From an uncultured Pelagibacteraceae bacterium (GTDB lineage: Bacteria; Pseudomonadota; Alphaproteobacteria; Pelagibacterales; Pelagibacteraceae), in the NCBI GenBank assembly GCA_902595465.1, contig CACJQE010000001.1, positions 1 to 64,000 of the forward strand: DNA of 64,000 bases, given 5' to 3'. This document shows, in pieces, positions 1 to 64,000 of the stretch. The position numbers and the translations under genes are program-made. The notes under the pieces are model-generated. The model was not told where the DNA came from, did no database searches, and saw only the letters and a list, made by a program, of their open reading frames with translations. Positions within the stretch are counted from its first letter, which is position 1, and every line of letters begins with the position of its first letter.

Positions 1-286
1 TTTACCTTTTACTGTATTAGCTGATGAAGATTTTAAATATTTTCAAAAATATGAAATTGAAAGATCAATGATTAAAACATTATCTGCAATGCTATTTAAA
101 TCTCATAAAATAATACCTGCAATTTTAAAGGGATATATTCCTTTAAAAATCAAAGGTCATTTTGATATAGCTGTTACAGATGTTTTAATAAACGAACAAG
201 GAACAGTTGATGACGTATACTACGCAAAGAAAGATATAGCCGATCACTTCAGTTTTGAAAAAATTAAAGAATTTGTAACAAGCTAA
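1..286 (+). CDS. Peroxiredoxin-like (AhpC/TSA, thioredoxin-fold) protein, C-terminal part
   Basis: The open frame runs in from the left edge, so the start lies outside the window; the ATG at 68 is only an internal methionine. The visible 94 residues begin with LPFTVLADED followed by a YxxYEIERS-type stretch. They end with a beta-hairpin region (TDVLINEQGTVDDVYYAKKD) that resembles the C-terminal half of AhpC/TSA redoxins. No peroxidatic cysteine is visible because that part of the fold is off the window. The protein would reduce peroxides or serve as a generic redoxin in the cytoplasm. The family call rests on the fold-like pattern only. Confidence 0.6.
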   Translation, partial: LPFTVLADEDFKYFQKYEIERSMIKTLSAMLFKSHKIIPAILKGYIPLKIKGHFDIAVTDVLINEQGTVDDVYYAKKDIADHFSFEKIKEFVTS

Positions 287-292
287 AAACAG

Positions 293-631
293 ATGTTATT
301 TTTTATTTTTAAAGTTGTAGCAGCAGGTTTAATTGTTGCTTTTTCAAGTTGGTTGGCTGGTCAAAATCCTAAGTTGGCTGGATTTATTATTGCTTTACCT
401 TTGGTATCACTAATAGCGATACTGTTTTCGTATTATGAGCATAATGATACAGAGAAAACAGTAATGTTTACAAAAAGTATATTTATTGCAGTACCAGCAA
501 GTTATTTATTTTTTGTACCCTTCTTTTTTGCAAAATCATTGAATATGAATTTTTTCATAATTTATATTGCAGGTTTAATATTGCTAATCGGAGGATATTT
601 TATCCATAGATACATAATCAATTTAATATAA
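293..631 (+). CDS. Small four-helix inner-membrane protein (DUF3147-like)
   Basis: This 112-residue protein is almost entirely hydrophobic, with about four membrane segments (roughly 1-20, 28-48, 62-82 and 88-108). The short loops carry few charges (HNDTEK, FTKS). It starts 6 bp after the preceding stop and is probably co-transcribed. Length and segment pattern resemble the small DUF3147-type membrane proteins of proteobacteria, but I cannot verify this without a profile search. Function is unknown. Confidence 0.6.
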   Translation: MLFFIFKVVAAGLIVAFSSWLAGQNPKLAGFIIALPLVSLIAILFSYYEHNDTEKTVMFTKSIFIAVPASYLFFVPFFFAKSLNMNFFIIYIAGLILLIGGYFIHRYIINLI

Positions 632-650
632 AATAATAATTTTAATAAAT

Positions 651-668
651 CTTTAACATAACTGTCAT
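651..668 (+). promoter_or_regulatory. Possible Pho box (one perfect, one degenerate half-site)
   Basis: A perfect CTGTCAT half-site lies at 662-668. A degenerate CTTTAAC lies 11 bp upstream at 651-657, matching the 7+4 spacing of PhoB sites. It precedes the small membrane protein and the arsenate genes. Against it, the site is only about 21 bp from the ATG at 690, and a normal PhoB-dependent start would fall near the Shine-Dalgarno sequence. Confidence 0.3.
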
Positions 669-689
669 AAGTATGAAGAAAGGAGTTTT

Positions 690-911
690 ATGTTTTTAAA
701 AAAATATCTTAAATGGATAAGCACATTTTTAGTCTTAACAGGAATATTGCTTACAAATTTAAATATATATCCAATTAATATATATTTTCATGGTCTTGGT
801 GTAGTCGGTTGGACGATTGCAGGTTTCATCTCAAAAGATAAGGCAATTTTAACAAATTTTGGATTACAAATTCCTTTGTTTGTAATTGGTATTTATAAAA
901 TTATTTTTTAA
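690..911 (+). CDS. Small membrane protein upstream of arsC (DUF6552-like, function unknown)
   Basis: The 73-residue product has three predicted membrane segments (about 8-27, 32-50 and 55-72) and no catalytic motif. A good ribosome-binding site (AAAGGAG) sits 5 bp before the ATG, unusual strength for this AT-rich genome. Its stop codon shares a base with the arsC start (TAATG), which implies translational coupling with the arsenate genes. It resembles the short uncharacterised membrane proteins annotated as DUF6552 in SAR11 genomes; that assignment is from memory of the family and is tentative. Confidence 0.65.
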   Translation: MFLKKYLKWISTFLVLTGILLTNLNIYPINIYFHGLGVVGWTIAGFISKDKAILTNFGLQIPLFVIGIYKIIF

Positions 912-1342
912 TGAAAAATATTTTATTTGTATGCACAGGAAATTCAGCGAGAAGCATTATTGCTGAGAGTATTATTAATAATGAATACTCAAATAAATTT
1001 AATGCTTTTAGTGCTGGTAGTAATCCATCTGGAAAAATCAATGAAGATGTTAAAAGTTTTTTAGAGAAAAATAAAAGTTATGATCTAACTAATTATAGTT
1101 CTAAAAACTTTGAAGAATTTATTAATAAAGAATTAAAAATGGATCACGTAATAACGGTATGCAATAACGCAAATAATGAGGTATGTCCTATTTGGCCTGA
1201 TAAAAACCAAATTATACATTGGGATATAGAAGATCCGGTAGCCAAACTTCAAAATGCAAATGACGAAGAAAAGCAAATAATCATTAGAAAAACTTTCAAT
1301 ATTATAAGTAATAAAATTAAAGATTGGATAGATGAAAAATAA
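911..1342 (+). CDS. arsC: Arsenate reductase, low-molecular-weight phosphatase type
   Basis: ArsC reduces arsenate to arsenite in the cytoplasm. The N-terminus carries the phosphatase P-loop CTGNSARS with nucleophilic Cys8. A second region around Cys84 and Cys92 (VITVCNNANNEVCPIW) supplies the resolving cysteines typical of the LMW-PTP-like ArsC family, and the conserved DP of the acid loop is seen in WDIEDPV. At 143 residues it is full length. It is coupled upstream to a small membrane protein and overlaps the aquaporin-like gene downstream by 11 bp, so reduction and arsenite exit are encoded together. No ArsR-type repressor lies nearby. Confidence 0.92.
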   Translation: MKNILFVCTGNSARSIIAESIINNEYSNKFNAFSAGSNPSGKINEDVKSFLEKNKSYDLTNYSSKNFEEFINKELKMDHVITVCNNANNEVCPIWPDKNQIIHWDIEDPVAKLQNANDEEKQIIIRKTFNIISNKIKDWIDEK

Positions 1343-1991
1343 AAATAGATATTTTCTTTCAGAGTTCATTGGAAGTTGCTTTCTGGTCATGATCATAGTT
1401 GGATCAGGTTTAATGGCAGAAAATCTAACTAATGATATAGCAGTAATGCTAATAGCAAACACATTGGCAACTGGAGCTGGATTGTTTGTGCTAATAACAG
1501 TATTTGCTGATGTATCTGGGGCTCATTTCAATCCATTTGTAAGTATTGCTATGACAATTACAGGAAAGTTAAAAAAAAACCTTCTACCCTTTTATATTTC
1601 TGCTCAGATACTTGGATGTTTGCTAGGTGTAGCATTAGCTAATTTCTTTTTTGAACATCAGGTTTTTGAATTATCAACAAAGTCAAGGAGTGGGATTTAT
1701 ATTTTTACTTCTGAAATAGTTGCTACGTTGGGTCTTATTTTAATAATTTTTGGTTCAATGAGATCAGGTAAAATAGCTGTTGCTGGATCAGTAGGTTTAT
1801 ATATCACTGCTGGTTATTGGTTTACCTCTTCAACTTCTTTTGCAAATCCTGCTGTAACAATAGCAAGAACATTCACAGAGTCGTTTACTGGTATAAGTTA
1901 TTTAAACACTCCTTTTTATATAATTGCAGAATTAATTGGTATGTTAATTGCTGTTTATGTCGCAAAAAAATTATTCTTAAAAAAAGATTGA
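1332..1991 (+). CDS. aqpS: Aquaporin/MIP-family channel, probable arsenite efflux (AqpS-like)
   Basis: This 219-residue MIP-family channel has six membrane segments and the two half-helix signatures. The first is altered to NPF (GAHFNPFVS, about residue 67) and the second is canonical NPA (SFANPAVTIAR, about residue 175). It overlaps arsC by 11 bp. In Sinorhizobium meliloti the aquaglyceroporin AqpS replaces the ArsB pump, letting arsenite leave down its gradient after ArsC acts. The coupling here supports the same role. Plain water or glycerol transport is the alternative. Confidence 0.85.
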   Translation: MKNKNRYFLSEFIGSCFLVMIIVGSGLMAENLTNDIAVMLIANTLATGAGLFVLITVFADVSGAHFNPFVSIAMTITGKLKKNLLPFYISAQILGCLLGVALANFFFEHQVFELSTKSRSGIYIFTSEIVATLGLILIIFGSMRSGKIAVAGSVGLYITAGYWFTSSTSFANPAVTIARTFTESFTGISYLNTPFYIIAELIGMLIAVYVAKKLFLKKD

Positions 1992-2476
1992 AAAATTTAA
2001 AACTAACAAACAATATTAAATTAATTAATAAAAAATTTAAAAAAAAAGAATTTTATCATTTTTTAAAAACCTCAAACCTTTCAATAGTAATACCCAAAAT
2101 TAAGAACAAGTATATTTTGGTTTCACAAAAAAGAATTCCTATAAATCAAATTAATTTTGAGTTTCCATCTGGTATAATTGAAAAACATGAAACAGCTTTA
2201 ATATCTGCTAAAAAAGAATTAATTGAAGAAACAGGATATAAATCAAGAAATAAATTGAGAAAAATTACTTCATTTTATTCTGAACCAGGTCGACTAACCA
2301 CTAAAATTACTGGTTTTTTTTGTAATAATCTTATTAAAATTTTAAAGCCTGAAAAAGGAATTAAAATCCACATAGTTTCAGATCATCAAATAATTAAATT
2401 AATTGAGAATGGTAAATTTAACAATGCATCTCATATAGGAATGTATTTGTTTTATAAAAAGAAATACGCTCAATAA
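1988..2476 (+). CDS. NUDIX hydrolase (ADP-ribose pyrophosphatase-like)
   Basis: The Nudix box is readable near residues 59-81: a glycine, five residues, E, seven residues, then KELIEETGY (K replaces the usual first R of REUxEExGU). The frame stays open upstream into the aquaporin gene, but that extension is out-of-frame coding noise. The likely start is the TTG at 1988, whose last bases overlap the aquaporin TGA, giving 162 residues. EPGRLTTK after the box resembles the SPG region of ADP-sugar hydrolases. Substrate is unknown. Confidence 0.8.
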   Translation: MKNLKLTNNIKLINKKFKKKEFYHFLKTSNLSIVIPKIKNKYILVSQKRIPINQINFEFPSGIIEKHETALISAKKELIEETGYKSRNKLRKITSFYSEPGRLTTKITGFFCNNLIKILKPEKGIKIHIVSDHQIIKLIENGKFNNASHIGMYLFYKKKYAQ

Positions 2477-2494
2477 TAATACCGAGCGTATTTC
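2461..2494 (+). terminator. Inverted repeat over the Nudix stop codon (terminator-like)
   Basis: A perfect 11-bp inverted repeat (GAAATACGCTC at 2461-2471, its complement at 2484-2494) flanks a 12-nt loop and includes the last codons and stop of the Nudix gene. It sits between convergent genes, where a bidirectional terminator is expected. No U-tract follows on the plus strand, so it may protect the 3' end rather than terminate transcription. Confidence 0.45.
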
Positions 2495-2626
2495 AGGGGT
2501 TTAATGTTTAAAATTTAATCACAGAAGAATATTACATTTGGATTAAAGATATGTTTCAATAAAATTAAAAATATATTAAAGAAGAAAAATCACTAACCTG
2601 TAAGTTGTAATAAATTAAATTATATA

Positions 2627-4138
2627 TTAATTATTTGAATAAATTACTCTTGGTTCTAAAAATAATTCTCTCGCCAGAGCTTTAAATCTTTTTGTGGCTT
2701 GTTTAGAAATTATTTCTTGATGTTGTGTTGGAATTTTTAAAAATACAGAGTTGCCTCTTTTATACAATTTAAATTCCTCTAAAAAGATAGTTGAAATAGA
2801 TGTTAGTGAGTGAGCAAATCTTAAGGCTGCACCAACTTGTTTGCTAGAAAAAATTTCATTATTATTTAAAAAAGTCAAATATTCTATTTTTGGATTGTAT
2901 TTAATACTGCAGTACCTCCAATAACATGAAAGAGCTATTTGAATTCTTTCTTTATGTGAAAGTCTCAATAAAGGGGTATTTAATGTTTCTTGAAAAACTA
3001 ATTCTGCCTTTTGAAAAGCACCTAGTCCCCAATCCATATGACTTAAAACACAAGCTAAGTTAAGTAATTTTTCATTAAAATGTTCATTACCATCAAATAC
3101 AGGTTTGATAAATTCATAATACTTTTTGTAAGTTAATCCCAAATCACCTCTTTTCTTAGAAATATATTCTAATGATTTTTCAAAAACCTGAGAGTTATCA
3201 ATATTTTTAAAGTAATCTTTCGTCAAAGATCCCTCCCTAATACCGCTTATAGAACAAATTATGTTTTTTGGATTTGTGACTTTCATGATCTCATCTAAAA
3301 TAATAGAGCTATATGGTAGATAAGGTGTTCTAGATTTAGATATATATTCAACTGTTTTTAGTTTTGCTTTATTAAACGATGCTATTTTTTCTACAAATGA
3401 TGATATAGTTTCATAATTTACTGAATACTGATGAATTATATGGACAGGATGTTTATTTTGAAACAGATGAAGTTTAAATAAAGCTCTCCATGTTCCTCCA
3501 ACTAAATACAAATTTTGAAATTTTTTTTTAGATAACCATTTCTCTTCTCTCAAAAGTTGTTTTATATATTTAGAAAGGTTTCTCTTTTTTACAATTGGAT
3601 TATTAAGTAGTCTTAAAACACCTAAAGGAAAAGATGTTTTATTAGTAATCAAACCATTTTCAACTCTAGCCAATTCTAAACTTCCTCCACCAAGATCAGC
3701 AACTAACCCATCTACATTATCAAATCCAATTTTAACACCTTCAGCTGAACAAATTGCTTCTTCGTCACCACTTAAGATTTCTATTTTTTTTTTAAAAAGG
3801 TTTTCTACGTATTCAACAAAGGGTTTTGAATCTGTTGCTTCTCTTAAAACAGCAGTTGCTATTATTTTTAAATTAACAATTTTGGAAACATTTAAAATTT
3901 CTGAAAATCTCTTCAATACTTTTTGGGCATAATCCACACCAGATTTATGAAGTTTTCTTGACTTATCTAAATTTTTACCAAGTTCACAAACGGCTTTTTC
4001 ATTGAAAAAAGGCACACGAGATGAGTTAAAATCTTCATAGATTAACATCCTGATAGAATTGGAACCTATATCAATTACTGCTAATTTAGCAGGTTTTAAT
4101 TTCAGATTTTGATTATTTTTTAAAACTTTAATTTCCAC
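2627..4138 (-). CDS. ppx: Exopolyphosphatase / Ppx-GppA family phosphatase
   Basis: Ppx releases phosphate from polyphosphate ends or hydrolyses pppGpp. The N-terminal ASKHA domain shows the phosphate-1 motif (AVIDIGSNSIRM, residues 20-31) and the phosphate-2 loop ADLGGGSLEL (about 142-151). A second ASKHA half and an alpha-helical HD-like C-terminal domain follow (LSHMDWGLG, then LSHKERIQIAL). The length of 503 residues matches bacterial Ppx. Its start overlaps the ppk stop by 11 bp, so polyphosphate synthesis and breakdown are translationally linked. PPX and GppA activities cannot be separated from sequence alone, but the ppk partner favours Ppx. Confidence 0.93.
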   Translation of the reverse strand: MEIKVLKNNQNLKLKPAKLAVIDIGSNSIRMLIYEDFNSSRVPFFNEKAVCELGKNLDKSRKLHKSGVDYAQKVLKRFSEILNVSKIVNLKIIATAVLREATDSKPFVEYVENLFKKKIEILSGDEEAICSAEGVKIGFDNVDGLVADLGGGSLELARVENGLITNKTSFPLGVLRLLNNPIVKKRNLSKYIKQLLREEKWLSKKKFQNLYLVGGTWRALFKLHLFQNKHPVHIIHQYSVNYETISSFVEKIASFNKAKLKTVEYISKSRTPYLPYSSIILDEIMKVTNPKNIICSISGIREGSLTKDYFKNIDNSQVFEKSLEYISKKRGDLGLTYKKYYEFIKPVFDGNEHFNEKLLNLACVLSHMDWGLGAFQKAELVFQETLNTPLLRLSHKERIQIALSCYWRYCSIKYNPKIEYLTFLNNNEIFSSKQVGAALRFAHSLTSISTIFLEEFKLYKRGNSVFLKIPTQHQEIISKQATKRFKALARELFLEPRVIYSNN

Positions 4139-6278
4139 TTTTAATTAATCTTAAATTTAATTTTTTTGGTTTCATTTTTAATTTAGCTTTACCTCTTCCA
4201 GATAAACTAGGATTATTCATAAAATAATCATGGGCTGAAAAAGAATCATTTTCACTATATTTAATTTTTTTATAATTTCCACTAGCATCAAGTTCCCAAC
4301 TTTGGTTTTTATCTAAATAATTAGCTAACATAATTTGATCAAGAACTTGTTCGTGGACTGTTTGGTTTTCAATTGGAACTAGAAGTTCTACTCTTCGATT
4401 TAAATTTCTTGGCATTAAATCTGCTGATGAAATAAAAACTTTTGCATCTCTACTAGGCATTGTTTTTCCATTTGCAAAACAATAAATTCTTGAGTGTTCC
4501 AAAAATCTTCCAATCATGCTTTTAACTATTATATTTTCAGATTTATCTTTAACTCCAGGTCTTAAACAACAAACACCTCTTACAAATAAAAATATCTTTA
4601 CTCCAGCATTTGAAGCTTCGTAAAATTTATCAATTATCGCTGGATCTACTAAGGAATTCATTTTGGCCCATATTTCACCTTTTTTACCTTTTTTGACATT
4701 TGTAATCTCGTTAGCAATACATTTGTTCAAGGTTTCCCTAAGATTAATTGGTGATATAGATATTTTACTAAGATTTCGTGGTTTTGAATAACCAGTTACA
4801 TAATTAAAAAATTTTTCCACATCAGTTGCTAATTTTTTATCAGAACTAAATAAAGATAAGTCAGTATAAATTTTTGCATTAACTGGGTGATAATTGCCAG
4901 TTCCCAGATGTATATAAGTTTGAATTTTTCCCTGCTCTTTTCTTAATATTAAAGATGATTTTGCATGTGTTTTATATTTTGCAAAACCATAAACTATTTG
5001 AATTCCTGCCTTTTCTAAACTTCTTGAAAGTTGAATGTTTGCTTCTTCATCAAATCTTGCTTTGATCTCTATTAAAGCGGTTACTGTCTTTCCATTTTCA
5101 GCTGCTGTTATTAAGGCTTTAACAATTGGAGAATCTAGCGTTGTTCTGTATAGAGTTTGTTTAATTGCTATAACTTTTTTATCATATGCAGCTTGATTTA
5201 AAAACTCAACGACAGCATCAAATGTTTCAAAAGGGTGATGAACTATTAAATCTTTTTTTTTTATAGTATCAAAAAAATTATTATTAAACTCCTTTAATCT
5301 CTCAACCTCCCTGGGATTAAAATTTTTAAATCTTAATTTAGAATTTTTAATTTTACAAACTTGGTCTATATCTTGAATTCCAACAATGCCTTCAATTTCA
5401 TAGATGTATTCAGATTTTACGTTTAACTTATTGGTTATAAACTTAATTAAGTCATTATTACTATTTTTTAAAATTTCTAAACGTACTATGTCACCTGTTC
5501 TTCTTCTTTTTAAAGCCAATTCAAAAGATCTTACTAAATCTTCGGCCTCCTCTTGAATTTCTACATCACTATCTCTTATAACTCTAAATAACATTTTTTT
5601 ATCTAAATCATGATCAGGAAATATTTCAGAGGCAAAAAAACTTATAACATCATCTATAATTAAAAATTTTTTAAAACTTTTATTTCCATCTATTTCAATA
5701 AATCTTGATAAAGCTTTTGGAATTACTATTATTGTATTTAAAGTCCTTTTTTTATTTTTCTTATTTAATCTCATAACTAATGCTCTTCCTTGATTTGCAA
5801 TAAATGGAAAGGGATGAGCTGGGTCTATTGCTGATGGGGTTAGCAGAGGGTAAATTTCTTCATTAAAAATTTTAAATAATCTTTTTTGTTCAGGTTTACT
5901 TAAATTTTCAGGTTTAACTATACTTATATTTGCTTTTTTTAATTGAAGAATTAAATCTCTATATATTTTATTTTGTTTATTAAGAAGATTATTTGTTTCC
6001 AAAATAACTTCACTCATTTGTTCATCAGGAGTAAGACCATCAGAACTAAGTGAATCTACATCTTGTTTGATTTGACTATATAAACCTGCAACACGAACCA
6101 TGAAAAATTCATCTAAATTTGATCCAGCTATAGATAAAAATTTAATTCTTTCATAAAGAGGATTTTCAAAATTTTGGGCCTCAAGAAGAACTCTGTCGTT
6201 GAATTTTAGCCAAGACAGCTCTCTATTTATGTATTTAGATTTTAGTGTTTCTTTATCTTGTTTTTTTAATGCAGTCAT
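4128..6278 (-). CDS. ppk: Polyphosphate kinase 1
   Basis: PPK1 reversibly transfers the gamma phosphate of ATP to a growing polyphosphate chain through a phosphohistidine. The 716-residue protein has the N-terminal helical domain (YINRELSWLKFNDRVL), head domain, and two phospholipase-D-like C-terminal domains. Those carry KTHAKSSLILR with the autophosphorylated histidine, HLGTGNYHP, and a second region FLEHSRIYCF. SSADLMPRNLNRRVE is the usual late motif. It diverges from sixA with only 13 bp between start codons and is followed by overlapping ppx. Its place beside pst/pho genes suits phosphate storage. Confidence 0.96.
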   Translation of the reverse strand: MTALKKQDKETLKSKYINRELSWLKFNDRVLLEAQNFENPLYERIKFLSIAGSNLDEFFMVRVAGLYSQIKQDVDSLSSDGLTPDEQMSEVILETNNLLNKQNKIYRDLILQLKKANISIVKPENLSKPEQKRLFKIFNEEIYPLLTPSAIDPAHPFPFIANQGRALVMRLNKKNKKRTLNTIIVIPKALSRFIEIDGNKSFKKFLIIDDVISFFASEIFPDHDLDKKMLFRVIRDSDVEIQEEAEDLVRSFELALKRRRTGDIVRLEILKNSNNDLIKFITNKLNVKSEYIYEIEGIVGIQDIDQVCKIKNSKLRFKNFNPREVERLKEFNNNFFDTIKKKDLIVHHPFETFDAVVEFLNQAAYDKKVIAIKQTLYRTTLDSPIVKALITAAENGKTVTALIEIKARFDEEANIQLSRSLEKAGIQIVYGFAKYKTHAKSSLILRKEQGKIQTYIHLGTGNYHPVNAKIYTDLSLFSSDKKLATDVEKFFNYVTGYSKPRNLSKISISPINLRETLNKCIANEITNVKKGKKGEIWAKMNSLVDPAIIDKFYEASNAGVKIFLFVRGVCCLRPGVKDKSENIIVKSMIGRFLEHSRIYCFANGKTMPSRDAKVFISSADLMPRNLNRRVELLVPIENQTVHEQVLDQIMLANYLDKNQSWELDASGNYKKIKYSENDSFSAHDYFMNNPSLSGRGKAKLKMKPKKLNLRLIKSGN

Positions 6279-6291
6279 ATATTTAAAATTT

Positions 6292-6816
6292 ATGCTTAAA
6301 TTATACGTTATGCGTCATGCAAAATCTAGCTGGGACCACCCAAATCTTGATGATCATGAAAGACCATTAAGTAAGCGTGGCGAGAAAAATGCAAAAAAGA
6401 TTTGTGAATTTTTTGTTAAAAAAAATTATAAGTTTGATTACATATTACTTTCATCATCAAAAAGAACAAAGAAAACCCTAAAAATTTTATTAAAAAAAAT
6501 AGATAAACCAAAAAAAATTATTTCTTCAAAAAAATTATACTTATCAAGTGAAGATAAAATTATAGATATAATAAAAAAAATACCAAAAAAATATAAATCA
6601 GTGCTTTTAATTAACCATGAACCTGCTGTTAGAAATCTAATACGATCACTGACAAAAAATCACAACAACAACCATTTTAAATTATTAAACTACAAATTTC
6701 CGACATCGGCATTTGCAAAAATTTATTTTGATTTTAATGAATGGAATAAATTAGATGGAAATGGTTTAATTAAAGAATTTACTAGACCTAAAGACCTTCA
6801 AGATTCTAAAGAATAA
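6292..6816 (+). CDS. sixA: SixA-type histidine phosphatase
   Basis: This is a histidine-phosphatase-superfamily protein with the RHG-like motif MRHAKSSWD near the N-terminus, ERPLSKRGEKNAK, SSSKRTKKTL, and a second catalytic histidine in LLINHEPAVRNL. The longer frame from 6199 overlaps ppk antisense, so I place the start at ATG 6292 (174 residues). Members remove phosphate from phosphohistidines of signalling proteins; E. coli SixA acts on an ArcB/PTS phosphohistidine. Its 3' end overlaps the convergent phoB by 19 bp. A target among the neighbouring phosphohistidine proteins (PhoR, PPK) is speculation. Confidence 0.85.
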   Translation: MLKLYVMRHAKSSWDHPNLDDHERPLSKRGEKNAKKICEFFVKKNYKFDYILLSSSKRTKKTLKILLKKIDKPKKIISSKKLYLSSEDKIIDIIKKIPKKYKSVLLINHEPAVRNLIRSLTKNHNNNHFKLLNYKFPTSAFAKIYFDFNEWNKLDGNGLIKEFTRPKDLQDSKE

Positions 6817-7481
6817 CCTGCTGATCTTACAGTTCTAATTAAAGGCTTAGTATTATCTATATTAATAGCCTGTCTTAATCTTCTGATATGCACATCGACA
6901 GTTCTAGTTTCAACGTAAATATTTTCTCCCCAAACATTGTTTAAGAGTTGTTCTCTTGAATATACCCTTTTTGGATTTTTGATAAAAAAATCTAATAATT
7001 TAAATTCTGTAGGTCCTAGAGATATTTCAATGTTATTTCTATAAACTCTTTTTGTTATTCTATCTATTTTTAGATCTGTAAACTCAACAACATCAACGGT
7101 GGATTGTGGTTTTGATCTTCTGAGTAATGATTTAATTCTTGCATTAAGTTCTTTTTGACTAAATGGTTTTGTTACATAATCATCTGCACCTGTATCAAAA
7201 GCTCTTAATTTGTCCTCCTCCTCGCCTTTTGCTGTTAACATTATTACTGGTATGTCATTATGCTTTTTGTCTTTTTTTAAATTTTTACATATTTCAACGC
7301 CTGACAAATCGGGCAACATCCAATCCATTAATATTAAGTCAGGAAGCTTATCTTTAATTTGTTTAAGCGCATCTTCACCATTTTCACAGAAACTTACTTT
7401 GTAACCCTCTTTTTCAAGGTTATACTTTAGTAGAGTTATTATAGCAGCCTCGTCCTCAGCTATAAAAATATGAGCCGACAT
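6798..7481 (-). CDS. phoB: Phosphate-regulon response regulator PhoB
   Basis: PhoB activates phosphate-starvation genes at Pho boxes. The receiver domain has acidic residues near the start (AEDEA), phospho-acceptor Asp53 in LILMDWMLPD, T in LTAKGEE and the conserved Lys in TKPFSQKEL. The C-terminal OmpR-type winged helix carries LGPTEFKLLDF, RVYSREQLL and TVDVHIRRLRQAI. The length of 227 residues is typical. It is the last gene of the pst operon, 3 bp after phoU, while its kinase phoR lies upstream of pstS. Confidence 0.95.
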   Translation of the reverse strand: MSAHIFIAEDEAAIITLLKYNLEKEGYKVSFCENGEDALKQIKDKLPDLILMDWMLPDLSGVEICKNLKKDKKHNDIPVIMLTAKGEEEDKLRAFDTGADDYVTKPFSQKELNARIKSLLRRSKPQSTVDVVEFTDLKIDRITKRVYRNNIEISLGPTEFKLLDFFIKNPKRVYSREQLLNNVWGENIYVETRTVDVHIRRLRQAINIDNTKPLIRTVRSAGYSLES

Positions 7482-7484
7482 ATT

Positions 7485-8192
7485 TTACTTTTCTCCAGTA
7501 ACAATAGGTTCTGTGCCTTTTGGTCGATCGCCCTCTAGATATTCTCCCTTAACTAAATAATATACTTGCTCAGCAATGTTGGTTGTATGATCACCTATTC
7601 TCTCTATATTTTTAGTTACAAATAATAAGTGGGTTCCATCACTTAAGTTATTTTCGTTATCTTTTAAATATCTAATCACTTCTTGCATGCATAAATTTGT
7701 TAAATCATCAATTTGTTCGTCGCTTTCCCATACATTAATTGCCATACTCGAAGATCTTTCTAAATATGCATCTAATATTGATTTCAATTGTTTTTGAACA
7801 TCCGAAGATACTCTTATAATAGCATCTACTAAATTTTTTGGTAAATTTTCATTTAACAAAAGAGTTCTTTTAGAAATATTTTTTGCTAAATCACCTATTC
7901 TCTCAAGGTCAGAAGATATCTTTAAAGCAGTGACTGTTTCTCTAAGATCTATGGCCATAGGTTGTCTTAAAGCAATTAAATTTACTACTTGCTGTTCAAT
8001 TAAAGTCTCAAATTTATCAATTTTTTCATCATCTTTAATTACTGCCTCAGCATTATCACTATTTCTTGTAGTAATTGCTTGAATAGCTTTACCCAAAGCT
8101 TCTTCACAAAATCCACCCATTTTAATTATATTGCTATTTAAATTTTTAAGTTCTTCTTCGTAAGACTTTACTGTATGTGGTGCTTCGGTCAT
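7485..8192 (-). CDS. phoU: Phosphate transport regulator PhoU
   Basis: PhoU links the Pst transporter to PhoR and dampens phosphate signalling. The 235-residue all-helical protein contains the duplicated three-helix PhoU domain with metal-binding signatures such as SDLERIGDLAKNI (about 90-102) and KNIERIGDHTTNIAE (about 190-204). The start codon overlaps the pstB stop by a base, the standard pstSCAB-phoU arrangement. Confidence 0.96.
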   Translation of the reverse strand: MTEAPHTVKSYEEELKNLNSNIIKMGGFCEEALGKAIQAITTRNSDNAEAVIKDDEKIDKFETLIEQQVVNLIALRQPMAIDLRETVTALKISSDLERIGDLAKNISKRTLLLNENLPKNLVDAIIRVSSDVQKQLKSILDAYLERSSSMAINVWESDEQIDDLTNLCMQEVIRYLKDNENNLSDGTHLLFVTKNIERIGDHTTNIAEQVYYLVKGEYLEGDRPKGTEPIVTGEK

Positions 8193-8947
8193 TATCCAAA
8201 CCTCCCTGTGATATAATCCTGAGTTTTTTTGTTTTCTGGATTCTTAAATATTTTATCAGTAGAACCATGTTCTATCAATTCTCCAAGGTGAAAAAAACCT
8301 GTATTTTGAGAAACTCTTGCAGCTTGTGCCATTGAGTGAGTGACTATTATAATAGTATGGTCTTTTTTTAACTCATCAATTAGTTCTTCTATTTGAGCTG
8401 TAGCAATAGGATCTAAAGCAGAACAAGGCTCGTCCATTAGAATAACTTCAGGTTTAACTGAAATTGCCCTTGCTATACATAATCTTTGTTGTTGACCACC
8501 AGACAAACCAGTACCTGGTTCATGAAGTCTATCTTTCACCTCTTCCCATAATGCTGCCTTTTTTAAGCTAGTTTCAACTATTTCATCCATTTCATTCTTT
8601 GATTGAGCCATACCATGAATTGTTGGACCATAAGAAATATTTTCATAAATAGTTTTAGGAAAAGGATTTGGTTTTTGAAAAACCATACCAATTTTTTCTC
8701 TTAATCTAACAACATCACAACTTTTATCATTGATATCAAAATCATTAATTATAATCTGCCCTTTTACTCTACATATATCAATAACGTCATTCATTCGGTT
8801 TAGACATCTTAAAAAAGTAGATTTACCACAACCTGAAGGCCCAATCAGTGCTGTAACTTGATTTTCTTCAATATCTAAATTTATATTGAATAGAGCTTGT
8901 TTTTTTCCATAGAAAACATCTACATTTTTTGAATTTATCTTTATCAT
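8192..8947 (-). CDS. pstB: Phosphate ABC transporter ATP-binding protein PstB
   Basis: This is the ATPase of the high-affinity phosphate importer. It shows Walker A (GPSGCGKST), Q-loop ([10 protein letters not shown], the typical PstB wording), signature LSGGQQQRL, Walker B ([13 protein letters not shown]) and H-loop ([10 protein letters not shown]). I choose ATG 8947 because GGAG lies a suitable distance upstream (GGAGTTAAG before ATG); the alternative ATG 8968 would overlap pstA by 20 bp. The resulting 251 residues match the family. Confidence 0.95.
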
Positions 8948-8948
8948 C

Positions 8949-10217
8949 TTAACTCCATTTTTTTTCAAATTTATGTCTAATTATTTGTGCAAATAAGTTC
9001 ATTATAATTAAAAATCCTAATAGAACCATAATACAGGCAGAAACTTTCTCGACAAAACCTCTTTCAGCGCTCTCTGCCCAAATATAAATTTGCACTGGCA
9101 AACTTGCAGCTGGATCTAAAGGAGATCCTGGTATTGTATTTACAAAAGCCACCATGCCAATCAATATCAAAGGTGCGGTTTCGCCTAAAGCTTGGGCCAA
9201 ACCAATTATTGTACCGGATAAAGTCCCTGGCATAGATAACGGAACTGTATGATGCATTGTAGTTTGCATTTTACTAGCACCCATTGCAAGTGCTGCCTCT
9301 CTTATACTTGGAGGAACTGCTTTTAAAGATGCTCTACAAGCAATAATAATTGTTGGTAAAGTCATCAACGACAAAGTTATTCCACCGACTAGAGGTGTTG
9401 ACCTAGGTAATTGAAATACAGCAAGTAAAATACCCAGTCCTAAAAGACCAAAAACAATTGAAGGTACTGCTGCTAAATTATTTATATTTACCTCAATAAA
9501 ATCAGTAAATCTGTTTTTAGGAGCAAATTCCTCTAAATAAATAGCTGCTAGAACTGCTACAGGAAAAGCTATCATTAAACAAACAAGTATAGAAAATATT
9601 GATCCCATAAATGAACTTGCTATACCAGCTAATTCAGCTTCTCTTGAATCAGGATATGTAAAAAAACTTAAATTGAATTTACTTTCAACTTTTCCTAGTT
9701 CTACAAGTTGATCAAAAATCTTTAATTGATAATCCGTAACTCTTCTTTGATCTTCAGGTAAATCTCTTGGATAATTGCCTTTAAATACTTGATCTAAATC
9801 ATCTGAGGCAGTTAAATAAACATCTTTAGTTTTTCCAATTAATGAAGGGTCGTTTAAAAGTTCCCTTTTAATCTCTCTTTCGAAAAAGTAAGAGACCATT
9901 CTCTTCAGCTCATTTTCTTGATCCTCATTAGCATTTGGATCCAAATCAGCCATTGATTTTAATGCTATATCGTAATAATCAGCATCTTTTAAATCCTCTT
10001 TAGAAGGATTTTGCTCTAACATCATTAATTCAGCATCAAAAGTAACTGGAACAATAAGCCAAGTTTTTTGAAAGGCTGAATAGCCTGTCGAAAAAATTTT
10101 AAAAATAAAGATTGTTAAAAATAAAAGTGCCATAAAAATTGCACTTTGACCGTATAATCGAAATCTCTTTTCAGCTTTATATCTTTTATTTAATAATTGT
10201 TCTTTATTTTTATTCAT
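8949..10217 (-). CDS. pstA: Phosphate ABC transporter permease PstA
   Basis: Inner-membrane permease subunit. The 422 residues comprise an N-terminal anchor (about 27-47), a roughly 140-residue polar extracytoplasmic region, and a C-terminal five- to six-helix permease core with the EAA-type loop ([20 protein letters not shown]). The long N-terminal domain is common in alphaproteobacterial PstA and absent from the shorter E. coli form. The C-terminal [13 protein letters not shown] motif is diagnostic. It overlaps pstC by 8 bp. Confidence 0.94.
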
Positions 10218-11595
10218 ATTTTTCTCTATATTTTTTAACTACTCTTAAGGCCACAATATTCAAACAGAGCGTTACTAAAAATAATGACATACCTAAAGCA
10301 AATGCAGCTTGCGTTTTTGGGTCGCCAAAAGCTTGATCTCCAATTAATATTACAACAATTTGCGCTGTAATTGTTGAAGTAGATTCTAATGGATTTAAAG
10401 TTAAATTAGCAGCTAAACCAGAGGCCATAACAACTATCATTGTTTCTCCAATTGCTCTTGAAACACCAAGCAAAATAGATCCAACTATACCAGGCAATGC
10501 TGCAGGAAAAATAACTTTTTTTATTGTTTCTGATTTGGTTGCTCCCATGGCATAACTTCCATCTCTTAAACTTTGAGGTACACTTGTAATCACATCGTCA
10601 CTTAAACTTGAAATGAATGGTATAATCATAATGCCCATTACTCCGCCTGCCGCTAAAGCGCTTTCAGCTGAAACGTCTAAACCCATGCTATTACCTATTT
10701 CCTTTAAAAAAGGTCCAACTGTTAGAGCAGCAAAAAATCCATAAACAACTGTTGGTATACCAGCTAAAATTTCAATTAAAGGTTTTGCGTATTGTCTAAC
10801 TTTAACTGATGCATACTCAGCCAAATAAATTCCACTCATTAGTCCAATAGGAATAGCAACACACATAGCTATGAAAGCAATAAAAAAAGTACCAGCAAAA
10901 ATAGGGACTGCTCCAAAAGTATCGGAGTACATTGTCGGATCTAAAGCCTCTGAAGAATCTCTAACAAAAGCTTTTGCAGGATACCAATGAGTTCCAAAGA
11001 CAAAATCAAATAATGGAATTACTTTAAAAAAATCTATAGTTTGAAATATAAGTGAAAATACTATTCCAACAGTAGTTAATATTGCAGCTAAAGAAGCTGT
11101 AAATAAAACTGCTTTCAAAAATTTTTCAACTGGTTCTCTTGTTCTAGAATTAGATGAAATTTTTTTATAAGCGTAAGCAACAGAGGCAATAATTATAGAT
11201 AATACTATAACAGCTTTTGAACTTTGAGCTATTGATCGAAGACTTAAATATTTTTCAGCTGAAGCCTCAATAAAAGGTGTAATTTCTCCGGTAAATTGTC
11301 CTCGAGACAATGCTTTTGTTTTTTCGTAAATTAAATTTAATTCATCATCAAGATAACCTTGATTTGAATAATCACTTAAGATTAATAGTTTTACAATTGT
11401 GGGCTCAAAAATTGCCCATAAAGAAAAAATTATAAAAGCTGGTATTGCACACCAAATTGCAAGATAATAACCATAAAATTGTGGTAATGCGGTTAATCTT
11501 TTATTTGTAGATTGAATTGTATATGCTTTTTTACGTCCAAAATAATAACTTGTGAAACCCAGAAGAACAATAAATATAAACAATATTAAGTTCAA
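10210..11595 (-). CDS. pstC: Phosphate ABC transporter permease PstC
   Basis: Partner permease to PstA. The 461-residue protein has N-terminal membrane segments (1-15, 45-65), a polar segment, another pair of helices (about 125-145 and 160-185), then the binding-protein-dependent permease core with QSLRDGSYAMGATKSETI as the coupling loop and AIGETMIVVM near the end. The extended N-terminus is an alphaproteobacterial feature. A terminator-like hairpin lies between pstS and this gene, so it is probably expressed below pstS by partial read-through. Confidence 0.94.
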   Translation of the reverse strand: MNLILFIFIVLLGFTSYYFGRKKAYTIQSTNKRLTALPQFYGYYLAIWCAIPAFIIFSLWAIFEPTIVKLLILSDYSNQGYLDDELNLIYEKTKALSRGQFTGEITPFIEASAEKYLSLRSIAQSSKAVIVLSIIIASVAYAYKKISSNSRTREPVEKFLKAVLFTASLAAILTTVGIVFSLIFQTIDFFKVIPLFDFVFGTHWYPAKAFVRDSSEALDPTMYSDTFGAVPIFAGTFFIAFIAMCVAIPIGLMSGIYLAEYASVKVRQYAKPLIEILAGIPTVVYGFFAALTVGPFLKEIGNSMGLDVSAESALAAGGVMGIMIIPFISSLSDDVITSVPQSLRDGSYAMGATKSETIKKVIFPAALPGIVGSILLGVSRAIGETMIVVMASGLAANLTLNPLESTSTITAQIVVILIGDQAFGDPKTQAAFALGMSLFLVTLCLNIVALRVVKKYREKYE

Positions 11596-11638
11596 AGAAT
11601 CTCCTTTATTGAGGACTTTACTCTTATTTCAAAAAAAA

Positions 11639-11656
11639 GGGGTCTAAAAAGACCCC
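11639..11656 (-). terminator. Intrinsic terminator/attenuator between pstS and pstC
   Basis: On the minus strand a GGGGTC stem, 6-nt loop and GACCCC arm are followed by a run of eight T. The flanking A and T runs lengthen the stem. Its place immediately after pstS fits partial termination, which would give more binding protein than permease. Confidence 0.8.
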
Positions 11657-11686
11657 TTTTTTAATTATTTGTTAACAGAGTAATAA

Positions 11687-12718
11687 TTAATTACCCATAG
11701 CAACTAGCTTCGTAGCATTAGTTCTAGTTGTTTTATACAACTTAGAGTCTAATGGAACTAAACCAATATCTGCTAAGTAACCACCTTTTCCAATAGCTTT
11801 CTTAGTTGTGAATTCTTTCACAAACTCATGTAATCCTGGGATTACTCCAACGTGAGCTTTTTTCACATAGAAAAATAATGGTCTTGCAACTGCATAACTG
11901 TAGTCTTGAATACTCGCTAGAGAGGGTTGTCCACCATCTATGCTAGCAGCTTGTAATTTATCTTTAGCAGCTAAGAAATAGCTGAAACCAAAGAAACCAA
12001 ACATATCTTTATCTTGAGTTAACTTTTGGATGATTAAACTATCGTTTTCTCCTACTTCAATAGCAGCTCCATCTTCTCTGTAAAGTTTTTGTGGTTTTTT
12101 GTATTTTTTATTTCCAGCTTCAAAACCTGCTTTATAAAGAGCTTTAGCTTCTTTAGTCATACCTTTTTTCATTACTAAAGAATTCCAAGCATCTCTAGTT
12201 CCTGATGTTCCTGGTGGGATCATTACTGAAATTTTTTGTTTTGGTAAGCTAGGGTCAATTTGGTCCCAGGTTTTATAAATATTTGGAACTAACTTACCAT
12301 CAACTACTGTATGAGCAGCTAATGCTAAATATAATTGTTCTTTAGTAAAGTTTACTGGTTTTGCATCTTTGCTGTAAGCTAATGTAATACCATCGTTACC
12401 AATTACGATCTCAACAATATCATTTACACCATTTTTCTTACATAGGGCTTTCTCTTTGTCTTTCATAGCTCTTGATGCATTTGTAATATCTGGATGTTGC
12501 TCACCAACACCAGCACAGAATAGTTTAGCTCCTCCACCAGTACCAGTCGACTCGATTACAGGAGTTTTGAATCCTGAACCACCAAATCTTTCAGCAACAA
12601 CAGTCGCGTAAGGGAATACTGTAGACGAACCAACTATCTTAATTTGATCTCTTGCTTGAGCAACAGTTGCTATTGATAGAGCAACTAAAGAAGCAATCAC
12701 TATAGTTAGTTTTTTCAT
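11687..12718 (-). CDS. pstS: Periplasmic phosphate-binding protein PstS
   Basis: PstS captures phosphate in the periplasm for PstCAB. It has a Sec signal peptide (residues 1-22, cut after AQA), then KIVGSSTVFPYA and ESTGTGGGAKLFC, which form the phosphate pocket, and PPGTSGTRDAW (about 160-170). The length of 343 residues is normal. A Pho box lies 71-88 bp upstream and a terminator-like hairpin follows the gene. Codon use is noticeably less A/T-biased than in neighbouring genes, as expected for one of the most abundant proteins of the cell. Confidence 0.97.
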   Translation of the reverse strand: MKKLTIVIASLVALSIATVAQARDQIKIVGSSTVFPYATVVAERFGGSGFKTPVIESTGTGGGAKLFCAGVGEQHPDITNASRAMKDKEKALCKKNGVNDIVEIVIGNDGITLAYSKDAKPVNFTKEQLYLALAAHTVVDGKLVPNIYKTWDQIDPSLPKQKISVMIPPGTSGTRDAWNSLVMKKGMTKEAKALYKAGFEAGNKKYKKPQKLYREDGAAIEVGENDSLIIQKLTQDKDMFGFFGFSYFLAAKDKLQAASIDGGQPSLASIQDYSYAVARPLFFYVKKAHVGVIPGLHEFVKEFTTKKAIGKGGYLADIGLVPLDSKLYKTTRTNATKLVAMGN

Positions 12719-12788
12719 TATCTTTAATCCTTTCGTTATTTATTAATTAAAAGATGTCTGACTCGTATAAATTTATTGAATCTTTAAT

Positions 12789-12806
12789 ATTACAGAATTA
12801 TTACAG
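12789..12806 (-). promoter_or_regulatory. Pho box upstream of pstS
   Basis: On the minus strand two identical CTGTAAT repeats are spaced 11 bp apart (start to start), the exact 7+4 architecture of the PhoB site, each matching 6 of 7 consensus bases. The distance to the pstS ATG (71 bp) leaves room for a -10 box and a leader. Confidence 0.88.
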
Positions 12807-12827
12807 TTTTGTTAAAAACCTAACTTT

Positions 12828-13436
12828 TTAGTTGTATTTCATTGAGACAATAATCTCACTATTTTCAGTTTCTAGACCACCTTTGCATGAAACTGGGTTT
12901 ACGTTATCCTTAAAAGCAAGATCTGGGGTTGGTCTTAAGACAACTTCCAGTTTTACCAAATTAACTAATTCCTCAAGAATACTTTGGTCATAACGCCATT
13001 TTGGCCAACTAGTAGGAGTAGAAAAAATAGATGTTAAATAGCTTGTCGCCATAGTAAACCTATAATTACTCATATTTTCATTTCTCAGTAAATGATCTCT
13101 AACAGAATTAAATATGTTTCGACATCTCAATGAATCTGACATGTAGTTCTCTTTTTTTAAATTTTCATTTACTGGAATTGAAACAATTAAATCTACTGTA
13201 TTTCTCCAATAGGAACTGAGAACATCTATATATATATCTTCATACGGTACATCTTTATGTTTTTTTATTTCAGGATATGAACTTTTTAAGTCTTCCTGTA
13301 ATCTAAAGATACCAATATCAAAAACAGTTAATTGCTGGTTTCTTAAAATTGTAGAAATATCTGATGCATTACTTTTAGTAATGATCGACATTAAAAAAAA
13401 AATAATAATTAAAATACTATGTAATATCTTAATCAT
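12828..13436 (-). CDS. Secreted protein of unknown function between phoR and pstS
   Basis: I do not recognise this 202-residue protein. It starts with a clear signal peptide (hydrophobic residues 5-18, likely cleavage after SNA at 24). The mature part is mixed alpha/beta with two cysteines (105 and 184) that could form a disulphide, and a tryptophan-rich patch (SWPKWRYDQS, about 143-152). It lies 109 bp upstream of pstS and 94 bp downstream of phoR, same strand. The setting suggests a periplasmic role in phosphate acclimation, but that is context only. Confidence 0.75.
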   Translation of the reverse strand: MIKILHSILIIIFFLMSIITKSNASDISTILRNQQLTVFDIGIFRLQEDLKSSYPEIKKHKDVPYEDIYIDVLSSYWRNTVDLIVSIPVNENLKKENYMSDSLRCRNIFNSVRDHLLRNENMSNYRFTMATSYLTSIFSTPTSWPKWRYDQSILEELVNLVKLEVVLRPTPDLAFKDNVNPVSCKGGLETENSEIIVSMKYN

Positions 13437-13467
13437 AAATTAATTTTAAATAAACTAAGATACAAAT

Positions 13468-13490
13468 CAACAAAAGATTTGTTAAATCTT
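13468..13490 (-). terminator. Weak AT-rich hairpin downstream of phoR
   Basis: AAGATTT-GTT-AAATCTT forms a 7-bp stem with a short outer helix (CAAC with GTTG), read on the minus strand after phoR and followed by a T-rich stretch (TTTTGTTGATTT). It may end the plcP-agt-phoR transcript. The stem is AT-rich, so this is tentative. Confidence 0.35.
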
Positions 13491-13530
13491 GGTTGAATAA
13501 GAGTTAATTTTAAACAATTTTTTAAATTAA

Positions 13531-14679
13531 TTATTTTGTTGGAAGATATATCTTAATTTCAGTACCTTCATTAACTTTACTGAGAATCTCATAGTCACCT
13601 CTGTGTTGAGATATAATATGTTTCATTATAGCTAAACCTAAACCTGTACCACCAACCTTTTTACTTTTTTCTGTATCTACTCTAAAAAATCTTTCAGTTA
13701 TTCTTGGAATTAGCTGGTGAGGTATTCCAACACCTTCATCTTTAATGATAATGGCAATATTTTTATCAATTAATTTACCTTCACTGATTTGACTTTTTAC
13801 GTATATATTTTTTCCATCTTGTGAATATTTAATTGAATTATCAATTAAATTTGAAAATACAGTTAACAATTTATCATTATCACCAAAAACTAAGGTTGGT
13901 TCCATAAGTTCAATATGTAAATTGATTTTCTTTTTTTTAAGAATTAATTCAAAGTTACTTTTAATATTTGTAAAAAGATCATTTAAGCTCACAATTTTAT
14001 TAGGCTTGATATGTTCTTCCAATTCTATTCTACTTAAAATCAATAAATCATTAATTAGGTTTTCCATTCTTAATACTTGATCAGACATGATAGACATAAA
14101 TTTTTTTTGCGCCTCTTGGTCTTTTGAAGCTGGTCCAAGAATAGTTTCTAACGAACCTTTAATCGAAACTAAAGGTGTTCTTAATTCATGACTCACATTT
14201 GCAACAAAATCAGTTTTTAGTTTTTGTGCTTTTGTTATTTCTGTAAAATCTTTTAGAAACAATACGACAGAGTTTATTTCTGGAAACAAATGGGTCGGAC
14301 CAGGAATAACATAGATTTTGTAAAGTTGATAAGATGGTAAATTTATTTCTACATTGACATTTTTTGTAGTTTGATCTTTGATAGCCTCTTCAATCGTTTC
14401 TAATAATTTTGTATCTCTAATTACACTTGAAATATTTTTATCAATTAGGTTTTCTCCAAAACGTTGTTTTGCACTTTTGTTTAGATATTTGATTAAATTA
14501 TATTTATCTAAAGCAAAGAATTGATCTTCTAATTCTTCAATAATTACTCTTTTTCCTAAATCATCCTTATTAGTCTTGTTTACAACTGGTGCTGTGTTTT
14601 CTGGCTTAATATTTTTTTTAAATAAAAAATATAATAAAATGATTATTATAACTATAAGTATCAACTCTGCCCAAAACAT
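13531..14679 (-). CDS. phoR: Phosphate-regulon sensor histidine kinase PhoR
   Basis: PhoR phosphorylates PhoB when phosphate is scarce. It has a single N-terminal membrane anchor (residues 3-19), a PAS-like region (about 50-150), HisKA with the phosphoacceptor in NVSHELRTPL, and HATPase_c with the N box NLIDNSIKYS, G1 DEGVGIP and G2 GGTGLGLAI. The 382 residues are compact compared with E. coli PhoR. It lies 34 bp after the glycosyltransferase and upstream of pst, apart from phoB at the other end of the cluster. Confidence 0.92.
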   Translation of the reverse strand: MFWAELILIVIIIILLYFLFKKNIKPENTAPVVNKTNKDDLGKRVIIEELEDQFFALDKYNLIKYLNKSAKQRFGENLIDKNISSVIRDTKLLETIEEAIKDQTTKNVNVEINLPSYQLYKIYVIPGPTHLFPEINSVVLFLKDFTEITKAQKLKTDFVANVSHELRTPLVSIKGSLETILGPASKDQEAQKKFMSIMSDQVLRMENLINDLLILSRIELEEHIKPNKIVSLNDLFTNIKSNFELILKKKKINLHIELMEPTLVFGDNDKLLTVFSNLIDNSIKYSQDGKNIYVKSQISEGKLIDKNIAIIIKDEGVGIPHQLIPRITERFFRVDTEKSKKVGGTGLGLAIMKHIISQHRGDYEILSKVNEGTEIKIYLPTK

Positions 14680-14713
14680 GGATATGTTTTAACAAATGTA
14701 ATGTATATTGTCT

Positions 14714-15721
14714 TTAATTATTAGGTGAAATATTTTCAAAAAATATTTTTGCCGTTTCCTCCCAAGAATATTTTTTTGCAAAATCAAGACAATCTTGACG
14801 ACTTACCTTCAAAGCTTTTAAAGCAGAGGTTTTCAAATCATTATCTAAAGTATCAATATTAGTACCCCCTAATATATCTTTAGGTCCCGGTACAGGGTAA
14901 GCTGCGACTGGTGTGCCACAATTTAAAGACTCTAAGACAACTATACCAAACGTATCTGTTTTACTTGGAAATACAAAAACATCAGATGATGCAAAATGAG
15001 AAGCTAATTCTCCATTTGTTTTCTCACCTAAAAAAATGTCTTTTGGAAACTTTTTTTTTAAATTGTTTAAATCAGGACCTTTACCAATTATAATTTTAGT
15101 ACCTTCAAGATCTAAATCTAAAAATGCTTTGATATTTTTTTCAACAGCAACTCTTCCAACATATATCCATATAGGTCTTTTATAAGGTAAGTCTTTCTTA
15201 ATGGGGTTTTTAAATGCACCATGATTACCTCCTCTGGTCCATGTAACCATTTTATTGTTATCAATACCTAAAGAAATTAATTCTTCACGCATAGATTCTG
15301 TTGTTACTAAAATTCTTTCAGCTTTATTATGAAAATTGCATAAAAATTTTTCTGACCATTTAGCTGGAATGATAGGCATATAAAGTTTCATGTATTTATC
15401 AAATCTTGTGTGAAAACTTGTGGTAAATTTTAAGCCATTTTTAATGCAATGTCTTCGTGCCATAAACCCTAAGGGTCCTTCTGTTGCAATATGTATTGCA
15501 TCAGGTTTAATTGAATTAATTAAGTTACTTACACGGGGCCAAACATTTAAGGACAATCTAATTTCATTATATTTTGGCATGGGCACGGTAAGAAATTGTT
15601 GAGGAGTAATATATTCAATAGTTTGACCTTGTGATTTAAGAATTTCACCAGTTTCGTGGAGAGTTCTTACAACACCATTAACTTGAGGGTAATAAGCATC
15701 GGTAACAATTAATATTTTCAT
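14714..15721 (-). CDS. agt: GT4-family glycosyltransferase, probable glycolipid synthase (Agt)
   Basis: A GT-B glycosyltransferase of family 4 with the N-terminal DAYYPQVNGVVRTL motif shared by lipid glycosyltransferases and mannosyltransferases, EGPLGF, a donor-site IYVGRVAVEKN, and the E-x7-E region FPSKTDTFGIVVLESLNCGTP (split motif, about 253-273). It is 3 bp downstream of the PlcP phosphoesterase. In marine bacteria the plcP-agt pair degrades phospholipid to diacylglycerol and glycosylates it under phosphate starvation. The sugar (glucose or glucuronate) cannot be told from sequence. Confidence 0.85.
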   Translation of the reverse strand: MKILIVTDAYYPQVNGVVRTLHETGEILKSQGQTIEYITPQQFLTVPMPKYNEIRLSLNVWPRVSNLINSIKPDAIHIATEGPLGFMARRHCIKNGLKFTTSFHTRFDKYMKLYMPIIPAKWSEKFLCNFHNKAERILVTTESMREELISLGIDNNKMVTWTRGGNHGAFKNPIKKDLPYKRPIWIYVGRVAVEKNIKAFLDLDLEGTKIIIGKGPDLNNLKKKFPKDIFLGEKTNGELASHFASSDVFVFPSKTDTFGIVVLESLNCGTPVAAYPVPGPKDILGGTNIDTLDNDLKTSALKALKVSRQDCLDFAKKYSWEETAKIFFENISPNN

Positions 15722-15724
15722 TCT

Positions 15725-16531
15725 TTAAGATGCTTTTTTGAATGAACCGATCCTGTTATTATCAATATTTTCTGAAATATATTCGTTTCTTTTTTTATCC
15801 CAATAAATTATCTCAAAAGTTCCATCATATTTTTCTGCCAAGGCTGTACATGACTCAACCCAATCGCCACAATTTAAATAATTAACACCATCAAGATTTA
15901 AATTTTCAGCATGATGTATGTGTCCACAAATTATTCCATCAAATTTTTTCCTTTTTGCATATGAAGAAAGTGTGTTTTCATATTCACCTATAAATTTTAC
16001 AGCATTTTTTACCTTATATTTTAAAAATTTTGCCAATGACCAATAGTCTTTACCTCTCAATTTTCTAAAAAAATTTATAATAACATTAATTTTAAGTAAT
16101 AATTCATAGGCAATAGCTCCTAATTTAGAAAGCCATTTAGCATATTTCATTACTCCGTCCCAAGCATCACCATGAACAACTAAATATTTTTTTCCTAACT
16201 GCGTTTCATGAATAACTCTATTTACTATTTTAATATCACCTAAATGCATTGGAATAAATTTTCTAAATACCTCATCATGATTTCCAATTATGTAAAATAC
16301 TTTTGTCCCGTGCCTGGCTTTTCTCAATATTTTTTGTATGACATCATTATGCTCTTGAGGCCAATAGAAACTCTTTTGCATTGCCCAAACATCGATTATA
16401 TCTCCAACTAAATAAAGGTTCTCGGATCTTGAATTCTTAAAAAATTCTAAAAGCTTGTTAGCTTGACAACCTTTGGTGCCAAGATGCACATCAGATATAA
16501 ATATACTCTTATATTTTAATAACGGAGGCAT
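15725..16531 (-). CDS. plcP: Calcineurin-like metallophosphoesterase, PlcP-type phospholipase C
   Basis: All five metal-site motifs are present: DVHLG (Asp14, His16), GDIID (Asp44), GNHDE (Asn84, His85), VHGD (His120) and GHIHH (His204, His206). The family is often labelled UDP-2,3-diacylglucosamine hydrolase (LpxH), but LpxI in this window already fills that role. The tight pairing with a glycosyltransferase, phoR and pst points to PlcP, which removes the head group of phospholipids to make diacylglycerol. SD-like GGTTT precedes the ATG. It is divergent from the DAG-kinase-family gene. Confidence 0.85.
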   Translation of the reverse strand: MPPLLKYKSIFISDVHLGTKGCQANKLLEFFKNSRSENLYLVGDIIDVWAMQKSFYWPQEHNDVIQKILRKARHGTKVFYIIGNHDEVFRKFIPMHLGDIKIVNRVIHETQLGKKYLVVHGDAWDGVMKYAKWLSKLGAIAYELLLKINVIINFFRKLRGKDYWSLAKFLKYKVKNAVKFIGEYENTLSSYAKRKKFDGIICGHIHHAENLNLDGVNYLNCGDWVESCTALAEKYDGTFEIIYWDKKRNEYISENIDNNRIGSFKKAS

Positions 16532-16545
16532 TAAAAAAACCTATT

Positions 16546-16563
16546 TTGTAACACAACTGTAAC
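16546..16563 (+). promoter_or_regulatory. Pho box in the plcP/DAG-kinase divergent promoter
   Basis: TTGTAAC at 16546-16552 and CTGTAAC at 16557-16563 are direct repeats 11 bp apart, the PhoB spacing. Orientation points to the rightward gene at 16631. The 99-bp intergenic region is shared with leftward plcP, so PhoB bound here could influence both genes. Confidence 0.75.
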
Positions 16564-16630
16564 TCGAATCATTTAATTCTTATGTCATTGAAATGTTAAA
16601 GATTTATTAAAAATTAGTTACGAAAAAATT

Positions 16631-17515
16631 ATGCATTATTGTTTGATTTATAACCTTAATTCTTCAACAGGGAAAAAAATAAAATTTGTAAATAAGATTT
16701 ATGAAAAATTAAAAATTAACAACTCTGTAGATTATTTCAAAACCAAATCTGAAAAAGAGGCGAAAGAAATATTTTTGGAATTTAAAAATAAAAATTATGA
16801 TAGATTGATAGTTGCTGGTGGAGATGGATCAGTATCATTTGCTATCAATGAATTGATAAAAAATGACTTTGATTTTAATGATAAATTTGCAATTGGGTAC
16901 ATACCGGCTGGAACAGCCAATTTACTTCAAGCAGAGTTATCGATAAATAAAAAAGTAGACGATATTTGTAATATTTTAACATCAAATAATTATAAACAAT
17001 CTAATCTTATAAAAATAAATAAAAATTATTTTTTTTTAATGGCTGGTATTGGTTGGGATGCTAAAATTGTTCACTCTATTGATACACGTATAAAAAAAAT
17101 ACTTGGTAAGATAATATTTGGTTTAAAAGGGTTTCAGCATTTTTTATTTATGAAAAATAATAAACTTGATGTTTTCTTTGATGGTCAAAAATATCAAGCT
17201 GATTGGGTATTAAGTTCTAATACCAAATATTATGCTGGTCATCATAAGATAAATAAGTCAAACATTTTTGATGATAGATTAATAACTTATGTTTTTAAAG
17301 ATTTAAGTAGGCTAAAATTAATGTATTATATTATTTTGATAATTATTTATGGAGATTTATCAAGAAACAAATCTGTTATAACCACCTATTCAAAAAGTAT
17401 CCAAATTAATTGCAATAATTTTGAAATTCCCGTTCAGGTTGATGGAGATAATTTTGGATGTCACAATAAGATTGATATTGAATTTTCACAAAAAAAAGTA
17501 AATTTTTTACTATAA
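16631..17515 (+). CDS. Diacylglycerol kinase / lipid kinase family protein (YegS/DagK-like)
   Basis: The catalytic domain shows VAGGDGSVSFAINEL (about 57-71), the nucleotide-binding glycine loop of the DAGK family, followed by PAGTANLL (about 95-102) and AGIGWDAKIV (about 137-146). At 294 residues it is a normal YegS/DgkB-type lipid kinase. It would phosphorylate diacylglycerol or a related lipid. Because it is divergent from plcP behind a Pho box, it probably controls the diacylglycerol released by PlcP or acts on another remodelled lipid. The substrate is an inference. Confidence 0.85.
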   Translation: MHYCLIYNLNSSTGKKIKFVNKIYEKLKINNSVDYFKTKSEKEAKEIFLEFKNKNYDRLIVAGGDGSVSFAINELIKNDFDFNDKFAIGYIPAGTANLLQAELSINKKVDDICNILTSNNYKQSNLIKINKNYFFLMAGIGWDAKIVHSIDTRIKKILGKIIFGLKGFQHFLFMKNNKLDVFFDGQKYQADWVLSSNTKYYAGHHKINKSNIFDDRLITYVFKDLSRLKLMYYIILIIIYGDLSRNKSVITTYSKSIQINCNNFEIPVQVDGDNFGCHNKIDIEFSQKKVNFLL

Positions 17516-17599
17516 TTTTAATAACAAAATTTTAGACAAATTATTTTACTTAGAAATTTAAATTAAATATAATAATTTAAATTTTCATAGGAGGTGATG

Positions 17600-17809
17600 A
17601 TGGGTAAGAAGTTAAAGAAAAATGAAAGAAGAAAAAAAAAGTTTATCAAATCAATAGATAAACTTAAAAATAAGATTAATTTAAAGGAAAAAAAACTAGC
17701 TAAAATTAATATAAAAATTGCAGGTATTGAAAAAAAAGTTGCCGAAAAAAAAGCAAAAAAATTAGCTAAAAAGAAAACCAGTGAGAGTCCTGCGTCTGTA
17801 AATAATTAA
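17600..17809 (+). CDS. Small lysine-rich basic protein of unknown function
   Basis: This 69-residue protein is over one third lysine, strongly alpha-helical, and has a low-complexity KKxAKK tail ending in SESPASVNN. GTG 17594, ATG 17597 and ATG 17600 are all in frame. I choose ATG 17600 because the near-perfect Shine-Dalgarno AGGAGGT (17589-17595) ends 4 bp before it. Such a strong ribosome-binding site is exceptional in this window and argues that the gene is real and well expressed. The charge suggests nucleic-acid or polyphosphate binding, but no family is recognised. Confidence 0.6.
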   Translation: MGKKLKKNERRKKKFIKSIDKLKNKINLKEKKLAKINIKIAGIEKKVAEKKAKKLAKKKTSESPASVNN

Positions 17810-17823
17810 TGTATAAAAATTGT

Positions 17824-17855
17824 CCCTCCCCTTTTTTATAACAAAAAGGGGAAGG
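17824..17855 (+). repeat. Hairpin downstream of the lysine-rich gene
   Basis: CCCCTTTTT (17828-17836) pairs with AAAAAGGGG (17843-17851), extended by CC/GG outside a mismatch. It is not followed by a T-tract on either strand, so it is not a textbook terminator. It could be the 3' end of the small-gene mRNA or part of a small RNA. Between it and 17974 I see only a possible 29-codon frame at 17890. Confidence 0.5.
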
Positions 17856-17974
17856 TAGTTAATCAACAAAATTTTAAACAAAGAGGAAATGAAGATGTTT
17901 TATTATTTAAAATTTTTGTTAATTATTTTAATAAACTTTAATGACAAAAATATTTATAGATTGTTACAATTTAA

Positions 17975-18814
17975 TTAAAATAATTTAATCCCAATCACAC
18001 CTATTAAAATAAATAAAATTGATATGATTTTTTTTAAATTGATACTTTCTTTTAATAAAAAATATCCAATAAATATTGATAATAAAATACTTGTTTCTCT
18101 TAAAGATGTAACAACGGGTATTGGAGCTTTTGTAAATGCCCATACAGCCAAGGCATAACTAGCATATGATAATGTTACACCGTAAAAAAATATCATTTTA
18201 CCCTCTCTATAAACCCTTTTAATAATATCCTTTTGACCTCTTAAACTTAGAATAAATGGGAAAATCATAGCGTTTAATATGAAAGACCAGCTTACAAAAG
18301 ATATTGCAGAATTACTCACTCTTGCTCCATATCCATCTACAAGTGAGTATGATCCAATAAACAAACCTGTTGTAAAAGAAAATTTAATAACATTTAAGCT
18401 GCTGTTTTTATAATCAGAAATACCAAGAAAAAAAATACCAAAACATATTAAGAAAATAGAGATCAAAATAAACTTATTTAAAACAACGCCTAAAAATAAA
18501 ATTGAGACTAAAGTTACAAATAAGGGGCCTGTGCCTCTTGCTATAGGATAGACTTTTGTCAAATCCCCAATCTCATATGATTTAAGCAAGAACCATTGAT
18601 AACCGATGTGAACAACAATGCTTGCAAAGATATAAGGTATACTTTCTATTGAGGGTGCTGGTAATAAGATTATTGCAACAATTGAAAATGGTATATGACC
18701 TAAAATTATACCTGCTAAAGCAACTGCTTTATCAGGGTGTTTTTTAACCATGCCATTCCAAGTGGCATGTAGAAGTGCTGCCAATAAAACGACAGAAAAT
18801 ACTAATGTATCCAT
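17975..18814 (-). CDS. EamA/DMT-superfamily membrane transporter
   Basis: The 279-residue protein has ten hydrophobic segments in two EamA repeats and starts with the repeat-typical ALLHATWNGMVKKHPD. The second half ends with AFTKAPIPVVTSLRETSILLS followed by a last pair of helices, as in drug/metabolite exporters. Substrate is not predictable. It is the last gene of the valS-ilvD-manC run, 8 bp after manC, so metabolite or amino-acid export is plausible. Confidence 0.85.
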   Translation of the reverse strand: MDTLVFSVVLLAALLHATWNGMVKKHPDKAVALAGIILGHIPFSIVAIILLPAPSIESIPYIFASIVVHIGYQWFLLKSYEIGDLTKVYPIARGTGPLFVTLVSILFLGVVLNKFILISIFLICFGIFFLGISDYKNSSLNVIKFSFTTGLFIGSYSLVDGYGARVSNSAISFVSWSFILNAMIFPFILSLRGQKDIIKRVYREGKMIFFYGVTLSYASYALAVWAFTKAPIPVVTSLRETSILLSIFIGYFLLKESINLKKIISILFILIGVIGIKLF

Positions 18815-18822
18815 GAAGAGTA

Positions 18823-20028
18823 TTAATTAACTCTACCGTAAATATCTTGATATCTAACTATATCGGTTTCTTTTAAAATAGGTCCAGTTTGTATTTCAAT
18901 AATTTTTACTTTTTTCTTAAATTTATTTTCTATTCGATGAATTGCTTCTCTTGGTATGAATATTTTTTCTCCTGGTTTTTTAAAGAAATTTTTCTTGTTT
19001 AATGTAATTAAAGGTTTTCCATCAGTAATAGTCCAATATTCAGATCGATGAAAATGCTTTTGTAAGCTTAATTTAGACTTAGGATTAACTACTAATTCCT
19101 TTACTAGAAAGTTTTTACCCTCGTATAAGTTAATATACCTGCCCCATGGTCTATGAAAAACATTTTTTTTTTTAAAATATTTATTTTTATTTTTTTTATA
19201 TATTTTAGATATTTCAAACCAATTACCAAGATCTGACCACTGAATACTAAGTTTTATTGCGTTTATATCTTTTGATTTTTCAAGAATTGCATAATCAAAA
19301 GAAATTTCCTTACATTTATCAAAGAGTTTTTTATTCAAAAAATATGTATTATTTTTAATTTTAGATTTTTCCAAAGATTTTAGACATGCTTTATAAATAC
19401 CAGGTTGATATTTTTTAAAGTTATTAATTATTGATGATTTTTTTAGGTAAAACATACCTGAATTCCAATAACCACCAGATTTAATTATTTTTTTGGCTTT
19501 TTGCTCTGTAGGTTTTTCAATAAATTTAGTTACTTTATTTAACTTATTTATACTTTTTGTTTGAAGATATCCATATTCAGATGCAGGTCTATTCGGTTTT
19601 AGCCCAAAAATAAAAATATTATTATCACTCAAGTTTTTTTTATTACTTTTTAAAGATCTCGTTAATACACTTGAATTTTCTATCAAATGATCTGAAGTAA
19701 AAAACATTATTGGTTGATCAAATGGAATTTCTTTAATTAAAGCACTCACTAAAATTGCTGGTGCTGTATTTTTTTTAGCTGGCTCTAATATTATTTTATA
19801 TTTTTTAATTTTAGATTTTTTTAATGTTTTCTTAACATCCTTTAAATACTTTAGATTTGTACTGATAATTGGAAAATCGTAAGAGTTATTATTAATTCTT
19901 TCAAATGCTTTTTGTAACAAAGTCCAGTTTCCAAAATTAATAAATTGTTTTGCTTGAGTATTTTCTTGATTGGGCCAAAGTCGTGTTCCTGCACCACCAC
20001 AAAGTATTACAGGTCTAATTTTCATCAA
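18823..20028 (-). CDS. manC: Mannose-1-phosphate guanylyltransferase / mannose-6-phosphate isomerase
   Basis: A bifunctional type II PMI/GMP enzyme. The N-terminal nucleotidyltransferase carries [11 protein letters not shown] (about 9-19), FTSDHLIE and [11 protein letters not shown]. The C-terminal cupin has [24 protein letters not shown] and [12 protein letters not shown], with metal-binding histidines. At 401 residues it is shorter than the usual 470, mainly through trimmed linkers. It supplies GDP-mannose for surface polysaccharide. Its start overlaps the ilvD stop by 4 bp. Confidence 0.92.
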
Positions 20029-21743
20029 ATATCTGCGTATGTTTTAACCTCGTTTTTACCACCTGGATGTGTGGGTGCACCTAAATATGCTGGTCCTACT
20101 GTTTGAGCATATTTCCAAAGAGTTCCGTTTCCAAAGTTCATTTTTCTTTGTTTCCATTTCTTTTTTCTCAAACTAATCTCTTTTTTACTTAATCTAACGT
20201 TAATAGTCCCCTTCTTTGCATCTATATCAATTATGTCTCCGTTCTTTAAAAGGGCTATTGGACCGCCTATAGAAGCCTCAGGACCCACATGACCAATACA
20301 GAAGCCTCTGGTAGCCCCAGAGAACCTACCGTCCGTAATAAGGGCTACTTTCTCCCCCTTTCCTTGTCCATAAATTGCAGCTGTCGTCTGCAACATTTCT
20401 CTCATTCCTGGACCACCTTTTGGACCTTCGTATCTAATTATAATTATATCACCGTCTTTGTATTTTCTTTCTTTTACAGCTTTGTAAGCTTTTTCCTCAG
20501 AGTCAAAACATCTTGCTCTTCCAGTAAATTGTAATTTTTTTAAACCTGCAATTTTAACAATTCCACCTTCTGGAGCTAAATTACCTCTTAATCCAACAAC
20601 CCCACCAGTTGGTGTAATTGGATTTTTATAACTTCTCATTACTTTTTGTTTTGGATTAAATTTCACATTTTTTAAATTCTCTTTCATTGTCTTTCCTGTA
20701 ACGGTCATACAATCCCCATGGATATATCCACCATCGTAAAGAGTTTTTAAAAGCATTGGAACACCACCCGCTTCCCACATATCTTTTGCAACATATTTTC
20801 CACCAGGTTTTAAATCAGCAAGATAAGGAGTTCTTTTAAAAATTTTTGCAACATCCATTAAATCAAATTTAATACCAATTTCATTTGCAATAGCTGGTAA
20901 ATGTAAACCTGCATTAGTAGATCCTCCTGTTGCGGCAACAACTGTAGCAGCATTTTCTAATGCTTTTCTTGTAACAATATCTCTTGGTCTAATATTTTTT
21001 GCTAAAAGCTCCATCACCGCTTTACCACTATTAATCGCATACTTATGTCTTTCTTTATAAGGAGCAGGTGTTCCTGCTGAATAAGGTAGAGCTAATCCAA
21101 TAGCTTCTGAAACACATGCCATTGTATTTGCAGTAAATTGACCACCACAAGCACCTGCACTTGGACAAGCTTTTAATTCTAATTTTCTAAGAGCATGAGC
21201 TGTCATTTTTTTTGATGTATATTTTCCAACACCTTCAAAAACATCAACAACAGTTACATCTTTACCTTCAAATCTACCTGGAAGTATTGATCCACCATAA
21301 ATAAATACACTTGGAATATTTAATCTCACCATAGACATCATTAGACCTGGTAAAGATTTATCACATCCTGCTAAACCAACTAAAGCATCATAACAATGAC
21401 CTCTTACAGTTAATTCAGTGGAGTCTGCAATTACATCTCTTGAAATCAATGAAGATTTCATTCCTTCATGACCCATAGCAATACCATCAGTAACAGTTAT
21501 TGTACAAAATTCTCTAGGAGTTCCTCCTGACGCATTTACACCTTTTTTTACAAATTGGGCTTGTTTCATTAAATTAATATTGCATGGTGCAGCCTCATTC
21601 CATGTTGAAACAACGCCTACAAAAGGTTTTGCTACATCTTTTTCGGTTAAATCCATTGCATAATAAAAGGATCTTTGTGGAGCTCTATCAGCACCTACAG
21701 TTGTATATCTACTTGGTAGTTTTTTTTTATTAAATTTCCGCAT
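20025..21743 (-). CDS. ilvD: Dihydroxy-acid dehydratase
   Basis: IlvD converts 2,3-dihydroxy-isovalerate and -methylvalerate to the 2-oxo acids in valine and isoleucine synthesis. Cluster-ligating cysteines appear in [11 protein letters not shown] and [17 protein letters not shown], and [15 protein letters not shown] is the conserved C-terminal motif. At 572 residues it is of family length. It abuts valS (one shared base), a sensible pairing of valine synthesis with valyl-tRNA charging. Confidence 0.96.
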
Positions 21744-24370
21744 TATAGACTTTCTAAAGTATAATTTAATTTATTAACATCTTTTTCTAAATTAATAAAG
21801 TTAGACTTTTCTTGCTCAACAATATCATTTGGAGCTCTTTCAATAAAACTTTTATTATTTAGCCTTGTATTAATTTTTTCCATCTCTTTCTCAATTTTAT
21901 TCTTTTTATTTAATAATGTTTCTTTAATTTTTGACAAATCTACATCTTCATCAAAGTAAATTTTAAATATTTCACCTTTAATGACCAAGTTTGCTGAGGG
22001 TTTTTTAATATCTTCAGTCACAAATTCATTAATTCTTCCAATTTTTTTTAATGTATTGGAGTTATTTTCAATAAATTTCTTAATTTCGGGATTTATTTTA
22101 TTCACTAGTATTTTAACAAATGATCCAGGGCTTATTTCTATTTCATTTTTAAAAGACCTTATAGATGAAACAAATTCAATTATTTCATTTACTTCATCAG
22201 AGTCTTTATCTTTATTAGAAATGGCTTCAGACCAGTTTTTTAACATAAGAAAATCTTTTCCATCTTTATCTAATTTATTTTTCAACCATATTTCCTCTGT
22301 TAGAAAAGGTATGAATGGGTGTAAAATAACTAGAATTTGAGTAAATATGAAGCTAGATACATTTCTTGTTTCTTCGATATTTTCATTATTTTCTGAATAA
22401 AAAACAGTTTTAGATAATTCTAAGTACCAATCGCAGAACGAATGCCATACAAATTGATATGCAATTCTTGCAGCCTCATCAAATCGATAACTATCTATTG
22501 ATTTTTTGATCTTTTCATTAGTGTTAGTGAATTCAACAAAAATCCATTTATTAATATTTAGTTTTAAATCATTAGGCGTTTCTATATTTTCAAATTTACA
22601 ATCATTTTGAATTAGAAAATTGTTAGCGTTCCATATTTTATTTAAAAAATTTCTATAACCTTTAACTCTATCCTCTGATAATTTTACATCTCGTCCAGGA
22701 GATGCCATTGACAAAAGTGTAAATCTTAAAGCATCAGCACTATATTTTTCTATTAATTCTAATGGATCAATTACATTGCCTTTAGACTTTGACATTTTTT
22801 GACCTTTTTCATCTCTAACTAATGCATGAACATAAATATTTTTAAAAGGTTCTTTGTTTTGAAATTCCATTCCAAACATAATCATTCTTGCAACCCAAAA
22901 GAAAATGATATCAAATCCTGTTACTAATACTGAAGTTGGATAAAATTTTTCTAAATATTCATTTTTTTCTGGCCATCCTAGAGTTGCAAAAGGCCATAAA
23001 CCAGATGAAAACCATGTATCAAGAACATCTGGATCTCTAATTAATTCAACATCTTTTTTATAATGTTCTTTAGCTAATTTATTTGCACCTTCTTCTGTTT
23101 CATCTACAAATATTTCTCCATCAGGTCCATACCATGCAGGTATTTGATGACCCCACCAAAGCTGTCTTGAAATACACCATGGTTCTATATTATCCATCCA
23201 TTGAAAATATGTTTTTTTCCAATTAACAGGAAAAAAATTAGTTGTTTTATTATTTACTATTTCTTTTGCTTTTATTGAAAGTTTCTTTGCATCTGCAAAC
23301 CATTGTTCAGTTAAATAAGGTTCAATTATTGAATTAGATCTATCACCATAAGGTACTTTATTTTTAATTTTCTCTTCTTTAACAAATAAGTTTTTATCAG
23401 AAAGTTCCTTTAAAATTCTTTTTCTAGCTTCAAATCTATCAAGTCCAATATAATTATCAGGAGCATTTTCATTAATTTTTCCATCTGGGGTAAAAACATT
23501 TATGACTTCTAAATTATTTCTTTCCCCTACTTCATAATCATTGAAATCATGTGCTGGAGTAATTTTAACAGCTCCAGTACCTTGTTCAGGATCTGCATAT
23601 TCATCTTCTATGATTTTTATTTTTCTATCAACTATTGGAACTATTACATTTTTATTTACCAATGATTTATATCTTTCATCTGATGGATTAACTGCAACTG
23701 CTGTATCTCCTAACATGGTTTCTGGTCTCGTAGTTGCAATAGTTATAAATTTATCTGTTCCCTCGATTGGATATTTGATGTGGTATAGCTTTGAATTAAC
23801 CTCTCTTTGATCTACTTCTAAATCCGATATTGCAGTTTTTAAAACAGTGTCCCAATTTACTAATTTTTTTGATTTGTAAATTAATCCATTTTTATACATT
23901 TCAACAAAAACTTTTAAGACAGATTTTGATAGATTTTCATCCATGGTGAAAGCATTTCTAGACCAGTCACATGAACAGCCTAATTTTTTTAATTGATTAA
24001 TAATAATATCACCATACTGACCTTTCCATTCCCAAACTTTTTCGATGAATTTTTCTCTTCCTAAATCATTTTTATCGATACCTTCAGATTTGAGTTTTTT
24101 TTCCACTAATGCTTGAGTAGCAATCCCCGCATGGTCTGTACCTGGCTGCCATAACGTTTCAAAATTATTCATTCGATGATATCGAGTTAAAAGATCTTGA
24201 ATAGAATTATTTAGTGCATGCCCCATATGAAGACTGCCAGTTACATTTGGTGGGGGGATAACTATAGAAAATTTTTTTTTATTGGTTTTTGGTTTAAATA
24301 AATTTTTATCTTCCCAATAAGAATAAATCTTATTTTCAACATTTTCATGAATATATTTGTCTGAACTCAT
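21743..24370 (-). CDS. valS: Valyl-tRNA synthetase
   Basis: Class I aminoacyl-tRNA synthetase. It has HIGH-type [17 protein letters not shown] (about 39-55), the editing domain with [18 protein letters not shown], zinc-free catalytic core motifs [20 protein letters not shown], and a C-terminal coiled coil (final 60 residues, rich in K/E/N) that contacts tRNA. The 875 residues match alphaproteobacterial ValRS. It is the first gene of a four-gene minus-strand operon. Confidence 0.97.
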
Positions 24371-24485
24371 GGATAATTATTTTATAAATTAATCATACCA
24401 ATAAACAACAATGAAATTATCCGTTAAATTTATAGACTAAATTATAAAATTAATTATATATGTTCTCATTGGATATTTAATTCAT

Positions 24486-24559
24486 GGCAACGTGGCGGAA
24501 TGGTTACGCAGAGGATTGCAAATCCTTGTATCCCGGTTCGATTCCGGGCGTTGCCTCCA
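24486..24559 (+). tRNA. tRNA-Cys (GCA)
   Basis: A full cloverleaf can be folded. The acceptor GGCAACG pairs with CGTTGCC, the anticodon loop ATTGCAAAT gives GCA, the T arm is CCCGG-TTCGATT-CCGGG, and CCA is encoded. It is 74 nt long. Confidence 0.95.
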
Positions 24560-24612
24560 CAATATATTTTTGTTGAGATAATATAAAAAGAAAGTAAGTT
24601 GTGATTTTACAT

Positions 24613-24688
24613 TCCTCGGTAGCTCAGTTGGTAGAGCAGTTGACTGTTAATCAATTGGTCGCAGGTTCGAGTCCTGCCCGAGGAGCCA
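24613..24688 (+). tRNA. tRNA-Asn (GTT)
   Basis: The acceptor TCCTCGG pairs with CCGAGGA. The D arm AGCTCAGTTGGTAGAGC is canonical, the anticodon loop reads CTGTTAA (GTT), the T arm is GCAGG-TTCGAGT-CCTGC, and CCA is encoded. It is 76 nt long and lies 53 bp after tRNA-Cys, likely on the same transcript. Confidence 0.95.
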
Positions 24689-24700
24689 ATTAAAAATTAG

Positions 24701-25072
24701 TTATCCTATTTTAGAAATATTTACCTGGTTGATCTGTATGTTTTTACTAAACTTGATTTTTTGATCTTGAGTAAGTTCAGAATAAACTTTAACTAAAAAA
24801 TTATAGTTCACATTCAAGTGACCTTCTTTAGATTTTTCTAAATTTATTAAATATTGTGAAAAATCTTCAAAAAAATAGTTTATTGGTACTTTAAGATAAT
24901 TAGATAGTTGTAATAATCTAATAGAACTTACACCATTCGTTCCTTTTTCATATTTTTGTATTTGTTGAAATGTAACATTTATTGCTTTTGCGACTTTAGT
25001 TTGAGTTAAACCTAAAGCCAAACGTCTAAGTTTTAATTTATTACCTAGATGTTTATTGAAATTTTCTTCCAT
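24701..25072 (-). CDS. XRE-family HTH transcriptional regulator
   Basis: The 123-residue protein has an N-terminal Cro/C1-type helix-turn-helix (LGNKLKLRRLALGLTQTKVA and FQQIQKYEKGTN, about 8-48) and a short helical C-terminus with no recognised ligand domain. ATG 25072 is preferred over TTG 25075 because GAGGGG sits about 10 bp upstream of it. It is downstream of the aapJQMP operon on the same strand, separated by 145 bp that include a TTGACA hexamer (complement 25183-25188). The target is unknown; it could control the transporter or itself. Confidence 0.85.
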   Translation of the reverse strand: MEENFNKHLGNKLKLRRLALGLTQTKVAKAINVTFQQIQKYEKGTNGVSSIRLLQLSNYLKVPINYFFEDFSQYLINLEKSKEGHLNVNYNFLVKVYSELTQDQKIKFSKNIQINQVNISKIG

Positions 25073-25217
25073 CAAAGACCCCTCTTTAATTAAAAATAAT
25101 AAGTTGAGTTAATAGAAATCAAAAAGTTATTTCAAGTAAAATAATTTTAAAAAGAATAATAATTTTTAAGATTTTATAAACCTGTCAAGCGTCTTTTTAG
25201 CAATTTAGTTATAATTT

Positions 25218-25952
25218 TTATAATATTTGGCTCAAAAAAAGCTTTGTTCTATCGCTTTTTGGGTTAGCAAAAAAATCTTTTGTTTCAGCCTTTTCTACAA
25301 TCATACCTTCATCCATAAAAATAACTTCATCTGCAACTTCTTTTGCAAACCCCATTTCATGTGTTACAACAATCATAGTCATACCAGCCTTAGCTAAATT
25401 AACCATTGCATCTAAAACTTCTTTAATCATTTCAGGATCTAATGCTGATGTGGGTTCATCAAAAAGCATTATTTTTGGCTCCATACACAATGCTCTCGCT
25501 ATTGCGCATCTTTGTTGTTGTCCTCCGGATAATTGTCCTGGAAATTTTTGCGCTTGATCTCCTATTTGCACTTGATTTAGCTGTTTCATTGCTAATTCTT
25601 CAGCTTTTTGTTTTGGCATTTTCTTCACCCAAATTGGAGCAAGAGTACAATTATCTAAAATTGATAGGTGTGGGAACAAATTAAATTGTTGAAATACCAT
25701 TCCTACTTCTGCTCTTATAGCCTCAATATTTTTAGTATCCTCTGATAATTCTGTACCATCTACTACTATGGATCCTTTTTGATGCTCCTCTAGTCTATTA
25801 ATACATCTAATTAATGTTGATTTACCAGATCCAGATGGACCACAAACTACAATTTTTTCTTTTGGTTTAACATCTAAATTTATATCTTTTAGTACCTGAA
25901 AGTCGCCAAACCATTTATTGACATTTTTAATTTGAATAATACTTTCTGGCAT
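25218..25952 (-). CDS. aapP: General L-amino-acid ABC transporter ATPase AapP
   Basis: A polar-amino-acid importer ATPase with Walker [11 protein letters not shown]-loop [11 protein letters not shown] (HisP/GlnQ wording), signature LSGGQQQR, Walker [15 protein letters not shown] and H-loop VVTHEMGFA. The 244 residues are standard. It is 3 bp after aapM at the end of the binding protein - permease - permease - ATPase operon. Confidence 0.94.
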
Positions 25953-25955
25953 ATT

Positions 25956-27227
25956 TTATCTATCTGTTTTATATTTTAGCTCTAGATTATAACTATATTT
26001 ACTCATTGCATAACAAATTATAAAAAAAACTATAGCAGAAAAAACATATCCTTCCATAGCAAAACCTAGCCATTTAGGATTTGTTTTAGCCATTTGTAAC
26101 ATTCCAATAATTTCGAGCAATCCTACTACAAATATCAAAGGGGTATCTTTAACTAGAGCCAAAAAAGTATTAGCAATACCTGGAATAACTAATTTTAGAG
26201 CTTGTGGTAATATTACAAATATATGCATTTTCCAGTAGCCCATACCTAAAGATTTTGAAGCATCATACTGTCCTCTTGGTAAAGCTTGTAGTCCACCCCT
26301 AATTACTTCAGCAACATAAGCAGCCTCAAATAATGAAATTGCAATAATAACACGCACAAGTTTATCCATAAAGAAATCTTGAGGCAAAAACATTGGAAAC
26401 ATAACTGAAGACATAAATAAAACAGTAATTAAAGGTACTCCCCTCCAAAATTCAATAAATCCAACAGATACATATTTAATTATAGGTAAGTCTGTTCTTC
26501 TACCTAAAGCAAGAGCCATACCCAACGGAAAACAAAATATTAAACTAAAAAAGGAAACAATAAATGTTAAAGATAATCCACCCCAAGCTCCAGTTTCTAC
26601 CCATTCCAAACCTAAAGAACCTCCAGAGATAAGATAATAAATTAAAATATACGCAATTATTGGATAAATAATTATATAATATAATGATAAATATTTTTTA
26701 TACTTTTGTGGGGTAATAAAACCCACAAAAGCCAAGACAACTAGAAATATAAAAGCCAGGTTAACTCTCCAAATATGTTCATTTGGATACATGCCATACA
26801 TAAATCTCTTAAACCAAATCTTAATATATGTCCAGCATGCCCCTGATCCAGTACACGCATCTTTTGTATCTCCGGAAATATTTGCATCAAATATCATCCA
26901 GCTCATAACAGGTGGTAAAATTTTAATTATACTAAATATGATTAATAAAGTTAATGCAGCATTAAAATTATTTGTATTTATATTCTTATTTAAACTATCT
27001 AATTTTTTAATTCCTGAATATGAAATTCTAATTATACTTAGACCAAACATTCCAAGTATGAGTGGTAAAGAGAAGCTAATAAAATAAGGTAAAAAAGATA
27101 CTATGTTAATATCAAAAAATGAATATAAAAAAACATCAAAAAGTGATAAAAAAACTAATGATAACCCAATAATTAAATTTAATCTTAAATTATTTTTTGA
27201 TGGATTTAAAAAATTAATATTTATCAT
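25956..27227 (-). CDS. aapM: General L-amino-acid ABC transporter permease AapM
   Basis: Inner-membrane permease with about eight membrane segments and the conserved C-terminal core (FWRGVPLITVLFMSSVMFP, EVIRGGLQALPRGQYDASKSLG, the His/Glu/Gln-family coupling loop). I place the start at ATG 27227, sharing one base with the aapQ TAA. The longer frame from 27263 would overlap aapQ by 37 bp. The 423 residues match AapM. It pairs with AapQ. Confidence 0.93.
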   Translation of the reverse strand: MININFLNPSKNNLRLNLIIGLSLVFLSLFDVFLYSFFDINIVSFLPYFISFSLPLILGMFGLSIIRISYSGIKKLDSLNKNINTNNFNAALTLLIIFSIIKILPPVMSWMIFDANISGDTKDACTGSGACWTYIKIWFKRFMYGMYPNEHIWRVNLAFIFLVVLAFVGFITPQKYKKYLSLYYIIIYPIIAYILIYYLISGGSLGLEWVETGAWGGLSLTFIVSFFSLIFCFPLGMALALGRRTDLPIIKYVSVGFIEFWRGVPLITVLFMSSVMFPMFLPQDFFMDKLVRVIIAISLFEAAYVAEVIRGGLQALPRGQYDASKSLGMGYWKMHIFVILPQALKLVIPGIANTFLALVKDTPLIFVVGLLEIIGMLQMAKTNPKWLGFAMEGYVFSAIVFFIICYAMSKYSYNLELKYKTDR

Positions 27228-28372
27228 TATTTTTCTACTATTGCTATTCTTGCATTGTACCAATTCATTAATAATGAAATTAGAAGACTAAGTGTTAAAT
27301 ATGTAAGCATTGTAATTGATACAATTTCAATTGCCTTACCTGTTTGCATTAATGCTGTACCTGCAAATACTAAGACTAAATCAGGATAAGCTATAGCAGC
27401 AGCCAAAGAAGAATTTTTAGTTAAATTTAAATATTGATTTGTTGCTGGTGGTATAATTATTCTTAAAGCTTGAGGCATTATAATTAAATTTAAAATTTGT
27501 TTTCTATTTAATCCTATTGAGGCAGCAGCCTCCCTTTGACCTTTGCTAATGCCTTCAATACCAGCCCTTACACATTCGGCTATAAAAGTTGCCGTATAAA
27601 GAGACAGTGCAATCACTAAAGATAGTAATTCAGGTGGAATACTTAGTCCTCCTTCGAATATAAAAGAAGTTTTCGCTAATTGTTTTAAAACAGGCAACTC
27701 GTAAGTAACACTTACACCGCTAATAAAGAACGTCAAAAGTGGAAGTATAAATAAAATTGTAATTGAAATATTTAAAACTGGTATATGTTTTCCATGATTT
27801 TCTCTAAGTTTTTTTGCATATAATCTAACAAAAACTATTGCTACTATTGCAGCAATTACAGAATAAATGAAAATATCTAAATTTATCCAAACTAAAGAAG
27901 GTGTATAAAATCCTTTAATTGTAAGGTAAAAAGAGCCCAACATTGGATCGGCTTCTTGGGGTAATGGTAATGCTCTTAAAGCCGCATAATACCAAAAAAA
28001 AATTTGCAAAAGTAAAGGTATATTTCTAAAAAACTCAACGTACCATGCAGCTGTTGTTCTAATTAAATAGTTAGGAGATAATCTTGCAATTCCCACAATA
28101 ACACCAAGTATAGTACAAAAAATAATACCTAATATTGACACCAAAAGTGTATTTAAAAGCCCAACCAAATATGCTCTGGCGTAACTGTCAGAACCACTAT
28201 ATTCAATCAAAGAAAATTGGACATCAAATGAAGACTCTTGTGTTAAGAATCCATAACCAAAATCAATACCCCTTGTTGCCATATTAATCTGAGCATTAAG
28301 GGAGAAAAAACTAAATATTAAAATAACAACCAAGAGTGTAATTACTTGGGGCAATATTTTTTTCAATTTCAT
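27227..28372 (-). CDS. aapQ: General L-amino-acid ABC transporter permease AapQ
   Basis: The 381-residue permease has an N-terminal helix, the core entry motif WYVEFFRNIPLLLQIFFWYY, and coupling loop ECVRAGIEGISKGQREAAAS (about 280-300). The long periplasmic insertion before the second half is typical of AapQ/BztB. A terminator-like hairpin separates it from aapJ. Confidence 0.93.
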   Translation of the reverse strand: MKLKKILPQVITLLVVILIFSFFSLNAQINMATRGIDFGYGFLTQESSFDVQFSLIEYSGSDSYARAYLVGLLNTLLVSILGIIFCTILGVIVGIARLSPNYLIRTTAAWYVEFFRNIPLLLQIFFWYYAALRALPLPQEADPMLGSFYLTIKGFYTPSLVWINLDIFIYSVIAAIVAIVFVRLYAKKLRENHGKHIPVLNISITILFILPLLTFFISGVSVTYELPVLKQLAKTSFIFEGGLSIPPELLSLVIALSLYTATFIAECVRAGIEGISKGQREAAASIGLNRKQILNLIIMPQALRIIIPPATNQYLNLTKNSSLAAAIAYPDLVLVFAGTALMQTGKAIEIVSITMLTYLTLSLLISLLMNWYNARIAIVEK

Positions 28373-28403
28373 AGAATGTCAATATATTAAATATAAAAAA
28401 AAA

Positions 28404-28423
28404 GGGCTAGATAAATCTAGCCC
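28404..28423 (-). terminator. Intrinsic terminator/attenuator between aapJ and aapQ
   Basis: A perfect GGGCTAG / CTAGCCC stem with a 6-nt loop (28411-28416), lengthened by flanking A/T pairs, is followed on the minus strand by a run of T. It sits just after aapJ, the same arrangement as pstS/pstC in this window. Confidence 0.8.
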
Positions 28424-28448
28424 TTTTTAAAATTGTAAAAGTTAGTAA

Positions 28449-29507
28449 TTATCTTGCAGGTGGAACATAAAGTATTCCGCCTTTAGTCCATAACTCATTT
28501 GGACCTCTGTCAGGTAAAATTCCTGTGTCAGCTATATTTCTTTTATAACTTTCTCCATAGTTACCAACCTGTTTAATAATTCTTAAACTCCATTCGTTAT
28601 CTAAACCAAATGCTGCTCCTAATTCACCTTCAGATCCAACCAATCTTTTTATTGCTGGATTATCAGATGATTTCATCATATCAGCATTTTGAGAGTCTAT
28701 ACCATATTCCTCTGCTTCAATCATAACGTTCAAAGACCATCTTACTATGTCCTCCCAAACTGAATCACCTTGTCTAACAACAGGACCTAAAGGTTCTTTA
28801 GATATTGTCTCTGGTAAAACCATATGTTCATCGGGATTTGACATTTTAGTTCTTTGAGCTGCTAGACCAGATTTATCAGTAGTATAGGTATCACATCTAC
28901 CTGCATCATAAGCTGCAACAACTTCATCTGCTTTTTCAAATGCTACAGGCTCATAAGAAATATTTCTAGAATTGAAAAAATCTCTCATATTTAACTCTGT
29001 TGTTGTACCTATATTTGTACAAGCAGATATACCATTTTGAAAATCATCTACTGTATTTATGCCTGAGTTTTTTCTGACCATAAAACCTTGACCGTCATAA
29101 AAATTTACGCCAACAAAAGTTAAACCAATGTCAGCATCTCTTGATAGAGTCCAAGTAGTATTTCTTGATAACACATCTATCTCTCCAGATGTAAGTGCAG
29201 TAAATCTCTCTTTAGCACTTAAAGGTGTATATTTTACTTTGTCTGCGTCACCTAACACAGCAGCAGCAACTGCACGACATATATCTACATCAACACCTGT
29301 CCAATTACCTGATGCATCAGCATTTGAAAATCCTGGCAATCCTTGAGATACACCACACTTAACAAATCCTGATTTTTTTGTTGCATCTACAGTTTTAGAT
29401 GCTCCTTTTTTTTGATTTTTCTTTCCAGCCATTTGATCACAAGAATAGACAAAAACAAGCGATGCTACAGCTAATAATGAAAGTATTTTTTTTATATTTT
29501 TAAACAT
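28449..29507 (-). CDS. aapJ: Amino-acid-binding protein AapJ, probable lipoprotein
   Basis: This is the solute-binding protein of the Aap importer. After a hydrophobic signal (8-22) comes an approximate lipobox with Cys23 (VYSC), suggesting lipid anchoring, with Asp24 next to it. The SBP_bac_3 domain starts at KCGVSQGLPGFSNADASG (about 50-67), with GVDVDICRAVAAAVLGD, SGEIDVLSRNTTWTLSRD, and the late GILPDRGPNELW of AapJ/BztA proteins. The length of 352 is standard. A less biased composition suggests high expression. Confidence 0.93.
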   Translation of the reverse strand: MFKNIKKILSLLAVASLVFVYSCDQMAGKKNQKKGASKTVDATKKSGFVKCGVSQGLPGFSNADASGNWTGVDVDICRAVAAAVLGDADKVKYTPLSAKERFTALTSGEIDVLSRNTTWTLSRDADIGLTFVGVNFYDGQGFMVRKNSGINTVDDFQNGISACTNIGTTTELNMRDFFNSRNISYEPVAFEKADEVVAAYDAGRCDTYTTDKSGLAAQRTKMSNPDEHMVLPETISKEPLGPVVRQGDSVWEDIVRWSLNVMIEAEEYGIDSQNADMMKSSDNPAIKRLVGSEGELGAAFGLDNEWSLRIIKQVGNYGESYKRNIADTGILPDRGPNELWTKGGILYVPPAR

Positions 29508-29599
29508 TTTCTCCTCATATTTAAATTAAAGTTATCTTATTATCTAATCATGTTATTTTATTTAGATCAATAAATAGTTTTATATGAATATCCTTTATA

Positions 29600-29676
29600 T
29601 GGCGCGCTCTGAAGGATTCGAACCTTCGACCTACGGTTTAGAAAACCGTTGCTCTATCCAGCTGAGCTAAGAGCGC
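29600..29676 (-). tRNA. tRNA-Arg (TCT)
   Basis: Read on the minus strand, acceptor GCGCTCT pairs with AGAGCGC. The D arm is TAGCTCAGCTGGATAGAGC, the anticodon loop TTTCTAA gives TCT, the T arm is GAAGG-TTCGAAT-CCTTC, and CCA is encoded. It is 77 nt long. It decodes AGA, the dominant arginine codon of this AT-rich genome. Confidence 0.95.
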
Positions 29677-29700
29677 ACAAGTCAGATTTATAATACCAAT

Positions 29701-31110
29701 TTAATTTTTGAAAAGAAATTTTTTCAACAAAATTATCACTGATAACAGTTCAATTCTTCCAATTATCATAAATATAATTAATGAAATTTTTCCAAAAATA
29801 TTAAAATTATAAAAATCTAGATTAGCTAAATCATACATTTCTGAGTTAACAGTATTCATTATTGTTAAAATACCTAATTTGAATGATGACTCAAAATCTA
29901 AATTTGAGATTGTTAGTAATGAGGAAATTAAAAATAGTGAAATAATAAAAATTATTATAGCAAAGAAATATTTATTTATGTCAGTTATATTAGCACTAAT
30001 TTTATTTAAAGATAATTTATTTGAATAAATTTGATTTGGTTTTGAATGAGATAATAAATTATTAATTGAAAACTTTATTAAAGTTATTACTTTTATAACT
30101 CTTAGGCCTGAGCTAGTTGAAAAAAAAGATCCACCCAATATTACCAATAATAGAAACACAAAAACAAGATTTTTTGGAATATTTTCAAAAGATATACCTA
30201 TATTTGATACACTACTACTTATGGATACTAATACATTTAAAAAATTATTTTCATAATTAAAAAAAATAAAAGATAAACCAATAACTATTAATAAATATAA
30301 TAAAATATTAATATCTTCACTCAAGTAGTTAATATTTTTTCTTTTAAAGAAAATTAAATTAAATATAAAAAAAAGACTGAAAAATGAAAATAACATTGTG
30401 ACTGATAATATAAATTTACTCAAGTCTGAACTAAAAGTTGTATCAAAATTATTATTAGGCAAGAAACCACCGGACGAAATTATTGTAAGAGAATAATTAT
30501 AAGCATCGTAAGATCTCAAATTAACCAGTTTAAACATTATAAATATTAAAATTGTCATAGATATGTAAATTATTATGATTTTAAATACTTGTTTGAATAT
30601 TTCTGAAGAATTTAGAGATATATAATTTGTTAATGATTTTTTTAAATTTTCATCAAACAGATCAATGAGTAATAATATTGAAAATAAAAAATATAAACCT
30701 CCTATCCATTGAGAACTTGATCTCCATAAAATTATTGTTTGGTCTAATTCTTGTGTTTTTTGAAAAATTGTAAATCCTGTGGATGTAAAACCTGATATAG
30801 CTTCAAAATAACAATTAATTAATCCAATATTTTCTAAACTAAGATAATAAGGGATGGATATTATAATAGGTAAAATTAAATAACCAACAAAAACAATTAA
30901 AATTCTTTCAAATAAATTTATTTTCTCATATTTGTATTTTTTAAATATTATTAAAAAAAGACCACTAATAAGAGTTAAAATAAAAGTTAGAATATAATTA
31001 TCAAGATTACTCAATAAATTAAAATAATAAGAATAAATAATATTAAAAAATGAGAAAAAACTAATAATTAAAAAAAAAATACCAAAATACCTTAAGCCAA
31101 ATATATTCAT
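29701..31110 (-). CDS. trkH: Trk-type potassium uptake membrane protein
   Basis: The 469-residue membrane protein has four pseudo-repeats of M1-P-M2. Filter loops are readable: SGFTSTGFTIF (first), SSGGFLPN (second), SSVSNIGISF (third). The fourth (TIMNTVNSEM, about 416-425) lacks the glycine seen in the usual NxGPG. The C-terminal MIIGRIELLSVIILL is characteristic of TrkH. It is 3 bp after trkA, which encodes the regulatory subunit. The membrane complex imports K+. Confidence 0.9.
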   Translation of the reverse strand: MNIFGLRYFGIFFLIISFFSFFNIIYSYYFNLLSNLDNYILTFILTLISGLFLIIFKKYKYEKINLFERILIVFVGYLILPIIISIPYYLSLENIGLINCYFEAISGFTSTGFTIFQKTQELDQTIILWRSSSQWIGGLYFLFSILLLIDLFDENLKKSLTNYISLNSSEIFKQVFKIIIIYISMTILIFIMFKLVNLRSYDAYNYSLTIISSGGFLPNNNFDTTFSSDLSKFILSVTMLFSFFSLFFIFNLIFFKRKNINYLSEDINILLYLLIVIGLSFIFFNYENNFLNVLVSISSSVSNIGISFENIPKNLVFVFLLLVILGGSFFSTSSGLRVIKVITLIKFSINNLLSHSKPNQIYSNKLSLNKISANITDINKYFFAIIIFIISLFLISSLLTISNLDFESSFKLGILTIMNTVNSEMYDLANLDFYNFNIFGKISLIIFMIIGRIELLSVIILLKKFLFKN

Positions 31111-31113
31111 TAA

Positions 31114-32487
31114 TTATATTGAACTAATTCTAAACAAATTTTCTACTAAGGGTAATTGGTCTCTCTTAGCTAATAATATGACTGTATCATCTTTTTGAAA
31201 AACATATTTAGACGAAGGCAACATAAAATTATTATTTCTTAAAATTGCCCCAACTCTAATTTCATCTGGTAAATCAGCAGTTTTTAATTCTTTATTAACC
31301 AATTCTGACGTCTCCAAAATATCTGCTTCAATAACCTCATATTCACCATTTAAAATTGTATAAGCATTTTCTATTGTTCCTTTGTGAACGTGTTTTAGTA
31401 TACTTGATACTGTACTCATTCTTGGATCTATTAAATCATCAATCTTTAAAGATGACTGGAGAAGTGAATAATTAGGTTTATTTACTAAAGCCATAGTTCT
31501 TTTATTTTTTGAGAATTTTTCAACGAGTACACTAACCATAAGATTGTCTTCATCATCATTCGTTAAAGCCAATACTGTTTCTACCTCATCTAAATTAGCT
31601 TCGTTCAATACATCTTCATCTAAACCATTTCCGTTTATAACAATTGTGTCATTTAAATAATTTGCAATTAATTCTGCTCTATTCTTATCTTTTTCTATAA
31701 TCTTTACCCTAGCTTCATCAAAATTTTTTTCTATATTTGATGCAAGATTGAAACCTATATTACCTCCACCTATAATAAGAATTTTGTTTGCGATTTTTTC
31801 ATTATGTCCAAAAACTTTAAGCGTCTCCTTCATCTGATTTGAATTTACAATTACATATGCTTTATCATTATGTTGAAGTTTATCATCTTTCTTTAATATT
31901 TTAAAACCATCTTCCCTAATAACACCTAAAATATAAGCATTTAGGTTAGGAAATTTATTAGTTAACTCTTTTAATTTTATCTGATGAATTGGGCACTTTT
32001 CATCAATTAAAATTTCTAACAATCTAAGTTTATTTTCTGCAAATGGTACATTATCTAAAGCTCCTGGAGCTTCTAATTTTCTTTGTAATGATTTTGCAAT
32101 TTCTATTTCAGGTGAAATAACATAATCTATTGGTAAATTTTCTTTATTAAAAAGAGTTGAAAATTTTGGATCTAAATATTCTTGAGACCTTATTCTGGCA
32201 ATCTTTTTCGGTACTTTGAATAACGAATATGCGATTTGACATATAAGCATATTAATTTCATCATTTCTTGTTACAGCAATTAACATATCAGCATCTGCAG
32301 TATTAGCGCGATCTAAAATTTCCGGAGAAGTTGCTTTACCTACAATTGCTTTTACATCAAGAGAATCATTGATTTTTTGAATATCTTCACTCGATTGATC
32401 GATTACAGTTATAGAATGATTTTGTTCTGTCAACAATTTGGCAATAGTAAAGCCAACTCTACCAGCTCCACAAATAATAATATTCAT
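31114..32487 (-). CDS. trkA: Trk system potassium transporter regulatory subunit TrkA
   Basis: A tandem RCK protein: the first Rossmann domain starts IIICGAGRVGFTIAKLL (about 3-19) and the second ILIIGGGNIGFNLA (about 234-247). Each is followed by a TrkA_C lobe. TAVTRNDEINMLIC and ALTNDDEDNLMVSVL are matched acidic strands of the two halves. The 457 residues are standard. It is coupled to ntrX by one shared base, the alphaproteobacterial ntrYX-trkAH arrangement. Confidence 0.95.
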   Translation of the reverse strand: MNIIICGAGRVGFTIAKLLTEQNHSITVIDQSSEDIQKINDSLDVKAIVGKATSPEILDRANTADADMLIAVTRNDEINMLICQIAYSLFKVPKKIARIRSQEYLDPKFSTLFNKENLPIDYVISPEIEIAKSLQRKLEAPGALDNVPFAENKLRLLEILIDEKCPIHQIKLKELTNKFPNLNAYILGVIREDGFKILKKDDKLQHNDKAYVIVNSNQMKETLKVFGHNEKIANKILIIGGGNIGFNLASNIEKNFDEARVKIIEKDKNRAELIANYLNDTIVINGNGLDEDVLNEANLDEVETVLALTNDDEDNLMVSVLVEKFSKNKRTMALVNKPNYSLLQSSLKIDDLIDPRMSTVSSILKHVHKGTIENAYTILNGEYEVIEADILETSELVNKELKTADLPDEIRVGAILRNNNFMLPSSKYVFQKDDTVILLAKRDQLPLVENLFRISSI

Positions 32488-33842
32488 TAATTTAAATCCT
32501 TAACACCTAATAATTTGAGCTTTCTGTGAAGAGCAGATCTTTCCATACCCACAAATTTTGCTGTTTTAGATATGTTTCCACCAAATTTTTTTATTTGAGA
32601 AATTAGATATTCTTTTTCAAAGTTTTCTCTTGCTTCTCTTAAAGGTATAGACAAATTCTCTGCTACTGAGAATGTTTCATTTGATGATTTAGATAAAGAC
32701 TCTTTAATAATATCCAATATTTTTTTTTCATCATTTCCTGGAGAAAGTATAGCAATTCTCTCAATCAGATTTCGTAATTCTCTTACATTCCCTGGCCAAT
32801 CATAATTTAGAAGATAATTGTCATCTTTGATTTTGAATTTTTTATAGTTGTAAGTATTACAAATATTTTCAATAAAATAATCAACAAGTAATGGAATATC
32901 TTCTATTCTTTTATTTAATGGATCTATTTCTATATTAAATACATTTAATCTGTGAAACAAATCTTCTCGAAAATTTCCATTTTTTATTTCATAGTTAATT
33001 TGTTTACTTGATGTACAAATAATTCTAACATCAACTTTTATATCGTGATTGCTATTAATTCTTTTAAATTTTTGATCTATTACAACCCTTAATATTTTTG
33101 ATTGAGTTTCTAATGGAATTTCGGTCACTTCATCAATTAACAATACTCCACCAGATGCTTTTTCCAAAGCTCCATATGCAATTGAACCATCTTTTTTTTC
33201 CTCACCAAAAAGTTCTAACTCATATTTTTTTGAGTCTAACAAAGCACCATTAATAATTATAAATGGGCCTTTAGAACGTTTAGAATTTTTGTAAATTTTT
33301 CTCGATATTAATTCTTTGCCAGAACCAGTTGGTCCACTAATAAAAACTCTGCTTTCAGATTGTGAGAGTTTTTGTATCTGATCTTTTATAGAGCTAATAT
33401 TTACACTCTTTCCAATAATTTCAAATGAATGGAATAGCTTATTTGATAAAGACTTATTTTCTTTTTTTAGATTAATATTTTCTACAGCTCTCTTTACAAA
33501 ATTTAATAATCTTTCTTTATCAAAAGGTTTTTGTATAAACTCAAATGCTCCAGATCTAAGAGAATTTATAGCCATTTCGATATTTGCATGTCCTGAAATT
33601 ATGATTACAGGTAAGTCAGTATTTTTAGTCTTAATATGTTCTAACAACTGAATACCATCATTATCCCCTTTATCTAATTTTACATCAATAATAGCTACGT
33701 CTGGTAATTTTTTGTCTATTTCTGAAAGTCCTTGATTAAAATTTGCTGCTAATCTTGTTTTGTATCCAGCGTCTATAATTAATTCATCAAGAATGTTTCT
33801 AATATCCGCATTGTCATCGATAATTAATATTTCTGTTGCCAT
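32487..33842 (-). CDS. ntrX: Response regulator NtrX lacking the sigma-54 contact loop
   Basis: The receiver domain has phospho-acceptor Asp53, followed by an AAA+ domain with Walker A SGPTGSGKE (169-177) and Walker B VLLIDE (233-238). A Fis-type helix-turn-helix ends the protein (GGNISKTAKFVGMERSALHR). The segment where activators of sigma-54 carry GAFTGA reads EEKKDGSIAYGALEKA (about 214-229), so the motif is missing. The protein is therefore likely a sigma-54-independent regulator. It follows ntrY by 3 bp. Confidence 0.93.
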   Translation of the reverse strand: MATEILIIDDNADIRNILDELIIDAGYKTRLAANFNQGLSEIDKKLPDVAIIDVKLDKGDNDGIQLLEHIKTKNTDLPVIIISGHANIEMAINSLRSGAFEFIQKPFDKERLLNFVKRAVENINLKKENKSLSNKLFHSFEIIGKSVNISSIKDQIQKLSQSESRVFISGPTGSGKELISRKIYKNSKRSKGPFIIINGALLDSKKYELELFGEEKKDGSIAYGALEKASGGVLLIDEVTEIPLETQSKILRVVIDQKFKRINSNHDIKVDVRIICTSSKQINYEIKNGNFREDLFHRLNVFNIEIDPLNKRIEDIPLLVDYFIENICNTYNYKKFKIKDDNYLLNYDWPGNVRELRNLIERIAILSPGNDEKKILDIIKESLSKSSNETFSVAENLSIPLREARENFEKEYLISQIKKFGGNISKTAKFVGMERSALHRKLKLLGVKDLN

Positions 33843-33845
33843 GAT

Positions 33846-35618
33846 TTACTTTGGAATTATGATTTGAACTTTAGCTCCATTATTTGTGTTAAAAAATTTA
33901 ATAGATCCATTATGATCGTTAATAATTTTATCTACTATGGACAATCCTAAGCCAGTTCCTTTTTCTTTAGTTGTATAATATGGTTTTATAATATCTTTGG
34001 TTTTTTTATCTTTAAAACCTTCACCTGTATCAGTTAAGTTAACTGTTATATAGTCTCTTCTTTGATTAATTTCTATATCAATATTTTTCAATGAATTGTT
34101 GGTTTTTTTAACTTTTTCCTTAATGCTTTCGATTGAATTTTTAATCAAATTAAAAAATAGTCTATTAAATTGTTCATTATCAAAATTAATTGTCACTTTC
34201 TCTCCAGTTTTATTATTAATTTTAAAATTAATTGAATTATCAATTTTTTTTAATAGATCAATATTTTCATCTAAGACTTTAATTAAATCATTGTTTTTAA
34301 AATGAGGTTTAGGCATTCTTGCAAAATCTGAAAATTCGTTAACTAAATTTTCAATTTGTTTTATTTGCTTTAATATTGTTTTTAAATTATTTTGATATTT
34401 AATCTTTTTTTCACCACTTATATCAGGTAAATATTTAGAATTAAGGTTATCGATGGTTAATTGGATTGGAGTTAACGGATTTTTAATTTCATGAGCCATT
34501 TTTCTTGCAACAGTTTCCCATGCTTCATGTCTTTCATTCGAAAGTAATTTATCTTGCTGATTTTTTAATTTTTCAATCATTGAATTAAAATTTTTATTTA
34601 ATAACTCCATTTCTCTGTCAGCCTTAAGTTCGGGAACTTTAGCATCTAAATTTCCCTGTCCAATTTTTTCAGACGCAGTGATCAGATTATTAATTGATAT
34701 AAAAAATCTCGATGAAAATCTGATTGCTATTGTGATCGATAAAAATAACAAAAGTGTTACTAAAGATATATATAAAATTGCAAAAGTAATTCTTATTCCT
34801 AAGCTCTGATTCTCAACTGTATAATAAAAATTTACTGCCTCTTCTGACTCTATTAGATAGTTTGATATATTCTTATCTAAACTTTTTACTACATAAAGAA
34901 AAGTATCTTCAAAATTTTGCAACCTTATTACGGCTGCCGATCTATTTTCAGGAGCATTTATAATTTTTAGAGGTCTATCATCAGATTTTACCATTTGAAT
35001 TGCCTGATCCTCAATCTTTATGTACTTATAATCATTTGCTGAAATAATTAATTCACCAGCTGAATTAATTAAATAAAGTTGATCAATATCTCTTATTAGA
35101 TTTTGAGTGTTTAAGAATGCCTTAAATCTATCTGGATCAGATTTGTAAATATTATAATATTTATTTAGATCAAATGCGATTAGGACTATTTCTGATTGTA
35201 TTTTATTTCTTTTTTCATCTACATAATTTTTTGCAATCTCATAAGAATTATTAACAGCAGTTGTAATTTTTTTATCAAAGTATTTTTCAAGAGCAAAAGA
35301 GAAAATAAACAGAGAGAAGATAGCAATCAATAAAGATGGGATTAAAGTAAAAAGTCCAAAAGAAATTATATATTTTCTGTTTGCAACCGAACCTCTTACA
35401 TTTATATTATTTCTAATTGAATTTTTGATATCAATAAAAATTAAGACAAAAAATAATAATAAAAAAATAATGTTAACAATTAATACGAATTGCAAGTTTT
35501 GTTCATTCAATTCAATAAAACTCCTATCAATAAATGTTAAAAATGTAATAAAAGACAGAAGTACGGTCAGAAGAAATATTATTATTATAAATAAATTTCT
35601 TTTTATGAATGTTAGCAT
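33846..35618 (-). CDS. ntrY: Sensor histidine kinase NtrY
   Basis: An integral membrane kinase with about four N-terminal segments (8-30, 41-62, 88-112 and 275-300) enclosing a roughly 160-residue periplasmic sensor region. It continues with HAMP (about 300-355), HisKA with His in MAHEIKNPLTPIQL, and HATPase_c with NLIKNSIES, DTGEGF and GTGLGLSIV. At 590 residues it is shorter than typical NtrY (about 750), with no clear PAS domain between HAMP and HisKA. It is the first gene of the ntrY-ntrX-trkA-trkH operon, divergent from ispDF. Confidence 0.92.
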   Translation of the reverse strand: MLTFIKRNLFIIIIFLLTVLLSFITFLTFIDRSFIELNEQNLQFVLIVNIIFLLLFFVLIFIDIKNSIRNNINVRGSVANRKYIISFGLFTLIPSLLIAIFSLFIFSFALEKYFDKKITTAVNNSYEIAKNYVDEKRNKIQSEIVLIAFDLNKYYNIYKSDPDRFKAFLNTQNLIRDIDQLYLINSAGELIISANDYKYIKIEDQAIQMVKSDDRPLKIINAPENRSAAVIRLQNFEDTFLYVVKSLDKNISNYLIESEEAVNFYYTVENQSLGIRITFAILYISLVTLLLFLSITIAIRFSSRFFISINNLITASEKIGQGNLDAKVPELKADREMELLNKNFNSMIEKLKNQQDKLLSNERHEAWETVARKMAHEIKNPLTPIQLTIDNLNSKYLPDISGEKKIKYQNNLKTILKQIKQIENLVNEFSDFARMPKPHFKNNDLIKVLDENIDLLKKIDNSINFKINNKTGEKVTINFDNEQFNRLFFNLIKNSIESIKEKVKKTNNSLKNIDIEINQRRDYITVNLTDTGEGFKDKKTKDIIKPYYTTKEKGTGLGLSIVDKIINDHNGSIKFFNTNNGAKVQIIIPK

Positions 35619-35655
35619 AAACTATGAATATATATAAAAATTTATAAATAAAAAC

Positions 35656-36756
35656 ATGAGTGATTGTTTTATATTATTAAGTGCAGGAAAAAGTAAGAGA
35701 TTTAAATCAAAAATAAAGAAGCAATTTTTAAGCTATAAAAATAAGCCTTTATTTGAGCATTCATTGAAAACTGCATTAGACTCAAAATTATTTAAAAAAG
35801 TTTTAATTGTTTCAAATAAAAAAATTAAAAAAATTAATTATAAAAATATAGATATAATAAAAGGTGGAATAGAAAGGCATCATTCAACTCAAAATGCACT
35901 CAATTATTTACAACATAAAAAAATTAAAAATGTATTTATTCATGATGCAGCCAGACCTAATTTATCAATTAATTTATTACGTAGATTAAAAAAAGAATTA
36001 AAAAAAAATAATGCAGTTGTTCCATATTTAAAGTCTGAAAATTCTGTAAAATATAAAATTAAAAATAAAATAAATAATTTGGATCGCAATAAAGTTTTAC
36101 TTACACAAACACCACAGTGTTTTAACTTTCAAGAACTTTTTAATTTATATAAATCAAATAAAGAAAAAATCACTGATGAAGCTAGTTTATACTTAAATAA
36201 TAATAAAAAAATTAAGTTTATTCATGGTGATAAAAAAAATTTTAAGATTACAACAAATTCTGATTTAGATTACCTAAAGTCAAAAAATTATTTTGGAATT
36301 GGTTTTGATATACACAGATTAATTAAAAAAAAAAAATTGTACCTTGGTGGAGCAAAAATTCCTTTTCATTCAGGTCTTAAAGGTCATTCTGATGGGGACG
36401 TAATTCTACATGCGATTATTGATGGATTATTAGGCGCTATGCGAAAAAGTGATATCGGTACTCTATTTCCAAGTAGTTCAAGTAAATTTAAAAATATCAG
36501 ATCAAAAAACATGCTTGCACCAGTTCTTAAATTGTTAAAAGATAATAACTTTTCAATAAATAATATAGATATAAATTTGATTTGTGAAAATCCGAAAGTT
36601 TCAAAAATTAGAAATAAAATTGTAAAATCATTATCAAGATTGCTATCTATAAATAAAAATTTAATAAATTTAAAAGGGAAAACTGTAGAAAAATTAGGTA
36701 TAATTGGAAAAGAGCAAGCTATTGCGTGTGAAGTTATTTGTTCACTGTCAAAATGA
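35656..36756 (+). CDS. ispDF: Bifunctional IspD/IspF isoprenoid enzyme
   Basis: The N-terminal half is 2-C-methyl-D-erythritol-4-phosphate cytidylyltransferase (LLSAGKSKRF, about 7-16; VFIHDAARP; DEASLY). The C-terminal half is 2-C-methyl-D-erythritol-2,4-cyclodiphosphate synthase (GIGFDIHRL, about 213-221; GHSDGDVILHAIIDGLLGA with metal-binding Asp/His; IGTLFPSS). The fusion is common in alphaproteobacteria. It works with Dxr, also in this window, in the MEP pathway. Confidence 0.96.
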   Translation: MSDCFILLSAGKSKRFKSKIKKQFLSYKNKPLFEHSLKTALDSKLFKKVLIVSNKKIKKINYKNIDIIKGGIERHHSTQNALNYLQHKKIKNVFIHDAARPNLSINLLRRLKKELKKNNAVVPYLKSENSVKYKIKNKINNLDRNKVLLTQTPQCFNFQELFNLYKSNKEKITDEASLYLNNNKKIKFIHGDKKNFKITTNSDLDYLKSKNYFGIGFDIHRLIKKKKLYLGGAKIPFHSGLKGHSDGDVILHAIIDGLLGAMRKSDIGTLFPSSSSKFKNIRSKNMLAPVLKLLKDNNFSINNIDINLICENPKVSKIRNKIVKSLSRLLSINKNLINLKGKTVEKLGIIGKEQAIACEVICSLSK

Positions 36757-37244
36757 AAAAAATAAATTTATTAATATCAACTTTTTTTGGAAATGGATAT
36801 ATTTCTAAAATTCCTGGAACCTTTACATCTCTAAGTACGTTAATAATACTTTATATATTATTTGAGGTATTACAATTTAATAATCTAAATTATATTTTGA
36901 TATTATATTCTATAATATTTTTTTACTCTTTTTATGCAGTTATGGACTCTGAAACTGAATTTAATAATAAAGATCCTAGACAAATTGTGATTGATGAAGT
37001 GTTAGGTCAAGCAATGCCACTAATACTTATAGTGTATTTATCATCTAAAAATCTAATAAATATTCCAGTAGAAATATATTATTTGTTATCTTTTATCCTT
37101 TTTAGATTTTTTGATATCATTAAACCTTTTCCCGTAAGTTATTTTGATAAACAACATAAAAATTTTTTTGGTATTATTATGGATGACATAATGGCCGGGT
37201 TGTATACAATGTTAATAATATATCTTGTTTCATTTAAATTTTAA
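36753..37244 (+). CDS. pgpA: Phosphatidylglycerophosphatase A
   Basis: PgpA dephosphorylates phosphatidylglycerophosphate to phosphatidylglycerol at the inner membrane. Conserved FFGNGYISKIPGTFTSL (about 8-24) and the acidic IVIDEVLGQ motif are present with four hydrophobic segments. I place the start at ATG 36753, which overlaps the ispDF stop in an ATGA junction, giving 163 residues. The frame upstream to 36738 lies inside ispDF. Confidence 0.92.
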   Translation: MKKINLLISTFFGNGYISKIPGTFTSLSTLIILYILFEVLQFNNLNYILILYSIIFFYSFYAVMDSETEFNNKDPRQIVIDEVLGQAMPLILIVYLSSKNLINIPVEIYYLLSFILFRFFDIIKPFPVSYFDKQHKNFFGIIMDDIMAGLYTMLIIYLVSFKF

Positions 37245-37708
37245 TGAGTATTGATAAATTACACAAAAAATTGATTAAAAAGAAAATCACTATATCTGTA
37301 GCAGAGTCGTGTACCGGTGGTTTACTATCTAGTAAATTAACTAAATTAAGTGGATCATCAAAGTATTTTAAAATGGGACTAATTACATACTCTAATAATG
37401 CTAAAATTAATATTCTTAAAGTTAAAAAAAATATAATTGATAATCATGGAGCTGTGAGTCAAGAATGTTGTAAATCAATGGTAGAAAATTTATCAAAATT
37501 ATCAAAAAGTAAAATCAACATATCAATTACAGGTGTTGCGGGTCCTGAAGGAGGTACAAAATATAAACCTGTAGGCCTTGTATTTATTGGTATTAAGAAG
37601 GGAAATAAAATTCTTATTACCAAAAACTTATTTGGAAAAAAGAAAAGATCAATAATACAAAATAATACAGTTGAAAAATGTATTAATTCATTAATAAAAA
37701 TTATTTAG
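37244..37708 (+). CDS. pncC: CinA-family nicotinamide-nucleotide amidohydrolase (PncC)
   Basis: The 154-residue protein is the stand-alone C-terminal CinA domain, which deamidates nicotinamide mononucleotide for NAD recycling. SVAESCTGGLLSSKL (about 18-32) contains the catalytic serine region and TGVAGPEGGTKYKPVGLV the substrate loop. It shares one base with the pgpA stop (TAATG) and converges on coq10 with a 7-bp gap. Confidence 0.9.
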   Translation: MSIDKLHKKLIKKKITISVAESCTGGLLSSKLTKLSGSSKYFKMGLITYSNNAKINILKVKKNIIDNHGAVSQECCKSMVENLSKLSKSKINISITGVAGPEGGTKYKPVGLVFIGIKKGNKILITKNLFGKKKRSIIQNNTVEKCINSLIKII

Positions 37709-37715
37709 TCATATA

Positions 37716-38153
37716 TTACAAATTTTCAGCTCTTTTTTGAAAAGCATCAGCTATTTTATTAAGCCCGAATTGAAAAGATTTTGACATTATAATATTAAGA
37801 AATTTGTTCTTAATTTCGAAATCGACATCAAAATGAACTTCAGTAAAATTATCTTTTTCCACAAACTTCCAATTATTTTCCAAATAATTCAAAGGACCAT
37901 CAATATTAGTCACGTGAATGTGATCATTTTTTTTATCATACCTAACATCACTTTTATATGTGTCTGTGAAAGGTTTTTTACCTATAGTTAAATCAGCAAT
38001 AATGTTTATATGATGTTCAACTTCTTTTTTTTCGTAAACCTTAGAATCTATACAAAATGGAATAAATTCGGGATACTTTTCAATATCTAAAACAAAATTT
38101 ATAAGTGTTTTTTTATCGCGTTCAATTAGTCGCGTTACAGATGCTTTTGGCAT
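37716..38153 (-). CDS. START-like polyketide cyclase family protein (COQ10/RatA)
   Basis: The 145-residue SRPBCC/START-fold protein begins MPKASVTRLI, with DIEKYPEFIPFCIDSKV (about 28-44) and the C-terminal helix MSKSFQFGLNKIADAFQKRA, both typical of COQ10/RatA proteins. COQ10 homologues bind ubiquinone. RatA toxicity in E. coli is a separate activity, less likely here. It lies 4 bp after lipA, the standard alphaproteobacterial pairing. Confidence 0.88.
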   Translation of the reverse strand: MPKASVTRLIERDKKTLINFVLDIEKYPEFIPFCIDSKVYEKKEVEHHINIIADLTIGKKPFTDTYKSDVRYDKKNDHIHVTNIDGPLNYLENNWKFVEKDNFTEVHFDVDFEIKNKFLNIIMSKSFQFGLNKIADAFQKRAENL

Positions 38154-38157
38154 TAAA

Positions 38158-39081
38158 TTAATTGTGTCTTTTTTGTTTCAACTTGGCAAAATCTTCATCT
38201 GCATGGTATGAAGATCTAGTTAATGGAGAAGACGAAACTAATAAAAACCCCTTTGACTTTGCTATTATTTCTAAATCTTTAAACTCATCAGGATGATAAT
38301 ATCTGTCTAAAGGATGATGTTTTGCTGTTGGTTGAAGGTATTGACCAATTGTTAAAAAATCAACATCTGCAGATCTTAAGTCATCCATTACTTGAATTAC
38401 TTCATCTCTTTCCTCACCTAAACCAACCATTATGCCCGACTTAGTAAAAACGTGTTTATTATTTTTTTTTGCATTTTTAAGAAGTTCTAAAGATGAAAAA
38501 TATCTGGCACCAGGTCTAACTTTTACATATAATCTTGGAACAGTCTCAATATTATGATTAAAAACATCTGGGTTTGCGCTTAAAATAATTTTATAAGAGT
38601 CCCCTTTTCTAAGAAAATCTGGCGTTAAAACCTCTATTGTAGTATTAGGATTTTTTTTTCTAGTAATTTCTACAACTTCTTTAAAGTGAGTAGATCCACC
38701 ATCAGGTAAATCATCTCTATCAACAGATGTAATCACAACATGTCTTAAATTTAATTTTTTAACTGCATTTGCAATTTTTATTGGTTCAAATTGATCCAAT
38801 TTTTCAGGTTTGCCAGTTTTAATATCACAAAATGCACAAGCTCTTGTGCAGGTATCACCCATTATCATAAATGTTGCATGTCTTTTACTCCAACATTCAG
38901 TAATATTGGGACAGTTTGCTTCCTGGCAAACAGTGACTAAATTGTTTTGATTAACTACAGTTTTGGTTAAAAAAAATTCCTTACTGTCTGATAGTTTAGA
39001 TCTAATCCAAACTGGTTTCTTTTTTATTGGATTTACTGGATTTTTAACTTTTTCAGGGTGTCTTGGTCTAATTTTATTCAT
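38158..39081 (-). CDS. lipA: Lipoyl synthase
   Basis: A radical-SAM enzyme that inserts two sulphurs into octanoyl groups. The auxiliary cluster ligands are in [14 protein letters not shown] (C-x4-C-x5-C, about 52-63), the SAM cluster in CTRACAFC (CxxxCxxC), and the C-terminal RSSYHADE holds the serine that binds the auxiliary cluster. GTG 39084 and ATG 39081 are both possible; I use the ATG (307 residues). It overlaps the ftsB end by 8 bp. Confidence 0.96.
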
Positions 39082-39373
39082 CACTTTTTATTATATAAGT
39101 AGTCTCTCCATCTTTTCCAAATAAAAATTTGTCTCGTATTAAAACTTCAATAAAATCAAGGTCTATATCTTTAGTTAATAAAGAGTTTTTGTGCTCCAAT
39201 TCTTGAATTTTGAAATTCAAATCTGTTTTTTTTATCTTTAATTCATCATAAATTTCTTTTTTTTTTAAAAAAGAGATTAGACCCCTTTCACCACCTAATA
39301 AATTAAAAAAAAAGTAAATAAATAGAAATGTTATAATTAAAATAAAATAATTTTTTTTTATTTTATCAAACAT
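39074..39373 (-). CDS. ftsB: Septum-formation initiator FtsB-like protein
   Basis: This 99-residue protein has one N-terminal membrane helix (about 9-27) followed by a coiled coil ([19 protein letters not shown], about 47-65) and a short C-terminal domain. That is the FtsB/DivIC layout of the divisome FtsQLB complex. It shares one base with the eno stop. The pdhA/pdhB genes that commonly follow ftsB in alphaproteobacteria are absent; lipA follows directly. Confidence 0.88.
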
Positions 39374-40632
39374 TAATTAACACTATGCATTTTTGACTTT
39401 TTTCCAAGATCTTGTTCAATTCTTAACAATTGGTTGTATTTTGACACTCTCTCTGATCTGGCTAATGACCCGGTTTTAATCTGATTAGAATCAGTTCCCA
39501 CAGCAAAATCTGCAATAAATGTATCTTCACTATCACCAGATCTATGTGAAATTATGGTTTTATAACCAATTAATTTTGCAAATTTTATAACTTCTAGTGT
39601 TTCAGTGACAGTACCAATTTGATTTAATTTAATTAATATTGAATTAGCTGAAACATTTAAAAATCCAATTTTCAATCGTTCTAAATTTGTAACAAACAGA
39701 TCGTCCCCAACAATTTGTAATTTATTTTTAGTTTTATTTAAAAGCTTTGTCCAAGCTGACCAATCATTTTCACCAAATGGGTCCTCAATAGACATAATTT
39801 TGTATTTTTGCACAAGTCTAAGATATTTTTCTATCGAATTATCTACACTAACGTATTTTTTAGAGTGAATTGAATATTTTTTGTTTTTCAGCAACTCATT
39901 AGCTGCAACGTCCAGACATATAACTACGTCTTTTCCATTCTTAAAACCTGATAAATTTATAGCTTTTACTATAAGTTTTAGCGCGGTTTCATTATCATTT
40001 ATCATGGGAGCGAACCCACCTTCATCTCCTACAGAGGTGGAATGACCCATTTTCTTAATTAAATCTCTTAATTTATTAATAACAATAAAACACATTCTAA
40101 CACCCTCTGAAAAAGATTTAGCTTTATCTGGTCTTATCATGAACTCTTGGATTCTGAGGCCATTATTTGCGTGTGCACCTCCATTAATAATATTCATTAA
40201 AGGATAAGGTAATTTAAAATTTTTATTTATTAGCAAATTCTTATAAATTGGAATTTTTTTAATTTTAGATGATAATTTTTTGACAGCTATTGAAACTGAA
40301 AGTATTGCATTAGCTCCAACTCTTTTCTTTTGTTTGGTGCCATCAAGTCTGATTAATAAATTGTCTATTTTATCTTGTTGATGAATGTTAAAATTTTTTA
40401 ACTTCTTTGATATTACTTTATTTACAAATTCAACAGGTTTTAAAACACTTTTTCCAAGATATTTTTTATTTTTTATATCTCTTTTTTCAAAAGCTTCGTA
40501 AGTTCCTGTTGATGCTCCAGATGGACAAATTGCTGAGGCACTAATATTTTTCACAAACACTTCTGTTTCTATAGTTGGATTTCCCCTGCTATCAAAAACT
40601 TGTCTAGCAATAACTTTAGAAATTTTGGACAT
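39373..40632 (-). CDS. eno: Enolase
   Basis: Enolase interconverts 2-phosphoglycerate and phosphoenolpyruvate. Seen are ARQVFDSRGNPTIE, the catalytic region GDEGGFAP (about 207-214), metal ligands in SIEDPFGENDW and VGDDLFVTN, and the signature SHRSGDSEDTFIADFA. At 419 residues it is full length. The N-terminus overlaps kdsA by 17 bp. Confidence 0.97.
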   Translation of the reverse strand: MSKISKVIARQVFDSRGNPTIETEVFVKNISASAICPSGASTGTYEAFEKRDIKNKKYLGKSVLKPVEFVNKVISKKLKNFNIHQQDKIDNLLIRLDGTKQKKRVGANAILSVSIAVKKLSSKIKKIPIYKNLLINKNFKLPYPLMNIINGGAHANNGLRIQEFMIRPDKAKSFSEGVRMCFIVINKLRDLIKKMGHSTSVGDEGGFAPMINDNETALKLIVKAINLSGFKNGKDVVICLDVAANELLKNKKYSIHSKKYVSVDNSIEKYLRLVQKYKIMSIEDPFGENDWSAWTKLLNKTKNKLQIVGDDLFVTNLERLKIGFLNVSANSILIKLNQIGTVTETLEVIKFAKLIGYKTIISHRSGDSEDTFIADFAVGTDSNQIKTGSLARSERVSKYNQLLRIEQDLGKKSKMHSVN

Positions 40633-41458
40633 TTCTTTTCTTTGTTAGATTATCTATTTCTACAATCTGATTTATGAGATTATCTAATTTATTTAATGGA
40701 ACCATATTTGGTCCATCAGAAGGAGCATTATCAGGATCTTGATGTGTTTCTATAAAAATTGCAGCAACGCCAACTGCAACAGCTGCTCGAGATAAATGTT
40801 CAACAAATTCTCTTTGTCCACCACTTTTATCTCCTTGACCTCCAGGTTGTTGAACTGAGTGAGTGGCATCAAAAACAATAGGATATCCATTCTTTGACAT
40901 TATAGGGATAGATCTCATGTCTGATACTAAAGTGTTATATCCAAAACTAGCACCTCGCTCAGTTACAAGAATATTATCATTTCCAGATTCAGATATTTTT
41001 TTTGTTACGTTTACCATGTCCCATGGAGCTAAAAACTGACCCTTTTTTACATTAATAATTTTTTTTGTTTTTGCAGCAGCAACTAATAAATCTGTTTGTC
41101 GACATAGGAATGCAGGAATTTGTAAAACATCTATATGTGGTGCAACAATTGAGCATTGCTCCTCATTATGAATATCGGTAAGTACAGGAACTTTTATTTG
41201 ATTTTTTATTTTGTCAAAAACTGGTAAGGATTTTTCTAATCCAGCTCCTCTTTTACCTTTAAGACTTGTTCGGTTGGCTTTATCAAATGAGGTTTTATAA
41301 ATAAAACCAATGTCATATTTATCAGTAATATTTTTAATTTCCCCTGCCATATCTAAGGCATGTTGCTCAGTTTCTAGCTGGCAAGGACCTGCTATTAAAC
41401 AAATTTTATTTGAGTTAGAAATACTTAAATCCTGACACTTAACAATTCTATTTTCCAT
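40616..41458 (-). CDS. kdsA: 3-deoxy-8-phosphooctulonate (KDO-8-P) synthase
   Basis: KdsA condenses phosphoenolpyruvate with arabinose-5-phosphate for lipopolysaccharide core synthesis. The 280 residues contain LIAGPCQLETEQ, YKTSFDKANRTS, VLTDIHNEEQ, TERGASFGYNTLVSDMRS and FDATHSVQQPGG, all classic motifs. It overlaps pyrG by 11 bp and eno by 17 bp. Together with lpxABDI it shows that the cell makes LPS. Confidence 0.96.
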   Translation of the reverse strand: MENRIVKCQDLSISNSNKICLIAGPCQLETEQHALDMAGEIKNITDKYDIGFIYKTSFDKANRTSLKGKRGAGLEKSLPVFDKIKNQIKVPVLTDIHNEEQCSIVAPHIDVLQIPAFLCRQTDLLVAAAKTKKIINVKKGQFLAPWDMVNVTKKISESGNDNILVTERGASFGYNTLVSDMRSIPIMSKNGYPIVFDATHSVQQPGGQGDKSGGQREFVEHLSRAAVAVGVAAIFIETHQDPDNAPSDGPNMVPLNKLDNLINQIVEIDNLTKKRNVQNF

Positions 41459-43070
41459 GATAATTTTTTGAAGCTTTTATAAAAGATTTAAACAATGGAT
41501 GTGGTGACAATGGTCTTGATTTAAACTCTGGGTGAAATTGAACTCCGATAAACCAGGGATGATTTTTTAATTCAATTATTTCAGGTAATTTATTATCTGG
41601 AGACATGCCCGAAAATATTAATCCTTTTTTTTCAAATTTTGATCTTTGGTTAGTATTAACTTCATATCTATGTCTGTGTCTTTCTTTTATTTCATTTGAT
41701 TTATAAATTTTTTTTATGGCAGAATTATTTTTTAATTTAGCTGTATAAAGACCTAATCTCATTGTCCCACCTAAGTTTTTTTCTGTACCCTTAAAAATTT
41801 TTCCATTTTTGTTCCATTCATGGATTAATCCAATAACAGGATAGCATTTTTTATCAAGCTCTGTAGAACCAGCATTTTTTATATTTAATTTGTTTCTAGC
41901 AAATTCAATGATTGCCATTTGCATACCAAAACAAATTCCAAAAAAAGGTATTTTTTTTTCTCTTGCATATTTAATTGCTGCAATCTTCCCTTCTGTTCCT
42001 CTTTTGCCAAATCCACCTGGAATTAATATTCCAGAAACACTTCTAAGTTTTTTGCTTATTTCATTTTTTTTTAGTTTATCAGATTCAATTCTTACTAAAT
42101 TAACTTTTACATTATTTGCTATGCCGCCGTGTGTTAATGCTTCATCTAAGGATTTATATGCATCTTTTAAGTTCACATATTTACCTATTATTCCAATGTC
42201 AATTACTTTATTATTTTTTAGAACAGTAGAAGTGATATTTTTCCATGGATTTAAATTGGGTTTCTTTTTTGATTTTATTTTAAAATATTTTAAAACTTGT
42301 TTATCTAATTTTTGGTTATAAAAACTAATTGGTGCTTCATAAATTGTTCTAACATCAACAGTCTCAATAACGTTTTCAATATCAACATTACAAAATAAAG
42401 ATATTTTTTTTCTTTGCTCTAAAGGTATATGTTGCTCTGATCTACATATAACAATATCTGGCTGTATACCGATACTTCTTAATTCTTTAACACTATGTTG
42501 TGTAGGTTTAGTTTTTATCTCATCAGAAGATTTCATAAATGGAACTAAAGTTAAATGAACAAATAATGTTCTAGACCTTCCATGATCGCTTGAGAATTGT
42601 CTTATAGCTTCTAGAAACGGTAAACTTTCTATGTCACCAACAGTTCCACCAATTTCACAAATTACAAAATCTTCGTTATTTATATCTTTGCTAATAAATT
42701 TTTTTATTCTATCTGTTATGTGTGGAATGACTTGAACTGTCTTACCTTGATAGCCCCCTTGTCTCTCTTTTTTGATTACATCGATATAAATTTTACCAGT
42801 AGTAATATTATCAGATTGTTTTGATGAAATATTTGTAAATCTTTCGTAATGTCCTAAATCTAGATCAGTTTCTGCTCCATCATCAGTAACAAATACCTCT
42901 CCATGCTGAAAAGGACTCATTGTTCCTGGATCAACATTTAAATATGGATCCATCTTACGTATCCTGACTTTATAACCATGTGACTTTAATAAATATGCAA
43001 GTGATGCTGAGGATAATCCTTTTCCAAGTGATGATACCACGCCGCCAGTGACAAAGATATATCTCGCCAT
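41448..43070 (-). CDS. pyrG: CTP synthase
   Basis: PyrG aminates UTP with glutamine nitrogen. The N-terminal synthetase domain starts YIFVTGGVVSSLGKGLSSAS (P-loop) with MDPYLNVDPGTMSPFQHGEV and CEIGGTVGDIES. The C-terminal glutaminase has the nucleophile in FGICFGMQMA and the His/Glu pair in VQFHPEFKS. At 540 residues it is standard. A long plus-strand frame inside it (41890-42321) is a shadow. Confidence 0.97.
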   Translation of the reverse strand: MARYIFVTGGVVSSLGKGLSSASLAYLLKSHGYKVRIRKMDPYLNVDPGTMSPFQHGEVFVTDDGAETDLDLGHYERFTNISSKQSDNITTGKIYIDVIKKERQGGYQGKTVQVIPHITDRIKKFISKDINNEDFVICEIGGTVGDIESLPFLEAIRQFSSDHGRSRTLFVHLTLVPFMKSSDEIKTKPTQHSVKELRSIGIQPDIVICRSEQHIPLEQRKKISLFCNVDIENVIETVDVRTIYEAPISFYNQKLDKQVLKYFKIKSKKKPNLNPWKNITSTVLKNNKVIDIGIIGKYVNLKDAYKSLDEALTHGGIANNVKVNLVRIESDKLKKNEISKKLRSVSGILIPGGFGKRGTEGKIAAIKYAREKKIPFFGICFGMQMAIIEFARNKLNIKNAGSTELDKKCYPVIGLIHEWNKNGKIFKGTEKNLGGTMRLGLYTAKLKNNSAIKKIYKSNEIKERHRHRYEVNTNQRSKFEKKGLIFSGMSPDNKLPEIIELKNHPWFIGVQFHPEFKSRPLSPHPLFKSFIKASKNYHGK

Positions 43071-43110
43071 GGAAGTATCTTATAGACCTAAAACTTAAAA
43101 ATTCAAAGTA

Positions 43111-43410
43111 TTAATTATTGCTATCTGGAACCTTTGGAGCATCATCAGTTTCCTCTATTTTATCTAAAACTGATGTTGTGGGAGTTAATTCACCTCTGGA
43201 AAGAATCGTTAAACACAGACTGCATATTATAAATAAAGTAGCAATTATTGCTGTAGCTTTGGTTAAAAAATTTCCTGCAGATCTTGAAAGCATAAAGTTA
43301 TCTTGAGACACTCCAATACCTAATGCACCACCCTCAGATTTTTGAAATAAAACTAAGACAACTAAAATAGCCGCAAGAATAATATTAATTATTAAAAGTA
43401 TATTTTCCAC
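43111..43410 (-). CDS. secG: Preprotein translocase subunit SecG
   Basis: The 99-residue protein has two membrane helices (about 2-22 and 51-71) joined by the conserved LVLFQKSEGGALGIG loop (about 20-34), followed by an acidic tail with many D/E/P/T. This is the normal SecG layout in the SecYEG channel. It sits between tpiA and pyrG as in other alphaproteobacteria. Confidence 0.93.
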   Translation of the reverse strand: MENILLIINIILAAILVVLVLFQKSEGGALGIGVSQDNFMLSRSAGNFLTKATAIIATLFIICSLCLTILSRGELTPTTSVLDKIEETDDAPKVPDSNN

Positions 43411-43415
43411 GAGGT

Positions 43416-44165
43416 TTAATTAGTTGATTTTTTAATTATATCAATAAAATTTTTTGCCCTCAAAGAAGCGCTTCCTATTAAAAATCCTTTTAAATCATTA
43501 ATTTTTTTTAACTCTAATACATTTTTTGAGTTAACAGATCCGCCATAAATAATTTTATATTTTTGATTTTTTTTTAATTTATTAATTATATTATTTATGT
43601 GTTGAAAATTTTTTCTTAATTCAGATAATTTTGGTATTTTTCCAGTCCCAATTGCCCATCTAGGTTCGTATGCAAAAATAATATTATTAATTTTTTTTAT
43701 ATTCTTTAATGCGCTTGTTATTTGTCTTTTAAGAACTGAGAGAGTTTTATTATTTTTTTTTTCTCTATATGTTTCTCCAATGCAAAGAATTACTTTTAAT
43801 TTTTCTTTAAGTGCTGAGTGAATTTTTCTATTTATTAGCATATCATTTTCTTGGTTTCTAATTTCAGAATGACCAACAATAACATAGTCACCTCCTGCAG
43901 ACTTAATTAATTTAGAGTTTACAGATCCTGTAAATGCACCATAATCATTTAATTGAGAAAGGTTCTGAGCACCTACTTTAATTTTAGTGTTTTTTACTTT
44001 ATTTTTAACCGATGAAATTAGGGTAAATGGTGGGCAGTAAATTATTTGATTTTTTCTATTTTTTGATTGTTTTAAAAATTTTATGGTTTTATTAATGCCA
44101 GAGATGTGACTTTTTTCTCCATTCATCTTCCAATTAGCTATAAAGATCATATTATTATTTGTCAT
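43416..44165 (-). CDS. tpiA: Triosephosphate isomerase
   Basis: TIM-barrel enzyme with NWKMN (substrate lysine) at the N-terminus, catalytic His in VGHSEIR, catalytic Glu in FAYEPRWAIGTGK, and the phosphate loop IIYGGSVN. The 249 residues are of family length. ATG 44150 is an alternative start five codons in. It diverges from the ppiD-like gene across 57 bp. Confidence 0.96.
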   Translation of the reverse strand: MTNNNMIFIANWKMNGEKSHISGINKTIKFLKQSKNRKNQIIYCPPFTLISSVKNKVKNTKIKVGAQNLSQLNDYGAFTGSVNSKLIKSAGGDYVIVGHSEIRNQENDMLINRKIHSALKEKLKVILCIGETYREKKNNKTLSVLKRQITSALKNIKKINNIIFAYEPRWAIGTGKIPKLSELRKNFQHINNIINKLKKNQKYKIIYGGSVNSKNVLELKKINDLKGFLIGSASLRAKNFIDIIKKSTN

Positions 44166-44222
44166 CTTAGATAATTTAATTTATAGGTTTGTTTTTTATA
44201 ATCAATATATAAAGAATTACTC

Positions 44223-45641
44223 ATGTTAGGAAAATTAAGAGGTTTTACAAATAGTAAATTAGCCGGTGTCCTAGTGGCAATAATAATTGTACCTTTTGTT
44301 TTTTGGGGAATGGGAAGTGTCTTTAGTGGTGGAAACACAAATAATATTGCTAAGATAAATAATAATTCAATTTCAACGAAAGACTTCATTGATCATATAA
44401 ACCGATCAAGAATTAATCCTGATTATATAAAAGAAAATTTAGACAACAATATCTTAGAAAGAATTTTGAGTGACCTTATATCAAAAGATTTAATGTCAAT
44501 GGAGTATAAAGATTTAAATGTAAAAGTTTCAGATAGATCATTAAAATTAAATTTACAAAACGACATAAATTTTCTTGATGATGACAAAAATTTTTCAAGA
44601 TTAAAATATGAAAAATTTCTTTTAGAGAATAATATCATTGCTGCTGAATTTGAAAATAGACTAAAAAATTCTGAGTTAAGAAAAAGACTATTTGATTATA
44701 TTGGTGGTGGTATTAAATCACCATATTATTTACAAAATAAGATTTACATAAATGAAAACAAAAAAATAAATATTCAATACTACGATCTTGAATATGCTTA
44801 CGATAAAAATATTTCAGAAGTCGAAATTAATAATTATATAATCGAAAATGAGGAAAACCTAAAAGAAGCATACATTGATTTTAGTTATGCTAAAGTTGAA
44901 CCCTCAAATCTAATTGAAATCAACGAATTTAATGAAGATTTTTACAAAAAAATTGATGAAATTGAAAATGATATATTAAATGAATTTTCTTTAGAGGATA
45001 TCGCTAGAAAAAATGAAATAAAATTACAAAAAAGAATCAATTTTAAGTTCGTAAATGAGGATGAAGTATTTAAAGAAATTTACGAAAATAAAGATAAAAA
45101 AGAAATAGTTTTAAAAGATAAAGACAATTACTTTTTACTATATCAAATTACAAAAATAAATAATTTACTACCAAATAAAAATGATACGTCCTTCAGAAAT
45201 AATGTTAAAAATAGAATTTTATTAAAGAAAAAATTTGATCTTAATAAAAATTTATTTGAAAAAATTCAAAATAAAGATTTCAATGATTCTGACTTTGAAA
45301 ATCTAGTAAAAAATAAAGAAAATATAAATTCAGGAATAATTAATTCAATTAATGATAATACTTTATTTGATGAGACATCTTTAAAGCTTATTTACGAATT
45401 ACCAAAAAATAGTTTTGTTATGGTTTCAAATAAAGCTAATAATATATTTTTAGCAAAGATTAATAAGATTAATTATGAAAATTTAAAAAGCACAAATGAA
45501 AATATCCAAGAATATTTAGCTAAAACAAATATTAATTTGATCGATGATATTTATAGTTCTTATGATACATCACTTAACACCAAGTATGAAGTTAAAATTT
45601 TTAATAACAATATAGATCGAATAAAAGATTATTTTAGATAA
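44223..45641 (+). CDS. PpiD/SurA-N-type periplasmic chaperone without a clear rotamase domain
   Basis: The 472-residue protein has the PpiD N-terminal layout: a short cytoplasmic LGKLRGFTNSKL, one membrane helix (about 14-33, VLVAIIIVPFVFWGMGSVF), then a SurA_N-like helical domain (AKINNNSISTKDFIDHINRS). PpiD proteins are usually over 600 residues and include a parvulin domain with an S-x-GGdLG motif. I cannot find such a motif here. It probably acts as a membrane-anchored holdase. It shares one base with trpE. Confidence 0.85.
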   Translation: MLGKLRGFTNSKLAGVLVAIIIVPFVFWGMGSVFSGGNTNNIAKINNNSISTKDFIDHINRSRINPDYIKENLDNNILERILSDLISKDLMSMEYKDLNVKVSDRSLKLNLQNDINFLDDDKNFSRLKYEKFLLENNIIAAEFENRLKNSELRKRLFDYIGGGIKSPYYLQNKIYINENKKINIQYYDLEYAYDKNISEVEINNYIIENEENLKEAYIDFSYAKVEPSNLIEINEFNEDFYKKIDEIENDILNEFSLEDIARKNEIKLQKRINFKFVNEDEVFKEIYENKDKKEIVLKDKDNYFLLYQITKINNLLPNKNDTSFRNNVKNRILLKKKFDLNKNLFEKIQNKDFNDSDFENLVKNKENINSGIINSINDNTLFDETSLKLIYELPKNSFVMVSNKANNIFLAKINKINYENLKSTNENIQEYLAKTNINLIDDIYSSYDTSLNTKYEVKIFNNNIDRIKDYFR

Positions 45642-47098
45642 TGCTTAATATAAGCCTTAAACAATTTAAGATTAATCATAAAAAAAAAATAAACCAAATA
45701 CTCTATTTATCTTTGGATAGTGATGGTTCTAAAGAAATAATAAATTTAATAAATAATTTTTTTACTGAAAAAAATGCTTTTGTATTTGAGTCAGTAGAAA
45801 AAGGATTTATTAAAGGTAGATATACAATATTTGGAAAAAATCCTGATAAAATTTGGGAATTTAATAATAATATAAGCAAGATATACTTTGATAACAAAGT
45901 TAAAATTCTGAAAGGCACTGCAAAGAAAAATATAGAAAATGTTATTGAAAGTTTTAAGTTTAAAATTCCTGGAGAATTACCCTCAATTAGCTCCATAATA
46001 TCAGGATACTTTTCATATGACATTATTAGATATCTAGAAAATATTCCTAATAAAAATAGAGATGATTTAAAATTACCTGATGCTAGAATTATAAGACCAA
46101 GAGAAATAATAATACATGATAATATAAAAAAGAAATTATATTTTATAATTAATGTTTTTTGTGATGAAAAAATAAATAATTATAAAAAAAGATATGAAAA
46201 AATAATTAATCAAATTGAGAATTTAATTTTTTTATCTAATTATAATAGTTCGTATCTAGATAAAACTAATAAAAAAGTTAAAACAAAAGTAAAATCAAAT
46301 ATTTCTAAACAAAAATTTTTATCAAATGTAAAGAAAGCTAAAAAATATATTAAAATTGGAGACATATTTCAGGTAGTTCTAAGTCAAAGATTTGAAACTA
46401 AGTTAAGTAAAAACCCAATAGAAATTTATAAAAAATTAAGGAAAACAAACCCTTCTCCTTTTATGTATTTTTTTAATTTTAAAGATTTTCAGATTATTGG
46501 CGCAAGTCCAGAAATACTTGTTAGGTTAAGAAATAACAAAGTCACGATTAGACCGATTGCTGGAACAAGACCAAGGGGAAAAAATAAAAAACAAGATTTA
46601 TTTTTTGAAAAAGATTTACTGAATGACAAAAAAGAGCTATCCGAACATTTAATGCTTCTTGATTTAGGAAGAAACGACACTGGAAAAGTATCAAAGATTA
46701 ATACTGTAAAAGTTACTGAAAGTTTTTCAATAGAAAGATACTCTCATGTCATGCATATTGTATCAAATGTTGAGGGAATATTTAATAATAAATACTCAAA
46801 ATTTGAAACTATGTTATCTGGATTTCCAGCAGGAACAGTATCTGGGGCTCCAAAAATAAGAGCAATGGAGATAATAGATGAGCTAGAGACAACTAAAAGA
46901 AAAGTTTATGCTGGTGGAATAGGATATTTTTCAGCAAATGGTGAATTTGATACATGTATTGCACTTAGAACTGCTGTAGCTAAAAATAAGAAATTTTATG
47001 TGCAATCTGGTGCTGGAATAGTTGCAGATAGCAAACCACAAAATGAATATCTTGAAACAGTTAATAAAGCAAAGGCTCTATTAAAAGCAATTGAGTAA
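45641..47098 (+). CDS. trpE: Anthranilate synthase component I
   Basis: TrpE converts chorismate and ammonia to anthranilate. The tryptophan-feedback region appears as FESVEKGFIKGRYTIFG (about 48-64). The chorismate-binding domain carries IFQVVLSQRFE, GASPEILVR, RPIAGTRPRG, HLMLLDLGRND, and FPAGTVSGAPKIRAME. At 485 residues it is complete. It begins the contiguous trpE-G-D-C block and is coupled to the chaperone gene before it. No leader peptide or attenuator precedes it. Confidence 0.96.
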   Translation: MLNISLKQFKINHKKKINQILYLSLDSDGSKEIINLINNFFTEKNAFVFESVEKGFIKGRYTIFGKNPDKIWEFNNNISKIYFDNKVKILKGTAKKNIENVIESFKFKIPGELPSISSIISGYFSYDIIRYLENIPNKNRDDLKLPDARIIRPREIIIHDNIKKKLYFIINVFCDEKINNYKKRYEKIINQIENLIFLSNYNSSYLDKTNKKVKTKVKSNISKQKFLSNVKKAKKYIKIGDIFQVVLSQRFETKLSKNPIEIYKKLRKTNPSPFMYFFNFKDFQIIGASPEILVRLRNNKVTIRPIAGTRPRGKNKKQDLFFEKDLLNDKKELSEHLMLLDLGRNDTGKVSKINTVKVTESFSIERYSHVMHIVSNVEGIFNNKYSKFETMLSGFPAGTVSGAPKIRAMEIIDELETTKRKVYAGGIGYFSANGEFDTCIALRTAVAKNKKFYVQSGAGIVADSKPQNEYLETVNKAKALLKAIE

Positions 47099-47100
47099 TT

Positions 47101-47664
47101 ATGAAAATAATTTTAATTGATAACTATGATAGTTTTACATTTAATTTGTATCATTACATATCTAAGTTTTGTCAAAATGTAGACGTAGTAAGAAATGATA
47201 AAATTAATAAAAAAGAAATATTAAAAAAAAAATATAATAAAATTGTGATATCACCTGGTCCGGGTAATCCTGATCAAGCTGGAAACTGTCTATCAATAGT
47301 AAATGAATTGTATAATAAAATTCCAATACTTGGAGTTTGTTTGGGTCATCAAATTATAGGTCAAATATTTGGATCTAAAATAATTCAAGCTAAAGAGTTG
47401 GTTCATGGAAAAACAAGTAAAATCATTTCAAAAAATATAGGGATTTTAAAAGGAATACCAAAAATATTTGAGGCAACTAGATACCATAGTTTAATAATCG
47501 ATAAGAAAACACTCTCTAAAGATTTAGAAATTACAGCCATGACTTTAGATGGAATAATTATGGGTGTTAAACATAGAATTTATGATGTTCATGGAGTACA
47601 ATTTCACCCTGAAAGTATAAAGACTAAAGATGGTTTAAAAATTTTAAAAAATTTTATTAAATAA
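47101..47664 (+). CDS. trpG: Anthranilate synthase component II (glutamine amidotransferase)
   Basis: The class I glutaminase subunit supplies ammonia to TrpE. IDNYDSFTFNL opens the protein, SPGPGNPDQAG the oxyanion region, LGVCLGHQIIG the nucleophile Cys, and VQFHPESIKT the His/Glu pair. At 187 residues it is a stand-alone domain, 2 bp after trpE and adjoining trpD with no gap. Confidence 0.96.
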   Translation: MKIILIDNYDSFTFNLYHYISKFCQNVDVVRNDKINKKEILKKKYNKIVISPGPGNPDQAGNCLSIVNELYNKIPILGVCLGHQIIGQIFGSKIIQAKELVHGKTSKIISKNIGILKGIPKIFEATRYHSLIIDKKTLSKDLEITAMTLDGIIMGVKHRIYDVHGVQFHPESIKTKDGLKILKNFIK

Positions 47665-48657
47665 ATGGAAAAATATTTAAAAAAACTTGAATTAAGTGAA
47701 AATTTAACATTACAGGAAAGTATTGAAGCTTTTGAAATTCTGATGAATGGAAAAGCTAATGATAATGAAATTTATAATTTTTTAACTCTACTCTCTAAAA
47801 AGGGTGAAGTTTCAACAGAAATAGCAGGTGGTGTATCAGTGCTTAGAAATAAAGCGGAAAAAGTTAATGTAGATGACTGCATAGATACTTGTGGAACAGG
47901 TGGTGATGGCAAGGATACACTAAACATATCAACTGCTTCCGCATTATTGCTTTCAAGTATGGGCATTAATGTAGCTAAACATGGTAATAAAGCAGTTTCA
48001 TCAAAATGTGGGTCTGCAGATGTTTTGGAAGCATTAAATATAAATATCAACCTGAAACCTAAAGATATTGAAAGTCAAATTAAAAAAAATCATTTTGGAT
48101 TTATGTTTGCTCCAAATTATCATAGCGCAATGAAATATGTTGGTCCAATAAGAAAAAAAATTGGGAAGAGAACAATTTTTAATATGATTGGTCCTTTGAG
48201 TAGTCCAGCTAATGTTGAAAGACAAGTTGTAGGAGTTTTTGAGAAAAAGCTACTTAATATATTTGCTGGTGCCTTAAAAGACTTAAAAATAAAATTTGCT
48301 TGGATTGTTAATAGCAATGATGGTCTAGACGAAATATCACCATATGATAAAACTATCGTTAAACAATTAAGAAATGGTGAAATTAACGAAATAATCATTG
48401 ACCCTAAAGAATTGAATGTAAATGCGGAAAGTTTCGATAAGATAGTTGGGAATGATGCGAAATTTAATTCAGAAAAAATTATAAATATATTTAAAGGTTT
48501 TGATGACGATTTTTCTAAAGCAGTATCATTAAATGCTGCAGCCGGCTTAATTATATCAGAACGAGAAGATAATTTTAAACATGCCTATGAAAAAGCAAGA
48601 GATCATTTGTTATCAGGAAAAACATATTTACATTTAGAAAATTTGAGAAATGCCTGA
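47665..48657 (+). CDS. trpD: Anthranilate phosphoribosyltransferase
   Basis: TrpD joins PRPP to anthranilate. The glycine-rich PRPP loop is TCGTGGDGKDTLNISTAS (about 76-93), followed by VAKHGNKAVSSKCGSADVLEAL and FMFAPNYHSAM, then RTIFNMIGPLSSPA. The 330 residues are standard. It directly follows trpG and overlaps trpC by 8 bp. Confidence 0.96.
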   Translation: MEKYLKKLELSENLTLQESIEAFEILMNGKANDNEIYNFLTLLSKKGEVSTEIAGGVSVLRNKAEKVNVDDCIDTCGTGGDGKDTLNISTASALLLSSMGINVAKHGNKAVSSKCGSADVLEALNININLKPKDIESQIKKNHFGFMFAPNYHSAMKYVGPIRKKIGKRTIFNMIGPLSSPANVERQVVGVFEKKLLNIFAGALKDLKIKFAWIVNSNDGLDEISPYDKTIVKQLRNGEINEIIIDPKELNVNAESFDKIVGNDAKFNSEKIINIFKGFDDDFSKAVSLNAAAGLIISEREDNFKHAYEKARDHLLSGKTYLHLENLRNA

Positions 48658-49441
48658 AAATATATTAGAAAAAATAATTAATAAAAAAAGAAATAAAATT
48701 GAAATATTAAAAAAAAACGTTTCAATAAGTTCACTTAATGATAAAATTTCGAAGCTAGAAAATTATGTAAATTTTAAAGAAAAAATACTAAATAATATAA
48801 ATCACGACAAAATCTCTATTATTGCAGAAATTAAAAAAGCTAGTCCATCAGCCGGTGTAATTATTGAAAATTATAATCCTGTAGAAATTGCTGATATATA
48901 TTTAAAAAATAATGTTACCTGTTTATCAGTTTTAACTGAGGAAGATTTTTTTTTAGGAAACCTAATTCATATTAATAAAATTAAACAAAGAATTAATTTA
49001 CCTATTTTATGTAAAGATTTTTTTGTTGATAAATTTCAAGTTCATCTTTCTCGGAGTTATGGTGCTGATGCTATTTTAATAATTTTAGCTGGCGTTGATG
49101 AAAAAACTGCGGATGAATTATATGAAGAAGCTGAGAAACTTAAAATGTCTGTTATTGTTGAAGTTCACACTGTTGAGGAGGCTAAGAAATCTTTAAAGTA
49201 CAAAGGTGCATTAATAGGGATAAACAATAGAAATTTAAAAACACTTAAAACAGATATAAATACAACCTATGATATTCATAATATTTTAACTAATCATCAA
49301 GGACCATTAATTTCAGAGAGTGGGATAAAGAATAAAGAGGATGTTTTAAAAATAGCCTCAGAAACTAAAATAAAAACATTTCTAATTGGTGAATCAATTT
49401 TAAAAAATTTAAAAAATAATAATATTTTTTCTATTTTATGA
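48650..49441 (+). CDS. trpC: Indole-3-glycerol phosphate synthase
   Basis: TrpC closes the indole ring. Catalytic lysines and glutamates are in IIAEIKKASPSAG (about 57-69) and LCKDFFVDKFQV, with VIVEVHTVEEA, GINNRNLKTL and SESGIKNKEDV marking later strands of the TIM barrel. At 263 residues it is stand-alone, not fused to TrpF. The trp block ends here; trpF, trpA and trpB are not in the window. Confidence 0.96.
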   Translation: MPENILEKIINKKRNKIEILKKNVSISSLNDKISKLENYVNFKEKILNNINHDKISIIAEIKKASPSAGVIIENYNPVEIADIYLKNNVTCLSVLTEEDFFLGNLIHINKIKQRINLPILCKDFFVDKFQVHLSRSYGADAILIILAGVDEKTADELYEEAEKLKMSVIVEVHTVEEAKKSLKYKGALIGINNRNLKTLKTDINTTYDIHNILTNHQGPLISESGIKNKEDVLKIASETKIKTFLIGESILKNLKNNNIFSIL

Positions 49442-49487
49442 AAAAAGTGTTGAATTTATTATCATTTTAACTGTTGTTTAATTGAAA

Positions 49488-49502
49488 GAACTTTTATAGA
49501 AC
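49488..49502 (+). promoter_or_regulatory. LexA (SOS) box upstream of lexA
   Basis: GAAC at 49488-49491 and GAAC at 49499-49502 are separated by exactly 7 bp. This is the alphaproteobacterial LexA operator (GTTC-N7-GTTC read on the other strand), which is a direct repeat unlike the E. coli palindrome. It lies 22 bp before the lexA start at 49525, consistent with autorepression. Confidence 0.85.
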
Positions 49503-49524
49503 ATTGATGTACACAATTTGTTCT

Positions 49525-50211
49525 ATGTTAACAAAAAAACAAAAAAACCTGCTTTTATTTATCAACAAGAAGTTGAGATCTAGTGGCGTATCTCCTTCTT
49601 ACGAGGAAATGAAAGAGTCACTAAATCTTAAGTCTAAATCTGGAATTCATAGATTGATTAGTGCCTTAGAAGAAAGAGGCTTTATTAAAAGATTGGCTCA
49701 TAAAGCAAGGGCCTTAGAAGTTATTAAGTTACCTGAAACAGCTTCTGCAAATGATATTTATAACAGTTTTTCACCAAGTGTAATTAAAGGTGGTCTTGAT
49801 GAAAGTTCAAATCGAGATAATTCAGATGAAAATGAAATACCTGTGTTAGGTAAAATTGCTGCAGGTACACCTGTTGAAGCAATTCAAAATGAAGTTTCTA
49901 GTATACCTTTGCCTTCCAATATTGAGAAAAATGGAGAATTTTTTGGATTAAAAGTGCAAGGAGATTCAATGATTGAAGCTGGAATAAATGATGGCGATAC
50001 AGTAATTGTGAAAAAAGCTGATACAGCTGAAAATGGAAAAATAGTAGTCGCGTTAATTGACGATCATGAGGCAATGCTAAAAAGAATAAGAAGAAAAGGT
50101 AAGACTGTAGCTTTGGAAAGTGCTAATAGAAATTACGAAACTAAAATATTTGGTCCTGATAGAGTAAAAGTTCAAGGAATTCTAGTATCTTTATATAGAA
50201 ACTTTTCCTAA
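49525..50211 (+). CDS. lexA: SOS-response repressor LexA
   Basis: LexA represses DNA-repair genes and self-cleaves when RecA is activated. The start is ATG 49525 ([10 protein letters not shown]), giving 228 residues; the ATG at 49504 would leave only 1 bp after the operator. A winged helix ([23 protein letters not shown]) is followed by the cleavage site AAG ([10 protein letters not shown]), catalytic Ser in [10 protein letters not shown] and Lys in AMLKRI. Unlike many alphaproteobacteria there is no comEC between it and gltX. Confidence 0.95.
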
Positions 50212-50230
50212 AATAGTCTAAATAAATCTG

Positions 50231-51625
50231 ATGAAAACTGTAGCAACTAGATTTGCTCCATCACCAACAGGACCTTTACACATTGGAGGAGTGAGAACCG
50301 CATTATTCAATTGGCTTTTTTCAAAAAATAAAGGTGGTAAATTTTATCTAAGAATAGAGGATACGGATAAAGAAAGGTCTAAAGATGAATTCAAGAATCA
50401 AATAATTAATTCTTTAAAATGGATAGGAATTCACTATGAAGATAATGAATATATTCAATCAGATAAAATAAATGATCATGTAAAAGTAGCTTATGAATTG
50501 TTAAAAAAAGGTTTAGCTTATAAATGCTATTGTTCTAGTGATGAAATTGAAGAACAGAAAAAAAGGGCAAAACAAAAAAAAATACCATATATTTATAATA
50601 GAAAATGGAGAAATAAGGGAGAAGCCGATGCTCCAAAAGGAATTGATCCTGTAATTAGATTTAAAAGTAAAGTTGAAGGAAAAACTATCTTAAAGGATTT
50701 GGTGCAGGGAAATATAGAAATAGAAAATAATACTATTGAAGACTTTATTATATTAAGAGCAGATGGATCACCTACATATAATTTATCAGCATCTGTGGAT
50801 GATCATTTAATGGGCATGACACATATAATTAGAGGTGATGATCATAAAATAAATACATTCAAACAAATACAAATTTATGAAGCTATGATTTGGCAAGTGC
50901 CATCTTTTGCTCATATACCGCTAATTCATACTATTGAAGGAAAAAAACTGTCAAAAAGGGATAATGCATCAACATTAGATGATTACTCTAAAATTGGAAT
51001 TATGCCTAATGCTCTTAGGAACTACCTTCTAAGATTGGGATGGTCATACAAAGATAAGGAGATTTTTGACTTAGACGAAAGTATCAAATACTTTAATTTA
51101 GAAGGGATTGGAAAATCACCCTCAAAATTAGATATTAGTAGAATTTATTCAATGAATGAACACTATATCAAAAATATAGATGAAAATGATCTATTTAATT
51201 TTTTAAAAAGTTATTGTGAAAGATATAAAGAAACAATACCTGATTTAGCACAAAAAAAGATAAGAAATTCATTACATTTCTTAAAAAATAAAGCAAAAAC
51301 TTTGGAGGATATCTACAAAAATTCGAAGTTTTTAATAAATGATAAAGTACAAATCGAGAATGAAGATAAAAAACTTTTAGATGAGACAGCTGTTAAAATT
51401 ATTAAATTATTTTGCGATGATATAAATAAACTTTCAGATTTTACTAGAGAAACATTAGAACCAATAATTAATAATCTAATAAAGAATAATAACACAAATT
51501 TTAAAGGTGTCGGACAACCGTTAAGAATATGCTTAACAGGATCAAAGTTTGGACCGGGTATATATGATATATTATGTTCCTTAGGTAAAGAGGAAGTTTC
51601 TAAAAGATTATCTCAAATAAGATAG
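50231..51625 (+). CDS. gltX: Glutamyl-tRNA synthetase
   Basis: Class I synthetase with FAPSPTGPLHIGGVRTALFN (HIGH-type, about 7-26), YCYCSSDEIEEQ-like region (KCYCSSDEI), HIIRGDDH and KKLSKRDNAS (KMSKS-type). The 464 residues fit alphaproteobacterial GltX. Many alphaproteobacteria use one such enzyme for Glu and mischarged Gln tRNAs with GatCAB. The 3' end overlaps the convergent lpxB by 18 bp. Confidence 0.96.
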   Translation: MKTVATRFAPSPTGPLHIGGVRTALFNWLFSKNKGGKFYLRIEDTDKERSKDEFKNQIINSLKWIGIHYEDNEYIQSDKINDHVKVAYELLKKGLAYKCYCSSDEIEEQKKRAKQKKIPYIYNRKWRNKGEADAPKGIDPVIRFKSKVEGKTILKDLVQGNIEIENNTIEDFIILRADGSPTYNLSASVDDHLMGMTHIIRGDDHKINTFKQIQIYEAMIWQVPSFAHIPLIHTIEGKKLSKRDNASTLDDYSKIGIMPNALRNYLLRLGWSYKDKEIFDLDESIKYFNLEGIGKSPSKLDISRIYSMNEHYIKNIDENDLFNFLKSYCERYKETIPDLAQKKIRNSLHFLKNKAKTLEDIYKNSKFLINDKVQIENEDKKLLDETAVKIIKLFCDDINKLSDFTRETLEPIINNLIKNNNTNFKGVGQPLRICLTGSKFGPGIYDILCSLGKEEVSKRLSQIR

Positions 51626-52735
51626 CAAAACATTAGAAGCTTCATTGCTAGATGAAGTAGTCGATCTTAATTTCTCAATAGTTTTATTAACTTGTTTTAA
51701 TTGTTCATTTATAAGATCGGGTTTTTTTAAAAAATAATTAACTGTTTTATATATTTCATGTGCATTACATTCATTTTGTAGAAGCTCTGGAATAACTTCT
51801 TTATTGTTAATAATATTTATCATGTTTACAAATTTAATTTTCAAAAATGATTTAGCTATAAAAAAATTTAGAAAATTCATTTTATAGATTATTATTGAAG
51901 GCACACTATATTTACAAACTTCTAAAGAAACTGTACCAGATTTAACAATTGCAAAAATAGATTTTTTAATTACAGCATTTTTTAATTTTTCATCTGAAAT
52001 TATTTCAATATTTTCTAAATTATTTTTATTAATAATTTGTGATAAATATTTTTTTGATCTATCAGTTGCATGAAAAATATATCTATAATCAATTTTTTCT
52101 TCATTCATTTTTTTAATAAATTCAATAAGTATAGGTAAATGTGATTTTAACTCTGATAATCTACTACCAGGAAAAATTGAAATAATTTTACCCTTTAATA
52201 ATTCTTTTATTTCAATCTTTTCATGATTTAAATTATCTAAAATTGGATGACCAACAAATGTATTTTTAATTTTTTCTTTATCAAAATATTTTTTTTCAAA
52301 ATCAAATAATAAAAGAATATGATCTATAAAACTTTTCATTTTTTTTACTCTACCCTCTCTCCAAGCCCAAACTTTTGGGGCAATAAAATGAATAGTTTTA
52401 ATGTTTGGTTTTTTTAATTTAATATCTTTTGTAACACGAAGAGTAAAATCCGGACTATCGACACTAAATAAGATATCAGGATTAAAATCTAAAATTTTTT
52501 TTACAGTTTCATTAATTTTTTTTTTTATTTTAAAAATATTCAATAAAACATCTGTAAAAGCAATATAAGTAATATCTTTTTGATCATATATTGATTTAAT
52601 ACCTATAGAATTTAAATGTTGACCTCCAACAGATAAATATTGAATATCATTTTTTGTTTTTTTTAATTCTTTAACTACTTCTGAAGCTAACTTATCGCCA
52701 GATGGCTCACCCGTTAAAATGAAAATCTTTTTCAT
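51608..52735 (-). CDS. lpxB: Lipid-A-disaccharide synthase
   Basis: LpxB joins UDP-2,3-diacylglucosamine with lipid X. ILTGEPSGDKLASEVV (about 5-20), GGQHLNSIG, SVDSPDFTLRV, APKVWAWREGRVKKMK and GSRLSELKSHLPIL are signature stretches of this GT19 enzyme. At 375 residues it is complete. It overlaps lpxI by 4 bp and is the last gene of the envelope operon. Confidence 0.95.
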   Translation of the reverse strand: MKKIFILTGEPSGDKLASEVVKELKKTKNDIQYLSVGGQHLNSIGIKSIYDQKDITYIAFTDVLLNIFKIKKKINETVKKILDFNPDILFSVDSPDFTLRVTKDIKLKKPNIKTIHFIAPKVWAWREGRVKKMKSFIDHILLLFDFEKKYFDKEKIKNTFVGHPILDNLNHEKIEIKELLKGKIISIFPGSRLSELKSHLPILIEFIKKMNEEKIDYRYIFHATDRSKKYLSQIINKNNLENIEIISDEKLKNAVIKKSIFAIVKSGTVSLEVCKYSVPSIIIYKMNFLNFFIAKSFLKIKFVNMINIINNKEVIPELLQNECNAHEIYKTVNYFLKKPDLINEQLKQVNKTIEKLRSTTSSSNEASNVLLSYLR

Positions 52736-53523
52736 ATAGCAATCACAAAAATATTATTTTTATCAGCAAATTTGAAAGCTTTGTGTTTATCTAAAAATAT
52801 ATTATGACCAGCTTTGACAACAATTCCTTTAATATATGCCTTTTTACAATCTTTTAATGTATCCAGACCGATAGTTGGCAAATCAACACGTAAATCTTGC
52901 TTAGATTTAGGCATTTTTAACAAGAGTTTATTCTGTAACTTATTGTTTCTTAATGATTTTAACATATCCATTGTACCTTTTCTTTTTTCAAGAGAAATAG
53001 TCTTATGATTATTGATTACTAATGCTTGAACATGATTAAATGAATTCGATTTATTTAAGATTTGAATTCCCTTTTTAATTATTATTTTATCAATCTTACT
53101 AGGTTTCAATTTAGTATAGCATCCTTTGCTTAGGGTTAATTCTGGATTATATGTGTTTAATCTAATAACTTTTATTTTGTTTTCTGATAAAATATTAATC
53201 AATTCTTTTAATATAGCTGCATCTCCTAATTTAGATGCTTTTATAATTCTAGGAATATAATAGATACCTTTAAGATCTAATTTTAATTTAGATATTCTTG
53301 GTTTTATAATATTTCCAGCAAATAAAACTTTTTTACATTTTTTTGATTTAATTAATTCTAATATTGTACCAAATTTTCCAATATTAATAAAATAACTGTT
53401 TTTATCTTTTTTGAATAAATTATTTTTTGATAAATCTATTATGAAATATTTAATTTTTTTTTTTTTTAAACTTTTTAAAATTTCTATTGGTAGTTTTTTT
53501 TCCCCTAAAAATAAACCAATCAT
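52732..53523 (-). CDS. lpxI: UDP-2,3-diacylglucosamine pyrophosphatase LpxI
   Basis: LpxI hydrolyses UDP-2,3-diacylglucosamine to lipid X in bacteria that lack LpxH. The 263-residue protein shows the family pattern: a short N-terminal domain (MIGLFLGEKKLPIEIL), then GDAAILKELINIL, the C-terminal DLRVDLPTIGLDTLKDC and GIVVKAGHNIFLDK. It sits between lpxA and lpxB with 4-bp overlaps, which secures the call. Its presence argues against the phosphoesterase at 15725 being LpxH. Confidence 0.93.
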   Translation of the reverse strand: MIGLFLGEKKLPIEILKSLKKKKIKYFIIDLSKNNLFKKDKNSYFINIGKFGTILELIKSKKCKKVLFAGNIIKPRISKLKLDLKGIYYIPRIIKASKLGDAAILKELINILSENKIKVIRLNTYNPELTLSKGCYTKLKPSKIDKIIIKKGIQILNKSNSFNHVQALVINNHKTISLEKRKGTMDMLKSLRNNKLQNKLLLKMPKSKQDLRVDLPTIGLDTLKDCKKAYIKGIVVKAGHNIFLDKHKAFKFADKNNIFVIAI

Positions 53524-54305
53524 TTAATATTTTCTGGAAGAGACACTGGCCTTTTTTTGTCAGCATTTAAAAAATCTATTATAATTTTAGTGTATTTATT
53601 TTCCTTCATTTCTAAATCTAGATTTTCTATATTTGATCTAAAATTTTGATTACTAAAAACTATGTCATAGAATTTTTGTAAAATTTTAATATCTTTATTT
53701 AAAAATCTAGCTCTTCTAAGTCCAATAAGATTTAGCCCAACTAAATTATTTCTATTTCCCAACGATAAACCAAAAGGAATTACGTCACTTAAAACCCCAG
53801 TCATTCCACCAATCATTGCTAAATTTCCTATTCTTGAAAATTGATGTATTGCACAACTACCTCCAACTATTGCATAGTCTTCTATGCTAACATGACCCCC
53901 TACTTGTACATTATTTGCCAATACAATATTATTACCTAAATGACAGTCATGAGCAACATGACAATAGACCATTAATAAATTGTTGTTTCCCAGCCTTGTA
54001 ATTGTACCACCCTGTGTAGTTCCTGGATTGATATTAACATATTCTCTAAGTTTATTATTATCTCCAATTATAATTGAATTTTTTTCTCCTTTATATTTTA
54101 AATCTTGTGGTGGTGTTCCTAAAGATACAAAAGGAAATATTTCATTATTTTTTCCAATTTTAGTATTTCCTTTAATGCTTATATGAGAATATAATTTTGA
54201 ATTTGGGCCTATCTCTACATCTGGTCCAATTACACAATATGGTCCAATGTCAACACTCTCTGAAATTTTCGCTTTGCTATCAATTATTGCAGTATGATGT
54301 ATCAC
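53520..54305 (-). CDS. lpxA: UDP-N-acetylglucosamine acyltransferase LpxA
   Basis: LpxA starts lipid A synthesis with a left-handed beta helix of hexapeptide repeats. The catalytic His is in VYCHVAHDCHLGNN, and GLNLIGLRRARF and the C-terminal helical domain are typical. I set the start at GTG 54305 because translation from there gives MIHHTAIID, the usual LpxA beginning, and 261 residues, close to the 262 of E. coli. The longer frame to 54320 adds five non-homologous residues. Confidence 0.95.
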   Translation of the reverse strand: MIHHTAIIDSKAKISESVDIGPYCVIGPDVEIGPNSKLYSHISIKGNTKIGKNNEIFPFVSLGTPPQDLKYKGEKNSIIIGDNNKLREYVNINPGTTQGGTITRLGNNNLLMVYCHVAHDCHLGNNIVLANNVQVGGHVSIEDYAIVGGSCAIHQFSRIGNLAMIGGMTGVLSDVIPFGLSLGNRNNLVGLNLIGLRRARFLNKDIKILQKFYDIVFSNQNFRSNIENLDLEMKENKYTKIIIDFLNADKKRPVSLPENIK

Positions 54306-54352
54306 AATTAAAAATAACAAATTATTATTTAATTGCTTATCAAGAATTACTA

Positions 54353-54808
54353 CTAATTATTTCTTTTATCTACTATTGTTGCGGCCCATTGTGCATCCGC
54401 CATTTTTTTCCCATTTACAATCGCTTCCCCTTGATATTTCCACACTCTACCATGCGATCTAATTGCTTCAATATTTAGTTCTAATCTGCAATCAGGTATG
54501 ACTGGACTTCTAAAACGTGCTTTATCAACAGTCATTAAAAAAACTAATTTGTTTTCGTATGTTTTTTTATCAATACCAGCTGCTGTTAAAGCAGCTGCTG
54601 CTTGACCAAATGCCTCAACAATTAATACACCTGGCATTACTGGTTCACCAGGAAAATGACCTTGAAAAAAAAAACTATCTTTTTTGACATTAACAATAGC
54701 AGTAGCTGATTTGAGCTTTTTAATATTTATTAACTCGTCTATTAGAAGCATTGGTTCTCTGTGAGGTAACAAATCTTTAATTTGCTCTTTATTCAAACTA
54801 TCTGACAT
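54353..54808 (-). CDS. fabZ: (3R)-hydroxyacyl-ACP dehydratase FabZ
   Basis: The hot-dog fold dehydratase of fatty-acid elongation. LPHREPMLLIDEL (about 14-26) and HFPGEPVMPGVLIVEAFGQA (catalytic His and Glu) are both present, as is DKARFRSPVIPDCRLEL. The 151 residues are normal. It lies between lpxD and lpxA, where it competes for the hydroxyacyl-ACP used by both acyltransferases. Confidence 0.96.
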   Translation of the reverse strand: MSDSLNKEQIKDLLPHREPMLLIDELINIKKLKSATAIVNVKKDSFFFQGHFPGEPVMPGVLIVEAFGQAAAALTAAGIDKKTYENKLVFLMTVDKARFRSPVIPDCRLELNIEAIRSHGRVWKYQGEAIVNGKKMADAQWAATIVDKRNN

Positions 54809-55783
54809 CTATTTATTTTCCTTTATAAATTTTCTTATATCTTTTGCAGGATATCCCATCACTTTAGAGTTGTCTGGAATATTTTTTATAACACCACTAC
54901 CTCCTCCAATTTGTACATTATTTCCAACTTTTAAATGACCTGAAATACCAGCCTGTCCACCAATTAAAACTTTTTCTCCTACTGATGAACTACCTGCAAA
55001 GCCTACTTGAGCGGTTATTATGCAATTTTTACCAATATTCACATTATGAGCAATATGTACTTGATTATCAATAAAAGTATTTTTTCCTATTACAGTGTTT
55101 GATAATGATCCTCTATCAATTGTATTATTGCAACCAATTTCAACATTATCTTCAATTACAACAATACCAATATGAGGATATCTATAATTTTTATTATTAT
55201 TTGGAAAAAAACCAAAACCTTTTTTTCCAATAATAGCAGAGTCTAGAATTCTTACATTATTACCAATAATTGAGTTTTTAATTAAAACATTATTTCCAAT
55301 TATACAATTAGAACCTATTACAACATTACTTTCAATAATTGTGTTATGACCAATCATAGATTTTGATCCAATTTTAACATTTTCACCAATAAGAGTATTT
55401 TTTCCAAAAAAAACTTTATTAAAACTTTTTATTTTAGGTGCAGCAAGATTTAAATCAATCGTATCATTTAGAGAATCTGGGTAAAACAAACTTGTAACTA
55501 ACGCGACAGATTTTAATACATTTTCAACAACTATTGCCTTACTATAGTTTTGTACTTTATTTTTATATTTTTTGTTAGTGATTATAAAGTTGGCCTTGCA
55601 ATTTTTTAGTAAGTCAAAATATCTATGAGAGTTGTAAAAACTTATATCATTTTTTTTTGCGCTTCTTAAATCTTTAATATCATTAATAATAGTTTTATCA
55701 TTGTCCTTGATAAACAATAACTTTTTAATTTCTGATAATGTAACTTTAGTTTTTTTTTTAAAAAAAAAATTTTTTTTATTCAT
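54809..55783 (-). CDS. lpxD: UDP-3-O-acylglucosamine N-acyltransferase LpxD
   Basis: LpxD adds the second hydroxyacyl chain in lipid A synthesis. The N-terminal uridine-binding domain (about 14-105) precedes a long hexapeptide-repeat helix (NTLIGENVKIGSKSMIGHNT and on), with catalytic His in HIAHNVNIGKNC. The 324 residues are standard. The start overlaps the skp-like gene by 8 bp. Confidence 0.95.
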   Translation of the reverse strand: MNKKNFFFKKKTKVTLSEIKKLLFIKDNDKTIINDIKDLRSAKKNDISFYNSHRYFDLLKNCKANFIITNKKYKNKVQNYSKAIVVENVLKSVALVTSLFYPDSLNDTIDLNLAAPKIKSFNKVFFGKNTLIGENVKIGSKSMIGHNTIIESNVVIGSNCIIGNNVLIKNSIIGNNVRILDSAIIGKKGFGFFPNNNKNYRYPHIGIVVIEDNVEIGCNNTIDRGSLSNTVIGKNTFIDNQVHIAHNVNIGKNCIITAQVGFAGSSSVGEKVLIGGQAGISGHLKVGNNVQIGGGSGVIKNIPDNSKVMGYPAKDIRKFIKENK

Positions 55784-56300
55784 CCTTCATCAAGTTTTTA
55801 TTTTCTGTTTCTTTATTTAAAATTTCTAAAATTGAATTAGTTATATCAAGTGTTTTAGAACCAACTACTATATTTTTTTTTTCTATAACTAATTCAATAT
55901 TATTTTTATCAACATAGTTAGTTAATAATGGATTTAAAATTTTTAAGATTTTTTTGCTATAATTCTTTTTTTGACCAGATAAATCTAATTTTAATTTTCT
56001 TCTCTTTTTTTGATATTCCGTGAACATAACATTAATTTCTTTTAATTTATTATTCAACTCTTCTTCACTTAGAATATTTTTTTGATTATTAATCTCATTT
56101 TCTTTTTTTTTAATTTTTTTTTCTGTTGTTGTTAATTCCAGATCATTTTTATCTTGGATTATTTTAACTTTCGATTTATAAAATTTTCCAAGTTTCGAAT
56201 TATCAATTATATATTGTATGTCTATATATACAGTTTTATTTACAGCTTGAACATTTTGACTGAAAAAAAAAAATATTATTAAAAAAAAAAGACTTTTCAT
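55776..56300 (-). CDS. skp: OmpH/Skp-family periplasmic chaperone
   Basis: The 174-residue protein has a signal peptide (1-19, ending VQA) and a long charged coiled coil (about 50-125) that would form the tentacles of the Skp trimer. The small beta body is made from the VYIDIQYIIDNS and IELVIEKKNIVVGS segments. It follows bamA with one shared base, the usual order, and would escort outer-membrane proteins to BamA. Confidence 0.9.
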   Translation of the reverse strand: MKSLFFLIIFFFFSQNVQAVNKTVYIDIQYIIDNSKLGKFYKSKVKIIQDKNDLELTTTEKKIKKKENEINNQKNILSEEELNNKLKEINVMFTEYQKKRRKLKLDLSGQKKNYSKKILKILNPLLTNYVDKNNIELVIEKKNIVVGSKTLDITNSILEILNKETENKNLMKDE

Positions 56301-58549
56301 TAAAATGATGTTCCAATTTGAAATCTGAAATTTTCAGTCACATCGGTATTTGCCTCACTTAAAGGTATGGCATAGGAAAAGGTTAGTGGACCTATTGCAC
56401 TAAACCAATTAACTGCAATTCCTGTTGATGAACGAAGTTTATTTGAATCTAAACCACTGTTATAATCAACTTCCCAAACATTAGCAAAATCTAAAAATAT
56501 ATTAAAATCTATATTTTCATTTTCAAAAATTATATTAGGAAGAGTTGAGTTTAAATTAAGAGATGAAGCGTAATTTCCACCAATATATTGTGAGCCATCC
56601 TTTGGTCCAATTTTACCACTTTCAAAACCTCTTAAACGTCTACCAGGCACATAAACTCTTTTTGATACTCTAACATTATCATCTAGTGAATTTATAGCTT
56701 TGAAGAGAAATTGGGCTGACAAAATTAAATTTTCATTTATTGAGTGATATGCAGAACTAGTAAAAGTGTTTTCTATTGATACATCATCAGAATAAATTGG
56801 AAGAGTTTGAGAAAATTTATTTATAAAACCATCTGTAGGCTGAAAATTTTGGTCTAATTTATTATAACTTATTGAATATGATAATAAGTTTTCAAAGTAA
56901 TTACCTTCTTGTTTTTTTACTATACTATTTGCTGTTGATGAAGTTTCAAGATCCTCATAAAAATTTGATATTTCTAGGTTTACAAATAAGTCATTCATTT
57001 GCTCAAACTCAGTTCCAATTGAAAAACCAGTTCTATTAGTTTTATAACCGCTTGTTGTCATAAAATCATTTGTTGAACTTTCTATTTCTGTTTTTAATGA
57101 TTTATCGGAATTATTAATATTAGGGTTTAGAACAGAAAATTTACCTTTAATTGTATCATCTGTAATAGTTAAATTTGTATCTAATTTTATACCTAAGCCT
57201 ATATAATTATTTTCTTTAATACCTGCGGTAATAGATGTTCCTGTAGTTCCTGTACCTGCACCAGCAAAAATTTCTCCTGTGGCTTTTTCCTCTACTTTAA
57301 TATCAATAACTTTATTTAATGTTTCTTTGTTAATAATATTATAATCAACAGATTTAAATATATTTCTTGCTTTAATATCTGTAATTGATTTTTGAAATAA
57401 AGTCTCATTAAAAGGGTCACCTTCGTCTACAATAAGTGAATTTCTAATAACCTTCTCATCTGTAATATAATTTCCAAGAATATTAATTCTTTCTACATAT
57501 TGTTTTTCAATTTCATCAAAATTTACTACTATTTTAATTTTATTATCTTTTTTTATTATTTCTTGAAAATTGGCATTTATAAAGGAAAAATTATTTTCTA
57601 ATGTAAAATTAACTAGTTCATTCTTTAAATTATTAAGTTTTTTTTCTGAATATTTTTTTCCATTTAATTTTTGAAATTTTTTTTCAAATAAAAGGATATC
57701 TTCTTTAGGTAAGTTATTTGACTCCACAATTAAAAATTCATCAAAATAAAATTTCTCACCTGCATTTATATTAAATATTAAATCAAATTGACTTTTATCA
57801 CTTATGACAGCTGTAGTAGATTTAATTTTTATATTATAAAAACCACGATTCTTATAAAAACTTTTTAATCTACTAACATCTAAATTTATTCTATTGGAAT
57901 CAAGGAATTTATTTTTTGTTAAAAATTTCCAGAATTTTGCTTCTTCAGAGACAATTACATTACGAAGAGTGCTGTCTCTGAAAACTTTGTCACCAATAAA
58001 TTTTACTTTACTAATTTTAGCAATTGGACCTAAATTAAATTTATAGATTAAATCAACAGTATTATTTGAATTTGAATTTATTGATGTTTCTAATTCTACA
58101 AAATAAAAACCAAAAGATTTCAAAATATTTTTTAATAAGTTAACTTGATCATTTATTTTGCTTTCTACAAAAGGATACTTCTCAATTTTCATTGTAACAT
58201 CTTTAATAGTTTCCAATATATTATCTTTCTCTATACCAATAATTTTAATTGATTGAATTATAGGATTTTCTTTAACTTTAATTATCACTATGCCATTCTC
58301 TTTGGATATAGATACTTCGCTAAAATAATTTGTAGAATAAATATCTTTTAAAGCAATATTTAATTGTGATTGATTTATATCCTCACCAATTTGTAATTTT
58401 GAAAATATTATTACTGTTTCATCTGCAACACGTTCATTACCTTGAACAATTATTTTTTTTGTGTTTTCTGCTTTACTGGATAAACTTAAAAAAAAATATA
58501 ATATTAAAAAAAAAAATAAATTCTTTATTAAGTAAATCTTATTTTTCAT
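56300..58549 (-). CDS. bamA: Outer-membrane protein assembly factor BamA
   Basis: The 749-residue protein has a signal peptide (about 1-27), five POTRA domains (about 30-350; IIVQGNERVADETVI opens the first and IERINILGNYITDEKVIR the last), and a C-terminal 16-strand barrel (about 400-749). The L6 loop motif appears as LRGFESGKIGP in place of VRGF, and the barrel ends in GTSF with the terminal Phe. It is directly preceded by dxr; the intervening rseP/mmpA found in most relatives is missing. Confidence 0.96.
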   Translation of the reverse strand: MKNKIYLIKNLFFFLILYFFLSLSSKAENTKKIIVQGNERVADETVIIFSKLQIGEDINQSQLNIALKDIYSTNYFSEVSISKENGIVIIKVKENPIIQSIKIIGIEKDNILETIKDVTMKIEKYPFVESKINDQVNLLKNILKSFGFYFVELETSINSNSNNTVDLIYKFNLGPIAKISKVKFIGDKVFRDSTLRNVIVSEEAKFWKFLTKNKFLDSNRINLDVSRLKSFYKNRGFYNIKIKSTTAVISDKSQFDLIFNINAGEKFYFDEFLIVESNNLPKEDILLFEKKFQKLNGKKYSEKKLNNLKNELVNFTLENNFSFINANFQEIIKKDNKIKIVVNFDEIEKQYVERINILGNYITDEKVIRNSLIVDEGDPFNETLFQKSITDIKARNIFKSVDYNIINKETLNKVIDIKVEEKATGEIFAGAGTGTTGTSITAGIKENNYIGLGIKLDTNLTITDDTIKGKFSVLNPNINNSDKSLKTEIESSTNDFMTTSGYKTNRTGFSIGTEFEQMNDLFVNLEISNFYEDLETSSTANSIVKKQEGNYFENLLSYSISYNKLDQNFQPTDGFINKFSQTLPIYSDDVSIENTFTSSAYHSINENLILSAQFLFKAINSLDDNVRVSKRVYVPGRRLRGFESGKIGPKDGSQYIGGNYASSLNLNSTLPNIIFENENIDFNIFLDFANVWEVDYNSGLDSNKLRSSTGIAVNWFSAIGPLTFSYAIPLSEANTDVTENFRFQIGTSF

Positions 58550-59708
58550 AATATTTTATTTTTTTTTCAAGATATATTTTTGTGTCTGATATCATTCTAT
58601 TTATATCATAAATATTTTTAGGTTTTAATTTATAAAATTTAGAAAAATAAGGGTTTTTAATAAGATTTAACAAATTATTCTGTATGGAAATATAATTAAT
58701 ATCACCATTTAAATATTTATTTACCAATTCGTCGTTTAAGGTAATTAGAATTGTTTCAAAATAACTATTTTCTTCAGGTATCAAATCTAAAATTTTAATT
58801 AATGGAAAATCTTTTTTTTTTATTTTATTTAAACTGATTGAATTTATATTATCAATACTATTATTAATAAATTTTTTATTTATTTTTTTTTTTATATTTA
58901 AAGCATTTGAAATTGGAATAATCATTTTTGGATCATGAGCTAAGAACTTAATTAAACCTCCTTTGAAAAAGACTATTGCATGGACAAATGACGTTGGATG
59001 TACCAAGATTGAAATATTTTTCTTTCTTAAATTAAAAATATTTTTTGCTTCAATAAATTCAAAAATCTTGTTCATCATTGTAGAAGAATCTATTGAAATT
59101 TTTTTTCCCATTTTCCAAATAGGATGATGTAATGCAACTTTAGGTTTAATATTTATAATATTTTTTTTTGACTTTTTGTAAAAAGGTCCCCCAGATGCAG
59201 TTAAAATTATTTGATCAATATTGTTTAATTTTTCACTTTTAATTATTTGCAAAATTGAAAAATGCTCTGAGTCAATAGGAATAAAGTTTGTATTAAATTT
59301 TTTTAAATTTTTTTTAATAATTTCCCATGCACAAATGATTGACTCTTTATTTGCTAATAATAAATTATTTGTTAAGGGGATAACTTTTAAGGTTGGTTCT
59401 AATCCATCTATTCCTGTAATTGAATTTATACAATAAGTTATTTTTTTTTTTAAAATTTTATCTATATTTTTAAATCCAAGGTGTAATCTAATTTTTTTTT
59501 TTTTAAATAAATATTTATATTTTTTATATTTTGTTTTATCTACAACAATAATGTCTTTAACATTATATTTAATTGCTTGTTTATAAATTTTTAAAATATT
59601 TTTATTAGTTGATAAAAGTTTAATCTTAAAATTTTCATTTTTTACTGCAGCTAATGTTGAAGACCCAATTGATCCAGTAGATCCAAATATTATAATTTCT
59701 TTTTTCAT
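58539..59708 (-). CDS. dxr: 1-deoxy-D-xylulose-5-phosphate reductoisomerase
   Basis: Dxr makes MEP, the committed precursor used by IspDF in this window. The NADPH-binding IIFGSTGSIGSSTL (about 5-18), TASGGPFYKKS, HPIWKMGKKISIDSSTMMNK (metal and substrate site) and IHPTSFVHAIV-type stretch LVHPTSFVHAIV are present. At 389 residues it is complete. It overlaps bamA by 11 bp and cdsA by 4 bp. Poly-lysine and asparagine tracts show the strong AT bias. Confidence 0.95.
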   Translation of the reverse strand: MKKEIIIFGSTGSIGSSTLAAVKNENFKIKLLSTNKNILKIYKQAIKYNVKDIIVVDKTKYKKYKYLFKKKKIRLHLGFKNIDKILKKKITYCINSITGIDGLEPTLKVIPLTNNLLLANKESIICAWEIIKKNLKKFNTNFIPIDSEHFSILQIIKSEKLNNIDQIILTASGGPFYKKSKKNIINIKPKVALHHPIWKMGKKISIDSSTMMNKIFEFIEAKNIFNLRKKNISILVHPTSFVHAIVFFKGGLIKFLAHDPKMIIPISNALNIKKKINKKFINNSIDNINSISLNKIKKKDFPLIKILDLIPEENSYFETILITLNDELVNKYLNGDINYISIQNNLLNLIKNPYFSKFYKLKPKNIYDINRMISDTKIYLEKKIKYYEK

Positions 59709-60346
59709 AAAAATTTACTAATTATTATTCCTATTGGTATAGCAAAAATCATACCATCAAAACGATCAAGCAGTCCCCCATGTCCAGGAAGTATATTAGA
59801 GGTATCTTTTAAGTTTGCTTTACGTTTTAGTAATGAAATAAATAAGTCACCAAACTGTGATATAGTAGAGATTATTAATATATAAATTAATAAAATATCC
59901 AAATTGAAAAAATTTTTAAAAAATATATATCCCAATATTAAGGAAAGAATGTAAGATCCATAGACACCAGAATAAGTTTTATTAGGACTGATTTTAGTAA
60001 GTTTTTTTCCCTTAAAAATTCTACCAAATAAAAGACCTCCAATATCAGTAGATATACAAATACAAATAATAAACACTAAATAAATTTTATCTTCAATAAT
60101 ATTTTTAGATAAAATTATCCAAATATTTATAAATAAATACAAAAGAAAAAATAATACAAATTGTAAGTAAATAAATAATTGATTTTTCTTTTTTATAATT
60201 TTTTTCAAAATATTGAAAAGTTCAAAAAAGACCTGAAAAATACAGAAAATTAAACAAATAAATAGAATAATTTTATTATAAAAGGCTATAAATATAACCA
60301 TAAATAAAAAAGTTGATGTTAAAATTCTTTTATTAATTTCCGTCAT
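59705..60346 (-). CDS. cdsA: Phosphatidate cytidylyltransferase (short form)
   Basis: CdsA makes CDP-diacylglycerol for all phospholipids. The PROSITE-type signature is complete near the C-terminus: SLLKRKANLKD followed by PGHGGLLDRFDGM. Upstream ISPNKTYSGVYGS is also typical. About six membrane helices remain; at 213 residues it is shorter than the common 270-290, having lost N-terminal helices, a sign of streamlining. It overlaps uppS by 14 bp. Confidence 0.92.
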   Translation of the reverse strand: MTEINKRILTSTFLFMVIFIAFYNKIILFICLIFCIFQVFFELFNILKKIIKKKNQLFIYLQFVLFFLLYLFINIWIILSKNIIEDKIYLVFIICICISTDIGGLLFGRIFKGKKLTKISPNKTYSGVYGSYILSLILGYIFFKNFFNLDILLIYILIISTISQFGDLFISLLKRKANLKDTSNILPGHGGLLDRFDGMIFAIPIGIIISKFL

Positions 60347-61022
60347 TTAAACCACCAAAATTTCTATTAATTTTGTAAAATTTATTGATAATTTTAAAAA
60401 AATCTTCAGTTTTGAAATCTGGCCACATTTTTTTAACAAAAAAAATTTCAGTATATATTGATTGCCAAACTAAGAAGTTGCTTATTCTATTTGTATTACC
60501 AGTTCTTATTAATATTTCTGGGTCAGGTATATTATTGGTATATAAAAATTTATTAATATTTTTTTCAGTTATTAATAATTTTTTTTTATTTAAATTTTTT
60601 ATTGAATCAATTATTTCTTGTCTAGAACCATAGTTAAGGGCCATATTAACCTGTATTTTAGTATTAATCTTTGAAATCTTCTCAACTTTCTTAAGTTTTG
60701 ATTTTAATATTTTTGGGAAACGATTAATTTTGCCGATAATTTTAATTTTAATACCTTTTTCAAGTAAATTATTAACTTCTTTATCAATATACTTATTAAG
60801 TAAATTAAAAAGATAGTTTATTTCTTTAGATGGTCTTTTCCAATTTTCTGTAGAAAATACAAACAATGTTAAATACTGAACATTTTTTTTTATTGCTGCT
60901 ATTATAATATTTTCAACAACTTCTAAACCTTTTTTATGACCAAATTTTCTTGAATTTTTTTTTCTTAATCCCCATCTCCCATTGCCATCCATAATTATGG
61001 CTATGTGCTTGAGTGGAGTCAT
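60333..61022 (-). CDS. uppS: Undecaprenyl diphosphate synthase (cis-prenyltransferase)
   Basis: UppS makes the C55 carrier lipid. IAIIMDGNGRWGLRKK (catalytic Asp12, about 8-23), FGHKKGLE, LFVFSTENWKRP and LNYGSRQEI are all present. The substrate motif usually R-T-(S/G)-G-E-x-R-x-S-N reads RTGNTNRISNFL, so the Gly-Glu pair is replaced. The later acidic IYTEIFF and MWPDF are kept. At 229 residues it is of normal length and overlaps frr by 4 bp. Confidence 0.94.
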   Translation of the reverse strand: MTPLKHIAIIMDGNGRWGLRKKNSRKFGHKKGLEVVENIIIAAIKKNVQYLTLFVFSTENWKRPSKEINYLFNLLNKYIDKEVNNLLEKGIKIKIIGKINRFPKILKSKLKKVEKISKINTKIQVNMALNYGSRQEIIDSIKNLNKKKLLITEKNINKFLYTNNIPDPEILIRTGNTNRISNFLVWQSIYTEIFFVKKMWPDFKTEDFFKIINKFYKINRNFGGLNDGN

Positions 61023-61570
61023 ATTGTCATTATTTCTTTTTCTTTATTAGATACTTTGTCATCAATAATTTTAATATTATTATCTGTAATTTCTTGAACT
61101 ATCTTTTCAAAAGATTTCTCATTATCTTCTGAAATTACTTTGGACTTTAAAAGTTTTTTTAGTTCATCATTTGCCTCTCGTCTTATGTTTCGGATTGAAA
61201 CCTTACATTTTTCACCCATCGATTTTACAATTTTTTTCATATCAATTCTTCTTTCCTCACTCAGATCTGGAACAGGTAATCTAATTAACTGTCCATCTAT
61301 TTGTGGATTTAGTCCAAGCTCTGATTTCCTAATAGCCGCATCAATTAAATTCACATTATTTATATCCCAAACTTGAATATTAATAGTTCTTGCTTCGGGA
61401 GTTGTTATGGTAGCAAGTTGATTTATTGGCATCAATTGACCATAAACATCAACTTTTATTAAATCGAGCATACTTGCATTTGCTCTTCCAGTTCTTAAAG
61501 AGCCTAATTCTTTTTCAAAAATATCGATGGTCTTAGACATTTTTAATTTATATTCATTATCGTTAAACAT
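61019..61570 (-). CDS. frr: Ribosome recycling factor
   Basis: RRF splits post-termination ribosomes with EF-G. The 183 residues form the two-domain tRNA-mimic: FEKELGSLRTGRANASMLD (about 14-32), PINQLATITTPEARTI, then IRLPVPDLSEERR and the C-terminal helix. Its start shares one base with the tsf stop. pyrH, which commonly separates tsf and frr, is absent. Confidence 0.96.
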   Translation of the reverse strand: MFNDNEYKLKMSKTIDIFEKELGSLRTGRANASMLDLIKVDVYGQLMPINQLATITTPEARTINIQVWDINNVNLIDAAIRKSELGLNPQIDGQLIRLPVPDLSEERRIDMKKIVKSMGEKCKVSIRNIRREANDELKKLLKSKVISEDNEKSFEKIVQEITDNNIKIIDDKVSNKEKEIMTI

Positions 61571-62421
61571 TATTCACCAATTTTTATTCTAATAAAATCA
61601 ATAATTTCAATTTTTGAATTTTTTAAATTATCTAAAATTTCTATTACTTTTTTTTTTGGTTCCATTACCCAGTCTTGTGACATTAAACTGTTTTCTTCTT
61701 TAAATTTATTAATCTTACCAACACTTATTTTTTCTACAATATCATTTGGTTTTCCTGAATTTTTTAGTTCCTCTGAAATTAGTTTTTGTTCTTTTAATAC
61801 TATTTCTTCATCAATTTCATTTGAATTTAAAGCCAGTGGATTAGAGGCGGCAATATGCATAGATAATTGTTTTCCAAAAGTATTTACCTCATCGTTTAAA
61901 TTTTTTGACACGATGCATACTATAACACCTAATTTTGAAACGTTATCTTTAATAACTGAATGTTGATAAATAAAATTTTGTCCATTTGAATTATTTATAG
62001 TTTTTGTTTTACCTATTGTGATTTTTTCACCTATTTTTGCAATTAGTGATACCAAATTATTTTCCACTGTAATTTCATTTTTCATTTTTGAAACTTTAAG
62101 TTTATCAATATCAGACGAACAAATATGATTAATTTCACTAACTTCTTTAACAAAATTTAAAAAATTTTCATTTTTTGCAACAAAATCAGTCTCACATTTT
62201 ATTTCAATAATTGATGTTTTAGATTTATCACCACTTATAGCAACAACTCCTTCATTTGCGTCTCTAGACATTTTTTTAGAAGCTTTTGCAATGCCTTTTA
62301 CTCTTAAAATTTCGGCTGCTTTTTCTAAATTTCCATTTGATTCTTTTAAAGCTTGGTTACAATCTTTAAAACCTGCGCCAGTTGATTGTCTTAAATTTTT
62401 AACTTTTTCAATATCGCTCAT
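61570..62421 (-). CDS. tsf: Elongation factor Ts
   Basis: EF-Ts reloads EF-Tu with GTP. The N-terminal UBA-like domain begins [20 protein letters not shown], with the signature [17 protein letters not shown] (about 71-87) and [12 protein letters not shown]. The 283 residues are slightly shorter than usual (about 290-310). It follows rpsB by 6 bp and shares that gene's leader-controlled transcript. Confidence 0.95.
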
Positions 62422-62427
62422 TAGAAA

Positions 62428-63195
62428 TTAATTTAATTTTTTTTGGATATTTTGAGTAACCTTTTCAATTTTTTTTTCTAATTTTTTTGGATCGTCTAAG
62501 TCTTTTTTAATACTTTGTTTAGCGTCATTAATTGTGTCTTTCATTAATTTACAATATAAATCAATTGACCGTCTAGCATCGTCATTACCTGGTATTGGAT
62601 AATCAATTCCATCAGGATTGGAATTAGTATCTAAAATTGCAATAATTGGAATACCAAGTTTAATTGACTCTTTAATAGCAAGTGATTCATAATTTGTATC
62701 AATAATAAAAACTAAATCTGGAATTTTTTTCATTTCCATAATTCCCCCAAGTGATCTTTGCAATTTATCTCTTTGTCCACTCATTTTTAATAATTCTTTT
62801 TTGGTAAATCCTCTATTTTCGGCAGATAAATCCGTATTTATTTTATTTAATTTTTTTATTGAATTTGAAATAGTTCCCCAGTTTGTTAACATCCCACCGA
62901 GCCATCTATAATTTACAAAATATTGCTCTGTATCTTTTGCAAGTTGAGCTACTGCTTCAGATGCTTGTTTTTTTGTTGATATAAATAAAATTTTACCACC
63001 TGATGAAACAGTTGTATGGACTTTTTCTAAGGCGTTATTTGTTAATTCTAATGTCTGAGTTAAGTCAATTATATGAATAGAGTCTCTTTTTCCAAAAATA
63101 TACTTTTTCATTTTTGGATTCCATCTTAAAGTTTTATGACCAAGATGAACACCAGCTTCTAACAGTTGTTCTATTGTTAATTTAGGTATTTTCAT
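62428..63195 (-). CDS. rpsB: 30S ribosomal protein S2
   Basis: S2 binds the 30S head-body junction. Motifs include [20 protein letters not shown] (about 10-29), [25 protein letters not shown] and [13 protein letters not shown] use ATG 63195 ([10 protein letters not shown], 255 residues). The frame continues to 63219, but the extra MVAQPGKN falls in the structured leader. The preceding GGGAAAAAAC supplies a weak Shine-Dalgarno. Confidence 0.96.
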
Positions 63196-63275
63196 GTTTT
63201 TTCCCGGTTGTGCCACCACAATTATTGCCCCTTAGGGACCGGAGGTATAAAACCATTAATTGTGTGCGTGTTAAT
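63196..63275 (-). ncRNA. S2 leader RNA, cis-regulatory 5' UTR of rpsB
   Basis: The 5' UTR is conspicuously GC-richer than its surroundings. Read on the minus strand, CACAATTA (63264-63257) pairs perfectly with TAATTGTG (63224-63217), enclosing a GGT/ACC hairpin and a CCC-TAA-GGG hairpin. A GGT-GGCAC-ACC hairpin follows just before the start codon. A structured leader before the S2 gene was described for 'Ca. Pelagibacter ubique', and position and shape match it. Its presumed job is autoregulation by excess S2. Exact ends are estimated. Confidence 0.75.
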
Positions 63276-63283
63276 TTTTCAGA

Positions 63284-63311
63284 TAAATACAATTAATTTA
63301 ATAAAAAACAA
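63284..63311 (-). promoter_or_regulatory. Candidate rpsB promoter
   Basis: On the minus strand TTGTTT (63311-63306) and TATTTA (63289-63284) are 16 bp apart, a reasonable sigma-70 match. Transcription would start near 63277, at the beginning of the structured leader. In this AT-rich DNA such hexamers also occur by chance. Confidence 0.35.
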
Positions 63312-63318
63312 GCTTTAT

Positions 63319-64000
63319 TTACTCAATTACAACATTTTCTGACAAATTTAATGTGTTTAGAAGCTGATTATTAATTTTTCTCTTATCTTTAAGCTCAAAT
63401 TTAAATATTTTATTGTCTTTATCTATCAAAATTTTTACCTCTGTATCACCATCTTTGGCACTTAAATTTTTAAGTTTATTCAAATCATCTATTTCATTAA
63501 ATTTGAAAGTAATATTACTTAAAGGTTTATTTATTAATTCTTTTAGGGAAACAATTTTTTTTGCATTAATTCGTTTTTGAGATTTATTTTCGTCTACATA
63601 ATTTTTCATCAAAGTTAACATAACCGAATTACCTTCTACTAGTTTTTGTCTATTTGATTCAAATATTTCTGAAAATATAAATAACTCAAATACATTTGAC
63701 AGGTCAGAAAACTTAATTATTCCATAAGAACTGCCTTTTTGAGTTTTTTTTTCTTGAATTTTTAAAACAGTACATGCAATGTTTGAACTTAAAATATCAC
63801 TACTATCTTCAAAATTATTATAATCAATAATATTATATTGTTTAAAAATTGATTTATATTGGTTTAATGGGTGATCAGAAATATAAAAACCTAATGTTTC
63901 AAATTCTTTGGCTAGTTTTGTGTCAATATTCCAATCATCAATTTTTTCTAAAAAATTTATCTCATCCTTCTCTTCATTTCCAAATAAATCAATTTGATTT
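63319..64000 (-). CDS. dnaE: DNA polymerase III alpha subunit, C-terminal fragment
   Basis: The frame is open to the right edge; the methionine at 63621 is internal. The visible 226 residues begin QIDLFGNEEKDE and contain the DnaE-specific AKEFETLGFYISDHPLNQY. An OB-fold region follows (SYGIIKFSDLSNVFELFIFSE, split over 21 residues; then ESNRQKLVEGNSVMLTL) and a short C-terminal domain. It encodes the replicative polymerase catalytic chain; the PHP and palm domains lie outside the window. It ends 123 bp before rpsB. Confidence 0.9.
   Translation of the reverse strand, partial: NQIDLFGNEEKDEINFLEKIDDWNIDTKLAKEFETLGFYISDHPLNQYKSIFKQYNIIDYNNFEDSSDILSSNIACTVLKIQEKKTQKGSSYGIIKFSDLSNVFELFIFSEIFESNRQKLVEGNSVMLTLMKNYVDENKSQKRINAKKIVSLKELINKPLSNITFKFNEIDDLNKLKNLSAKDGDTEVKILIDKDNKIFKFELKDKRKINNQLLNTLNLSENVVIE

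Follow-up and report, generated by a model that had tools for sequence, protein, structure and literature searches.

The window, by which we mean the whole 64,000-nucleotide stretch analysed, carries a cluster of phosphorus genes in which ORFs and profile matches recovered every gene that an earlier note on this DNA had named, at the same coordinates and on the same strands. On the minus strand lie ppx, for an exopolyphosphatase (2627-4138; PF02541, 137 bits; TIGR03706, 259.5 bits, under the cut-off of 307), and ppk, for a polyphosphate kinase with four PPK1 domains (4128-6278), which is the only PF02503 match in the genome searched. A sixA-like phosphohistidine phosphatase gene follows on the plus strand (6286-6816; TIGR00249, 64.6 bits, under the cut-off of 74.5). 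The minus strand then holds phoB (6798-7481; TIGR02154, 328.5 bits, above the cut-off of 296.2), phoU (7485-8192; TIGR02135, 216.5 bits, above the cut-off of 130.25), pstB (8192-8968; identified from PF00005 and its position), pstA (8949-10217; DUF3333 and BPD_transp_1), pstC (10210-11595; DUF3708 and BPD_transp_1) and pstS (11687-12718; PF12849; TIGR02136, 135 bits, under the cut-off of 206.6). The pstS product also matched the solved phosphate-binding chain 9jwy_A with 621 bits (phmmer). Still on the minus strand are a gene that we call unkX, for which Pfam and NCBIfam gave nothing at E<=0.001 (12828-13436), the sensor kinase gene phoR (13531-14679; HisKA and HATPase_c; TIGR02966, 281 bits, under the cut-off of 334), the glycolipid glycosyltransferase gene agt, of the GT4 family (14714-15721), and plcP, for a phospholipase-type metallophosphoesterase (15725-16531; PF00149). 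A gene for a lipid kinase of the DAG-kinase family stands head to head with plcP on the plus strand (16631-17515; PF00781, 80.6 bits). The order plcP-agt-phoR-unknown-pstSCAB-phoU-phoB on one strand had thus been read correctly, the gaps from plcP to pstS being 3, 34, 94 and 109 bases.

The limits previously drawn for the cluster, 2627-17515, proved too tight. Ahead of ppx, at 640-2476, lies a plus-strand run preceded by a Pho-box-like site and made of four genes: a small DUF6552 membrane protein (690-911; PF20189, 39.7 bits; its start was inferred from a 21-base distance), arsC, a thioredoxin-type arsenate reductase of the LMW-PTP fold (911-1342), an AqpS-like channel of the MIP family and probable exit for arsenite (1332-1991; PF00230, 97.9 bits), and a NUDIX hydrolase (1982-2476; PF00293, 27.7 bits). 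The functional unit therefore seems larger than 2627-17515.

The locus was compared with relatives among 61 genomes, the window's own included, of which 37 belong to its genus and family (f1) and 24 to another family of the order (f2). The window's own genome is 84% complete and many of the 61 are incomplete. The window's proteins were mapped onto 40 fetched stretches and onto the best 80 of 583 named contigs carrying plcP, and neighbours were counted from matches with E<=1e-6 and a coverage of a quarter of the query or more; two or more contigs enter the counts twice (L068=L118, L100=L131). The cluster is not a product of chance, for relatives repeatedly carry these genes side by side. Within the genus, two island versions, one full and one minimal, share a single place after valS-ilvD-manC. 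The minimal version consists of phoR-pstSCAB-phoU-phoB, with Pst proteins about 60-81% identical to those of the window (62-64% for pstA), and DUF6552 occurs in minimal islands where no arsC was detected. The genus thus displays the fixed place, the pst core and the variable accessory genes by which fGIp-type islands are recognised. Full f2 versions run, in this order, plcP-agt, sixA, ppk-ppx-phoR, usually another gene, and pstSCAB-phoU-phoB-arsC-channel; in L087, the one locus where it was examined, the additional gene between phoR and pstS codes for a membrane protein of the TMEM164 family. Three f2 loci (L095, L096 and L099) hold the phoR-pst-phoB part alone, with arsC in one of them.

Pho-box-like sites were sought by pattern matches and with a PWM, both resting on the Pho-box consensus; the PWM was built from 12 distinct pst boxes of relatives, the window being left out. 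The best PWM sites of the 64 kb were 16546-16563 (21.4 bits), 12789-12806 (20.1), 651-668 (17.0), 12800-12817 (16.7) and 1557-1574 (16.7), making 5 sites of at least 16 bits against 0.1 expected per random window. The maximum of 20 random windows, 17.5, was exceeded by the top two sites, and the site at 1557-1574, inside the channel gene, is probably due to chance. The second and fourth sites belong to a triple repeat before pstS (12789-12817, minus strand) that matches the consensus exactly. A pstS site with at most 2 mismatches and within 250 bases was found in 20 of the 21 relatives scored, L088 having 3 mismatches, and the site aligned across six genomes. The best site of the window faces the DAG-kinase gene on the plus strand, and weaker repeats face plcP on the minus strand (16595-16623, 13.5). 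Among the 21 dagk-plcP spacers scored, out of 27 loci with both genes, 13 had a score of at least 15 toward the DAG kinase; toward plcP, 13 of the 21 reached at least 15 and 6 fell below 12. From these sites, pstS and the plcP/DAG-kinase spacer are predicted to be separate PhoB-driven units. No site facing ppk appeared among 29 pattern matches or among 25 of 27 PWM sites, and a consensus promoter scan gave no excess, with 100 sites vs 102.7 in shuffles. The spacer between pstS and pstC (11596-11686, minus strand) holds a strong hairpin with a U-run; a comparable hairpin was predicted in all 9 loci folded, with stems that differ among them, and it would fit the production of extra PstS over PstCAB.

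The earlier note had proposed that the sensor kinase is co-transcribed with the lipid genes rather than with phoB. The adjacency of agt and phoR does hold in the window. Among 53 fetched loci, including those from the best 80 of 583 contigs, the gene upstream of phoR was agt in 24, ppx in 10, manC/eamA in 6, agt across a gap of more than 700 bases, measuring 1.6-1.9 kb, in 4 and a distant gene in 3, while 6 ended at the locus edge. In the four loci with the gap, two opposite-strand ORFs lie between agt and phoR. Those of L123 and L129 belong to the acyltransferase families PF01553/PF19576 and PF13444 by Pfam, and we read them as putative ornithine-lipid genes. Upstream of pstS, the 53 fetched loci that contain pstS showed unkX in 28, phoR in 12, phoR about 875 bases off in 11 and an edge in 2. 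As a result, phoR is usually found just 5' of the pst block and stays with pst, its own upstream neighbour varying from locus to locus. Since that neighbour may be agt, ppx or manC/eamA, the place beside agt is no special rewiring, and this part of the proposal was not supported. A deliberate coupling of lipid genes and sensor, with plcP-agt-phoR forming one operon distinct from phoB, would agree with the gap of just 34 bases before phoR in the window and with the frequency of agt as its near upstream neighbour. It would also agree with the Pho-box scores, no site of at least 9 being found upstream of phoR in any of the 8 loci scored, so that transcription may plausibly run through from plcP-agt into phoR. 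However, phoR keeps its place 5' of pst whether ppx, manC/eamA or a distant agt precedes it, and phoR, unkX, pst and phoB are collinear in the window. The strong site right before pstS further predicts that pstS is expressed independently of plcP-agt-phoR, an outcome which the earlier note had itself named as refuting its proposal. We therefore regard such deliberate coupling as rather unlikely and the position of phoR beside agt as incidental.

Remodelling of lipids by PlcP and Agt, also put forward in the earlier note, is well supported by sequence comparison. All 15 residues mutated in the GTcp/Agt of HTCC7211, a characterised diacylglycerol glycosyltransferase (PMC8231724), are present in the window's agt product with identical numbering. 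The phosphoesterase gene has its lipid glycosyltransferase neighbour 3 bases downstream, the arrangement by which PlcP is recognised. Among distant homologous loci, drawn from the best 80 of 583 plcP contigs, agt lay directly downstream of plcP in 43 of 55 (52 of which had room for it). A DAG-kinase homologue in head-to-head orientation accompanied plcP in 9 of these 55 distant loci, 50 of which had room for it. Among the 25 nearer loci of the same best 80 of 583 it did so in 20, and two of the remaining five had no room. The counterparts of the two enzymes in the HIMB59 order have been labelled LpxH and RfaG, and we considered whether phosphoesterase and glycosyltransferase might likewise serve lipid A and LPS. 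The phosphoesterase does show weak matches to NCBIfam LpxH models (48.2 and 41.5 bits, for cut-offs of 134 and 190), and three LpxH sequences (E 2e-5 to 2e-4) are all that it matched in the PDB at E<=0.001. On the other hand, LpxI is encoded in the window itself (52741-53127) and occurs in 48 of the 61 genomes, LpxC in 46, both of them in the window's genome, against 21 with plcP. The complete genome G012 has LpxC and LpxI with no plcP match. The presence of LpxC alone was insufficient to exclude an LpxH; the presence of LpxI makes an LpxH role for the phosphoesterase unnecessary, and the plcP gene seems dispensable for making lipid A. Together with the residues shared with a diacylglycerol glycosyltransferase, this leaves the lipid A reading very improbable. 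The further claim, that the cell handles all phosphate-stress responses from this one locus, was overstated in its "all"; the search bearing on it covered PhoX and OlsB. PhoX was found in 0 of the 61 genomes, and the OlsB family was not found in the window's 84% complete genome and occurred in 1 of the 61.

The run ahead of ppx points to a further function. ArsC carries Cys8, Cys84 and Cys92 in all 13 aligned rows, some of which are identical; these are the three catalytic and shuttle cysteines expected of a thioredoxin-type ArsC. Arsenate reductases make up 14 of its 15 PDB matches. TIGR02691 is its best NCBIfam family, at 73.6 bits for a curated cut-off of 174.3; the protein is divergent, and the name ArsC is thus a reading and no formal assignment. 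Wherever both were found, arsC adjoins the channel gene. In f2, phoB was present in 14 loci, and arsC comes right after it in 11 of them (two lack arsC and one ends at an edge), and the channel follows arsC in the 10 loci that run on. In L129 and L161 the pair adjoins plcP, the latter locus, from a distant alphaproteobacterium, showing arsC-channel-plcP-agt in a row. Ahead of the window's run, tandem Pho-box-like repeats lie at 640-668 on the plus strand, including the third-best PWM site (651-668), whose 17.0 compares with one of 20 random windows at 17.5. The site is poorly conserved: of 12 loci scanned, 9 had a DUF6552 start, and 3 of these scored at least 13. The HIMB59 counterparts having been labelled Wzb and GlpF, the pair could instead be a protein tyrosine phosphatase and a glycerol facilitator. 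The LMW-PTP fold is indeed shared (PF01451), the top PDB match of arsC is named merely a low-molecular-weight phosphatase family protein, the curated ArsC cut-off is not reached, and a site of at least 13 is kept in just 2 of the 6 loci carrying arsC, namely the window and the near-identical L076. Against this stand the conserved cysteines, the arsenate reductases among the PDB matches and the constant pairing of the two genes beside phoB or plcP, which make the phosphatase and facilitator roles quite improbable. The arsC-channel module is probably devoted to arsenate detoxification. In SAR11, ArsC is commoner in low-phosphate water and rises 2.3-fold in starved HTCC7211, according to PMC6426599.

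Exchange between lineages was measured as identity to the window at four-fold degenerate sites. L109 is 93-100% identical in 11 of 12 island genes (80% for agt), against 79-84% in the flanking manC, ilvD and valS. Among the island genes compared in L067, pstS reaches 81%, pstC 78%, sixA 71% and unkX 60%, and the others 36-53%. L111 falls in between (40-82% in the island, 37-57% in the flanks). In L122, with 31-62% in the island and 44-53% in the flanks, this measure gave no sign of exchange. These silent-site patterns fit replacement of the island, and of parts of it, by homologous recombination, a process proposed for the island of HIMB59 (PMC10734472).

The SAR11 origin of the window is borne out by the rRNA genes of its family. 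A 5S gene split from 16S and 23S by a large island is a mark of true SAR11 (PMC7318151, PMC3815206). Five f1 genomes were searched, and in four of them, G012, G029, G158 and G267, a distance of 44-62 kb separates 5S from the closest other rRNA gene detected; the 23S gene was found in G158 and G267 only, so that the distance is to 16S in the other two. The 5S gene was not found in the window's own genome, and in the f2 genome G040 16S, 23S and 5S are contiguous. From the split genes of its relatives we conclude that the genome is a true SAR11; membership of the HIMB59 order was considered and rejected on the same grounds. The lack of PhoX does not decide between SAR11 and HIMB59, as it also fits some HIMB59 versions.

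The island is real, well organised and mostly known, similar islands having already been described. Its whole gene set was not found in any one SAR11 paper in our literature search, the closest being the HIMB59 paper (PMC10734472), whose fGIp versions C, D and H likewise combine a fixed place with pstSCAB-phoU, phoR-phoB, ppk, ppx and sixA. They also share a phosphoesterase, a glycosyltransferase, a small phosphatase and a channel of the glycerol-facilitator type. Content varies by version, a DAG kinase and the alkaline phosphatase PhoX each being present in some. They differ in belonging to another bacterial order and in the labels LpxH, RfaG, Wzb and GlpF given to the counterparts, and the main text has no word beginning with plcP or arsen. 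The flexible island of the SAR11 groups gMED and gWID has pstSCAB-phoU and PhoB-PhoR at the same position, with less than 60% identity between groups; it is discussed with phosphonate genes, and the accessible text of PMC7318151 does not describe lipid, polyphosphate or arsenate genes. The "type 2" plcP-agt cluster of HTCC7211 has agt downstream of plcP and replaces lipids under phosphate starvation (PMC4796936, PMC8231724), phoR and pst not being placed beside it in the available portion of PMC4796936. Similarly, the LMWPc_ArsC of SAR11, of the same fold class and enriched at low phosphate, is not linked to a Pho island in what is accessible of PMC6426599. To these accounts the present analysis adds a new interpretation of the genes for lipid replacement and arsenate, the incidental place of phoR beside agt and the conserved protein unkX.

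We consider it quite probable that the locus is a gene-rich version of the SAR11 flexible phosphate island, in which the Pho regulon is gathered at one chromosomal place. Low phosphate would be sensed by PhoR, leading to phosphorylation of PhoB, which would bind the boxes ahead of pstS, those in the divergent promoter of plcP and the DAG-kinase gene and, possibly, those before the arsC run. PstSCAB-PhoU would take up phosphate, PlcP would convert phospholipids to diacylglycerol and Agt would turn the latter into glycolipid, part of the diacylglycerol perhaps being returned to phosphatidate by the DAG kinase. Ppk and Ppx would store and release polyphosphate, and arsenate entering with phosphate would be removed by ArsC and the channel. 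The island itself exists as divergent alleles at a fixed place, which would be swapped whole or in pieces by homologous recombination. Counting against this explanation, the products of ppx, pstS, phoR, sixA and arsC all score under their NCBIfam cut-offs. The poor conservation of the site before the arsC run, the weak plcP-facing site, the promoter scan with no excess, the lack of a listed site facing ppk and the absence of any sign of exchange in L122 count against it as well. By comparison with the counterparts described here, the proteins labelled LpxH, RfaG, Wzb and GlpF in HIMB59 probably correspond to PlcP, Agt, ArsC and a channel for arsenite. In that case, the islands that grow as phosphate falls would provide for lipid replacement and for defence against arsenate instead of additional phosphatases, and the meaning of their distribution in metagenomes would change. 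On a bolder view, which we hold to be doubtful, the island would be an exchangeable Pho cassette complete in itself. The detoxification of arsenate would then be hard-wired to phosphate uptake, and unkX would serve PstS or PhoR as a dedicated periplasmic partner, tuning how phosphate is sensed in an ocean poor in it.

UnkX is a probable secreted protein, with a signal peptide recognised by eye and two invariant cysteines in 13 aligned homologues. A first structural model was poor (pLDDT 59.4) and a second, of alpha/beta type, reached a pLDDT of 84.8. The model had no Foldseek match at E<=0.001, and a second structural comparison gave a best Z of 6.6, within the range of unrelated folds. A Pho-box-like site of at least 9 lies upstream of unkX in 1 of 8 loci (9.2). 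The gene stays next to pstS or phoR. In G158, which belongs to another genus, it stands before pstS, and no phoR was apparent among the ORFs read on either side; in L129 it follows phoR, pstS not being found in that locus. That its product acts together with PstS or with PhoR is a guess. Matches to unkX occurred in 6 of 289 sampled genomes of the class, 4 of them outside the family, where its neighbours look unrelated by eye. In L103, the single f2 locus inspected, the homologue lies between two ORFs named by eye as AtuA-like and LivF-like.

In the loci L123, L124, L125 and L129 fetched from relatives, agt is separated from phoR by a pair of opposite-strand ORFs, which in L123 and L129 belong to the acyltransferase families PF13444 and PF01553/PF19576. 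Judged from these family matches, the pair probably corresponds to ornithine-lipid genes within the phosphate island. In family f2, the other family of the order, the slot between phoR and pstS holds, in the one locus examined, a TMEM164-family membrane protein (L087, 7933-8655). The window itself encodes the lipid A enzyme LpxI (52741-53127), whose presence makes an LpxH role for the plcP-type phosphoesterase unnecessary.

The pstS and pstC genes of the relative locus L067 (6525-9029) are far nearer to the window at silent (four-fold degenerate) sites than most adjacent genes, and this excess of closeness suggests that the pstS-pstC piece alone was recently exchanged. A strong hairpin with a U-run was predicted by folding in the pstS/pstC spacer (11596-11686); comparable structures were predicted in all 9 loci folded, their stems varying among relatives. 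By eye and from sequence only, an extra Pho-box-like pair was noted 3' of the hairpin and 5' of pstC in the minimal phoR-pstSCAB-phoU-phoB island of a complete relative genome (L079).

Between the convergent nudix and ppx genes, the minus strand carries a run of degenerate 11-base repeats (2531-2581), whose units look like Pho-box units.
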